Shown here: in pieces, positions 1 through 64,000 of the stretch | Layout of the letters: every line of letters begins with the position of its first letter | Position numbering within the stretch: position 1 is the stretch's first letter | From: Bacteriovoracaceae bacterium | GTDB lineage: Bacteria; Bdellovibrionota; Bacteriovoracia; Bacteriovoracales; Bacteriovoracaceae | Assembly: GCA_947441615.1 (NCBI GenBank) | Contig: CANEUH010000021.1 | Coordinates: 1-64,000 of the forward strand | Length of the DNA: 64,000 nucleotides | Direction of reading: 5' to 3' | Position numbers and translations under genes: made by a program | Notes under the pieces: model-generated | What the model was told of the DNA's origin: nothing | Databases searched by the model: none | The model's input: only the letters and a program-made list of their open reading frames with translations

Positions 1-92
1 CGCTCCTATAGCGCCCGCGTCGGGACATTCTAAATTAGTATTCGCATACATTTAGTCTAGCTTGGACATCTTCGAGATGTACCAAGGGAGCG
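1..92. ncRNA. Candidate structured RNA / multibranch inverted-repeat element (orientation unknown, may extend beyond the window)
   Basis: cgctcc(1-6) pairs with ggagcg(87-92). It encloses cccg/cggg (14-17/21-24), CTAAAT..GTAT-tcgc-ATAC..ATTTAG (30-55) and CTTGGACATCT-tcg-AGATGT-a-CCAAG (61-86). Confidence 0.4.
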
Positions 93-215
93 GTCATTTA
101 TTGGATTTTAAGGGCTTAGATTCAACTTATTTGTTAGAGATTCCACTTTTTCAACGAATTCGTCATTTTTAAATAAAGATAAAAAAAACACGGATTCCTA
201 CCGATATAAGGATTC

Positions 216-1892
216 ATGAAAAAGATCTACGCCATCATCCTAAGTTTCGGACTTATTATAGCCCCTGTTCAACACGCGAAGGCAGAAGAAGCCGAGATGA
301 GTTGGGGAGGGGTGACGAATATGGTTCTAGGTCTTTCAACAGGTCTTTTAGGATCAACTGTTTTATTACGTTGTAAACTTGGAGGGGCACAACCATCCCT
401 TTGGGCGTACATGGTGGGGTCTCTTGCTTACATTACAAGTGAATTGATTGGAGCACAAGCCCACAAAGCCCACATAAACGCAATAGCAGTTGACTTAGAA
501 GAGGCCAAAAAGAAACTCCAGGAAGGAGACTCAATCCAAAGATTATCCTTGGAGTTACAATTAAATACACAAAAAGAAAACCTAGCTTTTGTCCAGAAAA
601 GAAAGGGCTGGATGTATGCAGTTGGAGTTCTTTATACTCTCGCCACGACTTTTGCCATCATGGAAGCAGTAGCGGAAGCCGCTACCCTTGGTGTAAAAAA
701 CAGTTTTGCTGGTTGTATTCATAAAGATCTAACTTGGCGTCCTTTAAGAGCGTTACTATTTATGGCTTTCATGCCTACAAGTGCTCTTTCTTCAGGTATT
801 CAAAATGGCTGGGTCCAAGGGGGTATTGTATTAGGAAGTTCACTCATGTTTTTTAAATCCGTAAGTGATTTTATGGATAAAGGTCTTGGACCTTTAATTG
901 ATCATGGTATTCCTCGAAGCATTACATTTGGTTCTTTTACACTGGTTTCTGCGGCTACGATAATTGATTTAGAAATCACTCAAGGAACAATTGAAAAAAA
1001 TATCGAAGATATTACAAAGGTACTTATTAATCAGTATGAACAAAATAAAAAAGATGGAGTTATTACTGGACCTGGCGCCGAAAGAGTTGCATCAGGTCTA
1101 TCAAGGAATAATTCCATAAAAAAATTAGATGGTTATTATGCTTTAAGCTCGGCCCCATGTGTTTCGAATTCTGGTGGAAGCATTTCTATTAATTCGAGTA
1201 ACTGTAAAAAACCGATGAAAATAACTCGTCCCAATTTATCTGGATCCTTTTCAAATAATACTCTTCAGAGTGCAACCGCAATAGGTGCCGATTATGTTAA
1301 CGCATTGGCCGCTGGTGATATGGCGAAAGCTGAGGTCCTAGGTGGGCAACTCTCAAACATGGCCGGACGACTTAAAATAATAAGAGATGATGCAATAAAA
1401 AAATATAATCAAGTTGCAAAAGAAAAAAATAAAAAAATTCTTGATTTTGATAAAGAAGTAAAAGCCTTTAACGAAAGTATGTCGGGAAATTTATCCAAAT
1501 CCCTCGCTTCTCAAGGCATTGATCCTCAAAAATTAAATAAGGCTTCATCTAATTCAGTAAATAAACCTGTTGCTTCTATTTCCGCCCAACCGACTCCGGA
1601 AGTCGCTGCACCTGAAGTGCCAATTGAAAATCTGGCCTCTACTCCTGAGACTCCTGCTGAGGAAGTGGCCCAAACCCCGGCCCCAACTCTTGAAGAGAGC
1701 CTAGAGAACTTCGAATCAAGTGAAAGCGATATTTCTCCTGAAAAACAGGTTTCCATCTTTAAACAGGTCTCCAACCGTTACATCCTAAATTACAACCGGT
1801 TCTTTAGGGAGGAGGAGCCAAATCCTGAAGCAACTCCTGGTGATGGCAAAGCGCCTGTCCCTCAAAGCCCTTTGACGCAACCCATAAAATAG
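216..1892 (+). CDS. Hypothetical membrane protein with N-terminal signal peptide and Pro/Glu-rich C-terminal tail
   Basis: 558 aa ORF; signal-like N-terminus, several hydrophobic segments, low-complexity C-terminus. Confidence 0.75.
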   Translation: MKKIYAIILSFGLIIAPVQHAKAEEAEMSWGGVTNMVLGLSTGLLGSTVLLRCKLGGAQPSLWAYMVGSLAYITSELIGAQAHKAHINAIAVDLEEAKKKLQEGDSIQRLSLELQLNTQKENLAFVQKRKGWMYAVGVLYTLATTFAIMEAVAEAATLGVKNSFAGCIHKDLTWRPLRALLFMAFMPTSALSSGIQNGWVQGGIVLGSSLMFFKSVSDFMDKGLGPLIDHGIPRSITFGSFTLVSAATIIDLEITQGTIEKNIEDITKVLINQYEQNKKDGVITGPGAERVASGLSRNNSIKKLDGYYALSSAPCVSNSGGSISINSSNCKKPMKITRPNLSGSFSNNTLQSATAIGADYVNALAAGDMAKAEVLGGQLSNMAGRLKIIRDDAIKKYNQVAKEKNKKILDFDKEVKAFNESMSGNLSKSLASQGIDPQKLNKASSNSVNKPVASISAQPTPEVAAPEVPIENLASTPETPAEEVAQTPAPTLEESLENFESSESDISPEKQVSIFKQVSNRYILNYNRFFREEEPNPEATPGDGKAPVPQSPLTQPIK

Positions 1893-2039
1893 TCAGGAAT
1901 CCTCGCTGCGAAGTGCCTCTTTTAATCTATTTGCCGCTCTGAGTGAGCTGTGTTACCTTCCATCGGACATTTATTTTAAAGTATTTCATCTCGCTCATGG
2001 CAATTGTGTCCATGGGCTTATTATAATCCAGGAGGAAAT

Positions 2040-2651
2040 ATGATCTACGAAACGGCTTTCGTCGTTCGCCCAGACGCATCTGAAGAAGTTGTGTCTTCCA
2101 TCAAGAACTCCCTTGCTGAAACTTTTAAAGCTTTCGGCGCTGAAGTTCTTGTTACAGATTCTTGGGGAGTGAAGACATTCGCTCAGCCTACAGAATCTGG
2201 TCTTAAGAAAGGTGCTTACCACTATTTCATGTACAAAGGTGCTGGTAACCTTAATGCAGAAATCGAGCGTAAGTTCCGTATTAACGAAAATCTTGTTCGT
2301 CATTTAATTATTAAGCTAGGTGAAGATAAGCACCAAGCTGAAATCGTTAAGGAATACAAGAACCCAAATCACACTCAAGCTGCTCAAATTGATGATGAGT
2401 TTGCTGGTGGCGAAGACAAAGACAAGAAGATGCACTCTAAGCGTAAATCTTGTTGGTTCTCTGCTAAGAAAACTTCCCCTGATTGGAAAGATCCAAAATC
2501 TTATTCATGGCTAGTAAACGAGTTCGGAAAAATTTCTCCGTCTCGTATCACTGGTTTGACTCCGACTTTCCAGCGTCGTGCAAACGAAGCTATTAAGCGT
2601 GGTCGTAACATGCTTCTTATCAGCTACCAATCTAACGAAACTGCTCGTTAA
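2040..2651 (+). CDS. rpsF-rpsR: Fused 30S ribosomal protein S6-S18
   Basis: AGGAGG SD upstream of ATG 2040. N-terminus YETAFVVRPD...FRINENLVRHLI is S6-like; C-terminus KRKSCWFSAKK...FGKISPSRITGLTPTFQRRANEAIKRGRNMLLISY is S18-like. No stop between the two. Confidence 0.9.
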   Translation: MIYETAFVVRPDASEEVVSSIKNSLAETFKAFGAEVLVTDSWGVKTFAQPTESGLKKGAYHYFMYKGAGNLNAEIERKFRINENLVRHLIIKLGEDKHQAEIVKEYKNPNHTQAAQIDDEFAGGEDKDKKMHSKRKSCWFSAKKTSPDWKDPKSYSWLVNEFGKISPSRITGLTPTFQRRANEAIKRGRNMLLISYQSNETAR

Positions 2652-2672
2652 TTGTTGGGGATTTAAACTGGT

Positions 2673-3653
2673 ATGAATACTGAAGTCATGCAACAACCAC
2701 AACTTTCAATTGGGAGACTCCTTCTGTTAGGGGCCTCGTCAGTTATTTTGTGTCTTAGTTTCATTATGTCAGTGTTTGCTCCGTTCCCACTTGCCCTTGC
2801 CATTACAATGTATGGAAGAGTGAAGGGGTATCTAGTCGGTATTACGGGACTTATTTTGAGTTTTGTTTTGGCCGGTTCGATTTATGGGGACTACACGCTG
2901 TTTGGATTTTATTTTTGTGTTTTAGTTTTTGGAATTGGGATTGCGGAGATCGTATTAAGAAATCTTTCTCCCGTTAAAGGAATGGTTCTTTTTGGCATCG
3001 GTTTTATTATAACCATTGCAACAAGTTTTATTCTGATGATGAATTCCATGAAAACGACCCCACAACAGTTTATCCTTCAGCAGATTGAGAAAAGTGCGGA
3101 TAAGATTGCCGAACAGAAAAAAGCGGTGGAAATGAGTGGCGATAAAGATGCTATTCAAGTTTTACAACTTTTAGATCGCCCTGATCTTTTAGCGAAGGAA
3201 ATGATGGAATCATTCCCAAGCTATTTCTTTATGGGTGTATTTATTATGCTTTGGTTCAATATGTTTCTTGTTCTTAAGAGTCGAAGACTCTTATTCTCAG
3301 GGACGGATTATTCGTTTGATGAAAAATGTTTGTTAAATTTTAAAGTTCCTTTTGGATTCGTTTTAGTGCTGGCCTTGGGTCTTATCTTGGCCCTTTTCGC
3401 TGAGAAACTTGGAACTTTTCCATTTGAAACTTTGGGTTTTACGATTATCAAATGCCTTGGAATTTTTTATTTCTTTCAAGGTTTTGGTGTTTTTAGTGAC
3501 ATGCTCAATTTCCTTGGTGTCACTGGCTTTTTCAGAACTTTGCTCGTGATGATTACGATCTTCATGGCAAGCTATCTCATTGCAGTCGCTGGTTTATTTG
3601 ATAATTGGTTTGATTTTAGAAAGTATTTTGTAAAACGTAATATTGAAGATTAA
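2673..3653 (+). CDS. Polytopic membrane protein, DUF2232/YybS-like
   Basis: Multiple TM segments; position between rpsR and rplI, as known for yybS-like genes. Confidence 0.65.
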   Translation: MNTEVMQQPQLSIGRLLLLGASSVILCLSFIMSVFAPFPLALAITMYGRVKGYLVGITGLILSFVLAGSIYGDYTLFGFYFCVLVFGIGIAEIVLRNLSPVKGMVLFGIGFIITIATSFILMMNSMKTTPQQFILQQIEKSADKIAEQKKAVEMSGDKDAIQVLQLLDRPDLLAKEMMESFPSYFFMGVFIMLWFNMFLVLKSRRLLFSGTDYSFDEKCLLNFKVPFGFVLVLALGLILALFAEKLGTFPFETLGFTIIKCLGIFYFFQGFGVFSDMLNFLGVTGFFRTLLVMITIFMASYLIAVAGLFDNWFDFRKYFVKRNIED

Positions 3654-3667
3654 TTTAGGAGAACCAT

Positions 3668-4243
3668 ATGAAAGTCATCCTTACTGAAAAAGTTAAGGCT
3701 TTAGGAACAATCGGAGAAATCGTTAACGTTTCTGCCGGATTTGCTCGTAACTTCTTATTCCCGAAAAAACTGGCGATTCTTGCTGATGAAAAGAACTCAA
3801 ACGTTCTTAAAGATAAGCAAAAAGCTCTCGCTAAGAAAATTTCTGCTGAAAAAGATGCAGCTCTTGCTGTTAAGAAAAAGTTAGAAGGTGTTACTGTTGA
3901 ATTGATTAAAAAAGTCGGTGCAAACGGTCGTCTTTTTGGTGCTGTAACTTCTCAAGAAATCGTAAAAGAAGTTGAAAAACTTGGCGTTTCTCTAGAGCGT
4001 CGTCTTCTTCAATTCGATGGATCAATTAAGTCTCTAGGGACTTACGATGTGAAAGCGAAGCTTTTTAATGATGTCGTTGCTAACTTTAAACTTAAAGTTG
4101 CAATCGATGCTGCTATGGCAGAGGAACTTAAAAAGCAACAAGCTGAAGCTCAGAAAAGAAATGCTGAGAAAAAAGCTAAAGCTGAAGCTGCAAAAGCTGC
4201 GGAAGCTGCTGCTGCTGCAGAAGCTGCTGCAAGCGAAGAGTAA
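3668..4243 (+). CDS. rplI: 50S ribosomal protein L9 with Lys/Ala-rich C-terminal extension
   Basis: MKVILTEKVKALGTIGEIVNVSAGFARNFLFPKKLA; AEAQKRNAEKKAKAEAAKAAEAAAAAEAAASEE tail. Confidence 0.95.
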   Translation: MKVILTEKVKALGTIGEIVNVSAGFARNFLFPKKLAILADEKNSNVLKDKQKALAKKISAEKDAALAVKKKLEGVTVELIKKVGANGRLFGAVTSQEIVKEVEKLGVSLERRLLQFDGSIKSLGTYDVKAKLFNDVVANFKLKVAIDAAMAEELKKQQAEAQKRNAEKKAKAEAAKAAEAAAAAEAAASEE

Positions 4244-4391
4244 TTCTTATTTACAGAGGAAGGGAATTAAACCCTTCCTCTGTCTTTCCTGTCCTAACTT
4301 CTTTTGACTCCCAAATATATTCCTACCTCGACATTCCGCACATGGTGTAAAGTCTATCCATATCGATATTTAGATTTTGGAGAAGCTTCTT

Positions 4392-5738
4392 ATGGCACAA
4401 GAGAATCGTAACGAATTACCTCATGACCTTGGGGCCGAGAAAGCATTACTTGGTTGTTTATTAATTGATAACTCAAGTTTCGATGAAATTTCTGACATTA
4501 ATCTAGAGGCAACAGATTTTTATCATCCCCAATATGGAGTGATTTTTCAGTCGATAAAAGATCTCTACATGGAAGGGATGCCGTTTGATATCGTAACGGT
4601 CTCTAGTAAGCTCAATGATCACGGAAAGCTTGAAAGAGTTGGCGGACAAAATGCACTTGTCACTATTTGTGATGAGGTTGGTTCAGCTGCTAACGTTGAA
4701 TATTACGCTCGTCTTATAAAAGAAAAAAGCATGCTCCGTGAAGTTGTGAGAACTGCGACGAGGGTTGCTCAAACGGGGACTGGTTTTACTGGTGACGTTG
4801 CTGATTTTCTTCAAGAAGTTGAGGCAAGCTTTTTTAAATTAACTGCCCAGACGAAAAATAATAAAATGATTCCTCTTAAGCAAGCCCTTTATGAAAACTT
4901 AAAGGAGCTTGAAAAACCTGCTCGCGCGAAAGGCGAGATCATGGGTGTTTCAACGGGCTTTCAGTCCATTGATAGGCAGCTTTTGGGACTTCAACCTGGT
5001 CAGTTAGTTCTTATTGCTGCAAGACCTGGTATGGGGAAAACGGCCCTCGCACTCAACTGGGCCGTGGCCGCAGCTAAACAAACGAATATGGCCGTGGCGG
5101 TATTTTCATACGAGATGATGTACGCGGAACTTTCGATGCGTCTATTAGCATCTGAGGCCTGTATTGATTCTAGAAAGTTAAAGACGAAAGAGTTTAACGA
5201 AATTGATTTAAGATCTATTTCAAACGCTATTCAAAAGCTATCGAACCTCAAATTATACATAAATGACTCGGGTTCAACGAATCTCATGGACATAAGGTCC
5301 TACTGCCGAAAACTAAAGGCCGAACAAGGTCTTGCGATGATTATTGTGGACTACCTACAGATCATGCCGATGCATATTAAAAAGCAAAATCGTGAACAAG
5401 AAATCGCTGAACTCTCGCGTGGCTTTAAAATGCTCGCCAACGAACTTGAAATACCAGTCGTCGCATTATCACAGTTGAACAGAACTGCTGCTTCAAGAAC
5501 TGATCGACGTCCACAGCTCCAAGATCTCAGGGAATCTGGATCTCTTGAGCAAGATGCCAACATCGTATGCCTTATTCATCGCGAAGATTATTATGATCCT
5601 CAAACTCCGAAGAAGGGAATTGCCGAAGTGATCATAGCGAAAAACCGAAACGGCGAACCTGGAACCGTCGAGTTATCTTGGATTGGTTCTCAAACGAAGT
5701 TTGCTGATATTGCCTCTCAAGGTAAGGCCGAAGCGTAA
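4392..5738 (+). CDS. dnaB: Replicative DNA helicase DnaB
   Basis: LPHDLGAEKALLGCLL, Walker A ARPGMGKTALALN, IIVDYLQIM, LSQLNR. Confidence 0.95.
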   Translation: MAQENRNELPHDLGAEKALLGCLLIDNSSFDEISDINLEATDFYHPQYGVIFQSIKDLYMEGMPFDIVTVSSKLNDHGKLERVGGQNALVTICDEVGSAANVEYYARLIKEKSMLREVVRTATRVAQTGTGFTGDVADFLQEVEASFFKLTAQTKNNKMIPLKQALYENLKELEKPARAKGEIMGVSTGFQSIDRQLLGLQPGQLVLIAARPGMGKTALALNWAVAAAKQTNMAVAVFSYEMMYAELSMRLLASEACIDSRKLKTKEFNEIDLRSISNAIQKLSNLKLYINDSGSTNLMDIRSYCRKLKAEQGLAMIIVDYLQIMPMHIKKQNREQEIAELSRGFKMLANELEIPVVALSQLNRTAASRTDRRPQLQDLRESGSLEQDANIVCLIHREDYYDPQTPKKGIAEVIIAKNRNGEPGTVELSWIGSQTKFADIASQGKAEA

Positions 5739-6899
5739 ATGATTTTCTCACGTTTTAAGTGGAACGATTCCTCGATCCTTGAACTTAGAAAACCTAAGAA
5801 TGCCTTTATTTATTATCGCACGACAAGATTAAACCTTCTGACAGGATTTCCTGAGACATATTCATTGGATTTATTTCTCAAGCGTTTAGAACTTATAAAA
5901 ATTCAAAATAAAGTTGATCGACCTCTTGTCTTCCATTTCTATTATGAGCTGGGTCTTATCCTACAGGGGTTGGGCCACACAGTAGATGACAGCACTCCCT
6001 TAGCTGTTGAAATAGAATTCGAAAATAAAAAATTTATTAAGCCACCAAAAAGTAAGTTAACTTCACTAAAATTAAAGTCAATTGAGCGACCGACCTGGAC
6101 TGAGTATAAGGCTTCTTTTCATCATATCCAGGAGGAGCTTTTAAATGGGAATTGTTATCAAGTCAATCTTACGTTCCCTTTTGATTTTGAAACAGAAGAT
6201 TTTATTGATCCAAGAAACCTCTGTGACTTCTTTTTTTCTCGAAATAATCTGAGTGCTTTTGCTCATTCTACCTTCTTGGGGGATGAATTAATCTTAAGTA
6301 ATTCTCCCGAGTGTTTGTTTCAGTATAAAGATCAGCAGGTTTATACAATGCCAATTAAAGGAACCCTAAAAACTTCTGCCAACTGGAAAAAAGATTGGAA
6401 GAAGTTTGAGCATGACCTTAAAGAAGAAGGTGAGCTTAATATGATTACTGACCTTTTAAAAAATGATTTAAACCGTCTTGAATATCCAAAAGCAAAGGTC
6501 ATTAAGGCCCGAGCTCCCATTGTTGTTCCGGGTCTTTTGCATCAATGTTCACTTCTATCTGTCGAACTTAAGAAGCCACTTTCATTATTAAAGACACTTG
6601 ATTGTTTATTTCCTGGTGGAAGTGTGACAGGAGCTCCAAAAAAACGAGTCATGCAAATTATTCAAGAGGTCGAAAGATACTCAAGAGGTATTTATTGTGG
6701 TTCCACACTTCTTTGTATTGGCGATAAAAAAGTATCGAACATAAATATTAGAACGGCCTCTATAAGTGTTAATGAGAGGTTGTGGAGGTATGGTGCAGGT
6801 GGTGGAGTCACTTTACTTTCTAGGCCGGTAAATGAGTTCCAGGAAATGGAATCTAAAGTTTCTAGCTTTCTGACATTGTTAAATGTCCCGGGGTATTAA
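5739..6899 (+). CDS. pabB: Chorismate-binding enzyme, aminodeoxychorismate synthase component I-like
   Basis: GNCYQVNLTFPF, MPIKGTLK, LFPGGSVTGAPKKRVMQII. Confidence 0.75.
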   Translation: MIFSRFKWNDSSILELRKPKNAFIYYRTTRLNLLTGFPETYSLDLFLKRLELIKIQNKVDRPLVFHFYYELGLILQGLGHTVDDSTPLAVEIEFENKKFIKPPKSKLTSLKLKSIERPTWTEYKASFHHIQEELLNGNCYQVNLTFPFDFETEDFIDPRNLCDFFFSRNNLSAFAHSTFLGDELILSNSPECLFQYKDQQVYTMPIKGTLKTSANWKKDWKKFEHDLKEEGELNMITDLLKNDLNRLEYPKAKVIKARAPIVVPGLLHQCSLLSVELKKPLSLLKTLDCLFPGGSVTGAPKKRVMQIIQEVERYSRGIYCGSTLLCIGDKKVSNINIRTASISVNERLWRYGAGGGVTLLSRPVNEFQEMESKVSSFLTLLNVPGY

Positions 6900-7069
6900 G
6901 TCAAATAAGTATAGTAATTTCATCGGCTTAAAGTGTTTCTCTCAAGAATCTCCTAACATCATCTTACATCTACTTAGTGTCACATTGACTTAGCTTTTCC
7001 TTGAAAGATACGCTCAGGTGCAAGTGTTACCAAATGGATTTTGGTGGCCAATTGTTCAAGGAGTTGAGA

Positions 7070-7282
7070 ATGACAGACAATAATCAGACCACGAATGGTT
7101 CTGAGGAAAAAAACGGGAAAGTAAGCTTGGAAGTGCTTGCTAAAATGACTGGTTTCCCTGTTGAAGTTATTAAAGAAGAGATCTTTAAAGGCGAGTCAAG
7201 TGACCAAATTTCATTGGAGTCACTAAGGGCCGCAATGCTTTCGTATATTGATTCAACGATGCTGATCAACGATCAAAAATAA
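7070..7282 (+). CDS. Small hypothetical protein
   Basis: AAGGAG SD before ATG 7070; ends immediately before a terminator. Confidence 0.65.
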   Translation: MTDNNQTTNGSEEKNGKVSLEVLAKMTGFPVEVIKEEIFKGESSDQISLESLRAAMLSYIDSTMLINDQK

Positions 7283-7311
7283 AAAAAGCCCCGCCATGAC
7301 GGGGCTTTTTT
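7282..7311 (+). terminator. Rho-independent terminator
   Basis: AAAAAAGCCCCG-CCATGA-CGGGGCTTTTTT. Confidence 0.85.
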
Positions 7312-7435
7312 ATTCCTGCTGAAATAAATCGAATTACTATTTCCGATCAAACGACTCCACGATATTCAATCACTTAAGTTCATCGTTTAAATTCCGATAC
7401 TTTATCCATACAGACTAATTGTTCGAGGATGCATT

Positions 7436-8200
7436 ATGGATATTTCAACTGTCATAGGCCTTGTGTTGGGAACGCTTGCGATCTTAGGATCGATTCTTTA
7501 TGGTTCACCCCTTTCAATTTTTATTGATGTCCCCTCAATCGTGGTTGTGGGTGGCGGGGTTGTAGCAACAACTTTTATTAAATGGCCAATGGAGCAAGTT
7601 AAGTCCACGGTAGCTGTTTTTATGAAGTCGATTTTTGTTACTGCCGTCGATCCAAAGGCCATGATCGCTGAAATTCAAAAATTAGCTGAAACAGCAAGAC
7701 GTGAATCTGTTTTCGCTTTAGAGAAAGTTCCTGTGGAAGATAAATTTTTAAAGAAGGCCGTCACACTTGCCGCCGATAACCGACCACCTGAAGTTATCAC
7801 ATCGATTCTTTCATTAGAGATTGCAGCGATGGAAGAGAGGCATGCCAAAGGTGTGGAGATTCTAGAGGGGATGGGTGCTGATGGTCCAGCGATGGGAATG
7901 ATTGGAACTCTGATTGGTCTGGTTCAAATGTTACAGAACATGTCGGATCCTTCTGCGATCGGTCCCGCTATGGCGGTTGCACTTTTAACAACATTTTATG
8001 GTGCCGTTCTTGCGAACGTCTTTACTATTCCTGTTGCCGCAAAATTAAAGCAGCGTTCAAAACAAGAAGCGACTAAGATGAATATTATTGTCGCTGGTGT
8101 ACTTGGTATTGTTGCCGGTGAGAACCCTCGAGTGATTAGAGAAAAACTTGACTCATTCTTACCTCCTAAAGATCGACTTGTAGAAGAGAAGAAGGAGTAG
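7436..8200 (+). CDS. motA: Flagellar motor stator protein MotA
   Basis: SPLSIFIDVPSIVVVGGGVVATTFIKWP; GPAMGMIGTLIGLVQML. Confidence 0.9.
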   Translation: MDISTVIGLVLGTLAILGSILYGSPLSIFIDVPSIVVVGGGVVATTFIKWPMEQVKSTVAVFMKSIFVTAVDPKAMIAEIQKLAETARRESVFALEKVPVEDKFLKKAVTLAADNRPPEVITSILSLEIAAMEERHAKGVEILEGMGADGPAMGMIGTLIGLVQMLQNMSDPSAIGPAMAVALLTTFYGAVLANVFTIPVAAKLKQRSKQEATKMNIIVAGVLGIVAGENPRVIREKLDSFLPPKDRLVEEKKE

Positions 8201-8202
8201 TT

Positions 8203-8997
8203 ATGGCCGACGCTCCAAAGTGTCCTCCCTGTAAGCCTGGTGCTCCAGGGTGGCTAGCAACTTTCTCAGATCTCTGTACATTACTTTTGACGTTTTTCGT
8301 TTTGCTCCTTTCATTTGCAAAAACGGAGACAGCGAAATATGAAGCTGCTATTGGTTCATTACGTAATGCCTTCGGAGGAAACGTACTAAAGCCTGGTGAA
8401 GTGATGAGACCCGGTAAATCACCAACAGATTCAGCAACCATGATTGAATCTGAAACTCCTGCGAAGCCATTTCCTATCGAAATGCTAACAGCAGAAGGTT
8501 TACTAGATAAGCATGAAGTGAATAGAGATTCAGATGTTCAACTCAATCAGTTAAAGAAAATGCTTGCTGATAACGAACTATCTGAAGCGGCCAACGTCTA
8601 TGAAATGCCTGAAACCATCATGGTAAGAATGAAAGATAAAATTTATTTTCAAAAAGGTTCAACAGGAATTGATGAAATTAATATTCAGGTTTTTGATCAT
8701 TTGGTCAAAATGCTTAGAGATAATAGCTGGAATATTCTTGTTGAAGGGCATGCTGAGGCCGGTGAGAAATCTACAAAAGATAATGGTGACTCATACGCTG
8801 TTTCAAGTTCTCGGGCCCTTGCTGTTTCAAAATCGCTCATTCAAAGAGGTGTTTCAGCTGATCGAATTACGATTGTTTTTTATGGAGACTCACGTCCTCA
8901 AGAAAAACTTAATCGAAACATAAACGATCGTCGGGTTGAATTTGTATTAAGAAAATCAGACTTAAGAGTAGAAGGGCGTAAGGTTGATGCTCAGTGA
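8203..8997 (+). CDS. motB: Flagellar motor protein MotB (OmpA-like C-terminus)
   Basis: GWLATFSDLCTLLLTFFVLLLSF; VEGHAEAG...SSRALAVSKSLIQRGVSADRI...NRRVEF-type OmpA fold. Confidence 0.88.
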   Translation: MADAPKCPPCKPGAPGWLATFSDLCTLLLTFFVLLLSFAKTETAKYEAAIGSLRNAFGGNVLKPGEVMRPGKSPTDSATMIESETPAKPFPIEMLTAEGLLDKHEVNRDSDVQLNQLKKMLADNELSEAANVYEMPETIMVRMKDKIYFQKGSTGIDEINIQVFDHLVKMLRDNSWNILVEGHAEAGEKSTKDNGDSYAVSSSRALAVSKSLIQRGVSADRITIVFYGDSRPQEKLNRNINDRRVEFVLRKSDLRVEGRKVDAQ

Positions 8998-9893
8998 TGA
9001 CCGATTATATTGAAGTATCCTGGCTAAACAATGAACCTTCATTAAAAAGTGCTCTTCAACTTGCCTTTGGTGCTTCGGGGCAACTCATTAAAAAGTACTT
9101 TTCTTCTAAAGAGCAAGATCGATCGATCTTGGCAAAAACTGTATTAAAGCTACCTATAAATTTCGTTAATCACCTGAAAATTAATCCAATCTATGAGGGA
9201 CCTGAAGTTAAAATCATCTCTGAATCGGACGAGTTTATTGTTCTTCATAAGCCACCTACCGTTCATTGCCATCCCCATGGCTATGAAGATAGAGACACCT
9301 TATTGAACTTCCTCGTGACGCAAAAGAAGTGGGATTGCCTTGAGGTTAATCGTGATCAATACGATCGTGGTTTGTTGTATCGACTTGATTTTGAAACTTC
9401 TGGTGTCATTATTCTCGCAAAAAATGAAAAATTCTTTCAATTCATGAGAGAGAATTTTAATACCTCGATGAAAAGAAAATTTTATTGGGCGATTGTAGAG
9501 GGAGAGTTTAATCAAGAGGGAAGTTGGACCCATTATTTCAAACCTACCGGGCAAAAAGGAAGTAAGCAGAAGGTGATGAATGATCTTTCCGAGGGAGCAA
9601 CTGAAGGAAGATTGACGGTAAAAAAAGTTTATTCGAAGAATGGAAAAAGCTTATTGTTAGTAAATTTAAAAACAGGACTCAGACATCAAATAAGAGCACA
9701 GCTGTCTCATCTCGGATTTCCGATCTTAGGGGATGAACTTTATGGTGGTCATGCTTCAAGTCGAATCTTTCTTCACGCATTGAGGTATGAATTTACAGAA
9801 GTTGTTGAAGATCAAAATGCAGAATTATTTAACATCTTCTTTGACTTGGACGGTGCTCTGAAGGTGGGCCATGATATGCTCAGGAGTTTCTAG
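8997..9893 (+). CDS. RluA-family 23S rRNA/tRNA pseudouridine synthase
   Basis: VLHKPPTVHCHPH, YRLDFETSGVIILAKNE, LKTGLRHQIRAQLSHLGFPILGDELYGG. Confidence 0.88.
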   Translation: MTDYIEVSWLNNEPSLKSALQLAFGASGQLIKKYFSSKEQDRSILAKTVLKLPINFVNHLKINPIYEGPEVKIISESDEFIVLHKPPTVHCHPHGYEDRDTLLNFLVTQKKWDCLEVNRDQYDRGLLYRLDFETSGVIILAKNEKFFQFMRENFNTSMKRKFYWAIVEGEFNQEGSWTHYFKPTGQKGSKQKVMNDLSEGATEGRLTVKKVYSKNGKSLLLVNLKTGLRHQIRAQLSHLGFPILGDELYGGHASSRIFLHALRYEFTEVVEDQNAELFNIFFDLDGALKVGHDMLRSF

Positions 9894-10307
9894 AGTCGCA
9901 AGCTTTACGATGAATTTTCCCTCTGTCACAGCATTAATAATCATTTTTGGGTGACTCAATTTAAATCTTACAAAAAAAACTTTTTCGAGAATATCTTGAT
10001 GTGATTGTCTCGCGACATAGGCCATGTGATTGGCCAGCTGTCGGTACATGAGAGATTTTAGATTTGTTGCTGCTTTTGGAATAGCGATCTCATTAATTTC
10101 AACAGCAAGATTATTCCCTTCGCAGATCAAATTCCAATTTCCAGGAACTATTTTTTCAAGTTTTATGACAACTGCATTACAGCTCGTTGCCGTCAGTTTG
10201 GGATTATTAAAAATACCCCACTTCCTATCATTTGAGACTTGAAAGATGAAAAGCCCAAATAAAAGGAGCCCTATGGCAAGTATTGGTTTTTCCATGAGAT
10301 ATCGCAT
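9825..10307 (-). CDS. Hypothetical membrane-anchored protein
   Basis: 160 aa ORF with N-terminal TM segment; converges with the preceding gene. Confidence 0.55.
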   Translation of the reverse strand: MRYLMEKPILAIGLLLFGLFIFQVSNDRKWGIFNNPKLTATSCNAVVIKLEKIVPGNWNLICEGNNLAVEINEIAIPKAATNLKSLMYRQLANHMAYVARQSHQDILEKVFFVRFKLSHPKMIINAVTEGKFIVKLATLETPEHIMAHLQSTVQVKEDVK

Positions 10308-10392
10308 TTCATAATTATCTCTCTTCTCATTGAATTTTGCACTAAAGAGTTAATGGGGAATACCCGATAAGTCTGGTCAGGAAGAGGTAGAA

Positions 10393-11325
10393 ATGAAGAA
10401 AGCTCCAAGTTCAGAAATCTGGAAAAAGTTGATGCTCCTGGGACACAAGGAAGGGTCGATTAAGCTGACGGACCTGGCCCTCGAGATGGATCTTGCAGCT
10501 GAGGAAACCCTTGTTTTTATGAGGGAATTGTTTCCAGAAGGCACTGGGGTTGAGGTTTATCAAAAAAATAATGAGTGCTGGCTAGATTTTAAAAGTGACT
10601 CTATTCAATACATGCTTCCCTTAAGTCCAGCCGAGTGGATTCACCTTTACCACATTCTCAATTCTCATATAACAATTGAGTCACCGGTTAATTATTCCCT
10701 TCGAAAAAAAGTGACAGAGAATGGTCCTACTAAAGTTGTCATGGAGCTTCTGAGCCAGCTCGAGCAGTGGGATCAGGACCTCACTGAGTTACAGCAGAGT
10801 ATGGTTAACCATCTTGAAGAATCGATAGCCGAAAAACATCTGATCGAACTTAAAACGATTGATGATAAGTTTTACCACCTTTATCCTTGCCGAGTTTTGC
10901 ACTTAGAGGGGCATCTTTCACTGATTGCTGAAGACGCTGAGGATCACTGCTTAACAGTGGTACCTTTAAAAGATGTACACCATTTTGAAACTCTTCAAAA
11001 AAATATGAGAATCAAGGTGACGCCATTTGAAGTGGAAGAATTTATTACGGCCATTAGGTCAATGAGTGAGAAAGAAACGAGACTCATATTAAAAATTCAT
11101 GATCCCCAATCAATTAATCTTTTTCCTGATCATCACTTCCTCGGTAAACCTTGCATGGTGACTAATTCCAATGGGGACCTTATCTGGGCGGCCTATGTCG
11201 AGCCGTGTGAGTCTCTCTTTGAATGGATTATTACATTAGGCAAAAATGTTGAAATTCTGGACCCAATCAAATTTAAAGAGGAATTCCTCATGTATTGTGA
11301 GGAAAAACTGAGAAAAATAGCTTAA
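10393..11325 (+). CDS. WYL-domain-like transcriptional regulator
   Basis: HTH-like N-terminus; YPCRVLHLEGHLSLIAEDAEDHCLTVVPLKDVHHFE resembles a WYL core, with a WCX-like tail. Confidence 0.6.
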   Translation: MKKAPSSEIWKKLMLLGHKEGSIKLTDLALEMDLAAEETLVFMRELFPEGTGVEVYQKNNECWLDFKSDSIQYMLPLSPAEWIHLYHILNSHITIESPVNYSLRKKVTENGPTKVVMELLSQLEQWDQDLTELQQSMVNHLEESIAEKHLIELKTIDDKFYHLYPCRVLHLEGHLSLIAEDAEDHCLTVVPLKDVHHFETLQKNMRIKVTPFEVEEFITAIRSMSEKETRLILKIHDPQSINLFPDHHFLGKPCMVTNSNGDLIWAAYVEPCESLFEWIITLGKNVEILDPIKFKEEFLMYCEEKLRKIA

Positions 11326-11329
11326 GATT

Positions 11330-11896
11330 TTGGGCATGAACCATGCCTCTAAACCTTACTTCCTTCTCTCGTTTCTACCAGCTCTGGCCTATTGGTACCT
11401 AGAAACTTACTACACCCTAGAAGTTGCTCTTATAGGTGGAGTTCTTCTTGGTGTTGTCGAGATGTCCATTGAGAAGAAGTTTTCTGGTCACGTTCACACT
11501 CTGTCAAAATTAAACCTGGCCCTCATCATTATTCTTGGTGGTATTTCACTTGTCGCCAAAGAAGGAATCTTTTTTAAGCTACAGCCGACTCTAACAGGTA
11601 TCGCAATTTCACTTTTTCTTGTTTTTAAAAAAATAAAAAATGAATCTCTTATGCTTGAGATGCTCAAAGATATGAAGCAGAAGCCTCCACTTCCGGAAGA
11701 CGTTTATAAGATCATGGAGTGGCATCTGTGTTTATTTTTGTTTTTATTTGCCTTTTTTATGGCGTGGATAGCAATTAAGGAATCAACCTCAGTGTGGCTC
11801 TTTTGGAAGACAGGTGGCTTCTATTTTGCTTTTGGTGGCTTCATGATTTTAGAAATCATTTACATTCAGTGGCTTATTCGGAGAAAAATGAGATGA
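11330..11896 (+). CDS. Intracellular septation protein A (YciB/IspZ)-like membrane protein
   Basis: FLLSFLPALAYWYLETYYTLEVALIGGVLLGVVEM; polytopic. Confidence 0.6.
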   Translation: MGMNHASKPYFLLSFLPALAYWYLETYYTLEVALIGGVLLGVVEMSIEKKFSGHVHTLSKLNLALIIILGGISLVAKEGIFFKLQPTLTGIAISLFLVFKKIKNESLMLEMLKDMKQKPPLPEDVYKIMEWHLCLFLFLFAFFMAWIAIKESTSVWLFWKTGGFYFAFGGFMILEIIYIQWLIRRKMR

Positions 11897-12435
11897 AGAT
11901 ATGCATATTTTGTGGAGCAAACGCAAGTTTAGATCCACAAGTTAATCAGGAAGTAAAAGACCTCATGAAGCATTTTGCCACTGAAGGTACGGAGCTTATT
12001 TACGGTGGAGCAGGTATTGGCATCATGGGGGCCCTCGCGACAGAATTAATTGTACAGGGGGGAAAAGTCACTGGTGTGATTCCTCAGCAATTGATGAAAA
12101 AAGAAATTGCCCACGGAGGACTAACCAAACTTCATGTGGTGAAAGACATGCATGATAGAAAAAAAATGATGTATGACCTTTCAGATGCTTTCCTCATTTT
12201 TCCAGGAGGGATGGGAACGTTAGATGAATTATTTGAAATCCTTACTTGGAAACAACTCGGTATCCATCAAAAACCGATCGCTATTTTTAATATCAATCAC
12301 TATTACGACCATCTTCTTGGATTTTTAGATCATGCAGTAGAAAAGGGTTTGGTTAAACAACAGGATCGCTTGCTCTTGTTTGATTCAAATAATTGGGACA
12401 ACATTTGGAACTATTTTAAGGATTATGTGAAATGA
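11893..12435 (+). CDS. LOG-family (TIGR00730) nucleotide 5'-monophosphate phosphoribohydrolase-like protein
   Basis: MKICIFCGANASLDP, YGGAGIGIMGALA, FPGGMGTLDELFEILTWKQLGIHQKP; ATGA overlap with upstream gene. Confidence 0.9.
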   Translation: MKICIFCGANASLDPQVNQEVKDLMKHFATEGTELIYGGAGIGIMGALATELIVQGGKVTGVIPQQLMKKEIAHGGLTKLHVVKDMHDRKKMMYDLSDAFLIFPGGMGTLDELFEILTWKQLGIHQKPIAIFNINHYYDHLLGFLDHAVEKGLVKQQDRLLLFDSNNWDNIWNYFKDYVK

Positions 12436-12881
12436 AAGTAGAATTAATTCCCTATGACTTCAATCATCCTGAAGAGGCCCAAGAGCTTTTTAAGATCATC
12501 CAAAAGTATTACCAAAAATCTCCTTGGCCTCCCTCTGTTGAGAAAATTATGAACGGTGGAGTGAAGTATTACCGCGCATTTTTTGAGAATCAGCAATTCG
12601 GCATTTCGGGGATTGCCTTTAAAACGCCTTCTTTAGCAGAAACAGTTAAAACCACCGTTTTTAATGAGTTTCAGGGAAGAGGTTTAGGGAAGTACCTATC
12701 AAATGAAATTGAAGAAGAGTGTAAACGACTGGGAGTCAAAAAAGTCATGACTACCATCTATCACTTCAATCATGCAATGATCTCCATAAAACTAAAGCAA
12801 GGCTACACCATAGAGGGCTACCATCCAGATCATGAAGCACCTGGGTATCATGAGTATAGCTTGGGGAAAATATTGATATGA
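12432..12881 (+). CDS. GNAT-family N-acetyltransferase
   Basis: VFNEFQGRGLGKYLSNEIEEECKRLGVKKV. Confidence 0.8.
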   Translation: MKVELIPYDFNHPEEAQELFKIIQKYYQKSPWPPSVEKIMNGGVKYYRAFFENQQFGISGIAFKTPSLAETVKTTVFNEFQGRGLGKYLSNEIEEECKRLGVKKVMTTIYHFNHAMISIKLKQGYTIEGYHPDHEAPGYHEYSLGKILI

Positions 12882-13591
12882 ATTTATGGAATCTTTTTGG
12901 AAAAAATCCAAAAGAGTTATTTTTAGAATTTACGCCTCTAGGAAGTCACTGGAGAGTCGTGACTTGGAATTTTGATTTAGATTCTCCATTGGATAGACAG
13001 TGGACAGTCGAAGTGCAAGGCCCCCGGTCAAAGGTTATGACTTGGAGAAAATCGAAGAAAGAAGAACTCTTCTTTTTTGAAAATGAAAAACTGGTCACAA
13101 AGAAAAAAATTAATAAGCAGTCAGATGATTTAAAAAGTCTTATGAACCTTTCTCTTCATTCCACTATAAAGTATAGCTTAGAGAAGAATCGTGATTTCAT
13201 GCTTGCTCCTGTTAGTGGTGCAACAGCGATGGATTTTCAATCTGAAGCAAAGGCCCTTCAATGGATTCAGGCAAGTTTTGGGACATTAAAAATGGCCTTA
13301 GAGGGAATGTCGAAACAAAAAGATCTTATCCTCACCGGTGCTTTTTTTTCAGGGGTTGTTCCTGAAGGAAAGGAAGAAGTTTTAAGAGTGATTGCCTTTA
13401 ATCTAGATATTTTTTATTACCTACGAACAGACCAAAGTCTTCAGATTGTTGTTTTTAACGATAAGGATCAAGGGCATGGGAAGTCAAAGACTCCAACTTT
13501 TCAGCAAATAATCAAAGTTACAAAACCACAATTCTATGATGAAATAACTAAGTTGCTTTTAGATTTGGCAAATGTTGGAGAGATCATTTGA
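12878..13591 (+). CDS. Hypothetical protein
   Basis: 237 aa ORF in an overlapping gene chain. Confidence 0.6.
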   Translation: MNLWNLFGKNPKELFLEFTPLGSHWRVVTWNFDLDSPLDRQWTVEVQGPRSKVMTWRKSKKEELFFFENEKLVTKKKINKQSDDLKSLMNLSLHSTIKYSLEKNRDFMLAPVSGATAMDFQSEAKALQWIQASFGTLKMALEGMSKQKDLILTGAFFSGVVPEGKEEVLRVIAFNLDIFYYLRTDQSLQIVVFNDKDQGHGKSKTPTFQQIIKVTKPQFYDEITKLLLDLANVGEII

Positions 13592-14190
13592 TAGGGTTTT
13601 TCTTTTTAGTCATCATTTACTTCTCATTCTCCTGGGGACTACCTTGGCACAAACTGCCATCGATGATTTCTTTTTCTTATGTATTTGATCTTCTTTTTGC
13701 CTTGGGTGTTTCGTTCTTTTTTAGATTGCCCTGGATGTTTAAATGGCAGGTGACGAAACAAGGCCTCAAGGCCATTGCAGAAGTTTTCTTGCTAGCAGTT
13801 TCTTCAATTGTTGCCATTTGGTATCTAGATATTGAGTCACCTTTTAGATTAGTTTCAGGTCTTGAGTGGCACTTACTAGTGTTTGCTCCGATTTTAGAAG
13901 AGTTGGTTTTCAGGCAAACTTTTCAACGATTCTTGGTAACTCAGGTCGGTGGAAAGTATGTAACAAGCATGTTGGTTGCTTCTATTTTTGCATTCTCTCA
14001 CCTTGTCGGTTTAAAAGTGTTGCCTGTCGATTATGTGCCTTTTATTGGCTTTCAAGTCTTTTACACCTTTATTTTGGGTCTCATTTGCGGTCAGGCAATG
14101 CTCAGATTTCATTCAGTCGTTGCCCCGATTGTCATTCACTTCATCTTCAATTTGACTTTTTATATCGCCCTGCAGCTGGAGATTATCTAA
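13588..14190 (+). CDS. CPBP-family intramembrane metalloprotease
   Basis: APILEELVFRQTFQRF (EExxxR-like), FAFSHL, VVAPIVIHFIFNL. Confidence 0.8.
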   Translation: MIGFFFLVIIYFSFSWGLPWHKLPSMISFSYVFDLLFALGVSFFFRLPWMFKWQVTKQGLKAIAEVFLLAVSSIVAIWYLDIESPFRLVSGLEWHLLVFAPILEELVFRQTFQRFLVTQVGGKYVTSMLVASIFAFSHLVGLKVLPVDYVPFIGFQVFYTFILGLICGQAMLRFHSVVAPIVIHFIFNLTFYIALQLEII

Positions 14191-14282
14191 GTCCTGGCTT
14201 TACTTCAACTTCCTTGATTGCTATATTGCGCCATAATTTTACCCCCAGTCTTAGACTTTATAACTAATGTTTTGAGGGCCCT

Positions 14283-15701
14283 ATGGAAAACAACAATACG
14301 ACTTCTGTGAAAGTTGGAGAACTCGAATTTCCCCCACGTAAGGTTTGGATGAAAACCTACGGCTGTCAGATGAACTATCATGACAGTGAAAGAATCATGT
14401 CTCACCTGTCCGGTTTAAATTTCACAAAGACTGAAGAGCAATCTGAAGCGGATTTAGTGATCTTCAATACCTGTGCTGTAAGAGATCTTGCTAATCAAAA
14501 ATTCTATTCCCACTTAGGTGAAACGAAGAAACTAAAAACTAATCCTGATGTAGATCCTGAAACGGGACTTAAGAAAAATGTTATTGTCGCTGCTGGGGGA
14601 TGTATCGCTCAGACAGAAGGAAAAGATCTTATTTCAAAATATAAGCAACTTGATTTTGCCTTCGGGACAGATGTCGTCGATAACATTGGTGAAATGGTTT
14701 ATCGAGCTTATGCTGGAGAGAAAAAATTTGCAGTCACTTCTTGGGATCGTTCAGACAATTATTCTATAGAAACAAAGATTACTCATGGGTCTCCAATGGC
14801 CTTTGTAAATATTATTAAAGGTTGTGACAAATTTTGCTCATACTGTATTGTTCCCTTTACTCGCGGAAGAGAAAAAAGCCGCCGCCTCGATGAAGTGGTT
14901 AAAGATGTTAAGCGCCTGGTTGAATTCTCTGGTGTTCAAGAGGTGATGCTTTTAGGCCAAAATGTAAATTCCTATGGAAAAGATAATGGAGAATCGCTGG
15001 CCCAATTAATTATGGAGCTTGAAAAAATCGAAGGACTTCAAAGACTTCGCTACACCACCTCTCATCCCTATGACGTGACGGATGATTTAGTTGAAGCTCA
15101 TCGACATGCTAAAAAATTAGCTAATCATTTGCATCTTCCTGTTCAATCGGGATCGAACTCAGTCCTTCAAAGGATGCTTAGAGAGTATACGATTGAGCAT
15201 TATCTTGATCTCATCAAAAAGATGAGACAGGCAAATCCTGAGATGATTATTTCAACTGATATCATTGCTGGTTTTCCAAATGAAACCGAGGAAGAGCATC
15301 AGGCAACGATGAAGCTCTTAGATGATGCTCAGTTTGATTTTATCTACGCCTATGCTTTTTCTGCCCGAAAGGGAACGAAGGCATCTAGAATGAGCGATGT
15401 TTTAAACGATGATATTCGTGGAAGACGCCTAAGAGAAATTCAAGAAAAGCAGCTTAAGATTCAGGCCAATATACGCCAAGGCATGATTGGTAAAACTTAT
15501 CGCATTCTAGTTGAGGAAAAAGGACTCTCGAAAGGAGTCCTAAAGTGGACAGGGCGAACTTCATGTTATCGCCTCGTTCATTTTGAACCAGAGACTCCAG
15601 AGAGTGATTACCAGTGGCACTGGGTAGATGTTGAAATCACATCTGCTACGGCCTTATCAACTCAAGGAAAAATCATTAAGGATCTTGGGAAAGTATTGTG
15701 A
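14283..15701 (+). CDS. miaB: tRNA-2-methylthio-N6-dimethylallyladenosine synthase MiaB
   Basis: KTYGCQMNYHDSERI; GCDKFCSYCIVPFTRGREKSR radical-SAM motif; TRAM-like C-terminus. Confidence 0.95.
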   Translation: MENNNTTSVKVGELEFPPRKVWMKTYGCQMNYHDSERIMSHLSGLNFTKTEEQSEADLVIFNTCAVRDLANQKFYSHLGETKKLKTNPDVDPETGLKKNVIVAAGGCIAQTEGKDLISKYKQLDFAFGTDVVDNIGEMVYRAYAGEKKFAVTSWDRSDNYSIETKITHGSPMAFVNIIKGCDKFCSYCIVPFTRGREKSRRLDEVVKDVKRLVEFSGVQEVMLLGQNVNSYGKDNGESLAQLIMELEKIEGLQRLRYTTSHPYDVTDDLVEAHRHAKKLANHLHLPVQSGSNSVLQRMLREYTIEHYLDLIKKMRQANPEMIISTDIIAGFPNETEEEHQATMKLLDDAQFDFIYAYAFSARKGTKASRMSDVLNDDIRGRRLREIQEKQLKIQANIRQGMIGKTYRILVEEKGLSKGVLKWTGRTSCYRLVHFEPETPESDYQWHWVDVEITSATALSTQGKIIKDLGKVL

Positions 15702-16057
15702 AGCATGTTTGGTTTGTACTTGCATGGGTGAACTTTGGATTCGGGGTTATAGGGGCCTTCCTTCCCATTATCCCAACAACACCATTTTTAATTCTTTCTG
15801 CTTATCTATTTTCGAAGTCATCCCCTAGGTTTCATGCTTGGATTTTAAACCTTCCCATTGCTGGAGACGGCATCCGGGATTGGCAAAAAAATCGGGTGAT
15901 AAGAACAAGGGCAAAAGTTCTTTGCGTCACAATGATCTTATTTTCTGTCTCTATGATTCATCTGAATAAATCAATTCCAATGATGATCAAATATTCTGTG
16001 GTTGCGACCTTGATTGGAGTGGGGGGATTCGTGGTGACAAGGAAAGGTCATGCTTAG
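15698..16057 (+). CDS. DUF454/YbaN-like inner membrane protein
   Basis: GVIGAFLPIIPTTPFLILSAYLFSKSSPRFHAWIL. Confidence 0.8.
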   Translation: MKHVWFVLAWVNFGFGVIGAFLPIIPTTPFLILSAYLFSKSSPRFHAWILNLPIAGDGIRDWQKNRVIRTRAKVLCVTMILFSVSMIHLNKSIPMMIKYSVVATLIGVGGFVVTRKGHA

Positions 16058-16066
16058 GAGCTTCCC

Positions 16067-17146
16067 ATGAGTCAATGGATACTCATTCTTTCTTTCATCA
16101 CATCAGGCTGCAGCATGATGAGTTACCTCACTGAACAAGGACTTGAGCAGGCAAAGCTTCAGTGGAATGGAAGAAACAACGAAGAATTTTTAGCTGATCC
16201 GAATGTCACTCCGGAAATGAAAAAGAAAGTTATTCTCGTCGAGGAATATAAAAAATTTTTCTTTCATTATTTTGAAAAAAAACCGACTGATATTTACACA
16301 AAGACGACAATGCTCTCAAGTAATGCAGTCACTTATTTAGTGATCGCAAGCCCTCACACTAAAATCGTGCCTCATGAGTTTAAGTTCCCGTTTATGGGAA
16401 GTTTTCCCTATATTGGTTTTTTTAGAAAAGAATCTGCTGAAGATTTTGCAAAAGACCTAAACGAGGATGATAACCTTGTGACCTACATTCGTCCTGTTTA
16501 TGCTTACTCCACTCTAGGGTACTTTGAAGACCGGATTCTCTCTTCCTTTTTTCATTATGATGATGTTGAGTTAGCTGAACTCGTTTTTCATGAACTCTTT
16601 CACACAATATTCTTCATAAAAGATGAAGTTGATTTAAATGAAAATCTCGCTAACTTGTTCGGGAAGGAGCTTCTTCGAGAGTACTTTAAAGGTAGAAATG
16701 AGCTTCTGTACTATTTATCGATAGAAAAGAAGAAAGATCTTTTATCTAAGCGGGTGGTTGAACTGATAGGGATCCTTCAGAGTGAATTTTTAAAACTTGG
16801 TGGGTTCATCACGGATGTTAAGGCAGATCAGTTAACAGAAAGATTTGTCAGGGAGGTTTTTCTTCCCGATATGAAATCTTACTGTCAAACACTGGAACTT
16901 CCTGAAAAAGATTGTGAAATAAAAGAAGATTGGAATCAAGCTGCTTTTGCAGCTTTTTTGACCTACGAGGAGGAGCAAGATTTTCTTCAAAAACTTCAAG
17001 CCCAATTAAACCTAGATCTTAAACAATTTCATCAGTGGCTCAATGCTGAGTACAGTCTTTTTAAAGAAAAGACAAAATTTGAATCATTTACTGAACACCT
17101 TAAATCCAAATTGAAGGTCCCCGATGCGCCAGCTTCTACTCATTGA
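16067..17146 (+). CDS. Predicted aminopeptidase (PF10023-like zinc peptidase)
   Basis: ELVFHELFHTIFFIKDEVDLNENLANLFG (HExxH-like with downstream E). Confidence 0.75.
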   Translation: MSQWILILSFITSGCSMMSYLTEQGLEQAKLQWNGRNNEEFLADPNVTPEMKKKVILVEEYKKFFFHYFEKKPTDIYTKTTMLSSNAVTYLVIASPHTKIVPHEFKFPFMGSFPYIGFFRKESAEDFAKDLNEDDNLVTYIRPVYAYSTLGYFEDRILSSFFHYDDVELAELVFHELFHTIFFIKDEVDLNENLANLFGKELLREYFKGRNELLYYLSIEKKKDLLSKRVVELIGILQSEFLKLGGFITDVKADQLTERFVREVFLPDMKSYCQTLELPEKDCEIKEDWNQAAFAAFLTYEEEQDFLQKLQAQLNLDLKQFHQWLNAEYSLFKEKTKFESFTEHLKSKLKVPDAPASTH

Positions 17147-18068
17147 TCCGATTGAAAAATTAAATATCAAAAAAGACTCTTCACTTATGTTGGCACTTGC
17201 CATGCAAAAACGTGGAATTGAAACCTTTGTGTTTTTTGAAAGTGATTTTGCTGTTCACAATCTTGGTCAACAAAAACTAAAGGTTCATTCATTTAAGGGT
17301 TCTTTAAAACAAGATCAAATTTATCTTGAAAGTTTTACAACAACTGATGAAAAGTTGATTGAACTTAATTCAAGTGATGTCATTCACATGAGACTTGATC
17401 CACCGTTTGATTCACGCTATTTGCGGATTCTTTGGATGCTTGATCATTTAAACTCCACTGGAATTAAGGTCATGAATAGTCCTCGTGGAATTATGAATTT
17501 TAACGAAAAACTTTTTGCTTATAGAACTCCTGGCGCCACTCCTAGTTTTGTAGGTCAAAGCTTGAAGCTTGCTCAAGATTTTGTTCAATCTTTAAGTTTA
17601 CCTCCTATTGCTTTAATTCTTAAACCACTTGATCTTTATAGTGGGATTGGGGTGGAGAAGCTTAATCTTAGTCAGTGGGAAAAAAGGTTTGAAGAAAAGG
17701 TTAAGGAATTAGCAGGACCCGTGATTGTTCAACCCTTTATTGAAGCAGTTACTTTGGGTGAGATCCGTTCAATCTATTTTAAAGGTCAAGAGCTTGGAAC
17801 AATTTTAAAAAGGCCAAAAAGCGGGGAGTTTCTTTCTAATATCGCCCAAGGTGCAACTTTTCATGCCGAGGTATTGTCTTTAAAAACTCGCGGTCAATGT
17901 GAAATCATATCTAAAGAACTTGCTGACAATGGGGTTGATTGGATTGCCTTTGATATTCTTGGTGACTCTGTTCAGGAAGTGAATATAACTTGCCCAGGAC
18001 TTTTAGTTGAAGTGAGTTACGCCCACCAGAGAAATCTGGCGGACGTGATTGTTGAACTTATGATTTAA
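17124..18068 (+). CDS. gshB: Glutathione synthetase-like ATP-grasp enzyme
   Basis: DVIHMRLDPPFDSRYLRILWMLD, NSPRGI, LKPLDLYSGIGV, VNITCPGLLVE. Confidence 0.85.
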   Translation: MRQLLLIDPIEKLNIKKDSSLMLALAMQKRGIETFVFFESDFAVHNLGQQKLKVHSFKGSLKQDQIYLESFTTTDEKLIELNSSDVIHMRLDPPFDSRYLRILWMLDHLNSTGIKVMNSPRGIMNFNEKLFAYRTPGATPSFVGQSLKLAQDFVQSLSLPPIALILKPLDLYSGIGVEKLNLSQWEKRFEEKVKELAGPVIVQPFIEAVTLGEIRSIYFKGQELGTILKRPKSGEFLSNIAQGATFHAEVLSLKTRGQCEIISKELADNGVDWIAFDILGDSVQEVNITCPGLLVEVSYAHQRNLADVIVELMI

Positions 18069-19099
18069 TCAAATGTTTTTGTACCATCTGCGGCGATTTC
18101 CACATCAATAACCCAGCAGTCCATGGATCTGACGTCAGAGAAGACATTAGAGTTTTTGAAGCCATTGATATGGTAATCATTTGGCCAAGCTCCTTGGTTC
18201 CCTCTCACAGACTGAACTTTGAAATAAATTCCCGCCGGGTAAGTTGAAGCGTAGGATGAAAGATCGATCCCTTGAGAACACGAGTTAACATCTGTCTGAA
18301 ATGTTCCAAGTGGCTCTTCCTCAATCGTTCCGTTGGCCTTTTGACCTACTAAAATTACGCTATAGCTAAGCTTCGTGTAGCCCGCAACACTCGACATTTT
18401 ACTGTACGCAGGAATATAGCAGTAGGGAGAAGTTTGAGTGTTTTCTGGTTGAGGACGAGGCTTGAATCTCACTTTTAAGAAAGCATCCGTTTCAAACAAC
18501 GTTTTGGCATTCGCTACTGATTTTAGTTTTGCCGATGTGTTCATGTATTGTGTTGCGATTGGCGAAGCCGGGTTGTAGAAAGTCTTCCCTTGAATCGACA
18601 TCGTTGCTTTTCTGATTTCATAAGGAGTGAAGTTAATTCCAGTTGGAGCATAAGAGCTTGAGCAATTTTCCGCTGGAACTCCTCCTGGATATTGAACACC
18701 CCAGTTTTGTGAAAGAGAACTAGAAGGGTAGTTCGTGTATGGGTTTGTCCCACCGTTATTTGTTCCAGAGGTTGAGCCAGATGTTGTTCCTGATGTTGTT
18801 CCTGATGTTGTTCCACTTGTGGTACTTCCACCGCAAGAGCTGTGGGCCGGATAGTTTTGACAAAAGCCAGGGCAGCCAGGCAGTTGCCAGTAGTTTGTTG
18901 GACTAGAGTAGCAGAGTTGGTTGTTACCAGTTGTTCCACCATTGACCCCGCCGGTGGTTGTTCCGTAAGGACTATAACCGGGACATCCGGGCTGATAGTA
19001 GTTTGTTCCTGTGCAGGATTTGGTTGTTTTTTTACTTTTCTCCTGACACGACATCAGAAATAGGAGGGAGAAAATAAAGAGTAATGATATAGACTTCAT
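18065..19099 (-). CDS. Lipoprotein with Thr/Ser/Gly-rich repeat linker
   Basis: Lipobox LLFLMSCQ; TTSGTTSGTTSGTTSGSTSGT repeat. Confidence 0.75.
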   Translation of the reverse strand: MKSISLLFIFSLLFLMSCQEKSKKTTKSCTGTNYYQPGCPGYSPYGTTTGGVNGGTTGNNQLCYSSPTNYWQLPGCPGFCQNYPAHSSCGGSTTSGTTSGTTSGTTSGSTSGTNNGGTNPYTNYPSSSLSQNWGVQYPGGVPAENCSSSYAPTGINFTPYEIRKATMSIQGKTFYNPASPIATQYMNTSAKLKSVANAKTLFETDAFLKVRFKPRPQPENTQTSPYCYIPAYSKMSSVAGYTKLSYSVILVGQKANGTIEEEPLGTFQTDVNSCSQGIDLSSYASTYPAGIYFKVQSVRGNQGAWPNDYHINGFKNSNVFSDVRSMDCWVIDVEIAADGTKTFD

Positions 19100-19261
19100 A
19101 AATTTATCCTTTCTCAACTTTCCTTTCGGAATGTTCTCAATAAAACTTGATAATGGTTTAGGGGTACATGCTTAAGTTGTTGAAATTACTTGAATGACTG
19201 ACTGTTTTAGGTGTACTAAATTCACTTCCCGACTTTTCCATTGGTTGGCTAGAATAAGAGA

Positions 19262-19744
19262 ATGAAAAGAAAAGAACTTCATTCGCTTTTGTCTCCACTC
19301 TCTGAAAAATTATATCGATTTGCGTACACACTTATTCCCGATGATCTTCAAGCAGAACAATTGGTGATCGATTCTTTTAATGCTTTTTTATTAAGAGAGC
19401 GGAAAAAATTGATGGCCAGAGAAGTTGATCTTGTCAGTAAAAATGGATCTCAAATCCTACGTAGACAATATTTTAAAGGAATTCTTCAACACATGTTGGA
19501 AATTGGTGTTCGTCGCTCAATACAATTAAGTGAGCAGATCAAGGTCTCTAGACCTCAAGAGTATGTGCCCTATTATTCTTTGGAGCCCAAAGTTCGTTTT
19601 GTAATGAGCTTACGTTATGATGCTCAATTCTCCGTAGAAGAAATTGAAGAGATTGTTCAAATGCCACGTTATGAAGTGATTGAAAAGATACATAATGGAA
19701 GGTTTTTACTCCTTAGTGATCTTAACCGAGGAGTGAATGTATGA
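19262..19744 (+). CDS. Possible divergent ECF sigma factor-like protein
   Basis: LYRFAYTLIPDDLQAEQLVIDSFNAFL resembles sigma region 2; RFVMSLRYDAQFSVEEIEEIVQMPRYEVIEKIHNGRFLL resembles region 4. Confidence 0.5.
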   Translation: MKRKELHSLLSPLSEKLYRFAYTLIPDDLQAEQLVIDSFNAFLLRERKKLMAREVDLVSKNGSQILRRQYFKGILQHMLEIGVRRSIQLSEQIKVSRPQEYVPYYSLEPKVRFVMSLRYDAQFSVEEIEEIVQMPRYEVIEKIHNGRFLLLSDLNRGVNV

Positions 19745-20058
19745 TTGAGATGAATTCAAATTACAAAATGTTTGAAAGAAAAATTGTGCCTTACCTCGAT
19801 GGATCGCTTTCAAGTCAGGAAGTGTCTGAGTTTGAAGCTTTCGTTATGACTCACCCAGATTTTGAGCAGCAAATTAAAAATAAGCAGCAAGAAATCCAGC
19901 TCATTAAGCAGATGATTCCTGTTGCTGTTTTTTCTAAGGAAACCAAAGAGTCAATTGAGTCTGAGATGCATGCCTCTATTTTTAACTTAATCAAAGAAGA
20001 GCCTAAGGGCCTATTTGATTCTGTAAGGATTAGATGGGAAGAGTGGCGTAATCGTTAG
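19741..20058 (+). CDS. Small protein, possible anti-sigma-like partner
   Basis: VPYLDGSLSSQEVSEFEAFVMTHPDFEQQI resembles an anti-sigma N-terminal domain; overlaps the sigma-like ORF. Confidence 0.5.
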   Translation: MIEMNSNYKMFERKIVPYLDGSLSSQEVSEFEAFVMTHPDFEQQIKNKQQEIQLIKQMIPVAVFSKETKESIESEMHASIFNLIKEEPKGLFDSVRIRWEEWRNR

Positions 20059-20909
20059 CCATTGATAATTTCAAGAGTGTAGAACATGGAGAACTCACCA
20101 CTTTTCTCCCAGAGTGCCTTGGGTGGATTGTGGAGTTGGTCGATATCCTTAACAATATCCTCGAACAAATTCTGAAGCTCGTTTACGTGGGTCCAACGAA
20201 TCATTTTAATCTGTTGAACATTTCCTTCTGAATCATAAGTCATCCTGGCGGTCATGGTGATTCTGCCATTTGAAGGAATCTTAAAATGTGGATGTGTTTT
20301 CTGAAATTTGTCTAAATTCCTTAGAATTGAATTTACGTAATTAATAGCAGTTCTTTTTTGAAAACCATAAAACATGAGTTCATATTCATTGAGTTCATCT
20401 GGTTCGATGCCTTCAGGCACTTCAATACTAACGACAGCATCATTAATTTTTTGAGCACCAGTGAGCATATCTGAAATCGCCAGACCACCAGAAGGAAAGG
20501 ATTTCGAGAAGTCTTTAAACTCTTTACTCTTAAGGCTTATGGCATTCATGGCATTAGGTGATTTCGTTTTAACTTCAGGTCTTGTTCCAGGACGAGAAGG
20601 GGGCATTTTTTGAAGCTCAGGTTTACCTGCTGCAAAAGACAAGTCCTTTAAGCTAACGGGGCCTTTGGGTTTTGAGGCCGAAGCCTCAATGATCGCTTCA
20701 CTTGTTTTTAGCTTAGAGTGTTCAACTTTAGCCGTCTTCACACGTCTTATTTTTAATTGAGTAGGAGCTTCATTTTTTGAAAGGAGTTTCGAGAAGTTTA
20801 AGGATTTAATTCCATCAGAAAACATCAAAAAAAGATGAATAAAGAGAACCGTGAAGAAGATCACGGGGAAGTTCAATTTGAGCTTTATCTGAATCGTTGG
20901 TTCCGACAT
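20055..20909 (-). CDS. TonB-like energy-transducer / periplasmic-spanning protein
   Basis: Single N-terminal TM, extended linker, C-terminal domain with KIPSNGRITMTARMTYDSEGNVQQIKMIR. Confidence 0.55.
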   Translation of the reverse strand: MSEPTIQIKLKLNFPVIFFTVLFIHLFLMFSDGIKSLNFSKLLSKNEAPTQLKIRRVKTAKVEHSKLKTSEAIIEASASKPKGPVSLKDLSFAAGKPELQKMPPSRPGTRPEVKTKSPNAMNAISLKSKEFKDFSKSFPSGGLAISDMLTGAQKINDAVVSIEVPEGIEPDELNEYELMFYGFQKRTAINYVNSILRNLDKFQKTHPHFKIPSNGRITMTARMTYDSEGNVQQIKMIRWTHVNELQNLFEDIVKDIDQLHNPPKALWEKSGEFSMFYTLEIING

Positions 20910-21105
20910 CCGGACAGACTCCTTTACTCGGATAAATCCTACCACCTTCAACTATGAAGAATCAAACAAAGTCGCGATTTCGGCAAGATAATACTGGGTT
21001 AGTGAAAAAGTCGGGAATTTTTTCCAAACTTGACTCCCTCACGCTGGAAAAGAGACAATAGGAGGGGTCCATAGACCGTTGATTCAACAAGGATGTTGCT
21101 TAGCT

Positions 21106-22455
21106 ATGAAAAAATTACTCACTTTTTCTTCATCTAAAATTTACCTCATTTGTGGTTTGTCATTGATGATGACACTCGGAGCTTTTTGGCATCATCAATC
21201 TAATCAAATGCAGCTTGATAGAATGAATGTGCTTAATCAAGGAGTAGGGACTTGCTTCAATAGATTGTCTCAGACTTTTACCGCCATGATGATTAAGGAT
21301 ATCCAGTCCCCTTATTTGAATCGTGATTTTATGGCTCTTTCGGATGAATGCCTTAATGAAACGATAAAGGGAATTAATCCTTTTAAGAAGAACGTAGAAA
21401 AAGGTTATGAGACTTTAAATCAATTAATTTCTGAAGTTCATTGGTTTCATGAGAAAGTTTTAAAAATACATGGGCCATTAATCTCTAATCCTAAAGCGAT
21501 TGTTCCTTTTGCTTCACTACAAGAACGATTTGGTAAAATGGAAAATTATAAATTAGATCTTGTTGATCAGATTGATTCTGCTAATGCTCAGTTAAGAAAA
21601 ATTCAGATTAATGATGAGTATTTAATGGGAGCTGGTCTCGTTCTTTTTGTCATAGCTCTTACTATTCTTTCTCTACAAGATTTTAATCGTGGCCAAATTC
21701 ATCGAGAGATTGAAAAAGAAGCGATGAACTTTTTAAAGTCCGGAACAAATAACGTTGGTGCGATTATTGAGAAGTTAGTTGAGCGATCACTTCTTATGAA
21801 TGGTTTGACTGTTACAAATCAAATCTTTCGAGATTACAATGCGAGTGTTCAAGATCAGAAAATGATGAATTCAGCTCCTTCTCCGTCTACTCATCACGTA
21901 TCTCAAGCTGAAGCCCTGGAAGAAATTGAAGAAGACGATATCCCAACCCAAGAATTTAAAACTTCATTGAAGGAAGTCTTAGTTTCAATCCAAAATGTTC
22001 AGCCAAAAGATTCAATCCATATGAGTGAAGTTAGGGATGTTCTTATGAATGTACCTTTTGAAAGTTTTGAACAGGTGATGAATTCGGCCATCAATCAGTT
22101 GGCTCCAAGAAGACCAAATAATAAGAAGATTATGGTTAGTAATCAGATTCATTCTGAGAAAGTTGTACTGAATCTTTTCCTTGCTGGCTCAACATTTACA
22201 GCGACTGAACTTGATTATGCTCAAGGAAATAAAGCTGTTGCTGCTGACTCGATCGATATGAATTTTGTGATCCTAAAAGAGATGGTCGGTGAGACAGGAG
22301 CACAGTGGCATCTTGAAAATAAAGTTGATCGCAACGGAATCATTACAGGGATGAATATGCGTTTCACGGTAGACAGAGTGACTAAAGAAAAGCCTCGTCT
22401 TGTGTCTGTGACTAAGGGTAAAAAGAAAGATCTCGCGAAAGAACTCATGAATTAA
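21106..22455 (+). CDS. Hypothetical membrane protein with two TM helices
   Basis: Long ORF; TM near N-terminus and at LMGAGLVLFVIALTILSL. Confidence 0.65.
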   Translation: MKKLLTFSSSKIYLICGLSLMMTLGAFWHHQSNQMQLDRMNVLNQGVGTCFNRLSQTFTAMMIKDIQSPYLNRDFMALSDECLNETIKGINPFKKNVEKGYETLNQLISEVHWFHEKVLKIHGPLISNPKAIVPFASLQERFGKMENYKLDLVDQIDSANAQLRKIQINDEYLMGAGLVLFVIALTILSLQDFNRGQIHREIEKEAMNFLKSGTNNVGAIIEKLVERSLLMNGLTVTNQIFRDYNASVQDQKMMNSAPSPSTHHVSQAEALEEIEEDDIPTQEFKTSLKEVLVSIQNVQPKDSIHMSEVRDVLMNVPFESFEQVMNSAINQLAPRRPNNKKIMVSNQIHSEKVVLNLFLAGSTFTATELDYAQGNKAVAADSIDMNFVILKEMVGETGAQWHLENKVDRNGIITGMNMRFTVDRVTKEKPRLVSVTKGKKKDLAKELMN

Positions 22456-22458
22456 ATT

Positions 22459-22486
22459 TGCCGCCTCCGGGCGGCTTTTCTTTTTT
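22459..22486 (+). terminator. Rho-independent terminator
   Basis: GCCGCC-tcc-GGGCGGC followed by TTTTCTTTTTT. Confidence 0.75.
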
Positions 22487-22922
22487 AGAATTCTAAGAGA
22501 AACGTGACTGGGCCATCGTTAATCAGGGAAACCTTCATGAAGGCACCAAATCGCCCTTCTTTGACAATTGTTCCCTTATTTCTAAGTTCTCTGTTAAAAA
22601 GTGCATATTTGAGTCTTGCCTCTTGAGGTGGCATAGATTTTTCAAAGCTAGGTCTATGACCGCCGGATCCATCCCAGCTTAAAGTAAACTGACTTACTGA
22701 AAGTATTTCACCCATTATAGACTGAATATCGAGATTCATCTTGCCATCAGTATCATCAAAAATACGCAGTTTTGAAATCTTGTCTACGGCCTTTGAAAGT
22801 ACCTCATCGGTATCACCTTGTTCAAAACAGACCAGGAGTAGTAATCCAACATTGATTGAGCCAATGACTTCAGAATCAACTGAAACAGAAGCTTCTTGAA
22901 CCCTTTGGACTACAACTTTCAT
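22485..22922 (-). CDS. dtd: D-aminoacyl-tRNA deacylase
   Basis: MKVVVQRVQEASVSVD, LSVSQFTLSWDGSGGHRPSFEKSMPP, GRFGAFMKVSLINDGPVTFLLE. Confidence 0.95.
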   Translation of the reverse strand: MKVVVQRVQEASVSVDSEVIGSINVGLLLLVCFEQGDTDEVLSKAVDKISKLRIFDDTDGKMNLDIQSIMGEILSVSQFTLSWDGSGGHRPSFEKSMPPQEARLKYALFNRELRNKGTIVKEGRFGAFMKVSLINDGPVTFLLEF

Positions 22923-25762
22923 TATTTTTTACCCTGAAGCATTTGAAGTCTCATGGCAGATGTTATTGAATTTTGAATTTGAATCAATAATTCCTCATAA
23001 GTTACTTTAAAATCTTTGGTTGAATCCAAAACTTCTTTTAGGTCATGAGCTGTAGGAACGTGGATGGCCCGTAAAATTTTTGAAATGGGTACACCATGAG
23101 CATGTGAGAGCAAGAACTGAATAAATAAAATCATTGGCTCATCGGCATGAAGTCTAACAATCGATCTGCCGTTATGGATGAGTTCAAGAGAAAAAAGTTT
23201 TAGTTCTCCCTCATGGGTGACACTGACGTGAGCTTCTGTGAGAGCGAGATGCATGTCTGATGGATTTGTACCCTCTACAAAACCTACAAATACGTCTTCA
23301 TTATTGTTGGGATAGATGGCCGAGGTTGGCCTATTCATTAATTTCCCCTGAATGATAGGGTTAACAAAACTAACCTTTTGACCAAAACGCAAATCATCTA
23401 ATTTCCAAATTAAGCTTTGAATCGTTCTTTCAAAATTTGAAATGCGCGAAAGGATCTCACAAGCATAGCGAGGAAGCACGTCTCTCGTTAATTGATCAAT
23501 CTGTTTATAAGCTTTGCAAATCTCTCTAGGGTTTACATCTAAAAGTTGCTCTTCCGTGAGTTCAAGAGTTTTAAGTCCAGAACGCAAATGATCGGGAAGC
23601 GACTCAGTTTCTGTTAAAAATTTAGGTATTAAAAATTTAGCTAAGCTACCTTTGACTAAATTTGGGCCACCAGTGAAAGTAAGGTTTGTGACTTGTTTTC
23701 CTACGGGTGTAACAAAATAATTTCGAAGCAGATTAGGATTGAGTCCTGAGATCTTTGGCAAAAGTTGAAAATAACTACAAAGTGTCGCACCATAATCAGA
23801 ATAAATGGATCGGAATGTATCCATTGGATGAAGTTCTATTCTCACATCAACATTTCTAAAATCAACGACAAGAAAGTAGGATAAATCCCTTTTTAGTCCG
23901 AGATTTAAAGCGTTCTCTTTATGAAGATTTCGATCTTCGGTTTCAAGAGATCGTATTTCAAAAACAGTATCCATTGGGACACAACTGCCCAAGAGACTTT
24001 TAAAATAAGAGGGGTGAGTGATCCTTGTTGAATCCTCACTCGTTGAATGAATGAGCATTCCTTTAACAACGGCTTCTTGATAGAATTCAATTCGGAATGA
24101 GTCTGGAAACTCTAGTTGAGACATCGCTGGAACTTCCGATAGGTTTGCTAAATAAAAAGATCGTAAATGTTCAGTGATGGAAGAAAATTGTTGATAGTTT
24201 TCAATATCAGCTGAAATCCTGAAATAAGAACAAAGTTGCTTGTCACTGGTATGGTGAGCTTGTTTTCTAAAGACATAAATGTAAGAGCCAAGCTCTCCCT
24301 TGCCCTTAACATTTTCAAAGTCAAAAATGGCTTCAGGTTTTAATTCTTTAAGGACAGGCTCTAGGCGCTCTCTTAATGAAGGCACAAATAATTTCTTAGA
24401 GGAGAGTACAAAGAGGTATCCGTTTTGTTTTAAATACTTAACCTGATCCAAGATTTGGCTCATGAGATAATGTTGAGGATTATTCTTTGGAAAGTTACAA
24501 AGATTTAAAACAACTCGATCATAGGTTGATGTATAAAAAGGGTTGTCCTCGAGGAGAAATCCTTGCTTTAGTTGAGTGTTCTTACGGTTTTGAAAGTGCC
24601 CACCCATGATTTTGCAAATATAATCAATTGATCTTTCATTCTGAAAATGGGCCTTGTGGGCAAGAAAAGTCAAAAATTGTAGTTCATTACAGATCTTAGC
24701 AAATGTTCCAGAAATAAACTCTAGGCCTTTAAAGTCGGGACAAAGAATTTCATCCCAACGAAAACCAATATTATTTTCTTGGGCAAGCCAGTGCGATAAA
24801 GATAGAGATTCTAGATAATCCCCAAAGTATTTACAACTAATGATCCTCTCATCGTCTGGAAGGCCATGAGGCAGAGTTTTGCCTTCAACTGTTTCAAGCC
24901 AAAGAGGGAAATTAATTTGAAGCGAATTTAAAAATAATCCCATGGATAAGTGAGAAAGAGCATGAGAGTAAACTTTCCCTTGGTCTTCTTCTACTTGAGT
25001 TCGGTATGAAATTTGTTTCGTAATTTCAGTGATAGCAAGTTCTTTAGAAACTGAAAGAAGATCATTCATGACTCCTTTCATTCCCTCATGAGGACGGTAC
25101 CAACTATAGAGATTACTTTCTAGCGCCCTACTCTTTAGGTCTGTTTGACTTCCTTTTTTAAAAATCTGAGATAAAAAAGAAGTTGGGTACAGAAGGGCCT
25201 TATCTGTGAGTTCGAGCTGGCAAGTTTCAAGAAGGGATGAAATAAACCGAAGTTTTAAGAACGTGATTGTAGCAACTCTGTTTGTGTAAATTTCGATAAA
25301 CTGAGAGAGTCCTTTATGTTCAGTGAGATTCTCCGGAGAGATTGAATTCCAAAATTTCCCAAGATCATCTAGACCCTCAAAATGGAGCCCTAGCGTTTCT
25401 GCATAGGAGAGAAATTCTGAGTAAAGACCTTGCTTGATCGTTTTTGGAAAATCCTTGGTCTTAAATAACTCATTTTTTGCGTCGAGCTGGACAAGGCTCA
25501 TGAGGCGTTCAAATTTAATAACATTTTTAGATAAGAGAGAGTCTCCTTTCCAACCAGGAACGAAGCAGTGGAGTGGTGAGAATTTATCTCCATCATTCAA
25601 TGTCGGTTTCACAGTTTTAGGGAGATTGATAAATGTGGGAAATTTTCCCTTTGAGGTTGTCTGTGAAGATTCTTGTTTATCGACGTTAGAAAATTCAGAG
25701 TCCTTAGTGGACTCGGTATTTTTATAAAACCATTCTGAAGCCGAAAACGTTTTCTTACTCAA
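22922..25762 (-). CDS. Large hypothetical protein with degenerate N6-DNA-methyltransferase-like region
   Basis: YDRVVLNLCNFPKN...LDQVKYLKQNGYLFVLSSKKLFVPSLRERLEPVLKELKPEAIFDFENVKGKGELGSYIYVFRK resembles the N6_Mtase order of motifs, but the NPPF/Y motif is not intact. Confidence 0.5.
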   Translation of the reverse strand: MSKKTFSASEWFYKNTESTKDSEFSNVDKQESSQTTSKGKFPTFINLPKTVKPTLNDGDKFSPLHCFVPGWKGDSLLSKNVIKFERLMSLVQLDAKNELFKTKDFPKTIKQGLYSEFLSYAETLGLHFEGLDDLGKFWNSISPENLTEHKGLSQFIEIYTNRVATITFLKLRFISSLLETCQLELTDKALLYPTSFLSQIFKKGSQTDLKSRALESNLYSWYRPHEGMKGVMNDLLSVSKELAITEITKQISYRTQVEEDQGKVYSHALSHLSMGLFLNSLQINFPLWLETVEGKTLPHGLPDDERIISCKYFGDYLESLSLSHWLAQENNIGFRWDEILCPDFKGLEFISGTFAKICNELQFLTFLAHKAHFQNERSIDYICKIMGGHFQNRKNTQLKQGFLLEDNPFYTSTYDRVVLNLCNFPKNNPQHYLMSQILDQVKYLKQNGYLFVLSSKKLFVPSLRERLEPVLKELKPEAIFDFENVKGKGELGSYIYVFRKQAHHTSDKQLCSYFRISADIENYQQFSSITEHLRSFYLANLSEVPAMSQLEFPDSFRIEFYQEAVVKGMLIHSTSEDSTRITHPSYFKSLLGSCVPMDTVFEIRSLETEDRNLHKENALNLGLKRDLSYFLVVDFRNVDVRIELHPMDTFRSIYSDYGATLCSYFQLLPKISGLNPNLLRNYFVTPVGKQVTNLTFTGGPNLVKGSLAKFLIPKFLTETESLPDHLRSGLKTLELTEEQLLDVNPREICKAYKQIDQLTRDVLPRYACEILSRISNFERTIQSLIWKLDDLRFGQKVSFVNPIIQGKLMNRPTSAIYPNNNEDVFVGFVEGTNPSDMHLALTEAHVSVTHEGELKLFSLELIHNGRSIVRLHADEPMILFIQFLLSHAHGVPISKILRAIHVPTAHDLKEVLDSTKDFKVTYEELLIQIQNSITSAMRLQMLQGKK

Positions 25763-25964
25763 GGGGCCGGGCCTTCCTATCAGGGTAAAGCAAAACTATT
25801 GAAATAATTAATAATTTGGGAGTGGTGATTTTGGCTTATCCCGCGTTTTTTGTCATGGGAAAAGGTTGAAAAAGATCACTTTCGTAAAGTTTTTTAGAGA
25901 CTTGCCGACAAGATTAAAGAGTTAGGGATTAAATAAAAAATACCATAGTGAAGGGAGTTTACAT

Positions 25965-26354
25965 ATGGACCAGAGCTTCAACGATCAAGAGCTTTCAGAC
26001 ATAATGAAGGAAATTGAAGCCTTAGAGGATGATTTTCAAGTTAAAGATGAAAAAACCACTAGTCCTGTGCTTGAAGAGCTTGCCTCTCTAGATGAAGTCG
26101 TCTCAATTCCAGTCTCAACGGCCAATGTTGTGTCCATGGGGCCAACAATAAAAGAGGCTCCTTCAAGTTCCTCACCGACGAGTTCAATGAGCTTTCGAGT
26201 TCAAGGGGAGCTTACGATTGATCTTCAATTTGATATCGGTGGTAAAGTTGTTTGTTTAGAAGTGAGTGAGAAAGGACTCACCATCGAAATGGATGGTGGG
26301 GCCAAATTTAGTATTCCAGTTTCTGAAAAAACACATCATAAAAAAGCTGTTTAA
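25965..26354 (+). CDS. Hypothetical acidic protein
   Basis: 129 aa ORF upstream of rsmD. Confidence 0.6.
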   Translation: MDQSFNDQELSDIMKEIEALEDDFQVKDEKTTSPVLEELASLDEVVSIPVSTANVVSMGPTIKEAPSSSSPTSSMSFRVQGELTIDLQFDIGGKVVCLEVSEKGLTIEMDGGAKFSIPVSEKTHHKKAV

Positions 26355-26357
26355 TTC

Positions 26358-26939
26358 ATGTCATTAAAAATTTTGGGTGGAGTGGCCAGGGGGTTTCCTC
26401 TGGCAACCCCGAAATCTGATACGACTCGTCCGACAGCTGTTCTTATAAAAAGAAAACTTTTTGATTGGCGTCAGCACATGGATGACTATGTCTTTATTGA
26501 CTTGTGCGCTGGCTCTGGTGCGATGGGATTTGAAGCATTTTCACGAGGTGCACAGAAGGTTTTACTGAATGAATTAATGAGGGGAGCTTTTCTTACACTT
26601 AAAGATAATAAAGCCAAAATAGAAAAGGCTTTTAGTGTTGATGAAGCGGTAATGAAAGTCACTAACATTGAAGCAAAGCAGTGGGTTCAAAGAGAACTCC
26701 AATATGAGCTTCCAGATACTAAAAATGCTATTTTGTATTTTGATCCACCCTATGAAAATCATGCCCTTTATTTTGATGTCTTAAAACTACTTAAAGAGCT
26801 TCATTTTGAAGGAGAGTTGTGGGTTGAGTCGGACCGACTGAAGGGTCCAAAATTGGCCGATCTCACTGGAGTATTCCATTCAATTATTAAAACCATAGAA
26901 CAGGGTGATCATTTTGTCGTCGTCGGGAAATTAGTATAA
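26358..26939 (+). CDS. rsmD: 16S rRNA (guanine966-N2)-methyltransferase RsmD
   Basis: ILGGVARGFPLATPKSDTTRPT, FIDLCAGSGAMGFEAFSRGA, LYFDPPYE. Confidence 0.92.
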   Translation: MSLKILGGVARGFPLATPKSDTTRPTAVLIKRKLFDWRQHMDDYVFIDLCAGSGAMGFEAFSRGAQKVLLNELMRGAFLTLKDNKAKIEKAFSVDEAVMKVTNIEAKQWVQRELQYELPDTKNAILYFDPPYENHALYFDVLKLLKELHFEGELWVESDRLKGPKLADLTGVFHSIIKTIEQGDHFVVVGKLV

Positions 26940-26977
26940 AATTATTTCATGAGTTTTAATCTTTAAAGGACCATGCC

Positions 26978-27460
26978 TTGGAAAAAAAACGAGCTTTATA
27001 CGCAGGAACCTTCGACCCATTCACTAATGGCCATCTTGATATCGTTCAACGGGCGATAAAGATTTTTGATGAAATTATTGTTTTGGTTGCTGTCTCTCCA
27101 ACGAAAAAACCTTTTATGTCCTCAGAGCAGAGAGTGAATGTGTTGAAAAAACTTTTTGCTCACGAACCAAAAGTTAAAGTGGAGAGTTGGAGTGGACTCA
27201 TTGTGGAATATGCTCGGCAAAACAAAATAGGGTCTATCGTGAGAGGTCTCAGACCCACAGGTGACTTTGAAATTGAGTTTCAAATGGCATCGATGAATCG
27301 AAAAATTAATCCAGATTGCGACACTGTTTTTCTTATGACGAGCGAGAAGCTGTACTATATTTCAAGTTCACTGGTAAAAGAGGTTTATCAACACCAAGGA
27401 GATATTACTTCTTTTGTTCCGCCACTTGTTCATGAAGAAATGAAAAAAATTAAAGATTAG
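26978..27460 (+). CDS. coaD: Phosphopantetheine adenylyltransferase
   Basis: ALYAGTFDPFTNGHLDIVQRA, IVRGLRPTGDFEIEFQMASMNR, YISSSLVKEV; TTG start. Confidence 0.95.
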   Translation: MEKKRALYAGTFDPFTNGHLDIVQRAIKIFDEIIVLVAVSPTKKPFMSSEQRVNVLKKLFAHEPKVKVESWSGLIVEYARQNKIGSIVRGLRPTGDFEIEFQMASMNRKINPDCDTVFLMTSEKLYYISSSLVKEVYQHQGDITSFVPPLVHEEMKKIKD

Positions 27461-27464
27461 GAAA

Positions 27465-28685
27465 TTGACCATGTTATTAAGTTCAAGAGTCAAAGGTATT
27501 CATGACAGTATAACCATGAAGCTAAATGAAAAAGCGATCCTTCTCACAGAAGAGGGGAAGGTCATTTATAATTTATCTGGTGGTCAGCTCCCAATAAAAC
27601 CACCGAGTGAATTTATTGATAAAATTCATCATGAATTAAATTTTTTAAAAAGTTACCAATATTCCCCGTCGGCAGGTTTTCCTGCTCTTCGAAAAAAAGT
27701 ATTAAAACATTTCATTTCAACGAGAAGAATGCCTGAAGAGCTCTTTGAAATTGAATGGGATGTCATTATGAGTAATGGCTCAAAACATTCGCTATATAAC
27801 GCACTTGGAGCACTCATCGATCCAGGAGACGAAGTGATTTTGCTTGCCCCATACTGGGTTTCTTATCCAGAAATGATTAAGTTTTGGGGAGGAATTCCTA
27901 CTGTCGTTAAATCAAATGTCTTCGATGCTTTTGTTCCAGCGATTGAAGATATTCGTAAATTAATGACTCCCAGAACGAAGGCGATAATAGTAAATAGTCC
28001 CAATAATCCGTCTGGAGTTCATTATTCAGAAAGCTGGATGAGAGAGTTTGCTGGATTTTTGCGCGATTATCCAGATCTCGTTGTTATTTCGGATGAAGTT
28101 TATTCAGATATTACTTACTTTGATCCAAAGCCGAGTTATTTTTATCAGCTTGATCACTCTCTAATGAAAAGAACGATTGTGGTTCAGGCAATTTCAAAAA
28201 CTCTAGCGGCTACAGGACTTAGGCTTGGATGGGTCATCGCCCCTTCAAATATGGTATCTGCGATGGGAAGGATTCAGGGACAAACAACCTCTGGACCCAA
28301 TTCACTCGTTCAAAGGGCACTTTTAGATTTTGATTTTCACTATCTTGAGAGTTTTTTGACTCCGGTAAAAAACCATATTCGTCAAAATGCAGCGACTCTA
28401 AGAGAGAAATTTAGAGAAGCAAACCTCGGGCATTGCTGGTATCAAAGTTCCTCAGCTTTTTACTTTATGATCGATTTTTCTCGTACCCCGATGTTTAAAA
28501 GATTCGAACCCGATGGAGACCACTCTTATACGATTACAGATGAACTCCTTGAAAATGAAGGGATTACAGTCGTACCAGGTAGTGATTTTGGAATTCCCAA
28601 CTCTGCAAGGATCGCTCTTGTGATTGAAGAGGTTCCCTTTCAAGAGGCCATGAGTAAGATTGTCAGGTATTTGAACAAAGCCTAG
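27465..28685 (+). CDS. Class I/II pyridoxal-phosphate aminotransferase (aspartate aminotransferase-like)
   Basis: SNGSKHSLYNAL, NSPNNPSGVHYS, SDEVYSDITY, ISKTLAATGLRLGW. Confidence 0.9.
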   Translation: MTMLLSSRVKGIHDSITMKLNEKAILLTEEGKVIYNLSGGQLPIKPPSEFIDKIHHELNFLKSYQYSPSAGFPALRKKVLKHFISTRRMPEELFEIEWDVIMSNGSKHSLYNALGALIDPGDEVILLAPYWVSYPEMIKFWGGIPTVVKSNVFDAFVPAIEDIRKLMTPRTKAIIVNSPNNPSGVHYSESWMREFAGFLRDYPDLVVISDEVYSDITYFDPKPSYFYQLDHSLMKRTIVVQAISKTLAATGLRLGWVIAPSNMVSAMGRIQGQTTSGPNSLVQRALLDFDFHYLESFLTPVKNHIRQNAATLREKFREANLGHCWYQSSSAFYFMIDFSRTPMFKRFEPDGDHSYTITDELLENEGITVVPGSDFGIPNSARIALVIEEVPFQEAMSKIVRYLNKA

Positions 28686-28756
28686 AATAAGGGCAGAAAT
28701 CTCCTCTTATTTAGTGCCTTCACTCTCTGAATTATAATGAAAGAGAGGGGACGAAC

Positions 28757-29698
28757 TTGAAAAACGTACTCATTTTATTTCTTATTCTTTTTTCTTATAG
28801 CTGCGCCAAGAGTCCCGTTGAGGAATCTTCTGATGCAATAGATGTTGCTCTGACATATTTATCCCACGAAAAATGTGATGATGCTCTTGATGTGCTTCTT
28901 GAATTAGGAAATCAACCCACTAATGGAATTTATCTTCAAGTGCTGGCCAGTGCTTATGCCTGTAAGGCGGGATTTAATGAGTTAGCATTTATAGCAAACG
29001 ACCTCACAACTTTAGATGCGACATCAACCGAAACAATTATGACTTCACTGGTGAAGTTTAGTTTATCTTCAGAAAGTTCAGCTGATTCTGATGATTACAC
29101 TAATTTGAGATCAGGAATAAATGTTATCCTTGGATCCACTACGGGATCTCCGAGTCAAACCTCTAGAACAACAACATTTGGATCGAGAAAAGCCGGGGAT
29201 ATGGGAATACAGGCGCTGATTCTAAATCTCGTGAATCTCGGAAAATTTCTCAATTACTACGGAAACGTAAATGCTTCTGGTGCCAAGGGCCTCGGAACGA
29301 ATACAAATTCTTGTTTCATAAATTATTCGGACGCACGTGCGACTTCACAAATTGGTGCTGGATTTGGTGGTGTTTGTAATTCGAATAATGATGGTCATCC
29401 TAATCTTGATAAATCCACCGCCGCGGGAAAACGTCGAATGTGTGAGGGGCTAGTTCTTCTTACGAATGTGATTGATATTTTAGATAATCTAGATCTTTCA
29501 ACGAGCTCGGATTTAGATATCCTTGAGGACCTGGCGACTCAAGTGAAAACGTTTCTAACTGCTGCAACAGCAGCTGGTCTTGGAACTTTAGTGACGATGA
29601 CTTCTCAATCAACCTGCGAAACGGCGATGAGCACTGCTTCGAATTTAAATGATTTAGAATTTTTTTATTCTATCGTTTTTGAGAAAGGTCTTCAATGA
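28757..29698 (+). CDS. Lipoprotein, hypothetical
   Basis: Lipobox FSYSCAKS. Confidence 0.7.
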   Translation: MKNVLILFLILFSYSCAKSPVEESSDAIDVALTYLSHEKCDDALDVLLELGNQPTNGIYLQVLASAYACKAGFNELAFIANDLTTLDATSTETIMTSLVKFSLSSESSADSDDYTNLRSGINVILGSTTGSPSQTSRTTTFGSRKAGDMGIQALILNLVNLGKFLNYYGNVNASGAKGLGTNTNSCFINYSDARATSQIGAGFGGVCNSNNDGHPNLDKSTAAGKRRMCEGLVLLTNVIDILDNLDLSTSSDLDILEDLATQVKTFLTAATAAGLGTLVTMTSQSTCETAMSTASNLNDLEFFYSIVFEKGLQ

Positions 29699-30813
29699 AG
29701 TGGAGAATCATTATTTCTTTACTTTGTTTTTCTGGCGTGGCCTTTGCTTTTGAATATCCCTACACATTTAGGTCTCCAGAAGGACTTTTAATGGGGGACG
29801 CCTATACGGCCGTGAACTCAGATGCTTTTACTTTATTTTATAATCCAGCTTCCCTTGCTCGTCATAAGAGTGACTTTACTTTAAATCCCCTTAACCCGCA
29901 GTTCGGCGGGACTAATATCATGGCGGATATGGACCGGTTTACCGATCTTCCTTCCGAAGCATCGGCTTTAGGTGATGTCTTGATGGATTATCCAGTGAAT
30001 TTTTCTGCTGGAATTTCTCCTGGATTTAAACTCTTCAACTTTGGCGTGAGTTTTATTGCTTCAGAAAGCTATAACTTACTTCTTAGAAACCAGGCCCACC
30101 CAATGCTGGACCTGGACCTTCGGTCAGATAAAGGAATTTTAATTGGACTTGGAATTCCTCTAGGCCCAAATCGAATTAATCGCAAATCTCAAATGGGCTC
30201 TCAGACCTCTTTAGGTATTGGCGCCAAATACTTGGAGCGAACGGGAGTGAGGGATACGCTCGCCTTGGCCGGTCCGACGGTACTTGGTGGAATTGGGCAG
30301 GGGGAACTTGATCAAATCATTCAGACTTTGGGAAAGGTTAAGGGAATAGGTTATGGATTTGATGCTGGGATTGAACATATTTCAAGGCAGGGAAGCACCC
30401 AGTATGTGATTGGATTATCTGCTTTGGATATTACGGGAACGGATTTTACCGAGGAAAGCCATCCGGATAATTTACAAGTCGCAGATATTCGAGATCAATT
30501 AAATCTTGGTCTCGCAGCTGGACAAGACTTTAAGTACTTTCATTATATTTTTTCTGCCGATGTTAGAGGCTTAAATGAGCAAATGGACTTTGGAAAGCGT
30601 CTAAGATTTGGCGGTCAGGTGGGGATTCCAGGGCTAAAAGTGATGGGTGGACTTAATAGTGGGTATTACAGCTATGGGGCCACGGTAGATCTCGCTTTCA
30701 TGAAATTGACAGCTGGGTTTTACGGGGTTGAACTAGGAACTAACTATAAACAGACCCAAAGTAATCGATTTGTTATCTACTTGTCCTTATTTGACTTTTC
30801 ATTCGATGCCTAA
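29695..30813 (+). CDS. Hypothetical outer-membrane/secreted protein
   Basis: Signal peptide; EGLLMGDAYTAVNSDAFTLFYNPASLAR resembles OmpP1/PorV-type N-termini. Confidence 0.65.
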   Translation: MKWRIIISLLCFSGVAFAFEYPYTFRSPEGLLMGDAYTAVNSDAFTLFYNPASLARHKSDFTLNPLNPQFGGTNIMADMDRFTDLPSEASALGDVLMDYPVNFSAGISPGFKLFNFGVSFIASESYNLLLRNQAHPMLDLDLRSDKGILIGLGIPLGPNRINRKSQMGSQTSLGIGAKYLERTGVRDTLALAGPTVLGGIGQGELDQIIQTLGKVKGIGYGFDAGIEHISRQGSTQYVIGLSALDITGTDFTEESHPDNLQVADIRDQLNLGLAAGQDFKYFHYIFSADVRGLNEQMDFGKRLRFGGQVGIPGLKVMGGLNSGYYSYGATVDLAFMKLTAGFYGVELGTNYKQTQSNRFVIYLSLFDFSFDA

Positions 30814-30861
30814 TTTTCTATCCTAAATTCAGCACACACCACCACGGATTGGAGGACTATT

Positions 30862-32181
30862 TTGAATAAAACGTTCATTCTGGACACCAACGTTCTTTTA
30901 TTAGATCCCTTGGCCATAAATAAATTTGGTCCAAACAACAAAGTCTTTGTTCCCTTAACAGTTATTGAAGAACTCGACAGATTCAAGAAAGATCAAAACG
31001 AAAATGGCCGTAACGCTCGTTACTTTTCGCGCTTGATTGATGGATTCCGTTCAGAGGGTTCTCTGTTTAAAGGAATCAAGCTTGAGCATGGTGGCACTCT
31101 TCAAGTCAGTGTTACCAAGGAATACAGTGGAAATGCTGGAGCTGGGCTCAAGCTGGATTTGAATGATAATATCATTCTTGCCTCTGCTCTTAATCTTAAG
31201 GAAGCTGGCGAGAACGTCACATTAATTACTAAGGACATTAATCTTAGAATTAAATCGGATGCTGTTAATATTCATGCCGAAGATTATGAGACGACGGATG
31301 TTACAGTTGATGAACTCTACTCTGGTCAAAGGAATGTTCCTTTTGAGTTAGAAAGAATCGAAGAATTTGAAAAAGAAAGGTTCCTGCGTTTAGCTCCAAA
31401 CGAAATACCGGGAATTTATCCAAATGAATACCTTATCCTCGTGGATAAGAATAATCCATTTAAGAAAGTTCTTGGCCGCTTTCATGCTAAGAAGGGTGGA
31501 ATTGTTCCTTTAATTAAGCCTAAAGAAGGTGTTTGGGGAATTCATCCAAAAAACATTGAACAGCAGTTTGCTCTAGATGCTCTTTTAAATAATGAAATCA
31601 ATCTTGTTTCATTGGTCGGGAAGGCCGGTACAGGTAAAACACTCTTAGCGATTGCTGCTGGTCTAGAGTGTGCTATTACGAAACAAAACTATTCACGCGT
31701 ACTTGTTTCAAGACCCATTGTTCCTATGGGAAGGGATCTTGGTTTCTTACCAGGTGATATTAACGAAAAGCTTGGTCCGTGGATGCAGCCGATCTTTGAT
31801 AATATTGATTTTCTCTTTGGGAATCAGCGCGCACGGAATGAAATGACAACTTGGGATGAGCTCATTAACCAGGGTCTTCTTCATGTTGAACCACTGACTT
31901 ATATCAGAGGTCGCTCTCTTCCTCAGCAGTTTATGATCGTAGATGAATCTCAAAACCTCACTCCGCACGAAATTAAAACAATTATTACTCGTGCTGGTGA
32001 AGGGACTAAAATCGTTCTCACTGGAGATTCTGAGCAGATCGATAACCCTTACCTCGATTCATTGAACAACGGGCTCGTTTATACGATTGATAAGCTTAAG
32101 GGTGAGGAGATTGTGGCGCACGTGAAATTACAAGTAGGTGAGCGCTCACCTTTATCAGAGATTGCTTCGAAATTATTATGA
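30862..32181 (+). CDS. phoH: PIN-PhoH family ATPase
   Basis: FILDTNVLLLDPLAI PIN domain; SLVGKAGTGKTLLAIAAGLE, FMIVDESQNLTPHEIKTIITRAGEGTKIVLTGD. Confidence 0.9.
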   Translation: MNKTFILDTNVLLLDPLAINKFGPNNKVFVPLTVIEELDRFKKDQNENGRNARYFSRLIDGFRSEGSLFKGIKLEHGGTLQVSVTKEYSGNAGAGLKLDLNDNIILASALNLKEAGENVTLITKDINLRIKSDAVNIHAEDYETTDVTVDELYSGQRNVPFELERIEEFEKERFLRLAPNEIPGIYPNEYLILVDKNNPFKKVLGRFHAKKGGIVPLIKPKEGVWGIHPKNIEQQFALDALLNNEINLVSLVGKAGTGKTLLAIAAGLECAITKQNYSRVLVSRPIVPMGRDLGFLPGDINEKLGPWMQPIFDNIDFLFGNQRARNEMTTWDELINQGLLHVEPLTYIRGRSLPQQFMIVDESQNLTPHEIKTIITRAGEGTKIVLTGDSEQIDNPYLDSLNNGLVYTIDKLKGEEIVAHVKLQVGERSPLSEIASKLL

Positions 32182-32747
32182 TAAAAAAAAGTTATCAGCG
32201 TAGACATTTGAGGGCGCCCTATAGGGAGAGCTTTCTCTACGCTGATGACCAATTTGTACTCAAGGCAAAAGCGCTTAATTTATCTGAAGGTGGACTCTTA
32301 GTTGATGAGTTACCTAGTTTCCCATCTAATGATCAAGTGCCTCTTCTTTTGTCCATCCCTCAACTTCCATCTCTAAAAAATTTTAACCTTTTAAAAATGC
32401 AGACTTTCTCCAAGGAGTTATTTCCGAGGCACATTATAAGGGTCAAAGCGAAATTAGCGAGAAGAGATCAACTTTCGCAAAATTTAGATAATCTGTTCAA
32501 ATCAAAATTTGGACTTGAATTCACTAGAATAAATTCGATTGATCAAAAATATATTGAAGAGTATGTAGCAACTTGCTCTGCGAATCTGGTTTATCTTCAG
32601 ACTCTTATTGATTCATTTAATACAGATGAAGAAACAAAAATGAGAGTCAGAACTCTGGCAAAAATTTTGGGTTATGAGAATTTGGATAAAATTTCTCAGC
32701 TTAGATCTCTCGTGAGCTCAGACTATAAAAGTCTTCAGTGGTTATAG
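32178..32747 (+). CDS. PilZ-domain protein
   Basis: RRHLRAPYRE...ALNLSEGGLLVDELP. Confidence 0.7.
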   Translation: MIKKSYQRRHLRAPYRESFLYADDQFVLKAKALNLSEGGLLVDELPSFPSNDQVPLLLSIPQLPSLKNFNLLKMQTFSKELFPRHIIRVKAKLARRDQLSQNLDNLFKSKFGLEFTRINSIDQKYIEEYVATCSANLVYLQTLIDSFNTDEETKMRVRTLAKILGYENLDKISQLRSLVSSDYKSLQWL

Positions 32748-33302
32748 GTCATATTCAAGGTCAAGCCTAAGAATCCCACATTTCTCTGGAATAGGAAGTT
32801 CAGCGAATTGTTTTGGTTTGAATTTTACAATTCGACATTCTTTCTTCTTATATTTGGATGGTTTCAAATTGATTAGATCCTGATCCTTCTCATCCTCAGT
32901 TCCGTAATTGCAATCAACAATGACTCTCATCAGATAATCATCACTTGTTTTATTTTTTAAATCAATTTCAAATCTTTCAAAATAGTAAGACCAGTACCCA
33001 ACAAAATTTGGGACTTTAAAATATCTTGTTTCAAGAACATTAGGTATAAAACGAATTTCTTCAGCATTGATTTGTAAATTGTCTTTTAAATACTTAAGAC
33101 CATCATTGTTACCATAAACACAAAGAGCTTCCTTTGAAGTCAGTTCCAAGAATGAAGTTTGATCAAGGTTGGAGATTGATTTAAATGTTTCATCGAGGAC
33201 GAATGCTGGATTTTTTTCAAATCCAAAACGATAGGGATCGCAAGAAACAAAGACGAGGAGCATGGAAATAATAACAAAAAACTTCATGAATCGATTCTCC
33301 AA
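32742..33302 (-). CDS. Lipoprotein, hypothetical
   Basis: Lipobox LLVFVSCDP. Confidence 0.65.
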   Translation of the reverse strand: MENRFMKFFVIISMLLVFVSCDPYRFGFEKNPAFVLDETFKSISNLDQTSFLELTSKEALCVYGNNDGLKYLKDNLQINAEEIRFIPNVLETRYFKVPNFVGYWSYYFERFEIDLKNKTSDDYLMRVIVDCNYGTEDEKDQDLINLKPSKYKKKECRIVKFKPKQFAELPIPEKCGILRLDLEYDL

Positions 33303-33475
33303 TCAAAGATTGAGAAGATTATGAACTCATTTTGATTTTATCGTTCAACCTTTGAAAAGATTACACATGAGTGTTTTAAAGTCCTTCAGGGAAAATTTAG
33401 ACTAATGAAATTGCCAACATACCTGACCCTTATTATGATCGGCCGGTGTTTGGGACTACCAGAGAAAGAAAGACC

Positions 33476-33793
33476 ATGAGATTACCAAAAGAATTAAAAT
33501 TCAGATACTTAACTCGCCGTTTAGAGGAAGTTCACCTCCTTGAGAGCTCTTTGAACGAAGGTGATTTTACTGTGGCCGAAAGAGTTGGGCACCAATTAAA
33601 AGGGAATGCTGTGACTTTTGAGGTTCCACAAATTGCCTACATTGGACACGAAATGGAGCGGGCGGCCCAAAAGAAAGATACTGAAAAATTAAAAGCATTA
33701 ATTAAGAAATTACAATCAAGTCTTGAATCCGTTCGAGGTCATTGGCTTGGAAGTGAAACACCCAAAGAAGATTTTAACGATCTACGAACCTAA
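33476..33793 (+). CDS. Hpt (histidine phosphotransfer) domain protein
   Basis: VGHQLKGNAVTFEVPQIAYIGHEMERAAQKKD. Confidence 0.75.
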   Translation: MRLPKELKFRYLTRRLEEVHLLESSLNEGDFTVAERVGHQLKGNAVTFEVPQIAYIGHEMERAAQKKDTEKLKALIKKLQSSLESVRGHWLGSETPKEDFNDLRT

Positions 33794-33896
33794 GATCTCT
33801 GCATTCATAACAATAGTAATTAATAAATAAAGCTCCCTAGACTCTGAAGCTTCTTTAGTCTTCTGGGGTTGGGTCTAGCTCTTTGGAGAAAGTCCT

Positions 33897-34043
33897 ATGA
33901 TGAAAATTCGTTGTCATAAAAAAAAGTTAGGAAATTTAAAAACAAAAAAAGGGATTATCAAAGATTCATTAAAATATTTTTTAGGCGAGGGTTTGTTGAG
34001 AGATAAAAGTCAATCGCTTCACATCAATCAATCAATCAATTAA
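33897..34043 (+). CDS. Possible 48-aa basic small protein
   Basis: MMKIRCHKKKLGNLKTKKGIIKDSLKYFLGEGLLRDKSQSLHINQSIN with GGAGA SD upstream; not in the supplied ORF track. Confidence 0.3.
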   Translation: MMKIRCHKKKLGNLKTKKGIIKDSLKYFLGEGLLRDKSQSLHINQSIN

Positions 34044-34083
34044 ACTTAAAGAGATGGTCAAATCGTTTAATTAAAAAGGATTT

Positions 34084-35616
34084 ATGTACCCTCAAGAAAT
34101 CAGGCTTAAAACGCTCATTTTATTTGATTCCAAGAATGAATTTGATTCATTAGTGAAGCATTTGTCAGATGAAAGTACCATAGTCTTTTTTCATCACGTT
34201 CAGAACCTAGAAGACCTCGTTTTTGAATTAAAAAAAAAATGGGATCTTATTATCTCGGATTATTTTTTTTCTCATAATAAGGCCCATGATATTTTAAAAA
34301 TGATCCAAAAATCACACCCAGAAATACCTTTCGTTCTTGTCTCGGATGGAGTGGGAGAAGAGGTTACCGCCGATTTGATGAAAGCTGGAGTTGAAGATGT
34401 TGTGATTAAGTCTAGATTAGACAGATTAAGTGCTGTCTTCAGAAGGATTAATCGAGAGCATGTTACAAAAATTCAGGAGTTTAAGGCCCAAAAGATGGCC
34501 AATCAAGCCTTGGCGTCTCGGGAGCAAATGCTAGCAATCGTCTCCCATGATATCAAAAATCCCATTAGCGCAATTCAGCTAGAGGCACAAATGCTTCTGA
34601 GGGCTTCAGGTCGTTGTCCCAAATCTGCGCTTACTGAAGAAGTTAAGATTCAGGCCAACAGGATACTCAAAACGACCGAGCGAATGAAGCTTCTGATTTC
34701 TGACCTCTTAGATAAAAGTAAATCAATAAACGGACTATCAGATATAAATAAGGATAGATTAAACGTTTTAAAATTGATCCATGATGTCCTGGACGGATTA
34801 AAACCATTAATTGAACAAAAAAATATATTTGTGTTTATCTCCATCCCTGATGAGTGCACTATCGAAGTCGATAGAAATAAAATGTTTCAAGTCTTTTCAA
34901 ATCTTATTAATAATTCGATCAAATTTACTCCAGAAGGAGGCATGATTCAGATTTCACTTGAAGATCATGATTTTTTTTATATTTTTATTGTGCAGGATAC
35001 TGGTGCAGGTTTAAATGAAAACGAAATTTTAAATGTTTTTGAAAAATATTGGACAGGAGTTAGTGGAGAATCGAATGGAACAGGGTTGGGGTTGTTTATT
35101 TGTAAAACAATCATTGAAGCTCATGGTGGTAAAATAAATGTTGAAAATGTTCCTCAAGGAGGGGCCAAATTTTATTTCTCTATTCCTAAAGAATCTTGGA
35201 ACGAAAAAGAGTCAAAGTTTGAGATTCATCACCACGTATCTAATCATCGTAAGCTCATCTACGTCATCGATGATGACGAAGACCTAAGAGAGGTTATTTG
35301 CTGGGCACTAACTAAAGAGGGGTATTCTGTTTCTCCTTTCTGTTCCCCTAGAAAAGCTCTCGAAGAATTAAATGATAATAAACGCCTTCCGGAGCTTATC
35401 ATCCTTGATTTTCATATGGCCGAAATCAATGGTGATGAATTTGTGCTTGAAAAACAAAATTTAAAGCATGCTGAGCAATGCCCCATTATAATGATGTCGG
35501 CCTCACCAAAAGATATAGAAGACTCAATTTCATTAGGCTCTATTCAGCAAGTCATAACCAAGCCCATAGACTTGGAAGGACTCCTCGATGCTGTTAAGAC
35601 CTTTGTCAATCATTAG
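34084..35616 (+). CDS. Hybrid histidine kinase with receiver-HK-receiver architecture
   Basis: N-terminal REC-like region; MLAIVSHDIKNPISAIQ H-box; GTGLGLFICKTIIEAHGG; C-terminal YVIDDDEDLREV...LIILDFHM receiver. Confidence 0.88.
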   Translation: MYPQEIRLKTLILFDSKNEFDSLVKHLSDESTIVFFHHVQNLEDLVFELKKKWDLIISDYFFSHNKAHDILKMIQKSHPEIPFVLVSDGVGEEVTADLMKAGVEDVVIKSRLDRLSAVFRRINREHVTKIQEFKAQKMANQALASREQMLAIVSHDIKNPISAIQLEAQMLLRASGRCPKSALTEEVKIQANRILKTTERMKLLISDLLDKSKSINGLSDINKDRLNVLKLIHDVLDGLKPLIEQKNIFVFISIPDECTIEVDRNKMFQVFSNLINNSIKFTPEGGMIQISLEDHDFFYIFIVQDTGAGLNENEILNVFEKYWTGVSGESNGTGLGLFICKTIIEAHGGKINVENVPQGGAKFYFSIPKESWNEKESKFEIHHHVSNHRKLIYVIDDDEDLREVICWALTKEGYSVSPFCSPRKALEELNDNKRLPELIILDFHMAEINGDEFVLEKQNLKHAEQCPIIMMSASPKDIEDSISLGSIQQVITKPIDLEGLLDAVKTFVNH

Positions 35617-36128
35617 TGACTTCTTGCCTCGGGGGCCATGGATCTAAGCATCCAAGCATTCTTTTCATGCCTTTCCATTCTAGAAACAATAATCCCTAAG
35701 CTCACATCGTCTTCTGCCTCATCGCATAGGTGAATATTTGTTCTTGCTGTGACTAATAAGGCTTCATTTCCTACAATTAAATTATGGATCATCTCATCTG
35801 CGTTAGGGACAGCATTTTCTTCTTTAATTGATGTGAGTTTTGAAAAAGCAGTCAGGGATCCTGGAGCATATTCCCCTAGGGCCCTCATTCTTTCTGCAAT
35901 CGTGTCGATGGCTTCTGCGAGGTCTAAATACTGTTCTTCAAAAAGAGAGTGCAGTGGTCGAAACATTTTTCCTGTTACGTTCCAGTGATAATTCTGTGTT
36001 TTTAAATAGAGAAGATAACTGTCCGCCAGAAGTTTTGCTAATCCTTGGCAAACTTGTTTTCTCATTGTTTCTTCAATCCCTATGTTAATTGGATGCTGAA
36101 CAAGATGAGTTTCGATTTTATTGGCCAT
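35613..36128 (-). CDS. dps: Dps-family ferritin-like DNA-protection protein
   Basis: LADSYLLYLKTQNYHWNVTGKMFRPLHSLFEEQYLDLAEAIDTIAERMRALG. Confidence 0.9.
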   Translation of the reverse strand: MANKIETHLVQHPINIGIEETMRKQVCQGLAKLLADSYLLYLKTQNYHWNVTGKMFRPLHSLFEEQYLDLAEAIDTIAERMRALGEYAPGSLTAFSKLTSIKEENAVPNADEMIHNLIVGNEALLVTARTNIHLCDEAEDDVSLGIIVSRMERHEKNAWMLRSMAPEARSH

Positions 36129-36240
36129 TTTTCCCCCTTAGTTTCAAAACTATTAGGGTTAGAAGCAAATGAGTGGCCACAAGATTTGATTAATTTTGTT
36201 TGAAAGCCAAGGGGGACTAAAGTTTTTAAGTCCCCTGCTT

Positions 36241-36507
36241 TTATATCAACTTGAGTGTTTCGCTAGATAAGGTTTCAAACTTCGTTTTGACTGGACCCTG
36301 GGCACGAGAGTTAATCTCAGTGAGAATCATCCGTCCTTTGCTGAAAAAGTCCTTTCCATACATATCGTCCGAGAACTCTTTTAAAAGTGAGTTCACTTCT
36401 ATTTCAAGTTGAGAGTTCCCTAATGTTTTTAGATAGCGTCCATAGGACTCTTCACATCTCTGAATCTCTTTTAGTTCCTTAAACTCACCAAAATTAACGA
36501 CGCTCAT
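36241..36507 (-). CDS. Hypothetical protein
   Basis: 88 aa ORF. Confidence 0.5.
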   Translation of the reverse strand: MSVVNFGEFKELKEIQRCEESYGRYLKTLGNSQLEIEVNSLLKEFSDDMYGKDFFSKGRMILTEINSRAQGPVKTKFETLSSETLKLI

Positions 36508-36760
36508 TCAATCCCCTCAATTTTTTGGTCTAGAACTTCATGTCCATGACCTTACAACGTGAACTTCAAACCTGAGGCCAAATTCTCAGTCGCAGGTTTC
36601 ATTTTTTTTAATGAGAGGCTTTTATAAAAGAGTAGGCGATTTAAAAAGAGCTTATGAAGATTCTATGTAGTTCTTTGTAAAGATTACTAACTAGTGTGTA
36701 GAAAATTAGTGAATAATTTACCTTATTTAGGTCACTTTCAGGGTGACGTTTTGCGTCTAA

Positions 36761-36791
36761 AGAATAAAAAGGGGGAGCATTGTGCTCCCCC
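36761..36791 (-). terminator. Rho-independent terminator downstream of the peroxiredoxin gene
   Basis: GGGGGAGCA-ttg-TGCTCCCCC; U-tract (TTTTTATTC) on the minus strand. Confidence 0.8.
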
Positions 36792-36820
36792 AAATAGTCA
36801 CCGAACGATTTTGTCGGGGA

Positions 36821-37405
36821 TTAAGCGTTCTTTTTGAACCAAGACTTAGAGCCTTGAGGGTCCGGCTTCATTGAGTCGGCACCTTTTTTCCAGTTTGCTG
36901 GGCAAACTTCGCCTGACTTTGCTGTGAATTGGTAAGCCTCAACGAGACGAAGAGTTTCCTCAACGTTTCTTCCCACTGAAAGGTTGTTGATAGTTGAGTG
37001 CTGGATGATTCCGCTCTCATCAATGATAAAAAGTCCACGTAGAGCAACACTGTCTCCAACTAGAACTTCGTAATCACGAGCGATTTTTTTGTCTAAATCA
37101 GCTAGGATAGGGAATTTAACTTCACCTAGACCACCCTCATTACGAGGCTGTTTTGACCAAGCAAGGTGAGAGAAGAAAGAGTCAACTGAACAAGCGATTA
37201 GCTCACAATTCATGGCCTTGAACTTATCAGCGGCTTCTGAATAAGCAATGATTTCTGTTGGACACACGAAGGTGAAGTCTAAAGGATAGAAGAAGAGAAC
37301 TTTCCATTTTCCTTTGTAGTCATCGAGAGAAATGTTTTTGTTTTGACCATTAACCAGGGCATCAGCCTTGAAGTAGGGTGCTGGATTACCAACTAAACGT
37401 GCCAT
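36821..37405 (-). CDS. ahpC: 2-Cys peroxiredoxin (AhpC/TSA family)
   Basis: WKVLFFYPLDFTFVCPTEIIAYSE; GEVCPANWKKG. Confidence 0.92.
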   Translation of the reverse strand: MARLVGNPAPYFKADALVNGQNKNISLDDYKGKWKVLFFYPLDFTFVCPTEIIAYSEAADKFKAMNCELIACSVDSFFSHLAWSKQPRNEGGLGEVKFPILADLDKKIARDYEVLVGDSVALRGLFIIDESGIIQHSTINNLSVGRNVEETLRLVEAYQFTAKSGEVCPANWKKGADSMKPDPQGSKSWFKKNA

Positions 37406-37640
37406 GAATGACTCCTTATAGAGAGGTTTAAACCAATTTCAGAATTGAAAAGTGGACTTGAGAAATTTAGTCCTAAGTCTTAATTATTTCAAGACTTACT
37501 GTTTCTTCCCTTGCTAATTGGACAAGTGTGCCCATCTTTTTTCTAAGCTCCGAAAGAGTTAAATTTAACCTCAAGAAATTTATGTATTTTCCGATAAGGT
37601 TGAACAAAGAAATCAACCATTCGGTTAAAAAAGGATCAAA

Positions 37641-38258
37641 ATGGAATCGCCTAAGGGTTATATCCCTAATCCCATCGTTATTGAACAAACAGCTAGAGGC
37701 GAGCGACAGTACGATATTTACTCCCGTCTACTTCTTGATAGAATTATTTTTCTAGGGACTGAAGTCAATGATACTGTGGCCAACTTACTGGTAGCACAGA
37801 TGCTTTTCCTCGAGCAATCTGACCCAGAAGCACCGATTCATTTTTATATTAATTCTCCCGGAGGATCTGTTTACGCGGGTCTTGGAATTTACGATATTAT
37901 GCAGCATGTGACATGCCCAGTTTATACCTACTGCGTAGGAATGGCGGCTTCTATGGGATCCCTCCTTCTTCAAGCTGGAGAGGTTGGCCATCGATACTCC
38001 CTTCCACATTCTCGGATTATGATTCACCAGCCACTAGGTGGTGCTCGCGGTCAAGCGACAGATATTGAAATTCAGGCCAGAGAGATTTTAGATCTCAAAA
38101 AGCAGCTGAATAATATTTACGTGAAACATACAGGCCGAAAATATGAAGAAGTCGAAAAGGCTTGCGATCGAGACAATTATCTTAATCCAGAGAGGGCCAA
38201 AGAGTTCGGTCTGATCGATAATATTATTATTCCTAAAGGTAAAACGAAGAAAGCTTAA
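37641..38258 (+). CDS. clpP: ATP-dependent Clp protease proteolytic subunit
   Basis: [65 protein letters not shown]. Confidence 0.97.
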
Positions 38259-38270
38259 TAAAAGGCGGAT

Positions 38271-39584
38271 ATGAGTAAAGATAAAGCAGCTGGAAATTAC
38301 GGAAGTCTAAACTGTAATTTTTGTGGAAAATCTCAAAAAGAAGTAAAAAAGCTTATCGCTGGCCCTGGTGTTTACATCTGTGACGAGTGTATTGAGTTAT
38401 GTAATGACATTATCTATGAAGATTCTGTTAAGGCCGTTTCTAAAACAGCGACCGATAATGTTCCTAAGCCCCATGAAATTAAGGCGCACTTGGATCAGTA
38501 TGTGATTGGCCAAGATCGAGCTAAGAAAATTATTTCTGTGGCCGTGCACAACCATTACAAAAGAATTTCTTATAAGGCGAACGCTCGCGAAGACGAAGTG
38601 GAACTGGCAAAATCAAACATTCTTCTCGCTGGCCCAACCGGTTCAGGTAAAACACTTATTGCTCAATCTCTAGCGAAATTCTTGAACGTTCCATTTGCAA
38701 TTGCTGATGCGACGACTTTAACTGAAGCTGGTTATGTGGGCGAGGATGTTGAGAACGTGATTCTATCTTTACTTCAAAACTGTGACTTCGACGTTGAGCG
38801 AGCTCAGCGTGGGATTGTTTACGTGGATGAAATCGATAAAATTGCACGTAAATCTGAAAACCCATCTATTACGAGAGACGTATCAGGGGAAGGTGTTCAG
38901 CAAGCACTTTTAAAATTAGTTGAAGGTTCCGTTGCGAATGTTCCACCAAAGGGCGGAAGAAAGCATCCTCAACAAGAGTACATTCAAGTTGATACGAGAA
39001 ATATTCTTTTTATCTGTGCAGGCGCCTTTGTCGGTCTTGAAAAAATCATTGAGAAGCGGATGACAAAATCTAAGGCCGTGGGTCTTACGTCAAACGTATC
39101 TGAGAAAAAAGAAAAATCACATCTTGAAAGCCTTGGGGCCATTGAGCCAGAGGATCTTGTGAGATTTGGTCTTATCCCGGAATTTATTGGACGACTTCCA
39201 GTAACGGCCATGCTCGAGGAGTTAGATGAGGCGGCCCTTGTATCAATTCTCACTGAGCCAAAGAATGCTGTTATTAAGCAATACCAGAAATTATTTGATT
39301 TTGATGGAATCGATCTCGAGTTCACTGAAGATGCTATTAAAGAAGTCGCTAAAACAGCACTCAACAGAAAAACAGGTGCACGTGGACTTCGGGCAATCCT
39401 TGAGCAGGTGATGCTCGATGTGATGTATGATCTTCCGGCGAATGAGAATGTTGCTAAGTGTATTATTACTAAAGAGGCCATCATCGGGGCGGGAAAACCG
39501 ATCTTAGAAGAAGGGGATAGGAAAAAGAAGCCTGAGTCTAAAGTAGGGTCTAAGTCCGGTAAAAAGATTGAGAATGCATCTTAA
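38271..39584 (+). CDS. clpX: ATP-dependent Clp protease ATP-binding subunit ClpX
   Basis: [57 protein letters not shown]. Confidence 0.97.
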
Positions 39585-39646
39585 GACCCTTAAAAGTCGT
39601 AAAAGCTAAATAAGTTCTAACTAGTTATAATCGTTAAAATCAGTTG

Positions 39647-39678
39647 GGCCGGGAAAAAAACTCCCGGCCTTTTTTTTT
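39647..39678 (+). terminator. Rho-independent terminator
   Basis: GGCCGGGA-aaaaaac-TCCCGGCC + T9. Confidence 0.9.
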
Positions 39679-39773
39679 GTATATTTGATTTTGATTTTCA
39701 TGGGATAATAAGTTTGTGGAGACTTTATGAATGAAGTCTCCTTACTTTGAGACAGAAAGGCGCAGGAGGTGCT

Positions 39774-42182
39774 ATGTCCGATAAGAAGTCTGAAGCTGTT
39801 AATAACTTCCCACTCCTTCCATTAAGAGATGTCATCATCTTCCCACACATGGTTGTGCCATTGTTTGTGGGTCGTGAGAAATCTATTTCTGCGCTAGAGA
39901 AAGCTGCGAAGAACGGAAATGAACTATTCCTCGTGACTCAGAAAGATGCCTCTGTTCTGAATCCTGAGAGAGAAGACGTTTACGATATCGGTACAGTTGT
40001 GAGCATTATCCAAATGCTTCGACTCCCAGATAATACGGTAAAAGTTTTAATCGAAGGTAAATACCGCGCAAAGATTAAGTCTTTTCGCTGTGAAGAAGAT
40101 GGCTACTACTCAGAAGTCGAGAAGTGCGCAGATATTGTTGACTCAGAGGTTGAAGTCGAAGCTTCGATGAGATCAGTGAAATCTGTCTTTGAGCAGTACG
40201 TGAAACTCAATAAGAGAATCCCACCGGAACTTCTTATGAGTATTTCTTCTATCACTGATCCATCTAGACTTGCTGACATTATTGTTGCTCATCTCACAAT
40301 GAAAATTCCTGAGAAGCAAGAAATTTTGAATGCAGTAAACGTTGATACAAGACTTCAGCTTCTTCTTGAAAAAATGCAAGGTGAAATTGAAATCATTAAT
40401 GTTGAAAAGAGAATCCGTTCTCGTGTGAAAACACAAATGGAAAAATCTCAAAAAGAGTACTACCTGAATGAGCAGATGAACGCTATTCAGAAAGAACTTG
40501 GTAACAAAGATGAAAAATCTGATGTTGCTGAGATGGAAGAAAAGCTTAAAGCGAAGAAAATGCCTGAAGATGCTCGTGAAAAAGCATACAAGGAACTTCG
40601 TAAGCTAAAGTCCATGTCTCCTATGTCTGCTGAAGCAGCAGTCGTTCGAAATTATATCGACTGGATGATTTCTCTTCCTTGGGATGAGTACACTCAGGAT
40701 GATCATTCTGTAACGAAAGCGAAAGAGATTCTTGATAACGACCATTACGGTCTTAACGATGTTAAAGAGCGTATTGTTGAATACCTTGCGGTTCGTGCCC
40801 TTGTGAAAGACGACGCGAAAGGAACTTTACTTTGTCTTGCTGGTCCTCCAGGAGTAGGTAAAACATCTATCGCAAAATCGTTGGCCGAATCTCTAGGAAG
40901 AAAATTCGTAAGAATTTCTCTTGGTGGAGTTCGCGATGAAGCTGAAATTCGTGGTCACCGCCGTACATACGTAGGTGCTATGCCTGGTAAGATCATCCAT
41001 GCTCTTAAAAAAGCTGGGACATCAAATCCTGTAATCCTTCTCGATGAGATTGATAAAATGAGTTCTGATTTCCGTGGTGATCCAGGAGCAGCAATGCTTG
41101 AAGTCTTGGATCCAGGTCAAAATAAGACTTTCGGTGATCACTACATTGAGTGCGAATACGATTTATCAAAAGTGATGTTCATTATGACAGCGAATGATCT
41201 CGGAGCAATCCCAGGTCCACTTCGTGACCGTATGGAAATCATTCATATCGCTGGATATACGCCTGATGAAAAAATGCAAATTGCTAAGAAGTATCTTCTT
41301 CCAAAAGCATGGGAATCACATGGTCTAAAAAATTATCCAGTAACTGTGACTGATAAGACTTTTACTCAGATCGTTCGTGGTTATACAAAAGAAGCTGGAG
41401 TTCGTGAACTTGAGCGTCTTATGAATACCATTGCTCGTAAAACAGCGACTGAAGTTGTGACTGAAGATATTAAAGAGGGAAGAAAGTTTTCTGTAACTGA
41501 GAAAAACCTTGAAAAATATCTAGGTCCAATTAAATACGATAGGACTGGAATCGAAGAGCAGCCTCAGGTTGGTCTTGTGAATGGTCTTGCTTGGACTTCA
41601 GTTGGTGGTGAACTTCTTAATATTGAAGTTGTTACTGTTCCAGGAAATGGAAAAATCCAAGTGACTGGTAACTTAAAAGACGTCATGAGAGAGTCTGCTT
41701 CTGCAGCACTATCTTATGTTCGCTCAATATCTAATCGCTTGGGTGTTGACCATGAGTGGTACACTAAGAATGATATCCATATCCACGTTCCAGATGGCGC
41801 TACCCCAAAAGATGGCCCTTCTGCTGGGATCACGATGGCAACAGCTTTAACTTCCGCTATCGCTAACATCCCTGTTCGTCAGGACGTTGCGATGACTGGT
41901 GAGATTTCTCTTCGTGGGCGAGTCCTTCCGATTGGTGGGTTAAAGGAGAAAATCCTTGCGGCCAAGCAAGCGGGAATTACGACAGTGATCATCCCTAAGA
42001 AGAACGAAAAAGATATCGTTAAGATCCCTGATGAGATCAAAAACGGTATCGAGATCAGAGCTGTCTCTGAAGCTGAAGAAGTGCTTCGTGTGGCCCTCAA
42101 TTTAACGAAACCTGAAGAATTTATGAAGGCCCGTGCCCTTAAAGTTCTTGATGGTGAAGCGAATCTTGAGGTTGCGAACTAG
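39774..42182 (+). CDS. lon: Lon protease
   Basis: LPLLPLRDVIIFPHMVVPLFVGREKS, GPPGVGKTSIAKSLA, PKDGPSAGITMATAL catalytic Ser region; GGAGG SD. Confidence 0.97.
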   Translation: MSDKKSEAVNNFPLLPLRDVIIFPHMVVPLFVGREKSISALEKAAKNGNELFLVTQKDASVLNPEREDVYDIGTVVSIIQMLRLPDNTVKVLIEGKYRAKIKSFRCEEDGYYSEVEKCADIVDSEVEVEASMRSVKSVFEQYVKLNKRIPPELLMSISSITDPSRLADIIVAHLTMKIPEKQEILNAVNVDTRLQLLLEKMQGEIEIINVEKRIRSRVKTQMEKSQKEYYLNEQMNAIQKELGNKDEKSDVAEMEEKLKAKKMPEDAREKAYKELRKLKSMSPMSAEAAVVRNYIDWMISLPWDEYTQDDHSVTKAKEILDNDHYGLNDVKERIVEYLAVRALVKDDAKGTLLCLAGPPGVGKTSIAKSLAESLGRKFVRISLGGVRDEAEIRGHRRTYVGAMPGKIIHALKKAGTSNPVILLDEIDKMSSDFRGDPGAAMLEVLDPGQNKTFGDHYIECEYDLSKVMFIMTANDLGAIPGPLRDRMEIIHIAGYTPDEKMQIAKKYLLPKAWESHGLKNYPVTVTDKTFTQIVRGYTKEAGVRELERLMNTIARKTATEVVTEDIKEGRKFSVTEKNLEKYLGPIKYDRTGIEEQPQVGLVNGLAWTSVGGELLNIEVVTVPGNGKIQVTGNLKDVMRESASAALSYVRSISNRLGVDHEWYTKNDIHIHVPDGATPKDGPSAGITMATALTSAIANIPVRQDVAMTGEISLRGRVLPIGGLKEKILAAKQAGITTVIIPKKNEKDIVKIPDEIKNGIEIRAVSEAEEVLRVALNLTKPEEFMKARALKVLDGEANLEVAN

Positions 42183-42197
42183 ATTTAAAATTTTCGG

Positions 42198-42227
42198 AAG
42201 GCCCGGTTTATCCGGGCCTTTTTTTTT
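42198..42227 (+). terminator. Rho-independent terminator
   Basis: AAGGCCCGG-tttat-CCGGGCCTT + T tract. Confidence 0.9.
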
Positions 42228-42240
42228 GGATTTATTTTTT

Positions 42241-42609
42241 ATGAATTGCCCTAAATGTTTGAATTCCTTGTCCCCATTCAACTTTGAAAGCGATCTTTTT
42301 TTTGATCGCTGTGATTTTTGTAAGGGGATGTGGCTCGAGAAAGGCGAACTAGCTAAAACGATGGGAGAAAAAGAAGATTTCCCCGAACCTGAAAGAGCGA
42401 AGTCCGGGCCAAAGAGCAGCCAAAAATGCCCTAAGTGTTTAAATGTAAACATGATCGAGGTGGCTCTTTCACCCAAAGGTAAACTCATCCTAGACACCTG
42501 CCCCCAATGCTCTGGAGTTTGGTTAGATTCAAAAGAGCTCGTAAAGATTCAAAAAGTTCTAAGAGACATTAGAATCGAGACCAAGAAAAAGAAGATAGGG
42601 TCACTGTAA
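42241..42609 (+). CDS. Tandem zf-TFIIB-like zinc-ribbon protein
   Basis: MNCPKCLNSL..FDRCDFCKGMWLEKGEL and CPKCLNVNMIEV..LDTCPQCSGVWLDSKEL. Confidence 0.8.
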   Translation: MNCPKCLNSLSPFNFESDLFFDRCDFCKGMWLEKGELAKTMGEKEDFPEPERAKSGPKSSQKCPKCLNVNMIEVALSPKGKLILDTCPQCSGVWLDSKELVKIQKVLRDIRIETKKKKIGSL

Positions 42610-42680
42610 GATTTACACCCATCAAAAGGCCTTAGCTAAAAATAGGCTAGTATTCTCTAAAATTTCATTTTGGAGAAACT

Positions 42681-45600
42681 ATGAAACCTTCAGCTTTTGG
42701 TCTTAAAGTATCAGTCCTTGCAACTCTCATTGCTTCGGGACAAGTTTTTGCCCAAAATCTTCCAGATGAAATCAATCATCCACAATACTTAAAAATTTAT
42801 CAGAACTTGGAACAAGTTCTCAATCAAAAGATCGCTGACTTTAATGAACTATCTGAGCAAAGAGCAGTGATTTTGAAAAGCATTTCTCAGATGGAGAAAG
42901 ATCAAGCAGAGATTCCATCAAGAAATAATGAACTAAGAAGAGCTATTGAAATGAAAAGAATTGAGATATCCCGTCTCGATTCTGAGATCCAGGGTCTTGA
43001 GGGCGTTTTATCGAAAATTATTGAAGATCTTCGACGGATGGAAAATATAATCTCTCAGCTTCAAAGAGATATAAACACAGAGTCTAATAGAAATTCACAA
43101 ATCCAAATGAGTCGAAACCAGGCTTCCCAGGAGTTGGCGCAAATTTCTTCCAGACTTCAAAGGGAAATTAATGAAGAGAATCAATCTCTTCAAGTCCTTA
43201 ATCGCTTAACTGGAGAAACCAATGCCTCGATTCAGCGAAGGGAAGAACTTGAAAGGGAAAGAATTCAAGCTGTAAGGAATGCAGAGAAATTTAAATCAGA
43301 AATTATTCAAACAAGGAATGCTGTTATTCAAAACAGCAATAATCTCATACTCAAAAAAAATCAGCTTAATACTTCTCAGGCAAAGTTACCAACAATTAAA
43401 GCAGACCTTAATAGAGAAGAAGCAAAACTCGCACAAATTGATAGTGTGCTAGCTCCCAAAAAAGATAAACTCAATAAATTAAAAGCTGAACTTGCTCGAC
43501 TTTCACCTGAAATCTCTCGTTTGCAAAATGAGAATAGATCACTTGATCAGAAAATCAGATCAAATGAGACGAGGATTAATTCTCTTAATGTGACTCCCAT
43601 GATAACTCGCCGTGATTTTTTAGAAAATGAAATCTCAGGTGTAAAAAGCCAAATAAAAGTAAACACAGAAGCCCAAACGGCTCTTGAGGAAAAGATTGAA
43701 CCAGTGATGGATGAAATCAGAAACTTAAATCTAAAGATGCAACAAGCACTCAGAGATCGAAATCTCCCAGAAGCAGCAAGACTAAAAAATCAAATCGATG
43801 AATTACTAAAATCAATTCTATCAGATAAAAATCAAATAACTCGACTTCAAAAAGAGTCGGAGCATTTGGCGAAATCGATTTCTGCAAGACAATCAGAAAT
43901 TAATTGCCTGAATGCGTCTATTGCAAATGCTGAAACTCAAATAGGGAATCTTCGTAATGAGATTGAATCATCAAAAGTAAAAATTTCTGAAAATGAAAAG
44001 AAAATTGCTGAGCTTTCATCTGCAAATGCAGAACTAGGACAGCAGATTTCATCCCTTGATTCAGAAATCAAAGTTATTGAATCAGAAAGGGCACCTACTG
44101 CTCAAAAAGTTTCTTCCTTAAAACAGCAAGAATCCCAAATATTGGCAGAAGTTAATTCTCTTACGTCAGAGATTCAAAAATTAGAGTCTGATAATCAGAA
44201 ACTGACAGCTCGTGTGACTGAGATGGAAAAATTTATTGCGGAACTTCCTGAAAATCTCAGACGAATGGACGCTCATGTTCGCCAGCTGAGTCAAAAGATC
44301 ATGGACCTTCGTGCTCAAATCGATAGGGAGGAGAGGCTCCTTGTAAGAATTCGTCAAAATCGTATGACGATTCAGGCCGACGTCAATAGAGCACAGAGTG
44401 TGTTAGATCAGATTAATAGAGATTTAAATGATTCTGAAAGATTATTAGCGAATTTAACTTCGAGGTTAAATGAAGAGTCATCAAACAGGGATGCCCTTGT
44501 TAGGTATAATCAGGACTCAATAAATAAGCTAAGCAATTTGAAGACTTCTCGATCAAGAATTGAGAGTGAGGTTTCAAATGCTTCTAATGAAGTGAGAATT
44601 AATGAAGAGGACCTTGCTACAATTAATCGCGAACTACCTAAGTTAAGGGCGAGTGTAGAGGTATTAAATCCTAAAATCCAAGCAGCAGAAAAAGCAAAGG
44701 TGTTAGCGCAATCGAATGCAGATAATGCTAATAATCAATACCTTTCTAGACTCACTCTTTTCCAGAAATATCTTGTAGAAGCACAAACATTGGGATCTGA
44801 GAAAGGTGTTATTGGAACCCAAGACGGAAATAAATCCGGTAAGATTGATGCTTCACTGAGAGCTAACAAACTTGGTTCAGAGAACGCTTCTACTCATGCC
44901 AAATGGGATGCTTTAAGAAGAGGCTATGTTCGCGGAGAGGTTTCTGGGTATCAAAATGGTTATGACATTGGTTTGTCTTCGTCTCAGGATGCTTCGAGAG
45001 GCGACGAGGATGGAAGAATGGCCGGAAGTCGCAGGGCCAAAGACTATGCCAATATGATTCTTAAACCTGAAAAATATAATGAAGAGTTTGAAAGAAGATT
45101 AAAAGAAGACGAAACAATTCTTAAAAAACTTATTCTCGCAAAGCTTGTGCAGCAGGACATTTCTACATTAAGTTCCATGTCTCGAGAGGCACTTGAGGAA
45201 ATTCCAGAACTCACAAACGATGAATTGAAGCAGTCATCAATAATTCTGACTTCTTTAGATTCATTGATATCTCAATCTGAAATTGAAATTAAAGATGTTT
45301 TGGATTTAAGAAAAAAATTAACTGATCCTAAGAACGTATACCTCGCGCCAAATGCGGGAGAGAATGCAAACAATGTAAACTGCTCTGCCGTCTATAAAGG
45401 TATTCGAGAGTTTATCAATGCATGTAAGGATTCTTATTCTAATCGCTACGAGACTCTTTATAAATTGGCACATGAGGATTCGTTTAATAAAAACTATTCA
45501 GCTAATTTCCAAGATCAGGTTAAAAATGTCTTTGAGGCAGAACTAAATAGGCTTTACCCAATCTATTTGAAAGAAGCATCTAAAGTTTCTCAAGAGGTGG

Positions 45601-46442
45601 GGATTTCAAATGGTAAGAAGGACATTTATCAGCAAAGCTTTACTCGCGCTGAAAATAATGCCTATGCCCTCGCTCTTCCGTCTGAAACAAATCGAGTTGA
45701 AATAGAGGCCAATCAATTAGTTCAAGATCACTTAAATCAGAATGCGGCATTGACGTTGAAATCGAAACCAAAATTAAATACAAATGATTCTGCTGGACTG
45801 GCCCCAGGAGTTGACGCAGATTTGAGTCTATTGATTAAAAATATTGGTTCTAAGATTTCTAACGGAGAGAGCATTTTAAAAATCACAGAAGCTAGCTCAT
45901 CTCTTTCTTTTGATAGAAAAGAATCTCCTATTCCCTCTATCGCTCCAAGATCCAATTCAGACCTTTCACTTTTAAAAGTGAAAATCAGTGACGATTCACT
46001 CCCTGGATCTAATGTTGTATTGGCCGGAGAAATCACTCACCCTGGAAATCATTATCGATCAAGTCGAGTTGAATCTTTCAGAATCGAAACCATTCTGAAG
46101 GTAAATCCTGCTTTAGACTCAGGCATTGAATTTGATAATACACCGAAAGTTTCTGGACTTTTTGGAACAAAAAAACATGATATTAATCTAAAAATTAAAC
46201 CAAAGTTTTCCGGTGTTGATCAGGGATATGAGTTTAATTTAGAAGAAGTTGGATCTCAATTTGTATCAATCACTTCTAATCCAAGTATGACCGAAATTCT
46301 TGGAAGGAGTGTTGAGAAAAAAGTTCGTTTCACATACAAACTTGATAAGGCCGCAAGAGGGAAGACAGTGAGTCTGAAGTTAACCATTAAGAATGGCGGT
46401 AAAATCGTTACTCAGTCTAATTTAGAAATTAAACCAGAATAG
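42681..46442 (+). CDS. Giant secreted coiled-coil protein with Gly-periodic segment and C-terminal beta-rich domain
   Basis: 1253 aa; signal peptide ending QVFAQ; ~650 aa heptad-rich coiled coil; GSEKGVIGTQDGNKSG...RRGYVRGEVSGYQNGYDIG. Confidence 0.75.
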   Translation: MKPSAFGLKVSVLATLIASGQVFAQNLPDEINHPQYLKIYQNLEQVLNQKIADFNELSEQRAVILKSISQMEKDQAEIPSRNNELRRAIEMKRIEISRLDSEIQGLEGVLSKIIEDLRRMENIISQLQRDINTESNRNSQIQMSRNQASQELAQISSRLQREINEENQSLQVLNRLTGETNASIQRREELERERIQAVRNAEKFKSEIIQTRNAVIQNSNNLILKKNQLNTSQAKLPTIKADLNREEAKLAQIDSVLAPKKDKLNKLKAELARLSPEISRLQNENRSLDQKIRSNETRINSLNVTPMITRRDFLENEISGVKSQIKVNTEAQTALEEKIEPVMDEIRNLNLKMQQALRDRNLPEAARLKNQIDELLKSILSDKNQITRLQKESEHLAKSISARQSEINCLNASIANAETQIGNLRNEIESSKVKISENEKKIAELSSANAELGQQISSLDSEIKVIESERAPTAQKVSSLKQQESQILAEVNSLTSEIQKLESDNQKLTARVTEMEKFIAELPENLRRMDAHVRQLSQKIMDLRAQIDREERLLVRIRQNRMTIQADVNRAQSVLDQINRDLNDSERLLANLTSRLNEESSNRDALVRYNQDSINKLSNLKTSRSRIESEVSNASNEVRINEEDLATINRELPKLRASVEVLNPKIQAAEKAKVLAQSNADNANNQYLSRLTLFQKYLVEAQTLGSEKGVIGTQDGNKSGKIDASLRANKLGSENASTHAKWDALRRGYVRGEVSGYQNGYDIGLSSSQDASRGDEDGRMAGSRRAKDYANMILKPEKYNEEFERRLKEDETILKKLILAKLVQQDISTLSSMSREALEEIPELTNDELKQSSIILTSLDSLISQSEIEIKDVLDLRKKLTDPKNVYLAPNAGENANNVNCSAVYKGIREFINACKDSYSNRYETLYKLAHEDSFNKNYSANFQDQVKNVFEAELNRLYPIYLKEASKVSQEVGISNGKKDIYQQSFTRAENNAYALALPSETNRVEIEANQLVQDHLNQNAALTLKSKPKLNTNDSAGLAPGVDADLSLLIKNIGSKISNGESILKITEASSSLSFDRKESPIPSIAPRSNSDLSLLKVKISDDSLPGSNVVLAGEITHPGNHYRSSRVESFRIETILKVNPALDSGIEFDNTPKVSGLFGTKKHDINLKIKPKFSGVDQGYEFNLEEVGSQFVSITSNPSMTEILGRSVEKKVRFTYKLDKAARGKTVSLKLTIKNGGKIVTQSNLEIKPE

Positions 46443-46538
46443 ACCTTTTGGGGTCTGAAAGTTTTCGCTTTCAGGCCCCAAATTATCGTTGACATAGATG
46501 CTCCAAATCCCTAATATAAATGCTCTAAATCGACATGT

Positions 46539-46614
46539 GGGCGTTTAGCTCAGCTGGGAGAGCGCTACCCTTACAAGGTAGATGTCGGGGGTTCGATCCC
46601 CTCAACGCCCACCA
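46539..46614 (+). tRNA. tRNA-Val(TAC)
   Basis: GGGCGTT...AACGCCC-ACCA; anticodon loop cTTACaa within ctacc/ggtag; T-arm GTTCGATCC. Confidence 0.95.
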
Positions 46615-46809
46615 TTTTTCCACCTGTTAGATTGTTACTTCCTCAAATTATTGCCCACAACTATTTCGATTATCTTAAAATTTACTTCATTTATTCATCA
46701 TAAGTGTTTGAAATTACCGATTCTTTTGCTCACTGTGTTTTTTAAAAAATAAGAAGTCCTTTATAATTTTCCCAGCTCAACTAACGACTAACAAAAGATC
46801 TGGTCTTAA

Positions 46810-47469
46810 ATGAAAAGAACCGTTTTTGTTATTGATGATGAAGTGGATTTTTTGAATTCCATTCGGGAGTTTCTGGAGAACGACCAGTTTGAGGTTATTT
46901 GTTTTCAATCTGGTGAAGACTTATTTCTAAGTAAAAATAGTCCAGAGAATTGTGTTTATTTGGTCGATTGGAACCTTCCAGGAATCAATGGATGTGAAAT
47001 CATAAAAAAAATCAGACGAAGAGATAAAATATCTCCCATATTTATTATCTCTGGTAACAATAAGCACGAGCAGATTTTAGAGGGTCTTAAATGTGGTGCC
47101 GATGACTACATTACAAAACCTTTTAGCTTTGAAGAACTTGGAGTCAAAATATTTAATGCTTTTGAAAAGATGATGGTTCTGAATGAAAATTTAATAAATG
47201 TTGGTATTAAATTAATCCCTGAAGCAAATGCAATCATAAAAGATGGAGTAACAGTTAATTTCACTGCGCGAGAGTTTATAATCTTTAATCACCTTTATGA
47301 AAATAAAAGTGTTGTCACAAGAGATGAGTTAATTAATCAATTTCATAAAGACCTCAAGATGACTTCTCGAAATATAGACGTTCACGTTTTTTCTCTAAGA
47401 AAGAAAATAAGTAAAATCAATCTTGTTATTGAAACGGTATGGGGAGCTGGCTACAAACTTAATATTTAA
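46810..47469 (+). CDS. OmpR-family response regulator
   Basis: VIDDEVDFLNSIREFLENDQFEV...VYLVDWNLPGINGCEI; winged-helix C-terminus with SRNIDVHVFSLRKKI. Confidence 0.9.
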   Translation: MKRTVFVIDDEVDFLNSIREFLENDQFEVICFQSGEDLFLSKNSPENCVYLVDWNLPGINGCEIIKKIRRRDKISPIFIISGNNKHEQILEGLKCGADDYITKPFSFEELGVKIFNAFEKMMVLNENLINVGIKLIPEANAIIKDGVTVNFTAREFIIFNHLYENKSVVTRDELINQFHKDLKMTSRNIDVHVFSLRKKISKINLVIETVWGAGYKLNI

Positions 47470-48677
47470 AAAAGCATTCTAAACTCAACTTCAAAGCGAT
47501 CCATATTTGGAATATTTCTCCCCGCAAGTGTTTTTACAAGATTGATATTCACCTGTGCTGGCAACAGGAATTCCTTCTTGAGAAAGGGTGTAATGGAAGA
47601 AAGGGTTGTTGTTAATTGCACCTGGTGTTCTACCTTATCAGTATTGTAAGCAAGATAATCATTGGCAACACCGTACTTAGAATCATACTCGGCTTCCATT
47701 TCGTACATGAAGCGATAAATTGGCGTGAACGAAATCCAATCATTCATTGTGTAAGTTGAGTTAAGAGTCCAGCGAATTCGGTCTCCATATTTGACATTAA
47801 ATTCACCTGTTTGATCTGATAATTTGAAATCCCTTTCAGACGGTACTCGAAGCTTTTTTGTCGTTGGTGCTTGATATGTGTAACGAAACATTGTCCCAAA
47901 ACTTAATTTATCATTTACGACATACCCTGTAGCTGCCTCTCCAAAAAGATCAAACTGGCCATCACCGAATCCAACATCCTGAAGAATATCTGGATCATCT
48001 TGGCGACCTGTAGGCAATACCACTCCTGGGTAAAGCATAAGTCCAGTAACACCCTTATCGATCACTTTGGCCATGATCCCTGTTTCCATATCGCCGAACC
48101 CTTTACCGTACCAGTCGCCAATTGGTTTATAGCCGTAATAGTTCGTGATTACAGATTGGATGGTTCCCTCATTTGCATCAATCATTTGGCGTAGATTTTC
48201 TGCAACGATTGTATTTTGTGCTCCACCGTTTTGCTCAAGAAGTCTTGCTACGTCTTCATACGTGTTACCAGATGTGCGGCTCATTCTTGCTCTGACATTT
48301 GCATTGTAGTAGGCGAGTTCTCCATAGAACATGACTCTATCGGTAATACCATAGCCAAAACCAGTTCCTTGAACATTAAACTGGGCATCGGCATCTACCT
48401 TGTATTCTCCAACGACGAGACTGTTATAAGCAGCAGGATCCAAATTGGGAGCAATTAGATTACCAGTCATCGCATTAAAGGTTGAAGCGTCTACTCTAAA
48501 GCTTGCTCCAAGAGAACTTTCAATACCGGATTGGTTGAAATTCTTCGTGATCTTGGAAGTTGTGACATTTCTTGTGCCCACAATCCTCACTCCTTTAGGG
48601 AGAACTTTCCATGCTTGGGCATAGAGAGTAGAAGTGGCACTTAAAAGAAATAAACCGGCGAGTAATTTCATTTTCAA
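47466..48677 (-). CDS. Hypothetical outer-membrane beta-barrel-like protein
   Basis: Signal peptide; alternating amphipathic strands; terminal aromatic residue (FRMLF). Confidence 0.6.
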   Translation of the reverse strand: MKMKLLAGLFLLSATSTLYAQAWKVLPKGVRIVGTRNVTTSKITKNFNQSGIESSLGASFRVDASTFNAMTGNLIAPNLDPAAYNSLVVGEYKVDADAQFNVQGTGFGYGITDRVMFYGELAYYNANVRARMSRTSGNTYEDVARLLEQNGGAQNTIVAENLRQMIDANEGTIQSVITNYYGYKPIGDWYGKGFGDMETGIMAKVIDKGVTGLMLYPGVVLPTGRQDDPDILQDVGFGDGQFDLFGEAATGYVVNDKLSFGTMFRYTYQAPTTKKLRVPSERDFKLSDQTGEFNVKYGDRIRWTLNSTYTMNDWISFTPIYRFMYEMEAEYDSKYGVANDYLAYNTDKVEHQVQLTTTLSSITPFLKKEFLLPAQVNINLVKTLAGRNIPNMDRFEVEFRMLF

Positions 48678-48835
48678 AACCCTTTGGACTTATTTCCTGG
48701 ATTTTAAGCTATGACGCGACGTGTTTGAACTTATTACAGGTCACTATGTAAAAAGGTAATGACCCCTGTTAGGTTTTTCAGCAAGGCGTATAATAACCGT
48801 CGGAATCATTAAAAACAGATACTTAGGAGACGGTC

Positions 48836-49891
48836 TTGAGTAAAAGCCTATTGCTCGTTCTTAGCGTTTTAACCCTTTTGTCTGGTTGCGGTCAGAAAAG
48901 CGCGATTAAAAACGCCGTAGAGGCCAAAACCCTGGCCTCGGCCTATGGAGACGGTGAGCATGTGATTAGGAATCTCACTTTTCCGCTATCAGATAGTGCG
49001 CTGGCATTTAAAACTCCTCTTCCGGGTATAGGCCCCATTGCTGGTGGTATTTTAAAATTCGTTGGAAATATTTTTGCCGCGAATACTGGTATGGGTCGGC
49101 TTCAGATGTCATACACTCAGCCAATTCCAGAACTTCCTCAAGAGCTAAGCTCGGTACGTTTAAAGAGATTTTTCTTTTATATGAAACCTGATGGTCAAAA
49201 TAAACGATTTAGAAACTGGTGGAACGTCGTGATCCTGGGAAAAGGGCATGTGACTTTTGATTTCTTGGATAAATTAGCTGTCAGAATGGAGACAGTAACG
49301 ATTGAGGAACCAGATACGTATGTTCCGACTCTGGAGACAAAAGATTATAGCTGGAGTGAAATGAAAACGTTGATGGAGATTTTTAATGACGGTTACAAGC
49401 CAGACGTTGTTGATACGGAAAGAGCTGAGAGCTTAGTCCTATTAAGATATTTCGATAAGCAAAAGTTATCTGACACCACTCATAGTAAGTATGGTCAGAT
49501 TCACATTATGGAAACGGTTGAGCCTCAGAAAACAAAATATTTTTTAAGAGATCACCCAAAACTTCAAGGGGTTATTAAAAAAGTTCTTATTCTTGATAAC
49601 TCTCTCCTTATTGAGCTCGAGAAAGATCCTGTTGCCGAAGAAGGCTTTAAGGCAGTGTTGTCAGAAGAGGCCGAAGAATTAGAAAATTTAAAAGTGACCT
49701 ACATTGATACATGTACACCTCGCTCTTGCCTTGAACTCAAAGTTCCAGATATCAATCTTGTCCCAATTGCTAATAAAGGGAACGGATTAAAACTAGATGC
49801 TGTTATTCATGCTGGTAAAGTTCCAGAATCATTTAAATTGAAAGGTTTTGTAGAGTTTGAAGTGAAAGTGAAGACGCCCAAGGGTGTTTAG
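48836..49891 (+). CDS. Lipoprotein, hypothetical
   Basis: Lipobox LTLLSGCGQ. Confidence 0.7.
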   Translation: MSKSLLLVLSVLTLLSGCGQKSAIKNAVEAKTLASAYGDGEHVIRNLTFPLSDSALAFKTPLPGIGPIAGGILKFVGNIFAANTGMGRLQMSYTQPIPELPQELSSVRLKRFFFYMKPDGQNKRFRNWWNVVILGKGHVTFDFLDKLAVRMETVTIEEPDTYVPTLETKDYSWSEMKTLMEIFNDGYKPDVVDTERAESLVLLRYFDKQKLSDTTHSKYGQIHIMETVEPQKTKYFLRDHPKLQGVIKKVLILDNSLLIELEKDPVAEEGFKAVLSEEAEELENLKVTYIDTCTPRSCLELKVPDINLVPIANKGNGLKLDAVIHAGKVPESFKLKGFVEFEVKVKTPKGV

Positions 49892-50268
49892 TTGTAGTTA
49901 ACGTCAATTTCGATCGCCCACTTATTTCCTTCGTCTTTAAGGAATTGCTTAACAGTTGCAACCGGATAGATGATGCCAATCACACTGACTTTGGTTTTTA
50001 TCATGTCAATTTTGCAGTTATTCATACACACGAAGTCTCCCGAGTAGGCCTCGAAATGTTTGATAGGTGTGCGGTTGGCAAAATCGGAATAGAAACTAAA
50101 AAAATCGACTATTTTCTCTTTTAATTTTGCCTCTAGTTGCTCCTGGGACTCTTTTTGGAGATTATAGGTAAACAGAGACGTATTTCTGGATTTGCCATTA
50201 AATGATAACTTAATGACTCCACTTGATCTGATCTTAAGGGTATTTTGAAAACATACTGGGCAATACAT
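49888..50268 (-). CDS. Hypothetical protein with N-terminal Cys pair
   Basis: 126 aa ORF, MYCPVCFQN start. Confidence 0.5.
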   Translation of the reverse strand: MYCPVCFQNTLKIRSSGVIKLSFNGKSRNTSLFTYNLQKESQEQLEAKLKEKIVDFFSFYSDFANRTPIKHFEAYSGDFVCMNNCKIDMIKTKVSVIGIIYPVATVKQFLKDEGNKWAIEIDVNYN

Positions 50269-50291
50269 TTTTTTATTATAAAGGGAATCTC

Positions 50292-51146
50292 ATGAATAAT
50301 GAATACCGCGATGTTATTTCCTTTGATGGGACACTTCTTCGTTGTCTAATCAGGGAGACAGGGAGTTCTAAATGGTTGATCGTAACACATGGTCTTGGAG
50401 AGCATTTAGGTCGTCATGAACATTTACTAAAACTCTTCTCCGCTAATTACAATATTGCTATTTATGATTTACGAGGACATGGAAAGAGCGGAGGGAAAAG
50501 AGCGTGGGTTGAGGATTTTAACTTTTTTCTGAAAGATCTTCAGTCAATTATTGATTACTTTAGAAAAGAATTCAGCATGACCAACTATACTCTTTTTGGC
50601 CATTCTATGGGAGGCCTCATCACTGCCGCCTATATGCAGAATGTGGTTTCAAAAGATTTTTATCCTGAAAAAGTTTTTTTGAGTTCACCGGCCGTAGCGG
50701 GACCTGGGCTTCTGGGACAGGCCTTTAGTTTATCCCCCAAAATATTGTTTGATGTCTTGTTAAATTGCCCAACAATTCCTCTACAAGGGATCTTGGATTT
50801 AAAGCGTTTATCTCATGATAGAAGAGTTTATGAAAGCTACGTAAAGGACGAGCTCTGTCAGCTAAAAATTCATTCAAAACTTTTCTTTGAGGTCCTTAAA
50901 ACAAGCAGAGAAGTCTTTTCAAGGCCCCTAAGAATTGAGTGCCCTTTATTTGTTTCGATCGGGACTGAGGATGTATTAGTCCATCCAAAATTAGTCATCA
51001 ATTACTTCTCTAAAGTTGAAAAGAACGCGCAACTCAAGATTATTGAAGATGGTTACCATGAGCTTCATAATGAAATTGAAAAATACCGAAAGCCTTATCT
51101 TAATTTTTTAAGGCACTCCCTTACTGGTCTAACTTTTGATGAGTGA
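50292..51146 (+). CDS. Alpha/beta hydrolase (lysophospholipase/monoacylglycerol lipase-like)
   Basis: VTHGLGEHLGRHEHL, YDLRGHGKSGGKR, FGHSMGGLITAAY. Confidence 0.88.
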   Translation: MNNEYRDVISFDGTLLRCLIRETGSSKWLIVTHGLGEHLGRHEHLLKLFSANYNIAIYDLRGHGKSGGKRAWVEDFNFFLKDLQSIIDYFRKEFSMTNYTLFGHSMGGLITAAYMQNVVSKDFYPEKVFLSSPAVAGPGLLGQAFSLSPKILFDVLLNCPTIPLQGILDLKRLSHDRRVYESYVKDELCQLKIHSKLFFEVLKTSREVFSRPLRIECPLFVSIGTEDVLVHPKLVINYFSKVEKNAQLKIIEDGYHELHNEIEKYRKPYLNFLRHSLTGLTFDE

Positions 51147-52382
51147 TCTTAATCGAGCGACTCTTTCAAAAGCAGGTGGATGGGAGTGATAAAAATTAGA
51201 ATAAAATCTATCCGTAACAACAGGGCTCGCATTTTGTTGATAAAGCTTTAAAAGTCCAGAAATGAGATCTTCGGGATTTGTTTCTTTTGCTGCATATTCA
51301 TCAGCTTCAAATTCTTTTCTTCTTGATATCCAAGATCCTATTGGGGTTAACCAAAAAGTGTACATAGGGATAGCTTGCATGAAAATAAGAAATAACATTC
51401 CTGGTGAGATTGCACGCACAAAATGTCCTGAGTAGAACCAATTCTTAATTGATACTTCACCCATTAACCAAAAACCAACGAAAGAAAGGATGAGTGAAAC
51501 TATAATTGATTTTGGAATATGCTTAAGTTTCATATGCCCAAGCTCATGCGCCAGGATAGCAAAGATCTCTCTGTGGCTGAGGTCTTTTAACAGGGTATCA
51601 AAAAAAACCACTCTTTTATTTTTACCAAGACCAGTAAAATAAGCATTCCCATGGGAGCTTCTCCTTGAAGCATCCATCACAAAAACTTCTTTTGCATTAA
51701 AGCCAGCACTTTGAACCAACTGATCAATTCCTTTTTTTAATTCGTCGGAACTAAGTGGATTAAATTTATTAAAAAGAGGAGCGATAAAAGTTGGATAAAT
51801 CCAGATGAGTAAAAATTGAAAAATGGTCATGAGGCCAAAAGCGATCATCCACCAGTATCTTCCAGTCGAATCAGAAATCAGTAACATGCAGTAGAGGAGT
51901 GGTGCTCCAATTAGAAAACCTAAAATCATTCCCTTGAACCGATCGGCGATAAAGAGTTTTGGGGTCGTTCTGTTAAAACCAAATTTTTCTTCAAGAAAAA
52001 AAGTAGAATAGATAGACCAGGGAAGATTAATGAGTGTCTGAATCAAAATAAAAAGCACTAAAAAAGCCATTTCCTTTTTGAGATCTATAAATGGTGTCGC
52101 GAGATAGAGCTTTTCCAGACCTCGGAAAGGAAACCAATAAAAAAACAATACTGCTTCCCACATAAGTTTCCACTGCCCAAGTTGTAACTTGGCGGTTGCA
52201 TAATGAATCGCTTTTTGATGATCATCTATTGAAATGATTTTTTTAAATTCTTCCGGAACAGTTGATTGATTCTCATGGAGAGTAGTCAGCTGCCTTCGGT
52301 AGAGGTATACTTCAAAAAGATGATTGGTCACAATCAGGCAAAGAAAAATAACTTGAGTGTAGTAGCTAAAAAGGTTTTCCAT
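51129..52382 (-). CDS. M48-family Ste24-like endopeptidase
   Basis: ILAHELGHMKLKHIPKS (HExxH), SSHGNAYFTGLGKNKRVVFFDTLL, EFEADEYAA. Confidence 0.9.
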   Translation of the reverse strand: MENLFSYYTQVIFLCLIVTNHLFEVYLYRRQLTTLHENQSTVPEEFKKIISIDDHQKAIHYATAKLQLGQWKLMWEAVLFFYWFPFRGLEKLYLATPFIDLKKEMAFLVLFILIQTLINLPWSIYSTFFLEEKFGFNRTTPKLFIADRFKGMILGFLIGAPLLYCMLLISDSTGRYWWMIAFGLMTIFQFLLIWIYPTFIAPLFNKFNPLSSDELKKGIDQLVQSAGFNAKEVFVMDASRRSSHGNAYFTGLGKNKRVVFFDTLLKDLSHREIFAILAHELGHMKLKHIPKSIIVSLILSFVGFWLMGEVSIKNWFYSGHFVRAISPGMLFLIFMQAIPMYTFWLTPIGSWISRRKEFEADEYAAKETNPEDLISGLLKLYQQNASPVVTDRFYSNFYHSHPPAFERVARLRSLIKS

Positions 52383-52383
52383 A

Positions 52384-53142
52384 ATGGTCCTAGTTAAAAC
52401 ATTTTATGCTCATAACGAACTAAGAAATTTTAGTTACGTTATTAATGATAGTGAGAATGGTGACACATGGATCATCGATCCCTATGATGCCAATGTATTG
52501 ATGGATTATATCAAAAAAAATGGATTAGTCTTGAAAGGAATTCTCAATACTCACCAGCATCATGACCATATTCGAGGGAATCGTGAACTGATTGAGGCGT
52601 TTGGGGTTTCTGCTAGGCATTTTTTGAGTCAGCAATCAATTGATCTAGGGGATCAGCATTCGATTGAGGTCATAGACACACCAGGACATACTCAAGATCA
52701 TCAAGCGTTTATTTGGAAGCAACGAGAAAAGAACCTATCTCTCTTTTCAGGGGATTCGTTATTTAATGCAGGAGTAGGGAATTGCCATGGTGGAGGAGAT
52801 GTTTCCAAATTGTATGAATCAACCTGCCTACTAAAAGACCTGGATGATTCAACACTTCTCTATCCTGGGCACGACTATAGATTGAAAAATTTAAAATTTG
52901 CTCAATTTGTCGAACCAGAAAATAAATTAATCGCGGAAAAATTAAAAGAATTAGAGGATTATCAATCTGAAAATCTTCCTCCTGTGACTTTAGGAGAGGA
53001 AAAATTAGTGAATCCTTTTTTAAGGCTTCATTCCCTAGAAATTAGACAAAAGGTGCTTGAAGAGAAATTAGGTCTATCCGAAAAGGATACATCTGATAGA
53101 GAATTATTTAAGTATTTAAGACAGATGCGAGATCAATGGTAA
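52384..53142 (+). CDS. Hydroxyacylglutathione hydrolase-like metallo-beta-lactamase fold protein
   Basis: ILNTHQHHDHIRGNREL, DTPGHTQDHQAF, LFSGDSLFNAGVG, LYPGHDY. Confidence 0.85.
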   Translation: MVLVKTFYAHNELRNFSYVINDSENGDTWIIDPYDANVLMDYIKKNGLVLKGILNTHQHHDHIRGNRELIEAFGVSARHFLSQQSIDLGDQHSIEVIDTPGHTQDHQAFIWKQREKNLSLFSGDSLFNAGVGNCHGGGDVSKLYESTCLLKDLDDSTLLYPGHDYRLKNLKFAQFVEPENKLIAEKLKELEDYQSENLPPVTLGEEKLVNPFLRLHSLEIRQKVLEEKLGLSEKDTSDRELFKYLRQMRDQW

Positions 53143-53154
53143 AAAGGGAGATTT

Positions 53155-53790
53155 ATGGCGAAAGTAACAAAGAAAGTAGCGGCAAAGAAAATCACAAAAA
53201 AGGTTACAAAAAAAGTAGCTAAGAAGATTGTAAAGAAAGCGACTTCAAACAAAGTGGTGAAGAAAGTTACTAAAAAGGCAACCGTAAAAAAGAAACCGAT
53301 GACTAAAAAGGCAACTCCAAAAATGAGCAAACTAAAAGTGGGAGACATGGCCCCAGATTTTACACTCCAGGATCAAAACGGAAAGTCTGTTTCACTTCAT
53401 GATTTCAAGGGAAAAAATGTCGTCGTTTATTTTTACCCGAAGGCTATGACCCCTGGATGCACAGTTCAGGCATGCGAGATTAGAAATTCAGAGTCTAAAC
53501 TTAAAAATGCGAATATCGTTGTTCTAGGCATCAGCGCTGATCCAGTTAAGTCGCTAAAAAAGTTTGAGGAAAAAGAAAAGCTCAATTTTACTCTTCTTTC
53601 TGATCCTGAAAAGAAAGTCATTCAATCTTATGGATCATGGGGACTAAAAAAGTTCATGGGCCGCGAGTTTGAAGGTATTTTAAGACAAAGTTTTCTTGTC
53701 GATACTCAGGGTAAAGTTGCTCACGTGATGGAAAAGGTAGATACCAAAACCCATCATGATGACGTTTTAAATTTCTTTAAGAATCACTAA
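53155..53790 (+). CDS. Bcp-type peroxiredoxin with N-terminal Lys-rich histone-H1-like tail
   Basis: [24 protein letters not shown]...[13 protein letters not shown] followed by [51 protein letters not shown]. Confidence 0.9.
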
Positions 53791-54100
53791 TTGTTTCTTC
53801 TATTAAGACATCCAGGCGGATTTCCGTCTGGAGTCTTTCAATTAACGCCTTTAAATTTTCTCTTGCTTCGATAGGTGACCTAACTTCAATATCGCGGTAG
53901 GCCCCTTTCAAAGATTCGTCCGCCGTGGAGTAATAACAAAGTCCTTCGTTGGATTCGAAGGTAAAATAGACGAAAAATGCATCGTCCTTGGGCACTCGCA
54001 AGAGTGTAAAGTAGAGTAGTTTTGTCTGTTGATAGGTCTGCGGCATAGATTCCTTGACTAAGAGAGATAAGGAATTAAGATATAAGATAAGGAAAGTCAA
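53777..54100 (-). CDS. Hypothetical protein
   Basis: 107 aa ORF convergent with the peroxiredoxin gene. Confidence 0.5.
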
Positions 54101-54132
54101 AAAATTTAAGAAGTTAAGTCACGGAGGACGCT

Positions 54133-54822
54133 TTGAAATATAGTTTGATACCTTTTGCGTCACTTTTATTACTAAGTTCATGCTCTTGGTTTAATGGTTT
54201 ATCGCGCTCAGGTGTGGCCAGTGATGGTGATTCAGCAAATTCAAAAACAGTTTCACGTTCTCAGTACGACCAATTGCTGGTTAAGTACGAAGAGCTTTCA
54301 AAAAAATATGAGAACCTAAAAGAAAAGCCTTCTTCTTCACAAGGTTCTTTAGCTGACGAGCTACAAAATACCCAGTCTGACAATTTTGCGCAGCCAGCAT
54401 CAAACACCGAAGCAGAAACAGTTAATGTTTTTCCAGAGTCTCAAAGTTCTCAGGCGACGCCAGAAATGAAAGTGCCTGATGATGTGAATTCTCAGCTTAG
54501 TCTATTTCGCCGGGGTCTTGCTTTAAAATCGACTAATCAGAGTGAAGCAACAAAAATTTTTCAACAACTTGAGGCTCATGGTATTGCGCCAGTTAAGGTT
54601 AGAGCAAAATATCAAATTGGATTGATGTTACTTGAAAAAGGTCAGTTTGATTTAGCTCTACAGGTCTTTGAGGATATTATTAACAAGCATTCAGAATCGG
54701 GAGTTGTACTTGATGCTCTTCAGGGTGCTGTTGTGGCATCCGATAAACTGGGTGTTGTGAACAAAAAAGATCAATATTCTTCCATGTTAAATGATGTTTT
54801 TGGATCAGGGCAGGGGATGTAG
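54133..54822 (+). CDS. Lipoprotein with TPR-like C-terminus
   Basis: Lipobox LLLLSSCSW; VKVRAKYQIGLMLLEKGQFDLALQVFEDIINKHSESGVV. Confidence 0.7.
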   Translation: MKYSLIPFASLLLLSSCSWFNGLSRSGVASDGDSANSKTVSRSQYDQLLVKYEELSKKYENLKEKPSSSQGSLADELQNTQSDNFAQPASNTEAETVNVFPESQSSQATPEMKVPDDVNSQLSLFRRGLALKSTNQSEATKIFQQLEAHGIAPVKVRAKYQIGLMLLEKGQFDLALQVFEDIINKHSESGVVLDALQGAVVASDKLGVVNKKDQYSSMLNDVFGSGQGM

Positions 54823-57113
54823 TGAGGAAAGAGACGAGAGTTCTTATTTTCTTAACTTTATTGATAGCAAACAACCCTTCGGTTATTGCTCAAAATGAAG
54901 TGACTGATAAAGATCTTCAAAAGCTTCTTGAAGCCGAAGCCTCGACTTCTGATGAAGTTTCTGAAGTTGCCAATCCTGCTAATCCTAATGAAGAAGTTAC
55001 AACTGAACCATCGACGACCTCAACTGAAACTCTAGAAACTCCTTCGGAGTCCGTATCATCAGAGACAGTTGATTTAAATAATTTAGAAGCAAGTGAAAAT
55101 GAACCAGCTTTAGAGACGGTTGAAGCGCCAGATGATTCTGCTCCAGCAATTGAGGATGAGACTCCGTCTGATGTTGTTTTTGGTGATAAAGAAGAAGGTA
55201 AGTTTGTTCCCTTAAAACCTGGTGACGACCTCGAAAGTATTAAAGCCGATATGGGCCAAGAGGGTGCTCCTACTGAAACAGCTAAAAAAGAAGAATCTCA
55301 AATTCCAAGTGTCGTGATTGAAAAGAAAAATGCAGAACCTGCTGTCTTTGATGTTGGAAGGGAAGAGAGAGAGTTACTTTCATTGGCGCAAAATATTCAG
55401 GGACAAATTACGGACCCTGAATGGAATGAGGTCGCAACTGCTACCAAGGTAGATACTTACACGGTCGCCAAAGATGATTGGCTATTCAAAATTTCGAAAC
55501 GAATTTTTGGTTCAGGTTACTACTATCCGAAAATCTGGTCTCTCAATTCTTTTATTACAAATCCGCACTTCATTGAACCTGGGATGGTCTTATCATTTAC
55601 AACTGGTAGCTCATCACAAGCCCCCGAAATCAAATTAGGTGCTTTTTCTCAAGATGAATTAGGTGCCGCTCCTGGCTCTATTGGAAATATGAATCCATCG
55701 GATTTAACAAATTTCGGGGAAGGAACGAGACCGGAGTGGTTAGATGAGAAAAAGAAACTTGAAAATCAAGGTATATACTTTCAGTACGCCTCAGAAGAAA
55801 CGATGGACGATCTTATGCAGGCGGGTGAGCAAGCTCTTAATAAAGAGTATGAAAGTTATGAGCCACCAAAATCTGATTTCGATATCATTTTACCGAGTCA
55901 ATACGATGCACTTGGTTTTGATAAGGATTCGAGAATCCTTTATTCATTTAAGGAAGGTTTCTATCTTAGTACTTTCCTTTCAACTAATATTGTTCAAGAT
56001 TTTGGTTCGATAACCAATGGACCTGATGAAAATATCTTTTTTACTAAGCTAGATACAGCTTACGTTGAGTTTGATGAAACCCTCAATGTTCTTCCTGGGG
56101 ATAAGTTTTCAGTCTACTCTTCAGGTGGTAAGGTCCGGCACAAGAACTCAGATAGAGAAGGTTATAAATATTCAATCGTTGGCCAAATAAAAGTCATCAA
56201 AAAAATTCGAAATAAATGGGAAGTTGAATTTATTGAAGTGTCTGGAACACCACAACGTGGTGATAGGATTACGGCCTATACGCCAAAGATTGATAGGATC
56301 ACACGCACATTTAATTCTCGTTTGATTGAAGCTGGTATCCTTGCCGCATATGAACCTGGTAAACAATTACTCAGTTTCGGAGACGTGCTTTATCTGGACC
56401 GAGGTCGAGCTGATGGAGTGGAGATGGGTAACGTCTTTGAAGTTTATGGATTCAAAGATAGAGCGCTCGGTAGAAATATTACGGATCAGCCAACTTATAA
56501 AATTGGTGAAGTCACTGTTATTACCATTACTGATAATTTTGCGACTGCACTAGTATCTAAATCGATCCGCGATTTTTATGTGGGAGAGATTGCTTTAACT
56601 AAGACAAAAGAAAGTCATCTACGTGAACAAAATGCAAAAATGGCTAAATCCTCAGATCAAAAAGAGATGATCGGTGGAAAATCTCTTGAAGAACTCGATG
56701 TGGAGTTGAATCTTGATAATCTTAATGACGACCTCCTTAAGCAAGCGGATAAAATACAGTTAACTGAGGATGAGCTTGCAGAGCTTGAAAGACAAGAGCG
56801 CGAAAAATCAGTGATACGTGAATCAGAGAAAGATCTTAAGGCCCTAGAACGCCTAGAGAATGAAATAGAACAGGCAGAAACGATCCTTAACGATGCTAAA
56901 TTAGATGAAGATAAGCTTCTTGAGCAACAGAACCTCAATGATATTGAGAAGAAAAATCAGGGCATTGATCAAGATTCACTAGATGAAATTGAGGAAAACC
57001 TTGGTAAGCGGTATATTGATGAGGATATTAATTCCAAAGATAATCCGTTTGGCCTAACTGAGTTTGACGTTGAAGAGATTGACGAGTTATTGAACACTGA
57101 GAAAAAAGAATAA
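54822..57113 (+). CDS. LysM-domain protein with long acidic regions
   Basis: DTYTVAKDDWLFKISKRIFGSGYYYPKIWSLNSFITNPHFIEPGMVLSF; acidic N- and C-terminal tracts. Confidence 0.75.
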   Translation: MRKETRVLIFLTLLIANNPSVIAQNEVTDKDLQKLLEAEASTSDEVSEVANPANPNEEVTTEPSTTSTETLETPSESVSSETVDLNNLEASENEPALETVEAPDDSAPAIEDETPSDVVFGDKEEGKFVPLKPGDDLESIKADMGQEGAPTETAKKEESQIPSVVIEKKNAEPAVFDVGREERELLSLAQNIQGQITDPEWNEVATATKVDTYTVAKDDWLFKISKRIFGSGYYYPKIWSLNSFITNPHFIEPGMVLSFTTGSSSQAPEIKLGAFSQDELGAAPGSIGNMNPSDLTNFGEGTRPEWLDEKKKLENQGIYFQYASEETMDDLMQAGEQALNKEYESYEPPKSDFDIILPSQYDALGFDKDSRILYSFKEGFYLSTFLSTNIVQDFGSITNGPDENIFFTKLDTAYVEFDETLNVLPGDKFSVYSSGGKVRHKNSDREGYKYSIVGQIKVIKKIRNKWEVEFIEVSGTPQRGDRITAYTPKIDRITRTFNSRLIEAGILAAYEPGKQLLSFGDVLYLDRGRADGVEMGNVFEVYGFKDRALGRNITDQPTYKIGEVTVITITDNFATALVSKSIRDFYVGEIALTKTKESHLREQNAKMAKSSDQKEMIGGKSLEELDVELNLDNLNDDLLKQADKIQLTEDELAELERQEREKSVIRESEKDLKALERLENEIEQAETILNDAKLDEDKLLEQQNLNDIEKKNQGIDQDSLDEIEENLGKRYIDEDINSKDNPFGLTEFDVEEIDELLNTEKKE

Positions 57114-57184
57114 TTGATCTTTTTCCAGGGAATCAATAGGGAAATCTGGCCAAAAACGTTTAGATTGTATAACCTCATTCATAC

Positions 57185-57261
57185 GCACCCTTAGCTCAGC
57201 TGGATAGAGTAGTTGGCTTCGAACCAATTGGTCGGGAGTTCGAATCTCTCAGGGTGCGCCA
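57185..57261 (+). tRNA. tRNA-Arg(TCG)
   Basis: GCACCCT...AGGGTGC-GCCA; anticodon stem GTTGG/CCAAT with loop CTTCGAA; T-arm GGGAGTTCGAATCTCTC. Confidence 0.93.
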
Positions 57262-57319
57262 CTTCTAATTCATGTCCGAAAAACTTCCTTCGTTAGCCCC
57301 TCAAACCTTTTCTCTGTAA
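57248..57319. repeat. Direct repeat copy A (tRNA-Arg 3' end plus ~58 bp flank), att-like
   Basis: ctcagggtgcgccacttctaattcatgtccgaaaaacttccttcgttagcccctcaaaccttttctctgtaa. Confidence 0.85.
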
Positions 57320-57416
57320 ATTAGAGGTTTTGATTTTCCTTTGCTCAATATTTTAGTTCCAATCATTCGCTCAAGAATGGGGTACTGTCTTTCCGACAGA
57401 TCAAGAGATTGCCGAG

Positions 57417-57809
57417 ATGGACAGAACCTACACCGGTCAAAAGATCATAGTGCAGAATCAATATTTTCCAAAAACAGGAAAATTTGATGAGGTATTGGCG
57501 TTAAGAATTGCCGCATCTAAGCTCCTAAAAGAGTTCGGCATGACAGCTGGTCGGGTTCTGATTACTAGGCAGACTATGGATAGGGCAAAGGGAAAACAGA
57601 AGGAAGTTGCGGCCGTTGTATGGCATTCCGAGTATAGAAACTTAGAAGCACTAAAAACAGAGCTGAACTCCTACACAGCTGAACAGGAAAGCCGGTTTCA
57701 AAAGGAAATCCTCGATAAGATGAGATTGCTTGTTGATAGATTTAAAAAACAAGAAACTACGTTGTTTTTGAATAACAGTACTCACTTAAACTACCTGGCA
57801 CCTTTTTGA
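57417..57809 (+). CDS. Hypothetical protein
   Basis: 130 aa ORF in the post-tRNA region. Confidence 0.5.
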   Translation: MDRTYTGQKIIVQNQYFPKTGKFDEVLALRIAASKLLKEFGMTAGRVLITRQTMDRAKGKQKEVAAVVWHSEYRNLEALKTELNSYTAEQESRFQKEILDKMRLLVDRFKKQETTLFLNNSTHLNYLAPF

Positions 57810-57845
57810 ACTTGTAATCTTACTTTCAAGATTTAAAATATCGAT

Positions 57846-58217
57846 ATGAATATTCCGATTTTTTCAATTTTGCTTATTGCTTTAACATCTTGTAGATCAA
57901 ATCAAGCCTCTATTCCTCCAATTGATCCATGGCATGGTCATTATGTACACGTTACAGGAAAATTTAACCTTGTTTTGGATCATTTTATGAAAGAGTCCGT
58001 GTCAGTTGATATTTTTGAAGAAGGGCAGAAGAGACCCCACAGCAGCTTTTTTGCGGAATTTAAGGGGACTGATGAAGCTATGTTTCAAGATCGGAGAGAA
58101 CCAGATTGCCGAGTTTTTTTGAAGAATGCTGATGAAGGAATTGTAGTGCGGGATCAATGTGGTGGTACAGGTGAAGCGGATGGACTGTATAAGCGCATTG
58201 GAGATTTAAAACAATGA
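57846..58217 (+). CDS. Small lipoprotein, possible immunity/inhibitor-type
   Basis: Lipobox LLIALTSCRS; FKGTDEAMFQDRREPDCRVFLKNADEGIVVRDQCGGTGEADGLYKRI; overlaps downstream start. Confidence 0.6.
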   Translation: MNIPIFSILLIALTSCRSNQASIPPIDPWHGHYVHVTGKFNLVLDHFMKESVSVDIFEEGQKRPHSSFFAEFKGTDEAMFQDRREPDCRVFLKNADEGIVVRDQCGGTGEADGLYKRIGDLKQ

Positions 58218-58912
58218 CAATTAATAATTTGAGAGGTCCATTCATTAGAATAGAAGAAAAAAATGCGCTCAGAATAATTTACTATCGAGAAGATGGATCG
58301 AGCGCAATATACATTGGTGGAAAACGTAATTGGAGAAATAATAATCCTGGCAATATTGGTTATGGAAACGGAATTTTAGTAAAGAAGTTAGGAGCTATAG
58401 GAAAGGCTGGAGGCTTTGCAGTTTTTCCCGACTACGAAACTGGAAGAAAGGCCATCTTCAGTGTTTTGAAAAAAGATGATTTCCAAGGCCGGATAGTTTC
58501 AAAAGCAATAGAAGTTTGGGCTCCAAAGGAAGATGGCAATAATACAGAATTGTATAAAAAGCAGGTTCAAGCATGGACCCAAATTGATTTAACGAGACAG
58601 GTAAGTAGTCTCACTGATGATGAAATGGAAAAATTAGTAGCTGCAATTGAGAAGAAAGAGGGAACTGGTGCAGGGAAAATAATAGAAGTCTCTTCCCCCG
58701 GTATAAAAAAGAAAATTCTTGATGTTAAGAAGAACAAAGAAAATCTCATCATTCAGTATCTCATTGAAGGTTATGGGTGGCTTCGCAAGGCTGAGGCCAT
58801 AAATCTTGTAGAAAAAGATGTTGTGGATGCGGTTATTGTAAAAAGACAAAATGGTTATATATTCCTACGCAGTAGACCGGACGCAACTAAAGTTAATAAT
58901 TTAGATAAGTGA
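58214..58912 (+). CDS. Protein with phage 'structural protein P5'-like NPGNI domain and C-terminal DUF3892-like segment
   Basis: KRNWRNNNPGNIGYGNGILVKKLGAIGKAGGFAVFPDYETGRKAIFSVL; VVDAVIVKRQNGYIFLRSRPDATKVNNLDK. Confidence 0.6.
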   Translation: MTINNLRGPFIRIEEKNALRIIYYREDGSSAIYIGGKRNWRNNNPGNIGYGNGILVKKLGAIGKAGGFAVFPDYETGRKAIFSVLKKDDFQGRIVSKAIEVWAPKEDGNNTELYKKQVQAWTQIDLTRQVSSLTDDEMEKLVAAIEKKEGTGAGKIIEVSSPGIKKKILDVKKNKENLIIQYLIEGYGWLRKAEAINLVEKDVVDAVIVKRQNGYIFLRSRPDATKVNNLDK

Positions 58913-59041
58913 TTCTTATGCCAGTATTTGGTCAAATTTGAAAAATCTCATAGAATTTGCCAACTCCATCTTTATTCAATCGATGTTTAAGCATTATTCT
59001 CCCCCCAGCTAATAGCTTAAATTTATTAACAAGTTAATGAC

Positions 59042-59074
59042 TTGATAGACATGACTAACTAGTCATGATATGAT
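59042..59074 (+). promoter_or_regulatory. Promoter/operator candidate containing perfect inverted repeat CATGACTA-ac-TAGTCATG (59050-59067)
   Basis: 8-bp perfect arms directly upstream of the NTase-like/XRE pair; TTGATA-N16-CATGAT is promoter-like. Confidence 0.5.
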
Positions 59075-59093
59075 GGTCTGGAGGAATGGCTTT

Positions 59094-59549
59094 ATGCCGA
59101 TACCTAAATTAACGTCAGATGGAGAGCTGATCCCAGGTGTTCATGAGGCAACTTTGAAAGAACTTGAAGACGAATTTGGATTATCTAGCCCCAGGAGGAT
59201 AATTCTGATGGATGGCCTTAAAGCGGCTGTTGCCAATTTTAAGTCAGCTAGAGTTTCTTCCATCTATATTGACGGGAGCTTCACCACAAATAAGCTTGAG
59301 CCTAATGACATTGATGGATGCTGGTCTGCCTTAGGAAATGTTGATCTGTCAAAGCTTGATACAGTTTTTTGGGATGCTCAAACTACAAACGAGAGAAGAT
59401 CTAATTTACAGAAGATGAAGGCAACTTACGGTTTGGACTTTTATATTGCTGAAGGAACTGAGACTGGTAGCGGCCTGAAATTTCCTGACTTCTTTCAGCA
59501 AAACAAGAATGGAAAGAAGAAAGGAATTATAAAAATTAATATTAGATGA
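59094..59549 (+). CDS. Nucleotidyltransferase-fold-like (DUF6932-like) protein, putative toxin
   Basis: IPGVHEATLKELEDEFGLSSPRR...VSSIYIDGSFTTNKLEPNDIDGCW (GSF..D.D-type NTase signature)...GLKFPDFFQQNKNGKKKGIIKI; GAGG SD. Confidence 0.7.
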   Translation: MPIPKLTSDGELIPGVHEATLKELEDEFGLSSPRRIILMDGLKAAVANFKSARVSSIYIDGSFTTNKLEPNDIDGCWSALGNVDLSKLDTVFWDAQTTNERRSNLQKMKATYGLDFYIAEGTETGSGLKFPDFFQQNKNGKKKGIIKINIR

Positions 59550-59556
59550 GGGCAAC

Positions 59557-59970
59557 ATGATCACTAGCCAAAGACAATTAAAAGTAACCCTTGAAAAGAT
59601 TGAATCTTTCAAAAGTTCTCTTCATTCAAAAATTAAAATCAAAAATCCTATTCTGGCCAAAGCCGCTCGGATTGAAACTCAAACAATGATTGAAGATCTT
59701 GAAGCACTAGTAGAAGAGTATCAAAACCTAATTGAGAACGGTTTAAATGCCATTAAAATTTCCGCACCAGAGGATTTAATGCTTTTGCCAATAAGATATA
59801 GAATTGCAAAAAGAATGACTCAGGAAAACTTCGCGAAGTCAGTAGACGTGTCTGTGCGAATGATTGCAAGATATGAGTCTGAGGAGTACAGGAATATTAC
59901 CGGTGAGACATTGCAGAAGATTCTTCATAGCATTCCTTTAAAATTCAAAGGTGAGTTAAAAGAGGCTTGA
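59557..59970 (+). CDS. XRE-type HTH protein with N-terminal helical region, putative antitoxin
   Basis: IRYRIAKRMTQENFAKSVDVSVRMIARYESEEYRNITGETLQKIL. Confidence 0.75.
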   Translation: MITSQRQLKVTLEKIESFKSSLHSKIKIKNPILAKAARIETQTMIEDLEALVEEYQNLIENGLNAIKISAPEDLMLLPIRYRIAKRMTQENFAKSVDVSVRMIARYESEEYRNITGETLQKILHSIPLKFKGELKEA

Positions 59971-60074
59971 TTCAAGCAAACAAAGGTTATACTCTTTTTC
60001 TAGTTGGCGGAAAGTTTGGCTTCCTTTGGCTTTTTAAGGCGATAAGTGCTTAAAATTCAAAGTGAATTAGAGTA

Positions 60075-60299
60075 TGCGCCACTTTTAATTCATGTCCGAA
60101 AAACTTCCTTCGTTAGCCCTTCAAACCTTTTCTCTGTAACTACTTAAAGTTTTAATTTATCCATTTTCAAAATGGAGTGAACGATGAGTGATGTTACTTT
60201 ATCAAAAATAGAAAATATGATTTATGTGATTAGAGGGCACAAAGTCATGCTCGATTCTGATTTGGCAGAGCTCTATGGTGTGGAAACAAAAAACCTTAA
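60075..60299. repeat. Direct repeat copy B (degenerate tRNA 3' end, flank and 5' part of ORF6N gene)
   Basis: tgcgccacttttaattcatgtccgaaaaacttccttcgttag...; near-identical to 63732-63963. Confidence 0.9.
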
Positions 60300-60321
60300 G
60301 TGGGAAACGACACTTAATTAA
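60184..60321 (+). pseudogene. Truncated ORF6N-domain gene
   Basis: MSDVTLSKIENMIYVIRGHKVMLDSDLAELYGVETKNL then divergence at ~60300 into an IS21-like sequence. Confidence 0.8.
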
Positions 60322-60890
60322 AAGCTCGGTGTTTGGGCCAATTTTTTTAGCCTTTTGTCTCACAGAATTCAGGTGGTCGTTAATATCGATGAGCTTATCC
60401 TCAGGATAATGGGCAGGATTGCTTACATAGTGACCTTGCCCAACTGCGATCGAATGAATTCCAATCAGGTAAGTCTCAGAATAAATATAAATCAGCTTTT
60501 CATTGAACTTAACTTCAACTTCTTTACTCACAAACCTATAAGGAACTGAATAGAAGTTCTTCTGGTGACGAATATGACAATCAGGATGAACTTTACACCT
60601 CTTGTAATCAAATAATTCAAAAGACATTACTGGAAGAGGATTCATTCTTTCTAGTTCATGGGAGAGAAGCTCGTTTCTACTAAGTTTTCTCTCTTTAATA
60701 ACCTCATTCATCTTGGAAGTGAGGTATTTCTCCAACTCCTGGTTCAGCTCAAATAAGGATGTGAACGTTCTATTCCCCATCCTCTGGAAAAATTCCTGTT
60801 GAATAATACCAATCGCCCTTTCAACTACAGTTTTATCCTTTGGTTTTCTTACTCTTGCCGGGTCGGCAATGATGCCGTAGTGGTGACAAA
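60300..60890 (-). mobile_element. IS21-family transposase (istA) remnant
   Basis: Minus strand ..HHYGIIADPARVRKPKDKTVVERAIGIIQQEFFQRMGNRTFTSLFELNQELEKYL..CKVHPDCHIRHQKNFYSVPYRFVSKEVEVKF..IGPNTELLIK; no N-terminal catalytic region and no istB. Confidence 0.8.
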
Positions 60891-61277
60891 AATTTATAAA
60901 AATTTTATTAAGGGAAGATCACTTTTAATTGGACGACCGATGCCGAAGGGGAGGAGAAATCAAGCCGCTGCGATTGCCAGAGTTCCTCGACCGATCAAAT
61001 GCCAGGCAGAAAGGTTAGAAGCGGGGTAGTCTTTTAACATTCCTAATAAGACGCTTTAAAAAAGAATTTCACAAGAGGGAAATTTTCAGAAAATTTTGAG
61101 TACCTGCTAAAATGACGAATTCATCTCCAATGAGTAGGTAAATCCTGCCTAAAGTGCCCAAAAATTGGCCAAACATGGACAAATAGACCACGAAACCATT
61201 TGGCCTTATCATATAATCTGGATCAGCTTACAGGTTGTTTAGCTGAAATAAACATTTTAGATGTTGAATTGGGAAAT

Positions 61278-62537
61278 ATGAAAACCCATATTTTGTTTAA
61301 ACCAACTGTTATAGCCTTCTTATCTCTATTGTCGATTATTTTCTTGGTCGGATGTAATCCGTATGTTTCAATCGTGGTAGAGAGTAAATTACAAAAAAAT
61401 GTTGCTCCCGTGGCCACAGCTCAAAATATTTCTACAAATGAAGATATCGCAAAAAGCGTTACCCTTTCAGCAAATGATGCTGATGGAGATACTCTCACTT
61501 ACTCAATCATCAGCAATCCATCTCACGGAACATTGAGTGATCTCAGTAGTGGATCAAATGTAACATACACTCCTAGAGCTAATTATCATGGAGTTGATTC
61601 ATTCACCTTCAAAGCAAACGATGGAAACCTTGATTCCGATCCTGAAACAATCACTATTAATGTGACGGCTATTGATGATACACCTGTTGCAACGAATATA
61701 ACTGTGACTACTGATAATGACGTTGCAGAAGCAATCACTCTTTCGGGTACGGACGCAGAGGGAACCTCCCTTACTTACTCAATTGTTAATGCTCCCAAAA
61801 ATGGAGTTCTATCAGGCACCTCTCCGAATTTAACTTATACTCCAAAATATAATTCGATAGGGAGTGACTCATTTACTTATACGGTTAGCGATGGTGTAAA
61901 TACAAGTAGTTCAAAAACAGTTTCCGTGACTGTGAACAATACGATCCGACAGGCGCCATCACAACTACTGGTGACCTTTCCTCAAACATCTTTAACTAGC
62001 GGTGGCAGCAGCTATCATATTCATTGCGATTACAATGGTGGAGGACTAACGGCATTTCCTGTACCAGCAGTATTTAATAACACTTCTAAATTTAAAATTA
62101 TTGTTCGCGCTATCGCGGTAAATGGTACGGCCAGCTGTCCTAGTCCAGGAATCTCTTGCTATACATCTGGCGGGACCCCTCAAACTATTGAACTCAATCC
62201 TGGTGAGCAAAAATCTGTAGCTGTTGCCATGTATATTCAAACATTTGTTACAGTTACTTCAGGTTCAAGTGCTGCATTTACTGGCACGGCCACTATGAGG
62301 TATGCAGTTAATGTTTTACGCGACCCCGGAGGATACCTGGGAATTCTGGGGGCCAGTGGGCTCAGTACCACGCAATGGACTGATAAGTTTCTTCCTTCTG
62401 TAAATGCATCGAATGAGCAATCAGACCTAATTTTTGCCGAGCGGCCTGAGATATATTATGAATCAATTGATTCGTCGGTTCCAATAAGTGTTGCTGGCAC
62501 CATGTCGGCTATTGATATTAGTTGTGATGGAGGTTAA
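61278..62537 (+). CDS. Lipoprotein with tandem cadherin/Big-like (VCBS-type) repeats
   Basis: Lipobox IIFLVGCNP; two repeats of type APVATAQNISTNEDIAKSVTLSANDADGDTLTYSIISNPSHGTL...YTPRANYHGVDSFTFKANDG. Confidence 0.8.
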   Translation: MKTHILFKPTVIAFLSLLSIIFLVGCNPYVSIVVESKLQKNVAPVATAQNISTNEDIAKSVTLSANDADGDTLTYSIISNPSHGTLSDLSSGSNVTYTPRANYHGVDSFTFKANDGNLDSDPETITINVTAIDDTPVATNITVTTDNDVAEAITLSGTDAEGTSLTYSIVNAPKNGVLSGTSPNLTYTPKYNSIGSDSFTYTVSDGVNTSSSKTVSVTVNNTIRQAPSQLLVTFPQTSLTSGGSSYHIHCDYNGGGLTAFPVPAVFNNTSKFKIIVRAIAVNGTASCPSPGISCYTSGGTPQTIELNPGEQKSVAVAMYIQTFVTVTSGSSAAFTGTATMRYAVNVLRDPGGYLGILGASGLSTTQWTDKFLPSVNASNEQSDLIFAERPEIYYESIDSSVPISVAGTMSAIDISCDGG

Positions 62538-62556
62538 CTCCTCAGAGGAATAGATA

Positions 62557-63189
62557 ATGAAGTTCTTGATACAAATATTTTCTTTTCTTTTAGTTTACTC
62601 TTCTGGAGTTGTATTGGCCGAACCTTCTGGAACTGCCTACATGGGAAATATCATTATCCCTCGAATTACGAGAACGCCATTTCTATTTGCCTATTTAGGT
62701 ACACGTTGTATGTGGTATTACAGCGTCCCAAATTATACTACTCTTACGATCACTAATACTTCTGGTTACGCCGCATTTGCGAGTGCTGCACTTGCTGGTT
62801 TTTCTTCATCAGAACTCATGCTGTTCACTCTTGGAAATGGAACCTTTGTTAAGAACTTGTATGTACGATCGGGGGCAGGTTCTAAAACACAGAACTATAG
62901 AATAATGGCCGCGGGGGCCAAAACAGTTGATGGCGTAAACTATTCGGGTTCTTGGACGATGGATCCGGTATTCAAAGTATTAGTTAACTTCGTATCAGAA
63001 CCTGATGGGCCGACAGGAACTTTGCAAACAACGAACTATAATTTTATTCAAGACCCTAGTTCCACACTTGCAGTACCAGCATGGCACGGACGGAGTCTTT
63101 CATTTTCTTATGGATACACTGAAATGAGAGGGTATCCACAGGAGACTGGAACATATAGTTATAGTAATGATGAGGATTGCGGTGGATAG
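62557..63189 (+). CDS. Secreted hypothetical protein
   Basis: Signal peptide; 210 aa; follows the repeat lipoprotein by 19 bp. Confidence 0.65.
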   Translation: MKFLIQIFSFLLVYSSGVVLAEPSGTAYMGNIIIPRITRTPFLFAYLGTRCMWYYSVPNYTTLTITNTSGYAAFASAALAGFSSSELMLFTLGNGTFVKNLYVRSGAGSKTQNYRIMAAGAKTVDGVNYSGSWTMDPVFKVLVNFVSEPDGPTGTLQTTNYNFIQDPSSTLAVPAWHGRSLSFSYGYTEMRGYPQETGTYSYSNDEDCGG

Positions 63190-63625
63190 TCGAGAACAGA
63201 GTTTCCGAAAGGATATATTAGACCCGCATTAGCAGTTATTTTTTTAGTTATTATTTAAGGCCGATGAGTAATTTTATATTCCGATATATGCTTTAGAAAC
63301 TATTTTGAATAAACTGTCAGTATCTTGGTGAAACTGCTGGATCTTTTATGACTTGAATTTAAAGTAAGTCTTAATCTACAAAGATAATTTCCGTATGACT
63401 TTACACTCCTAGCCGTTAATTTCAAATACTCTAGCTTGAAATTCGTTTAATAGATTTTTGACTAAATAAAATCTATACAAGAGCGTCCCTGAGATTTTTA
63501 TGATCTCTTGGAGGCTTTATTCTTTATCGTGACCTTAGAAGCATTGCCTTCGGCCATTTGGAAGCTTGGGACTCTTGATTCAAAATTACCTGTGCGAAAG
63601 AAGAATATTGGGCTTAAATAAATAA

Positions 63626-63654
63626 ACTTGATGTGCCAAATTGGCACATCAAGT
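63626..63654. repeat. Perfect 14-bp inverted repeat with 1-nt centre
   Basis: ACTTGATGTGCCAA-A-TTGGCACATCAAGT. Confidence 0.85.
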
Positions 63655-63731
63655 GTGTAACTATCTGAAATTACCTTGCTAGTATGAATGGTATACAGCT
63701 CATTCTATGCAAAAAGTTCTGATGTCCACTA

Positions 63732-63963
63732 CTCAGGGTGCGCCACTTTTTATTCATGTCCGAAAAACTTCCTTCGTTAGCACCCCAAACCCTTTCTCTG
63801 TAACTACTTAAAGTTTAAATTCATCCATTTTCAAAATGGAGTGAACGATGAGTGAGGTTACTTTATCAAAAATAGAAAATATGATTTATGTGATTAGAGG
63901 GCACAAAGTCATGCTCGATTCTGATTTGGCAGAGCTCTATGGTGTGGAAACAAAAAACCTTAA
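63732..63963. repeat. Direct repeat copy C (intact 15-nt tRNA-Arg 3' end, flank and start of ORF6N gene), att-like
   Basis: ctcagggtgcgccactttttattcatgtccgaaaaacttccttcgttag...; matches copies A and B. Confidence 0.9.
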
Positions 63964-64000
63964 TAAAGCAGTGAAGCGTAATATTTCCAGGTTTCCGACG
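63848..64000 (+). CDS. ORF6N-domain protein (5' part, truncated by window end)
   Basis: MSEVTLSKIENMIYVIRGHKVMLDSDLAELYGVETKNLNKAVKRNISRFPT. Confidence 0.85.
   Translation, partial: MSEVTLSKIENMIYVIRGHKVMLDSDLAELYGVETKNLNKAVKRNISRFPT

Follow-up and report, generated by a model that had tools for sequence, protein, structure and literature searches.

Ribosomal proteins S6 and S18 are direct neighbours in the 30S subunit and heterodimerise before binding 16S rRNA (PMC4647458), and the question raised by the locus considered here is whether in one class of predatory bacteria, the Bacteriovoracia, the two are made, and work, as a single protein. The original prediction, in pointing to their adjacency in the 30S subunit as making a covalent link plausible, agrees on that point with the published heterodimer. 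In the window, by which is meant the whole stretch of 64,000 nucleotides that was analysed, positions 2040-2651 of the forward strand are a single ORF that runs from ATG to TAA and has 203 codons plus the stop. The features of relevance are these.

1988..2021, + strand: leader RNA hairpin comprising the box CTCGCT, an 8-bp covarying stem and GGGC, from covariance model R1; a role in S6:S18 binding is proposed
2030..2035, + strand: Shine-Dalgarno sequence AGGAGG of the fused gene, by direct reading, 4 nt 5′ of the ATG at 2040
2040..2651, + strand: fused rpsF-rpsR gene (S6-linker-S18, 203 aa plus stop), from the frame and the Pfam and NCBIfam matches
2040..2354, + strand: S6 domain, about aa 1-105, from the PF01250 match to aa 3-92 and a Foldseek match to solved S6
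2355..2438, + strand: charged, probably disordered linker, about aa 106-133, from pLDDT and dN/dS; it contains the in-frame ATG at 2430
2439..2648, + strand: S18 domain, about aa 134-203, from the PF01084 match and the table of zinc ligands
2673..3653, + strand: downstream gene for a DUF2232 membrane protein (PF09991, E 2.6e-20)
3668..4243, + strand: downstream rplI, ribosomal protein L9 (PF03948 and PF01281)
4377..5738, + strand: downstream dnaB, replicative helicase (PF03796 and PF00772)

Each domain is complete, with Pfam Ribosomal_S6 (PF01250) matching aa 3-92 at E 2.3e-19 and Ribosomal_S18 (PF01084) matching aa 144-194 at E 8e-14, and the NCBIfam models TIGR00166 (S6) and TIGR00165 (S18) both exceed their equivalog cut-offs within the one frame. 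The S6 part has the whole-domain profile match and the ferredoxin-like fold of a bS6, and the S18 part has the whole-domain match of a bS18; it has no N-terminus of its own, as its frame is continuous with that of S6. The host genome, of the family Bacteriovoracaceae, is about 92% complete in 40 contigs and has a single match each to S6 and S18, both in the fused frame. The 73 genomes of the class with completeness of 90% or more and contamination no higher than 5% likewise have exactly one S18 match each. With two complete proteins in one frame and no separate copies in the genome, this is a natural fusion of ribosomal proteins. The frame reading, Pfam and NCBIfam thus bear out the original description of a complete S6, an acidic and lysine-bearing linker and S18 in continuous frame, and the standalone second rpsR that had been named as a potential counter-argument is absent from the host genome at its completeness of about 92%.

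The distribution of the fusion was followed in 129 genomes of the host's family, a search of the class having given no other family. An S18 match is present in 118 of the 129, one per genome, and all of the family genomes that have none are less than 90% complete. The frame that bears S18 is 203-252 aa long in 110 of the 118 genomes, which represent 40 genera, and the fused frame is also found in one- and two-contig assemblies (G104, G043), the single-contig G104 being from the genus of the window. So the survey of relatives that had been put forward as a check finds the fusion in about 110 genomes. When 91 loci of the class were read individually with their frames, 83 were fused, five had separate adjacent genes, two were cut at a contig edge and one had a stop codon between the domains; one of the two cut loci, that of G110, visibly runs on into S6. 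Every fused locus that was read has a strong Shine-Dalgarno motif upstream of its start. In other families of the phylum (about 180 genomes) there is no S18 frame of fused length, the S18 frames there being 74-167 aa, and most of the 20 outgroup loci read are without S6 within about 4.5 kb of S18. The fusion appears to be a real, ancient and class-wide rearrangement of the otherwise highly conserved ribosome, present in nearly all Bacteriovoracia.

The locus with the inter-domain stop (L081 of G072, genus g31, minus strand) has a single in-frame TAA between S6 and S18, with no start codon 3′ of it, and both its zinc ligands (CRSY in S18) and its leader are of the type found with fused genes; the TAA may be a sequencing error, a site of readthrough or a very recent split. 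Elsewhere in the phylum several nearly complete genomes (G170, G149, G173, G211, G223 and others), one of them a single contig, have no S18 match at E 0.001, and their S18 is possibly very divergent or lost.

What lies between the two domains bears most directly on whether one chain is made. In the window the linker has about 28 charged residues, and across the fused loci 30-46 aa separate the domain envelopes, which is, judged by length alone, enough to span the known S6:S18 pair. Differences in its length across the class amount to whole codons, so that the frame is kept. dN/dS was taken from 75 pairs of relatives with identity of 85% or more and comes to 0.080 in S6, 0.058 in the linker and 0.024 in S18; the linker is under strong purifying selection, and the value of 0.058 means that it is translated and constrained. 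Potential initiators in the linker are frequently missing, there being no ATG, GTG or TTG in 35 of the 83 fused loci and no ATG in 46. A covalent S6-S18 fusion is accordingly the best supported reading of the locus, given the class-wide frame, the frame-keeping indels, the selection on the linker and the relatives in which no start for S18 is possible.

It is highly probable that the product is one chain, with a flexible, charged linker of some 30 residues between S6 and S18. The two domains would fold and then pair as the usual S6:S18 heterodimer does, except that both partners belong to the same chain; already assembled in a 1:1 ratio, they would dock on the 16S rRNA platform and remain covalently linked within the 30S subunit. 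At the leader the fused protein would most likely repress its own synthesis. AlphaFold predicts a canonical S6 fold, which Foldseek matches to solved S6 structures (best E 3.7e-9), a disordered linker with pLDDT below 50 over aa 110-142 and, at low confidence (pLDDT about 40-70), two helices for the S18 part. With alignments of 14 and 33 sequences it gave no S6-S18 interface, the model being too weak for one, and among the matches listed no Protein Data Bank chain matches both domains.

The alternative that survives best, though it is rather unlikely, has the frame fused and the ribosome with two chains, a protease cutting within the charged linker once the chain is made or as the ribosome assembles. 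Such a fate would liken the gene to the ubiquitin-ribosomal protein fusions that are cut in eukaryotes, and the linker is predicted to be disordered and is rich in K, D and E, while separate S6 and S18 are usual elsewhere and are kept by five relatives. However, no conserved cleavage motif is evident in the linker, whose length and sequence vary between genera, and its sole constant stretch, E-K-D-[KR]-[KR] beside S18, is also present in the N-terminal extension of S18 encoded by separate genes, so cleavage is not needed to explain it. Much less probable still is that S18 is additionally made alone by internal initiation at a start codon in the linker. The original prediction had considered this for the in-frame ATG at 2430 (M131), which sits precisely where S18 starts and is common to the genus of the window and near relatives. 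It is not otherwise conserved and, as had been anticipated, no Shine-Dalgarno sequence precedes it, whereas the separate rpsR genes of relatives have normal starts. The many linkers devoid of a start codon rule out initiation at 2430 as a conserved feature and, together with its lack of conservation and of a Shine-Dalgarno sequence and with the selection on the linker, make separate translation of S18 unlikely. That the fusion is an artefact of assembly or binning can practically be dismissed: among the named records metagenome-assembled genomes predominate, but the fused frame comes from independent projects with one-contig and two-contig assemblies (G104, G043) among them, its indels preserve frame, its dN/dS is far below 1, and the recurrence of this open frame across 40 genera and about 110 genomes both rejects assembly error and excludes a sequencing error that hides a stop or a frameshift, which had been an initial concern.

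The single-chain reading has a regulatory side. A leader preceding rpsF is bound by the S6:S18 complex in both E. coli and B. subtilis, with repression of translation as the result in E. coli (PMC4647458). Directly 5′ of the fused gene, window positions 1988-2037 comprise a hairpin, CTCGCT...GGGC, followed by a spacer and then CCAGGAGG. There are 64 different 5′ arms among the fused loci, and a box-anchored stem of at least six pairs can be formed by 83% of the leaders that contain the box compared with 7% for shuffled controls. Seventeen loci that align without gaps have 96% pairing in the 8-bp helix, where two-sided changes number 38; as this set was chosen on the pairing of the outer four pairs, the independent evidence comes from the inner four, with 33 two-sided changes against five unpaired cells, and from a model search. 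Covariance model R1, built from this set of 17 loci other than that of the window, has the leader of the window as its best match in the whole host genome (E 2.2e-5), picks out the corresponding position in the majority of the other fused loci and, in 29 aligned matches, has a helix that is 97% paired with 64 two-sided changes. RNAalifold, applied to whole leaders aligned with MAFFT, yielded no structure, which probably reflects unequal stem lengths and was overcome with the anchored gap-free subset and the covariance model. No Rfam family matches the leader of the window, whether at the gathering threshold or at E 10, in an Rfam copy that may lack the published rpsF leader. The CTCG box is absent from all five separate-gene loci, one of which, that of G065, has a similar hairpin without the box. 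Like the published rpsF leaders, the covarying hairpin is a structured RNA just 5′ of rpsF, and by its position, its covariation and that analogy it could be an S6:S18-type autoregulatory site, where the fused protein would most likely repress its own translation. It is a candidate for a new ribosomal protein leader RNA of Bacteriovoracia.

Five genomes of the class, from four genera (G020, G059, G060, G061 and G065; loci L076-L080), have rpsF and rpsR as two adjacent genes, and with such a closely related minority the two proteins need not be joined in this clade. The S18 of these five has a lengthy acidic extension at its N-terminus, and the DKDRR with which that extension finishes corresponds to the last residues of the fused linker. 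Two types of bacterial S18 are known, one that binds zinc (CX2C...CX2H) and one that is zinc-free (PMC11791143), and the distinction coincides with gene arrangement here: the four zinc ligands (CxxC...CxxH) are present in all five separate S18s and in none of the 83 fused ones. All of the latter keep the first cysteine and many also the histidine (CTSH, CKSH, CSTF and so on). S18 of the window does not have the zinc-type motif, since three of its four ligands are lost; C138 is kept, with S, T and F at the other positions. In outgroup families the ligands are lost without fusion, so zinc loss does not require it. The association of fusion with zinc-free S18 in the class is suggestive rather than proven, because the separate-gene genomes are at just two places in the tree and independent events are few.

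The history of the two states can be read in more than one way. In the tree from DnaB, L9 and DUF2232, G020, G059, G060 and G061 group together and G065 is inside the clade of the window, with weak deep support, and the free trees need three changes between fused and separate. A single fused clade is compatible with these three proteins (AU test, p 0.183) and borderline once S6 and S18, without their ligand columns, are added (p 0.0497). One fusion with the separate genes being older, several fusions, or fusion and then fission are each possible. A broader proposal, which we advance tentatively and consider rather doubtful, is that the tether took over the S18-stabilizing role of the metal site, with the zinc ribbon lost after fusion, and that the fused protein acts as a one-component autoregulator on a leader hairpin specific to its lineage. 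On this view fusion, loss of zinc from S18 and the CTCG-box leader would form a single evolutionary package, in place of which a few relatives have unfused genes and S18 of the zinc type and lack the box.

RimK extends the C-terminus of S6 in E. coli and RimI acetylates the N-terminus of S18. In the fused chain S6 runs into the linker, with no free C-terminus of the kind that is the RimK substrate in E. coli, and the two enzymes would find neither end free. The host genome (C2:108475-109329) and most fused genomes nevertheless have a strong RimK-family match, while in the three separate-gene genomes surveyed the matches are weak; the family is broad.

The locus has partial counterparts elsewhere. 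The canonical rpsF-(priB/ssb)-rpsR-rplI operon also encodes S6 ahead of S18, with L9 further downstream and, in many bacteria, a leader before rpsF (PMC4647458), but here there is neither a stop nor a second start between S6 and S18, neither priB nor ssb intervenes, and DUF2232 is between S18 and L9. Two ribosomal proteins in one bacterial gene are also known from the L10-L12 fusion of Candidatus Sulcia muelleri DMIN, which was verified by several sequencing methods (PMC2859065). That case concerns one reduced endosymbiont genome, whereas the present one involves S6 and S18, is class-wide and occurs in ordinary genomes of 2-5 Mb. An extra physical link between S6 and S18, at the cysteine site of S18, is present in human mitoribosomal bS18m-bS6m (PMC11791143), though there it is a [2Fe-2S] cluster to which S18 contributes three ligands and S6 one, and here it is a peptide bond, with S18 ligands lost. 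Zinc-free S18 is common in other bacteria (PMC11791143) and the separate-gene relatives have the zinc type, the difference being that in Bacteriovoracia the zinc-free type goes with the fusion to S6. The eukaryotic ubiquitin-RPS27a/RPL40 fusions also have a ribosomal protein in a fused gene, but these are precursors in which it is joined to a non-ribosomal protein (PMC10296562). A literature search, with most subscription journals outside its reach, found no report of an S6-S18 fusion, and the main text of a 2024 comparative genomics paper on the phylum (PMC11656739) makes no mention of ribosomal proteins or fusions. While the joining of two ribosomal proteins is already known from L10-L12, the S6-S18 fusion is apparently undescribed.

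S6 and S18 are near-universal in bacteria and normally form a heterodimer. Their class-wide fusion means that an assembly step can be hard-wired with function kept. It is a natural experiment on stoichiometry, assembly order, modification of the S6 C-terminus and S18 N-terminus, and metal use by S18, for which the separate-gene relatives are controls. The two features that accompany it, a specific leader and an S18 that has lost its zinc site, are both testable. The whole class can be misread by annotation and marker-gene pipelines that look for rpsF and rpsR as two genes.

Just 5′ of the locus, window positions 216-1892 encode a 558-aa protein with a signal-like N-terminus and a proline- and glutamate-rich C-terminus, for which a Pfam search gave no match. 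A second match to model R1 in the host genome (C1:182012), taken as due to chance, is inside a degenerate second valS-like copy (C1:181345-182724) that has an in-frame TGA and TAG; the intact valS of the genome is at C4:152428-155013.
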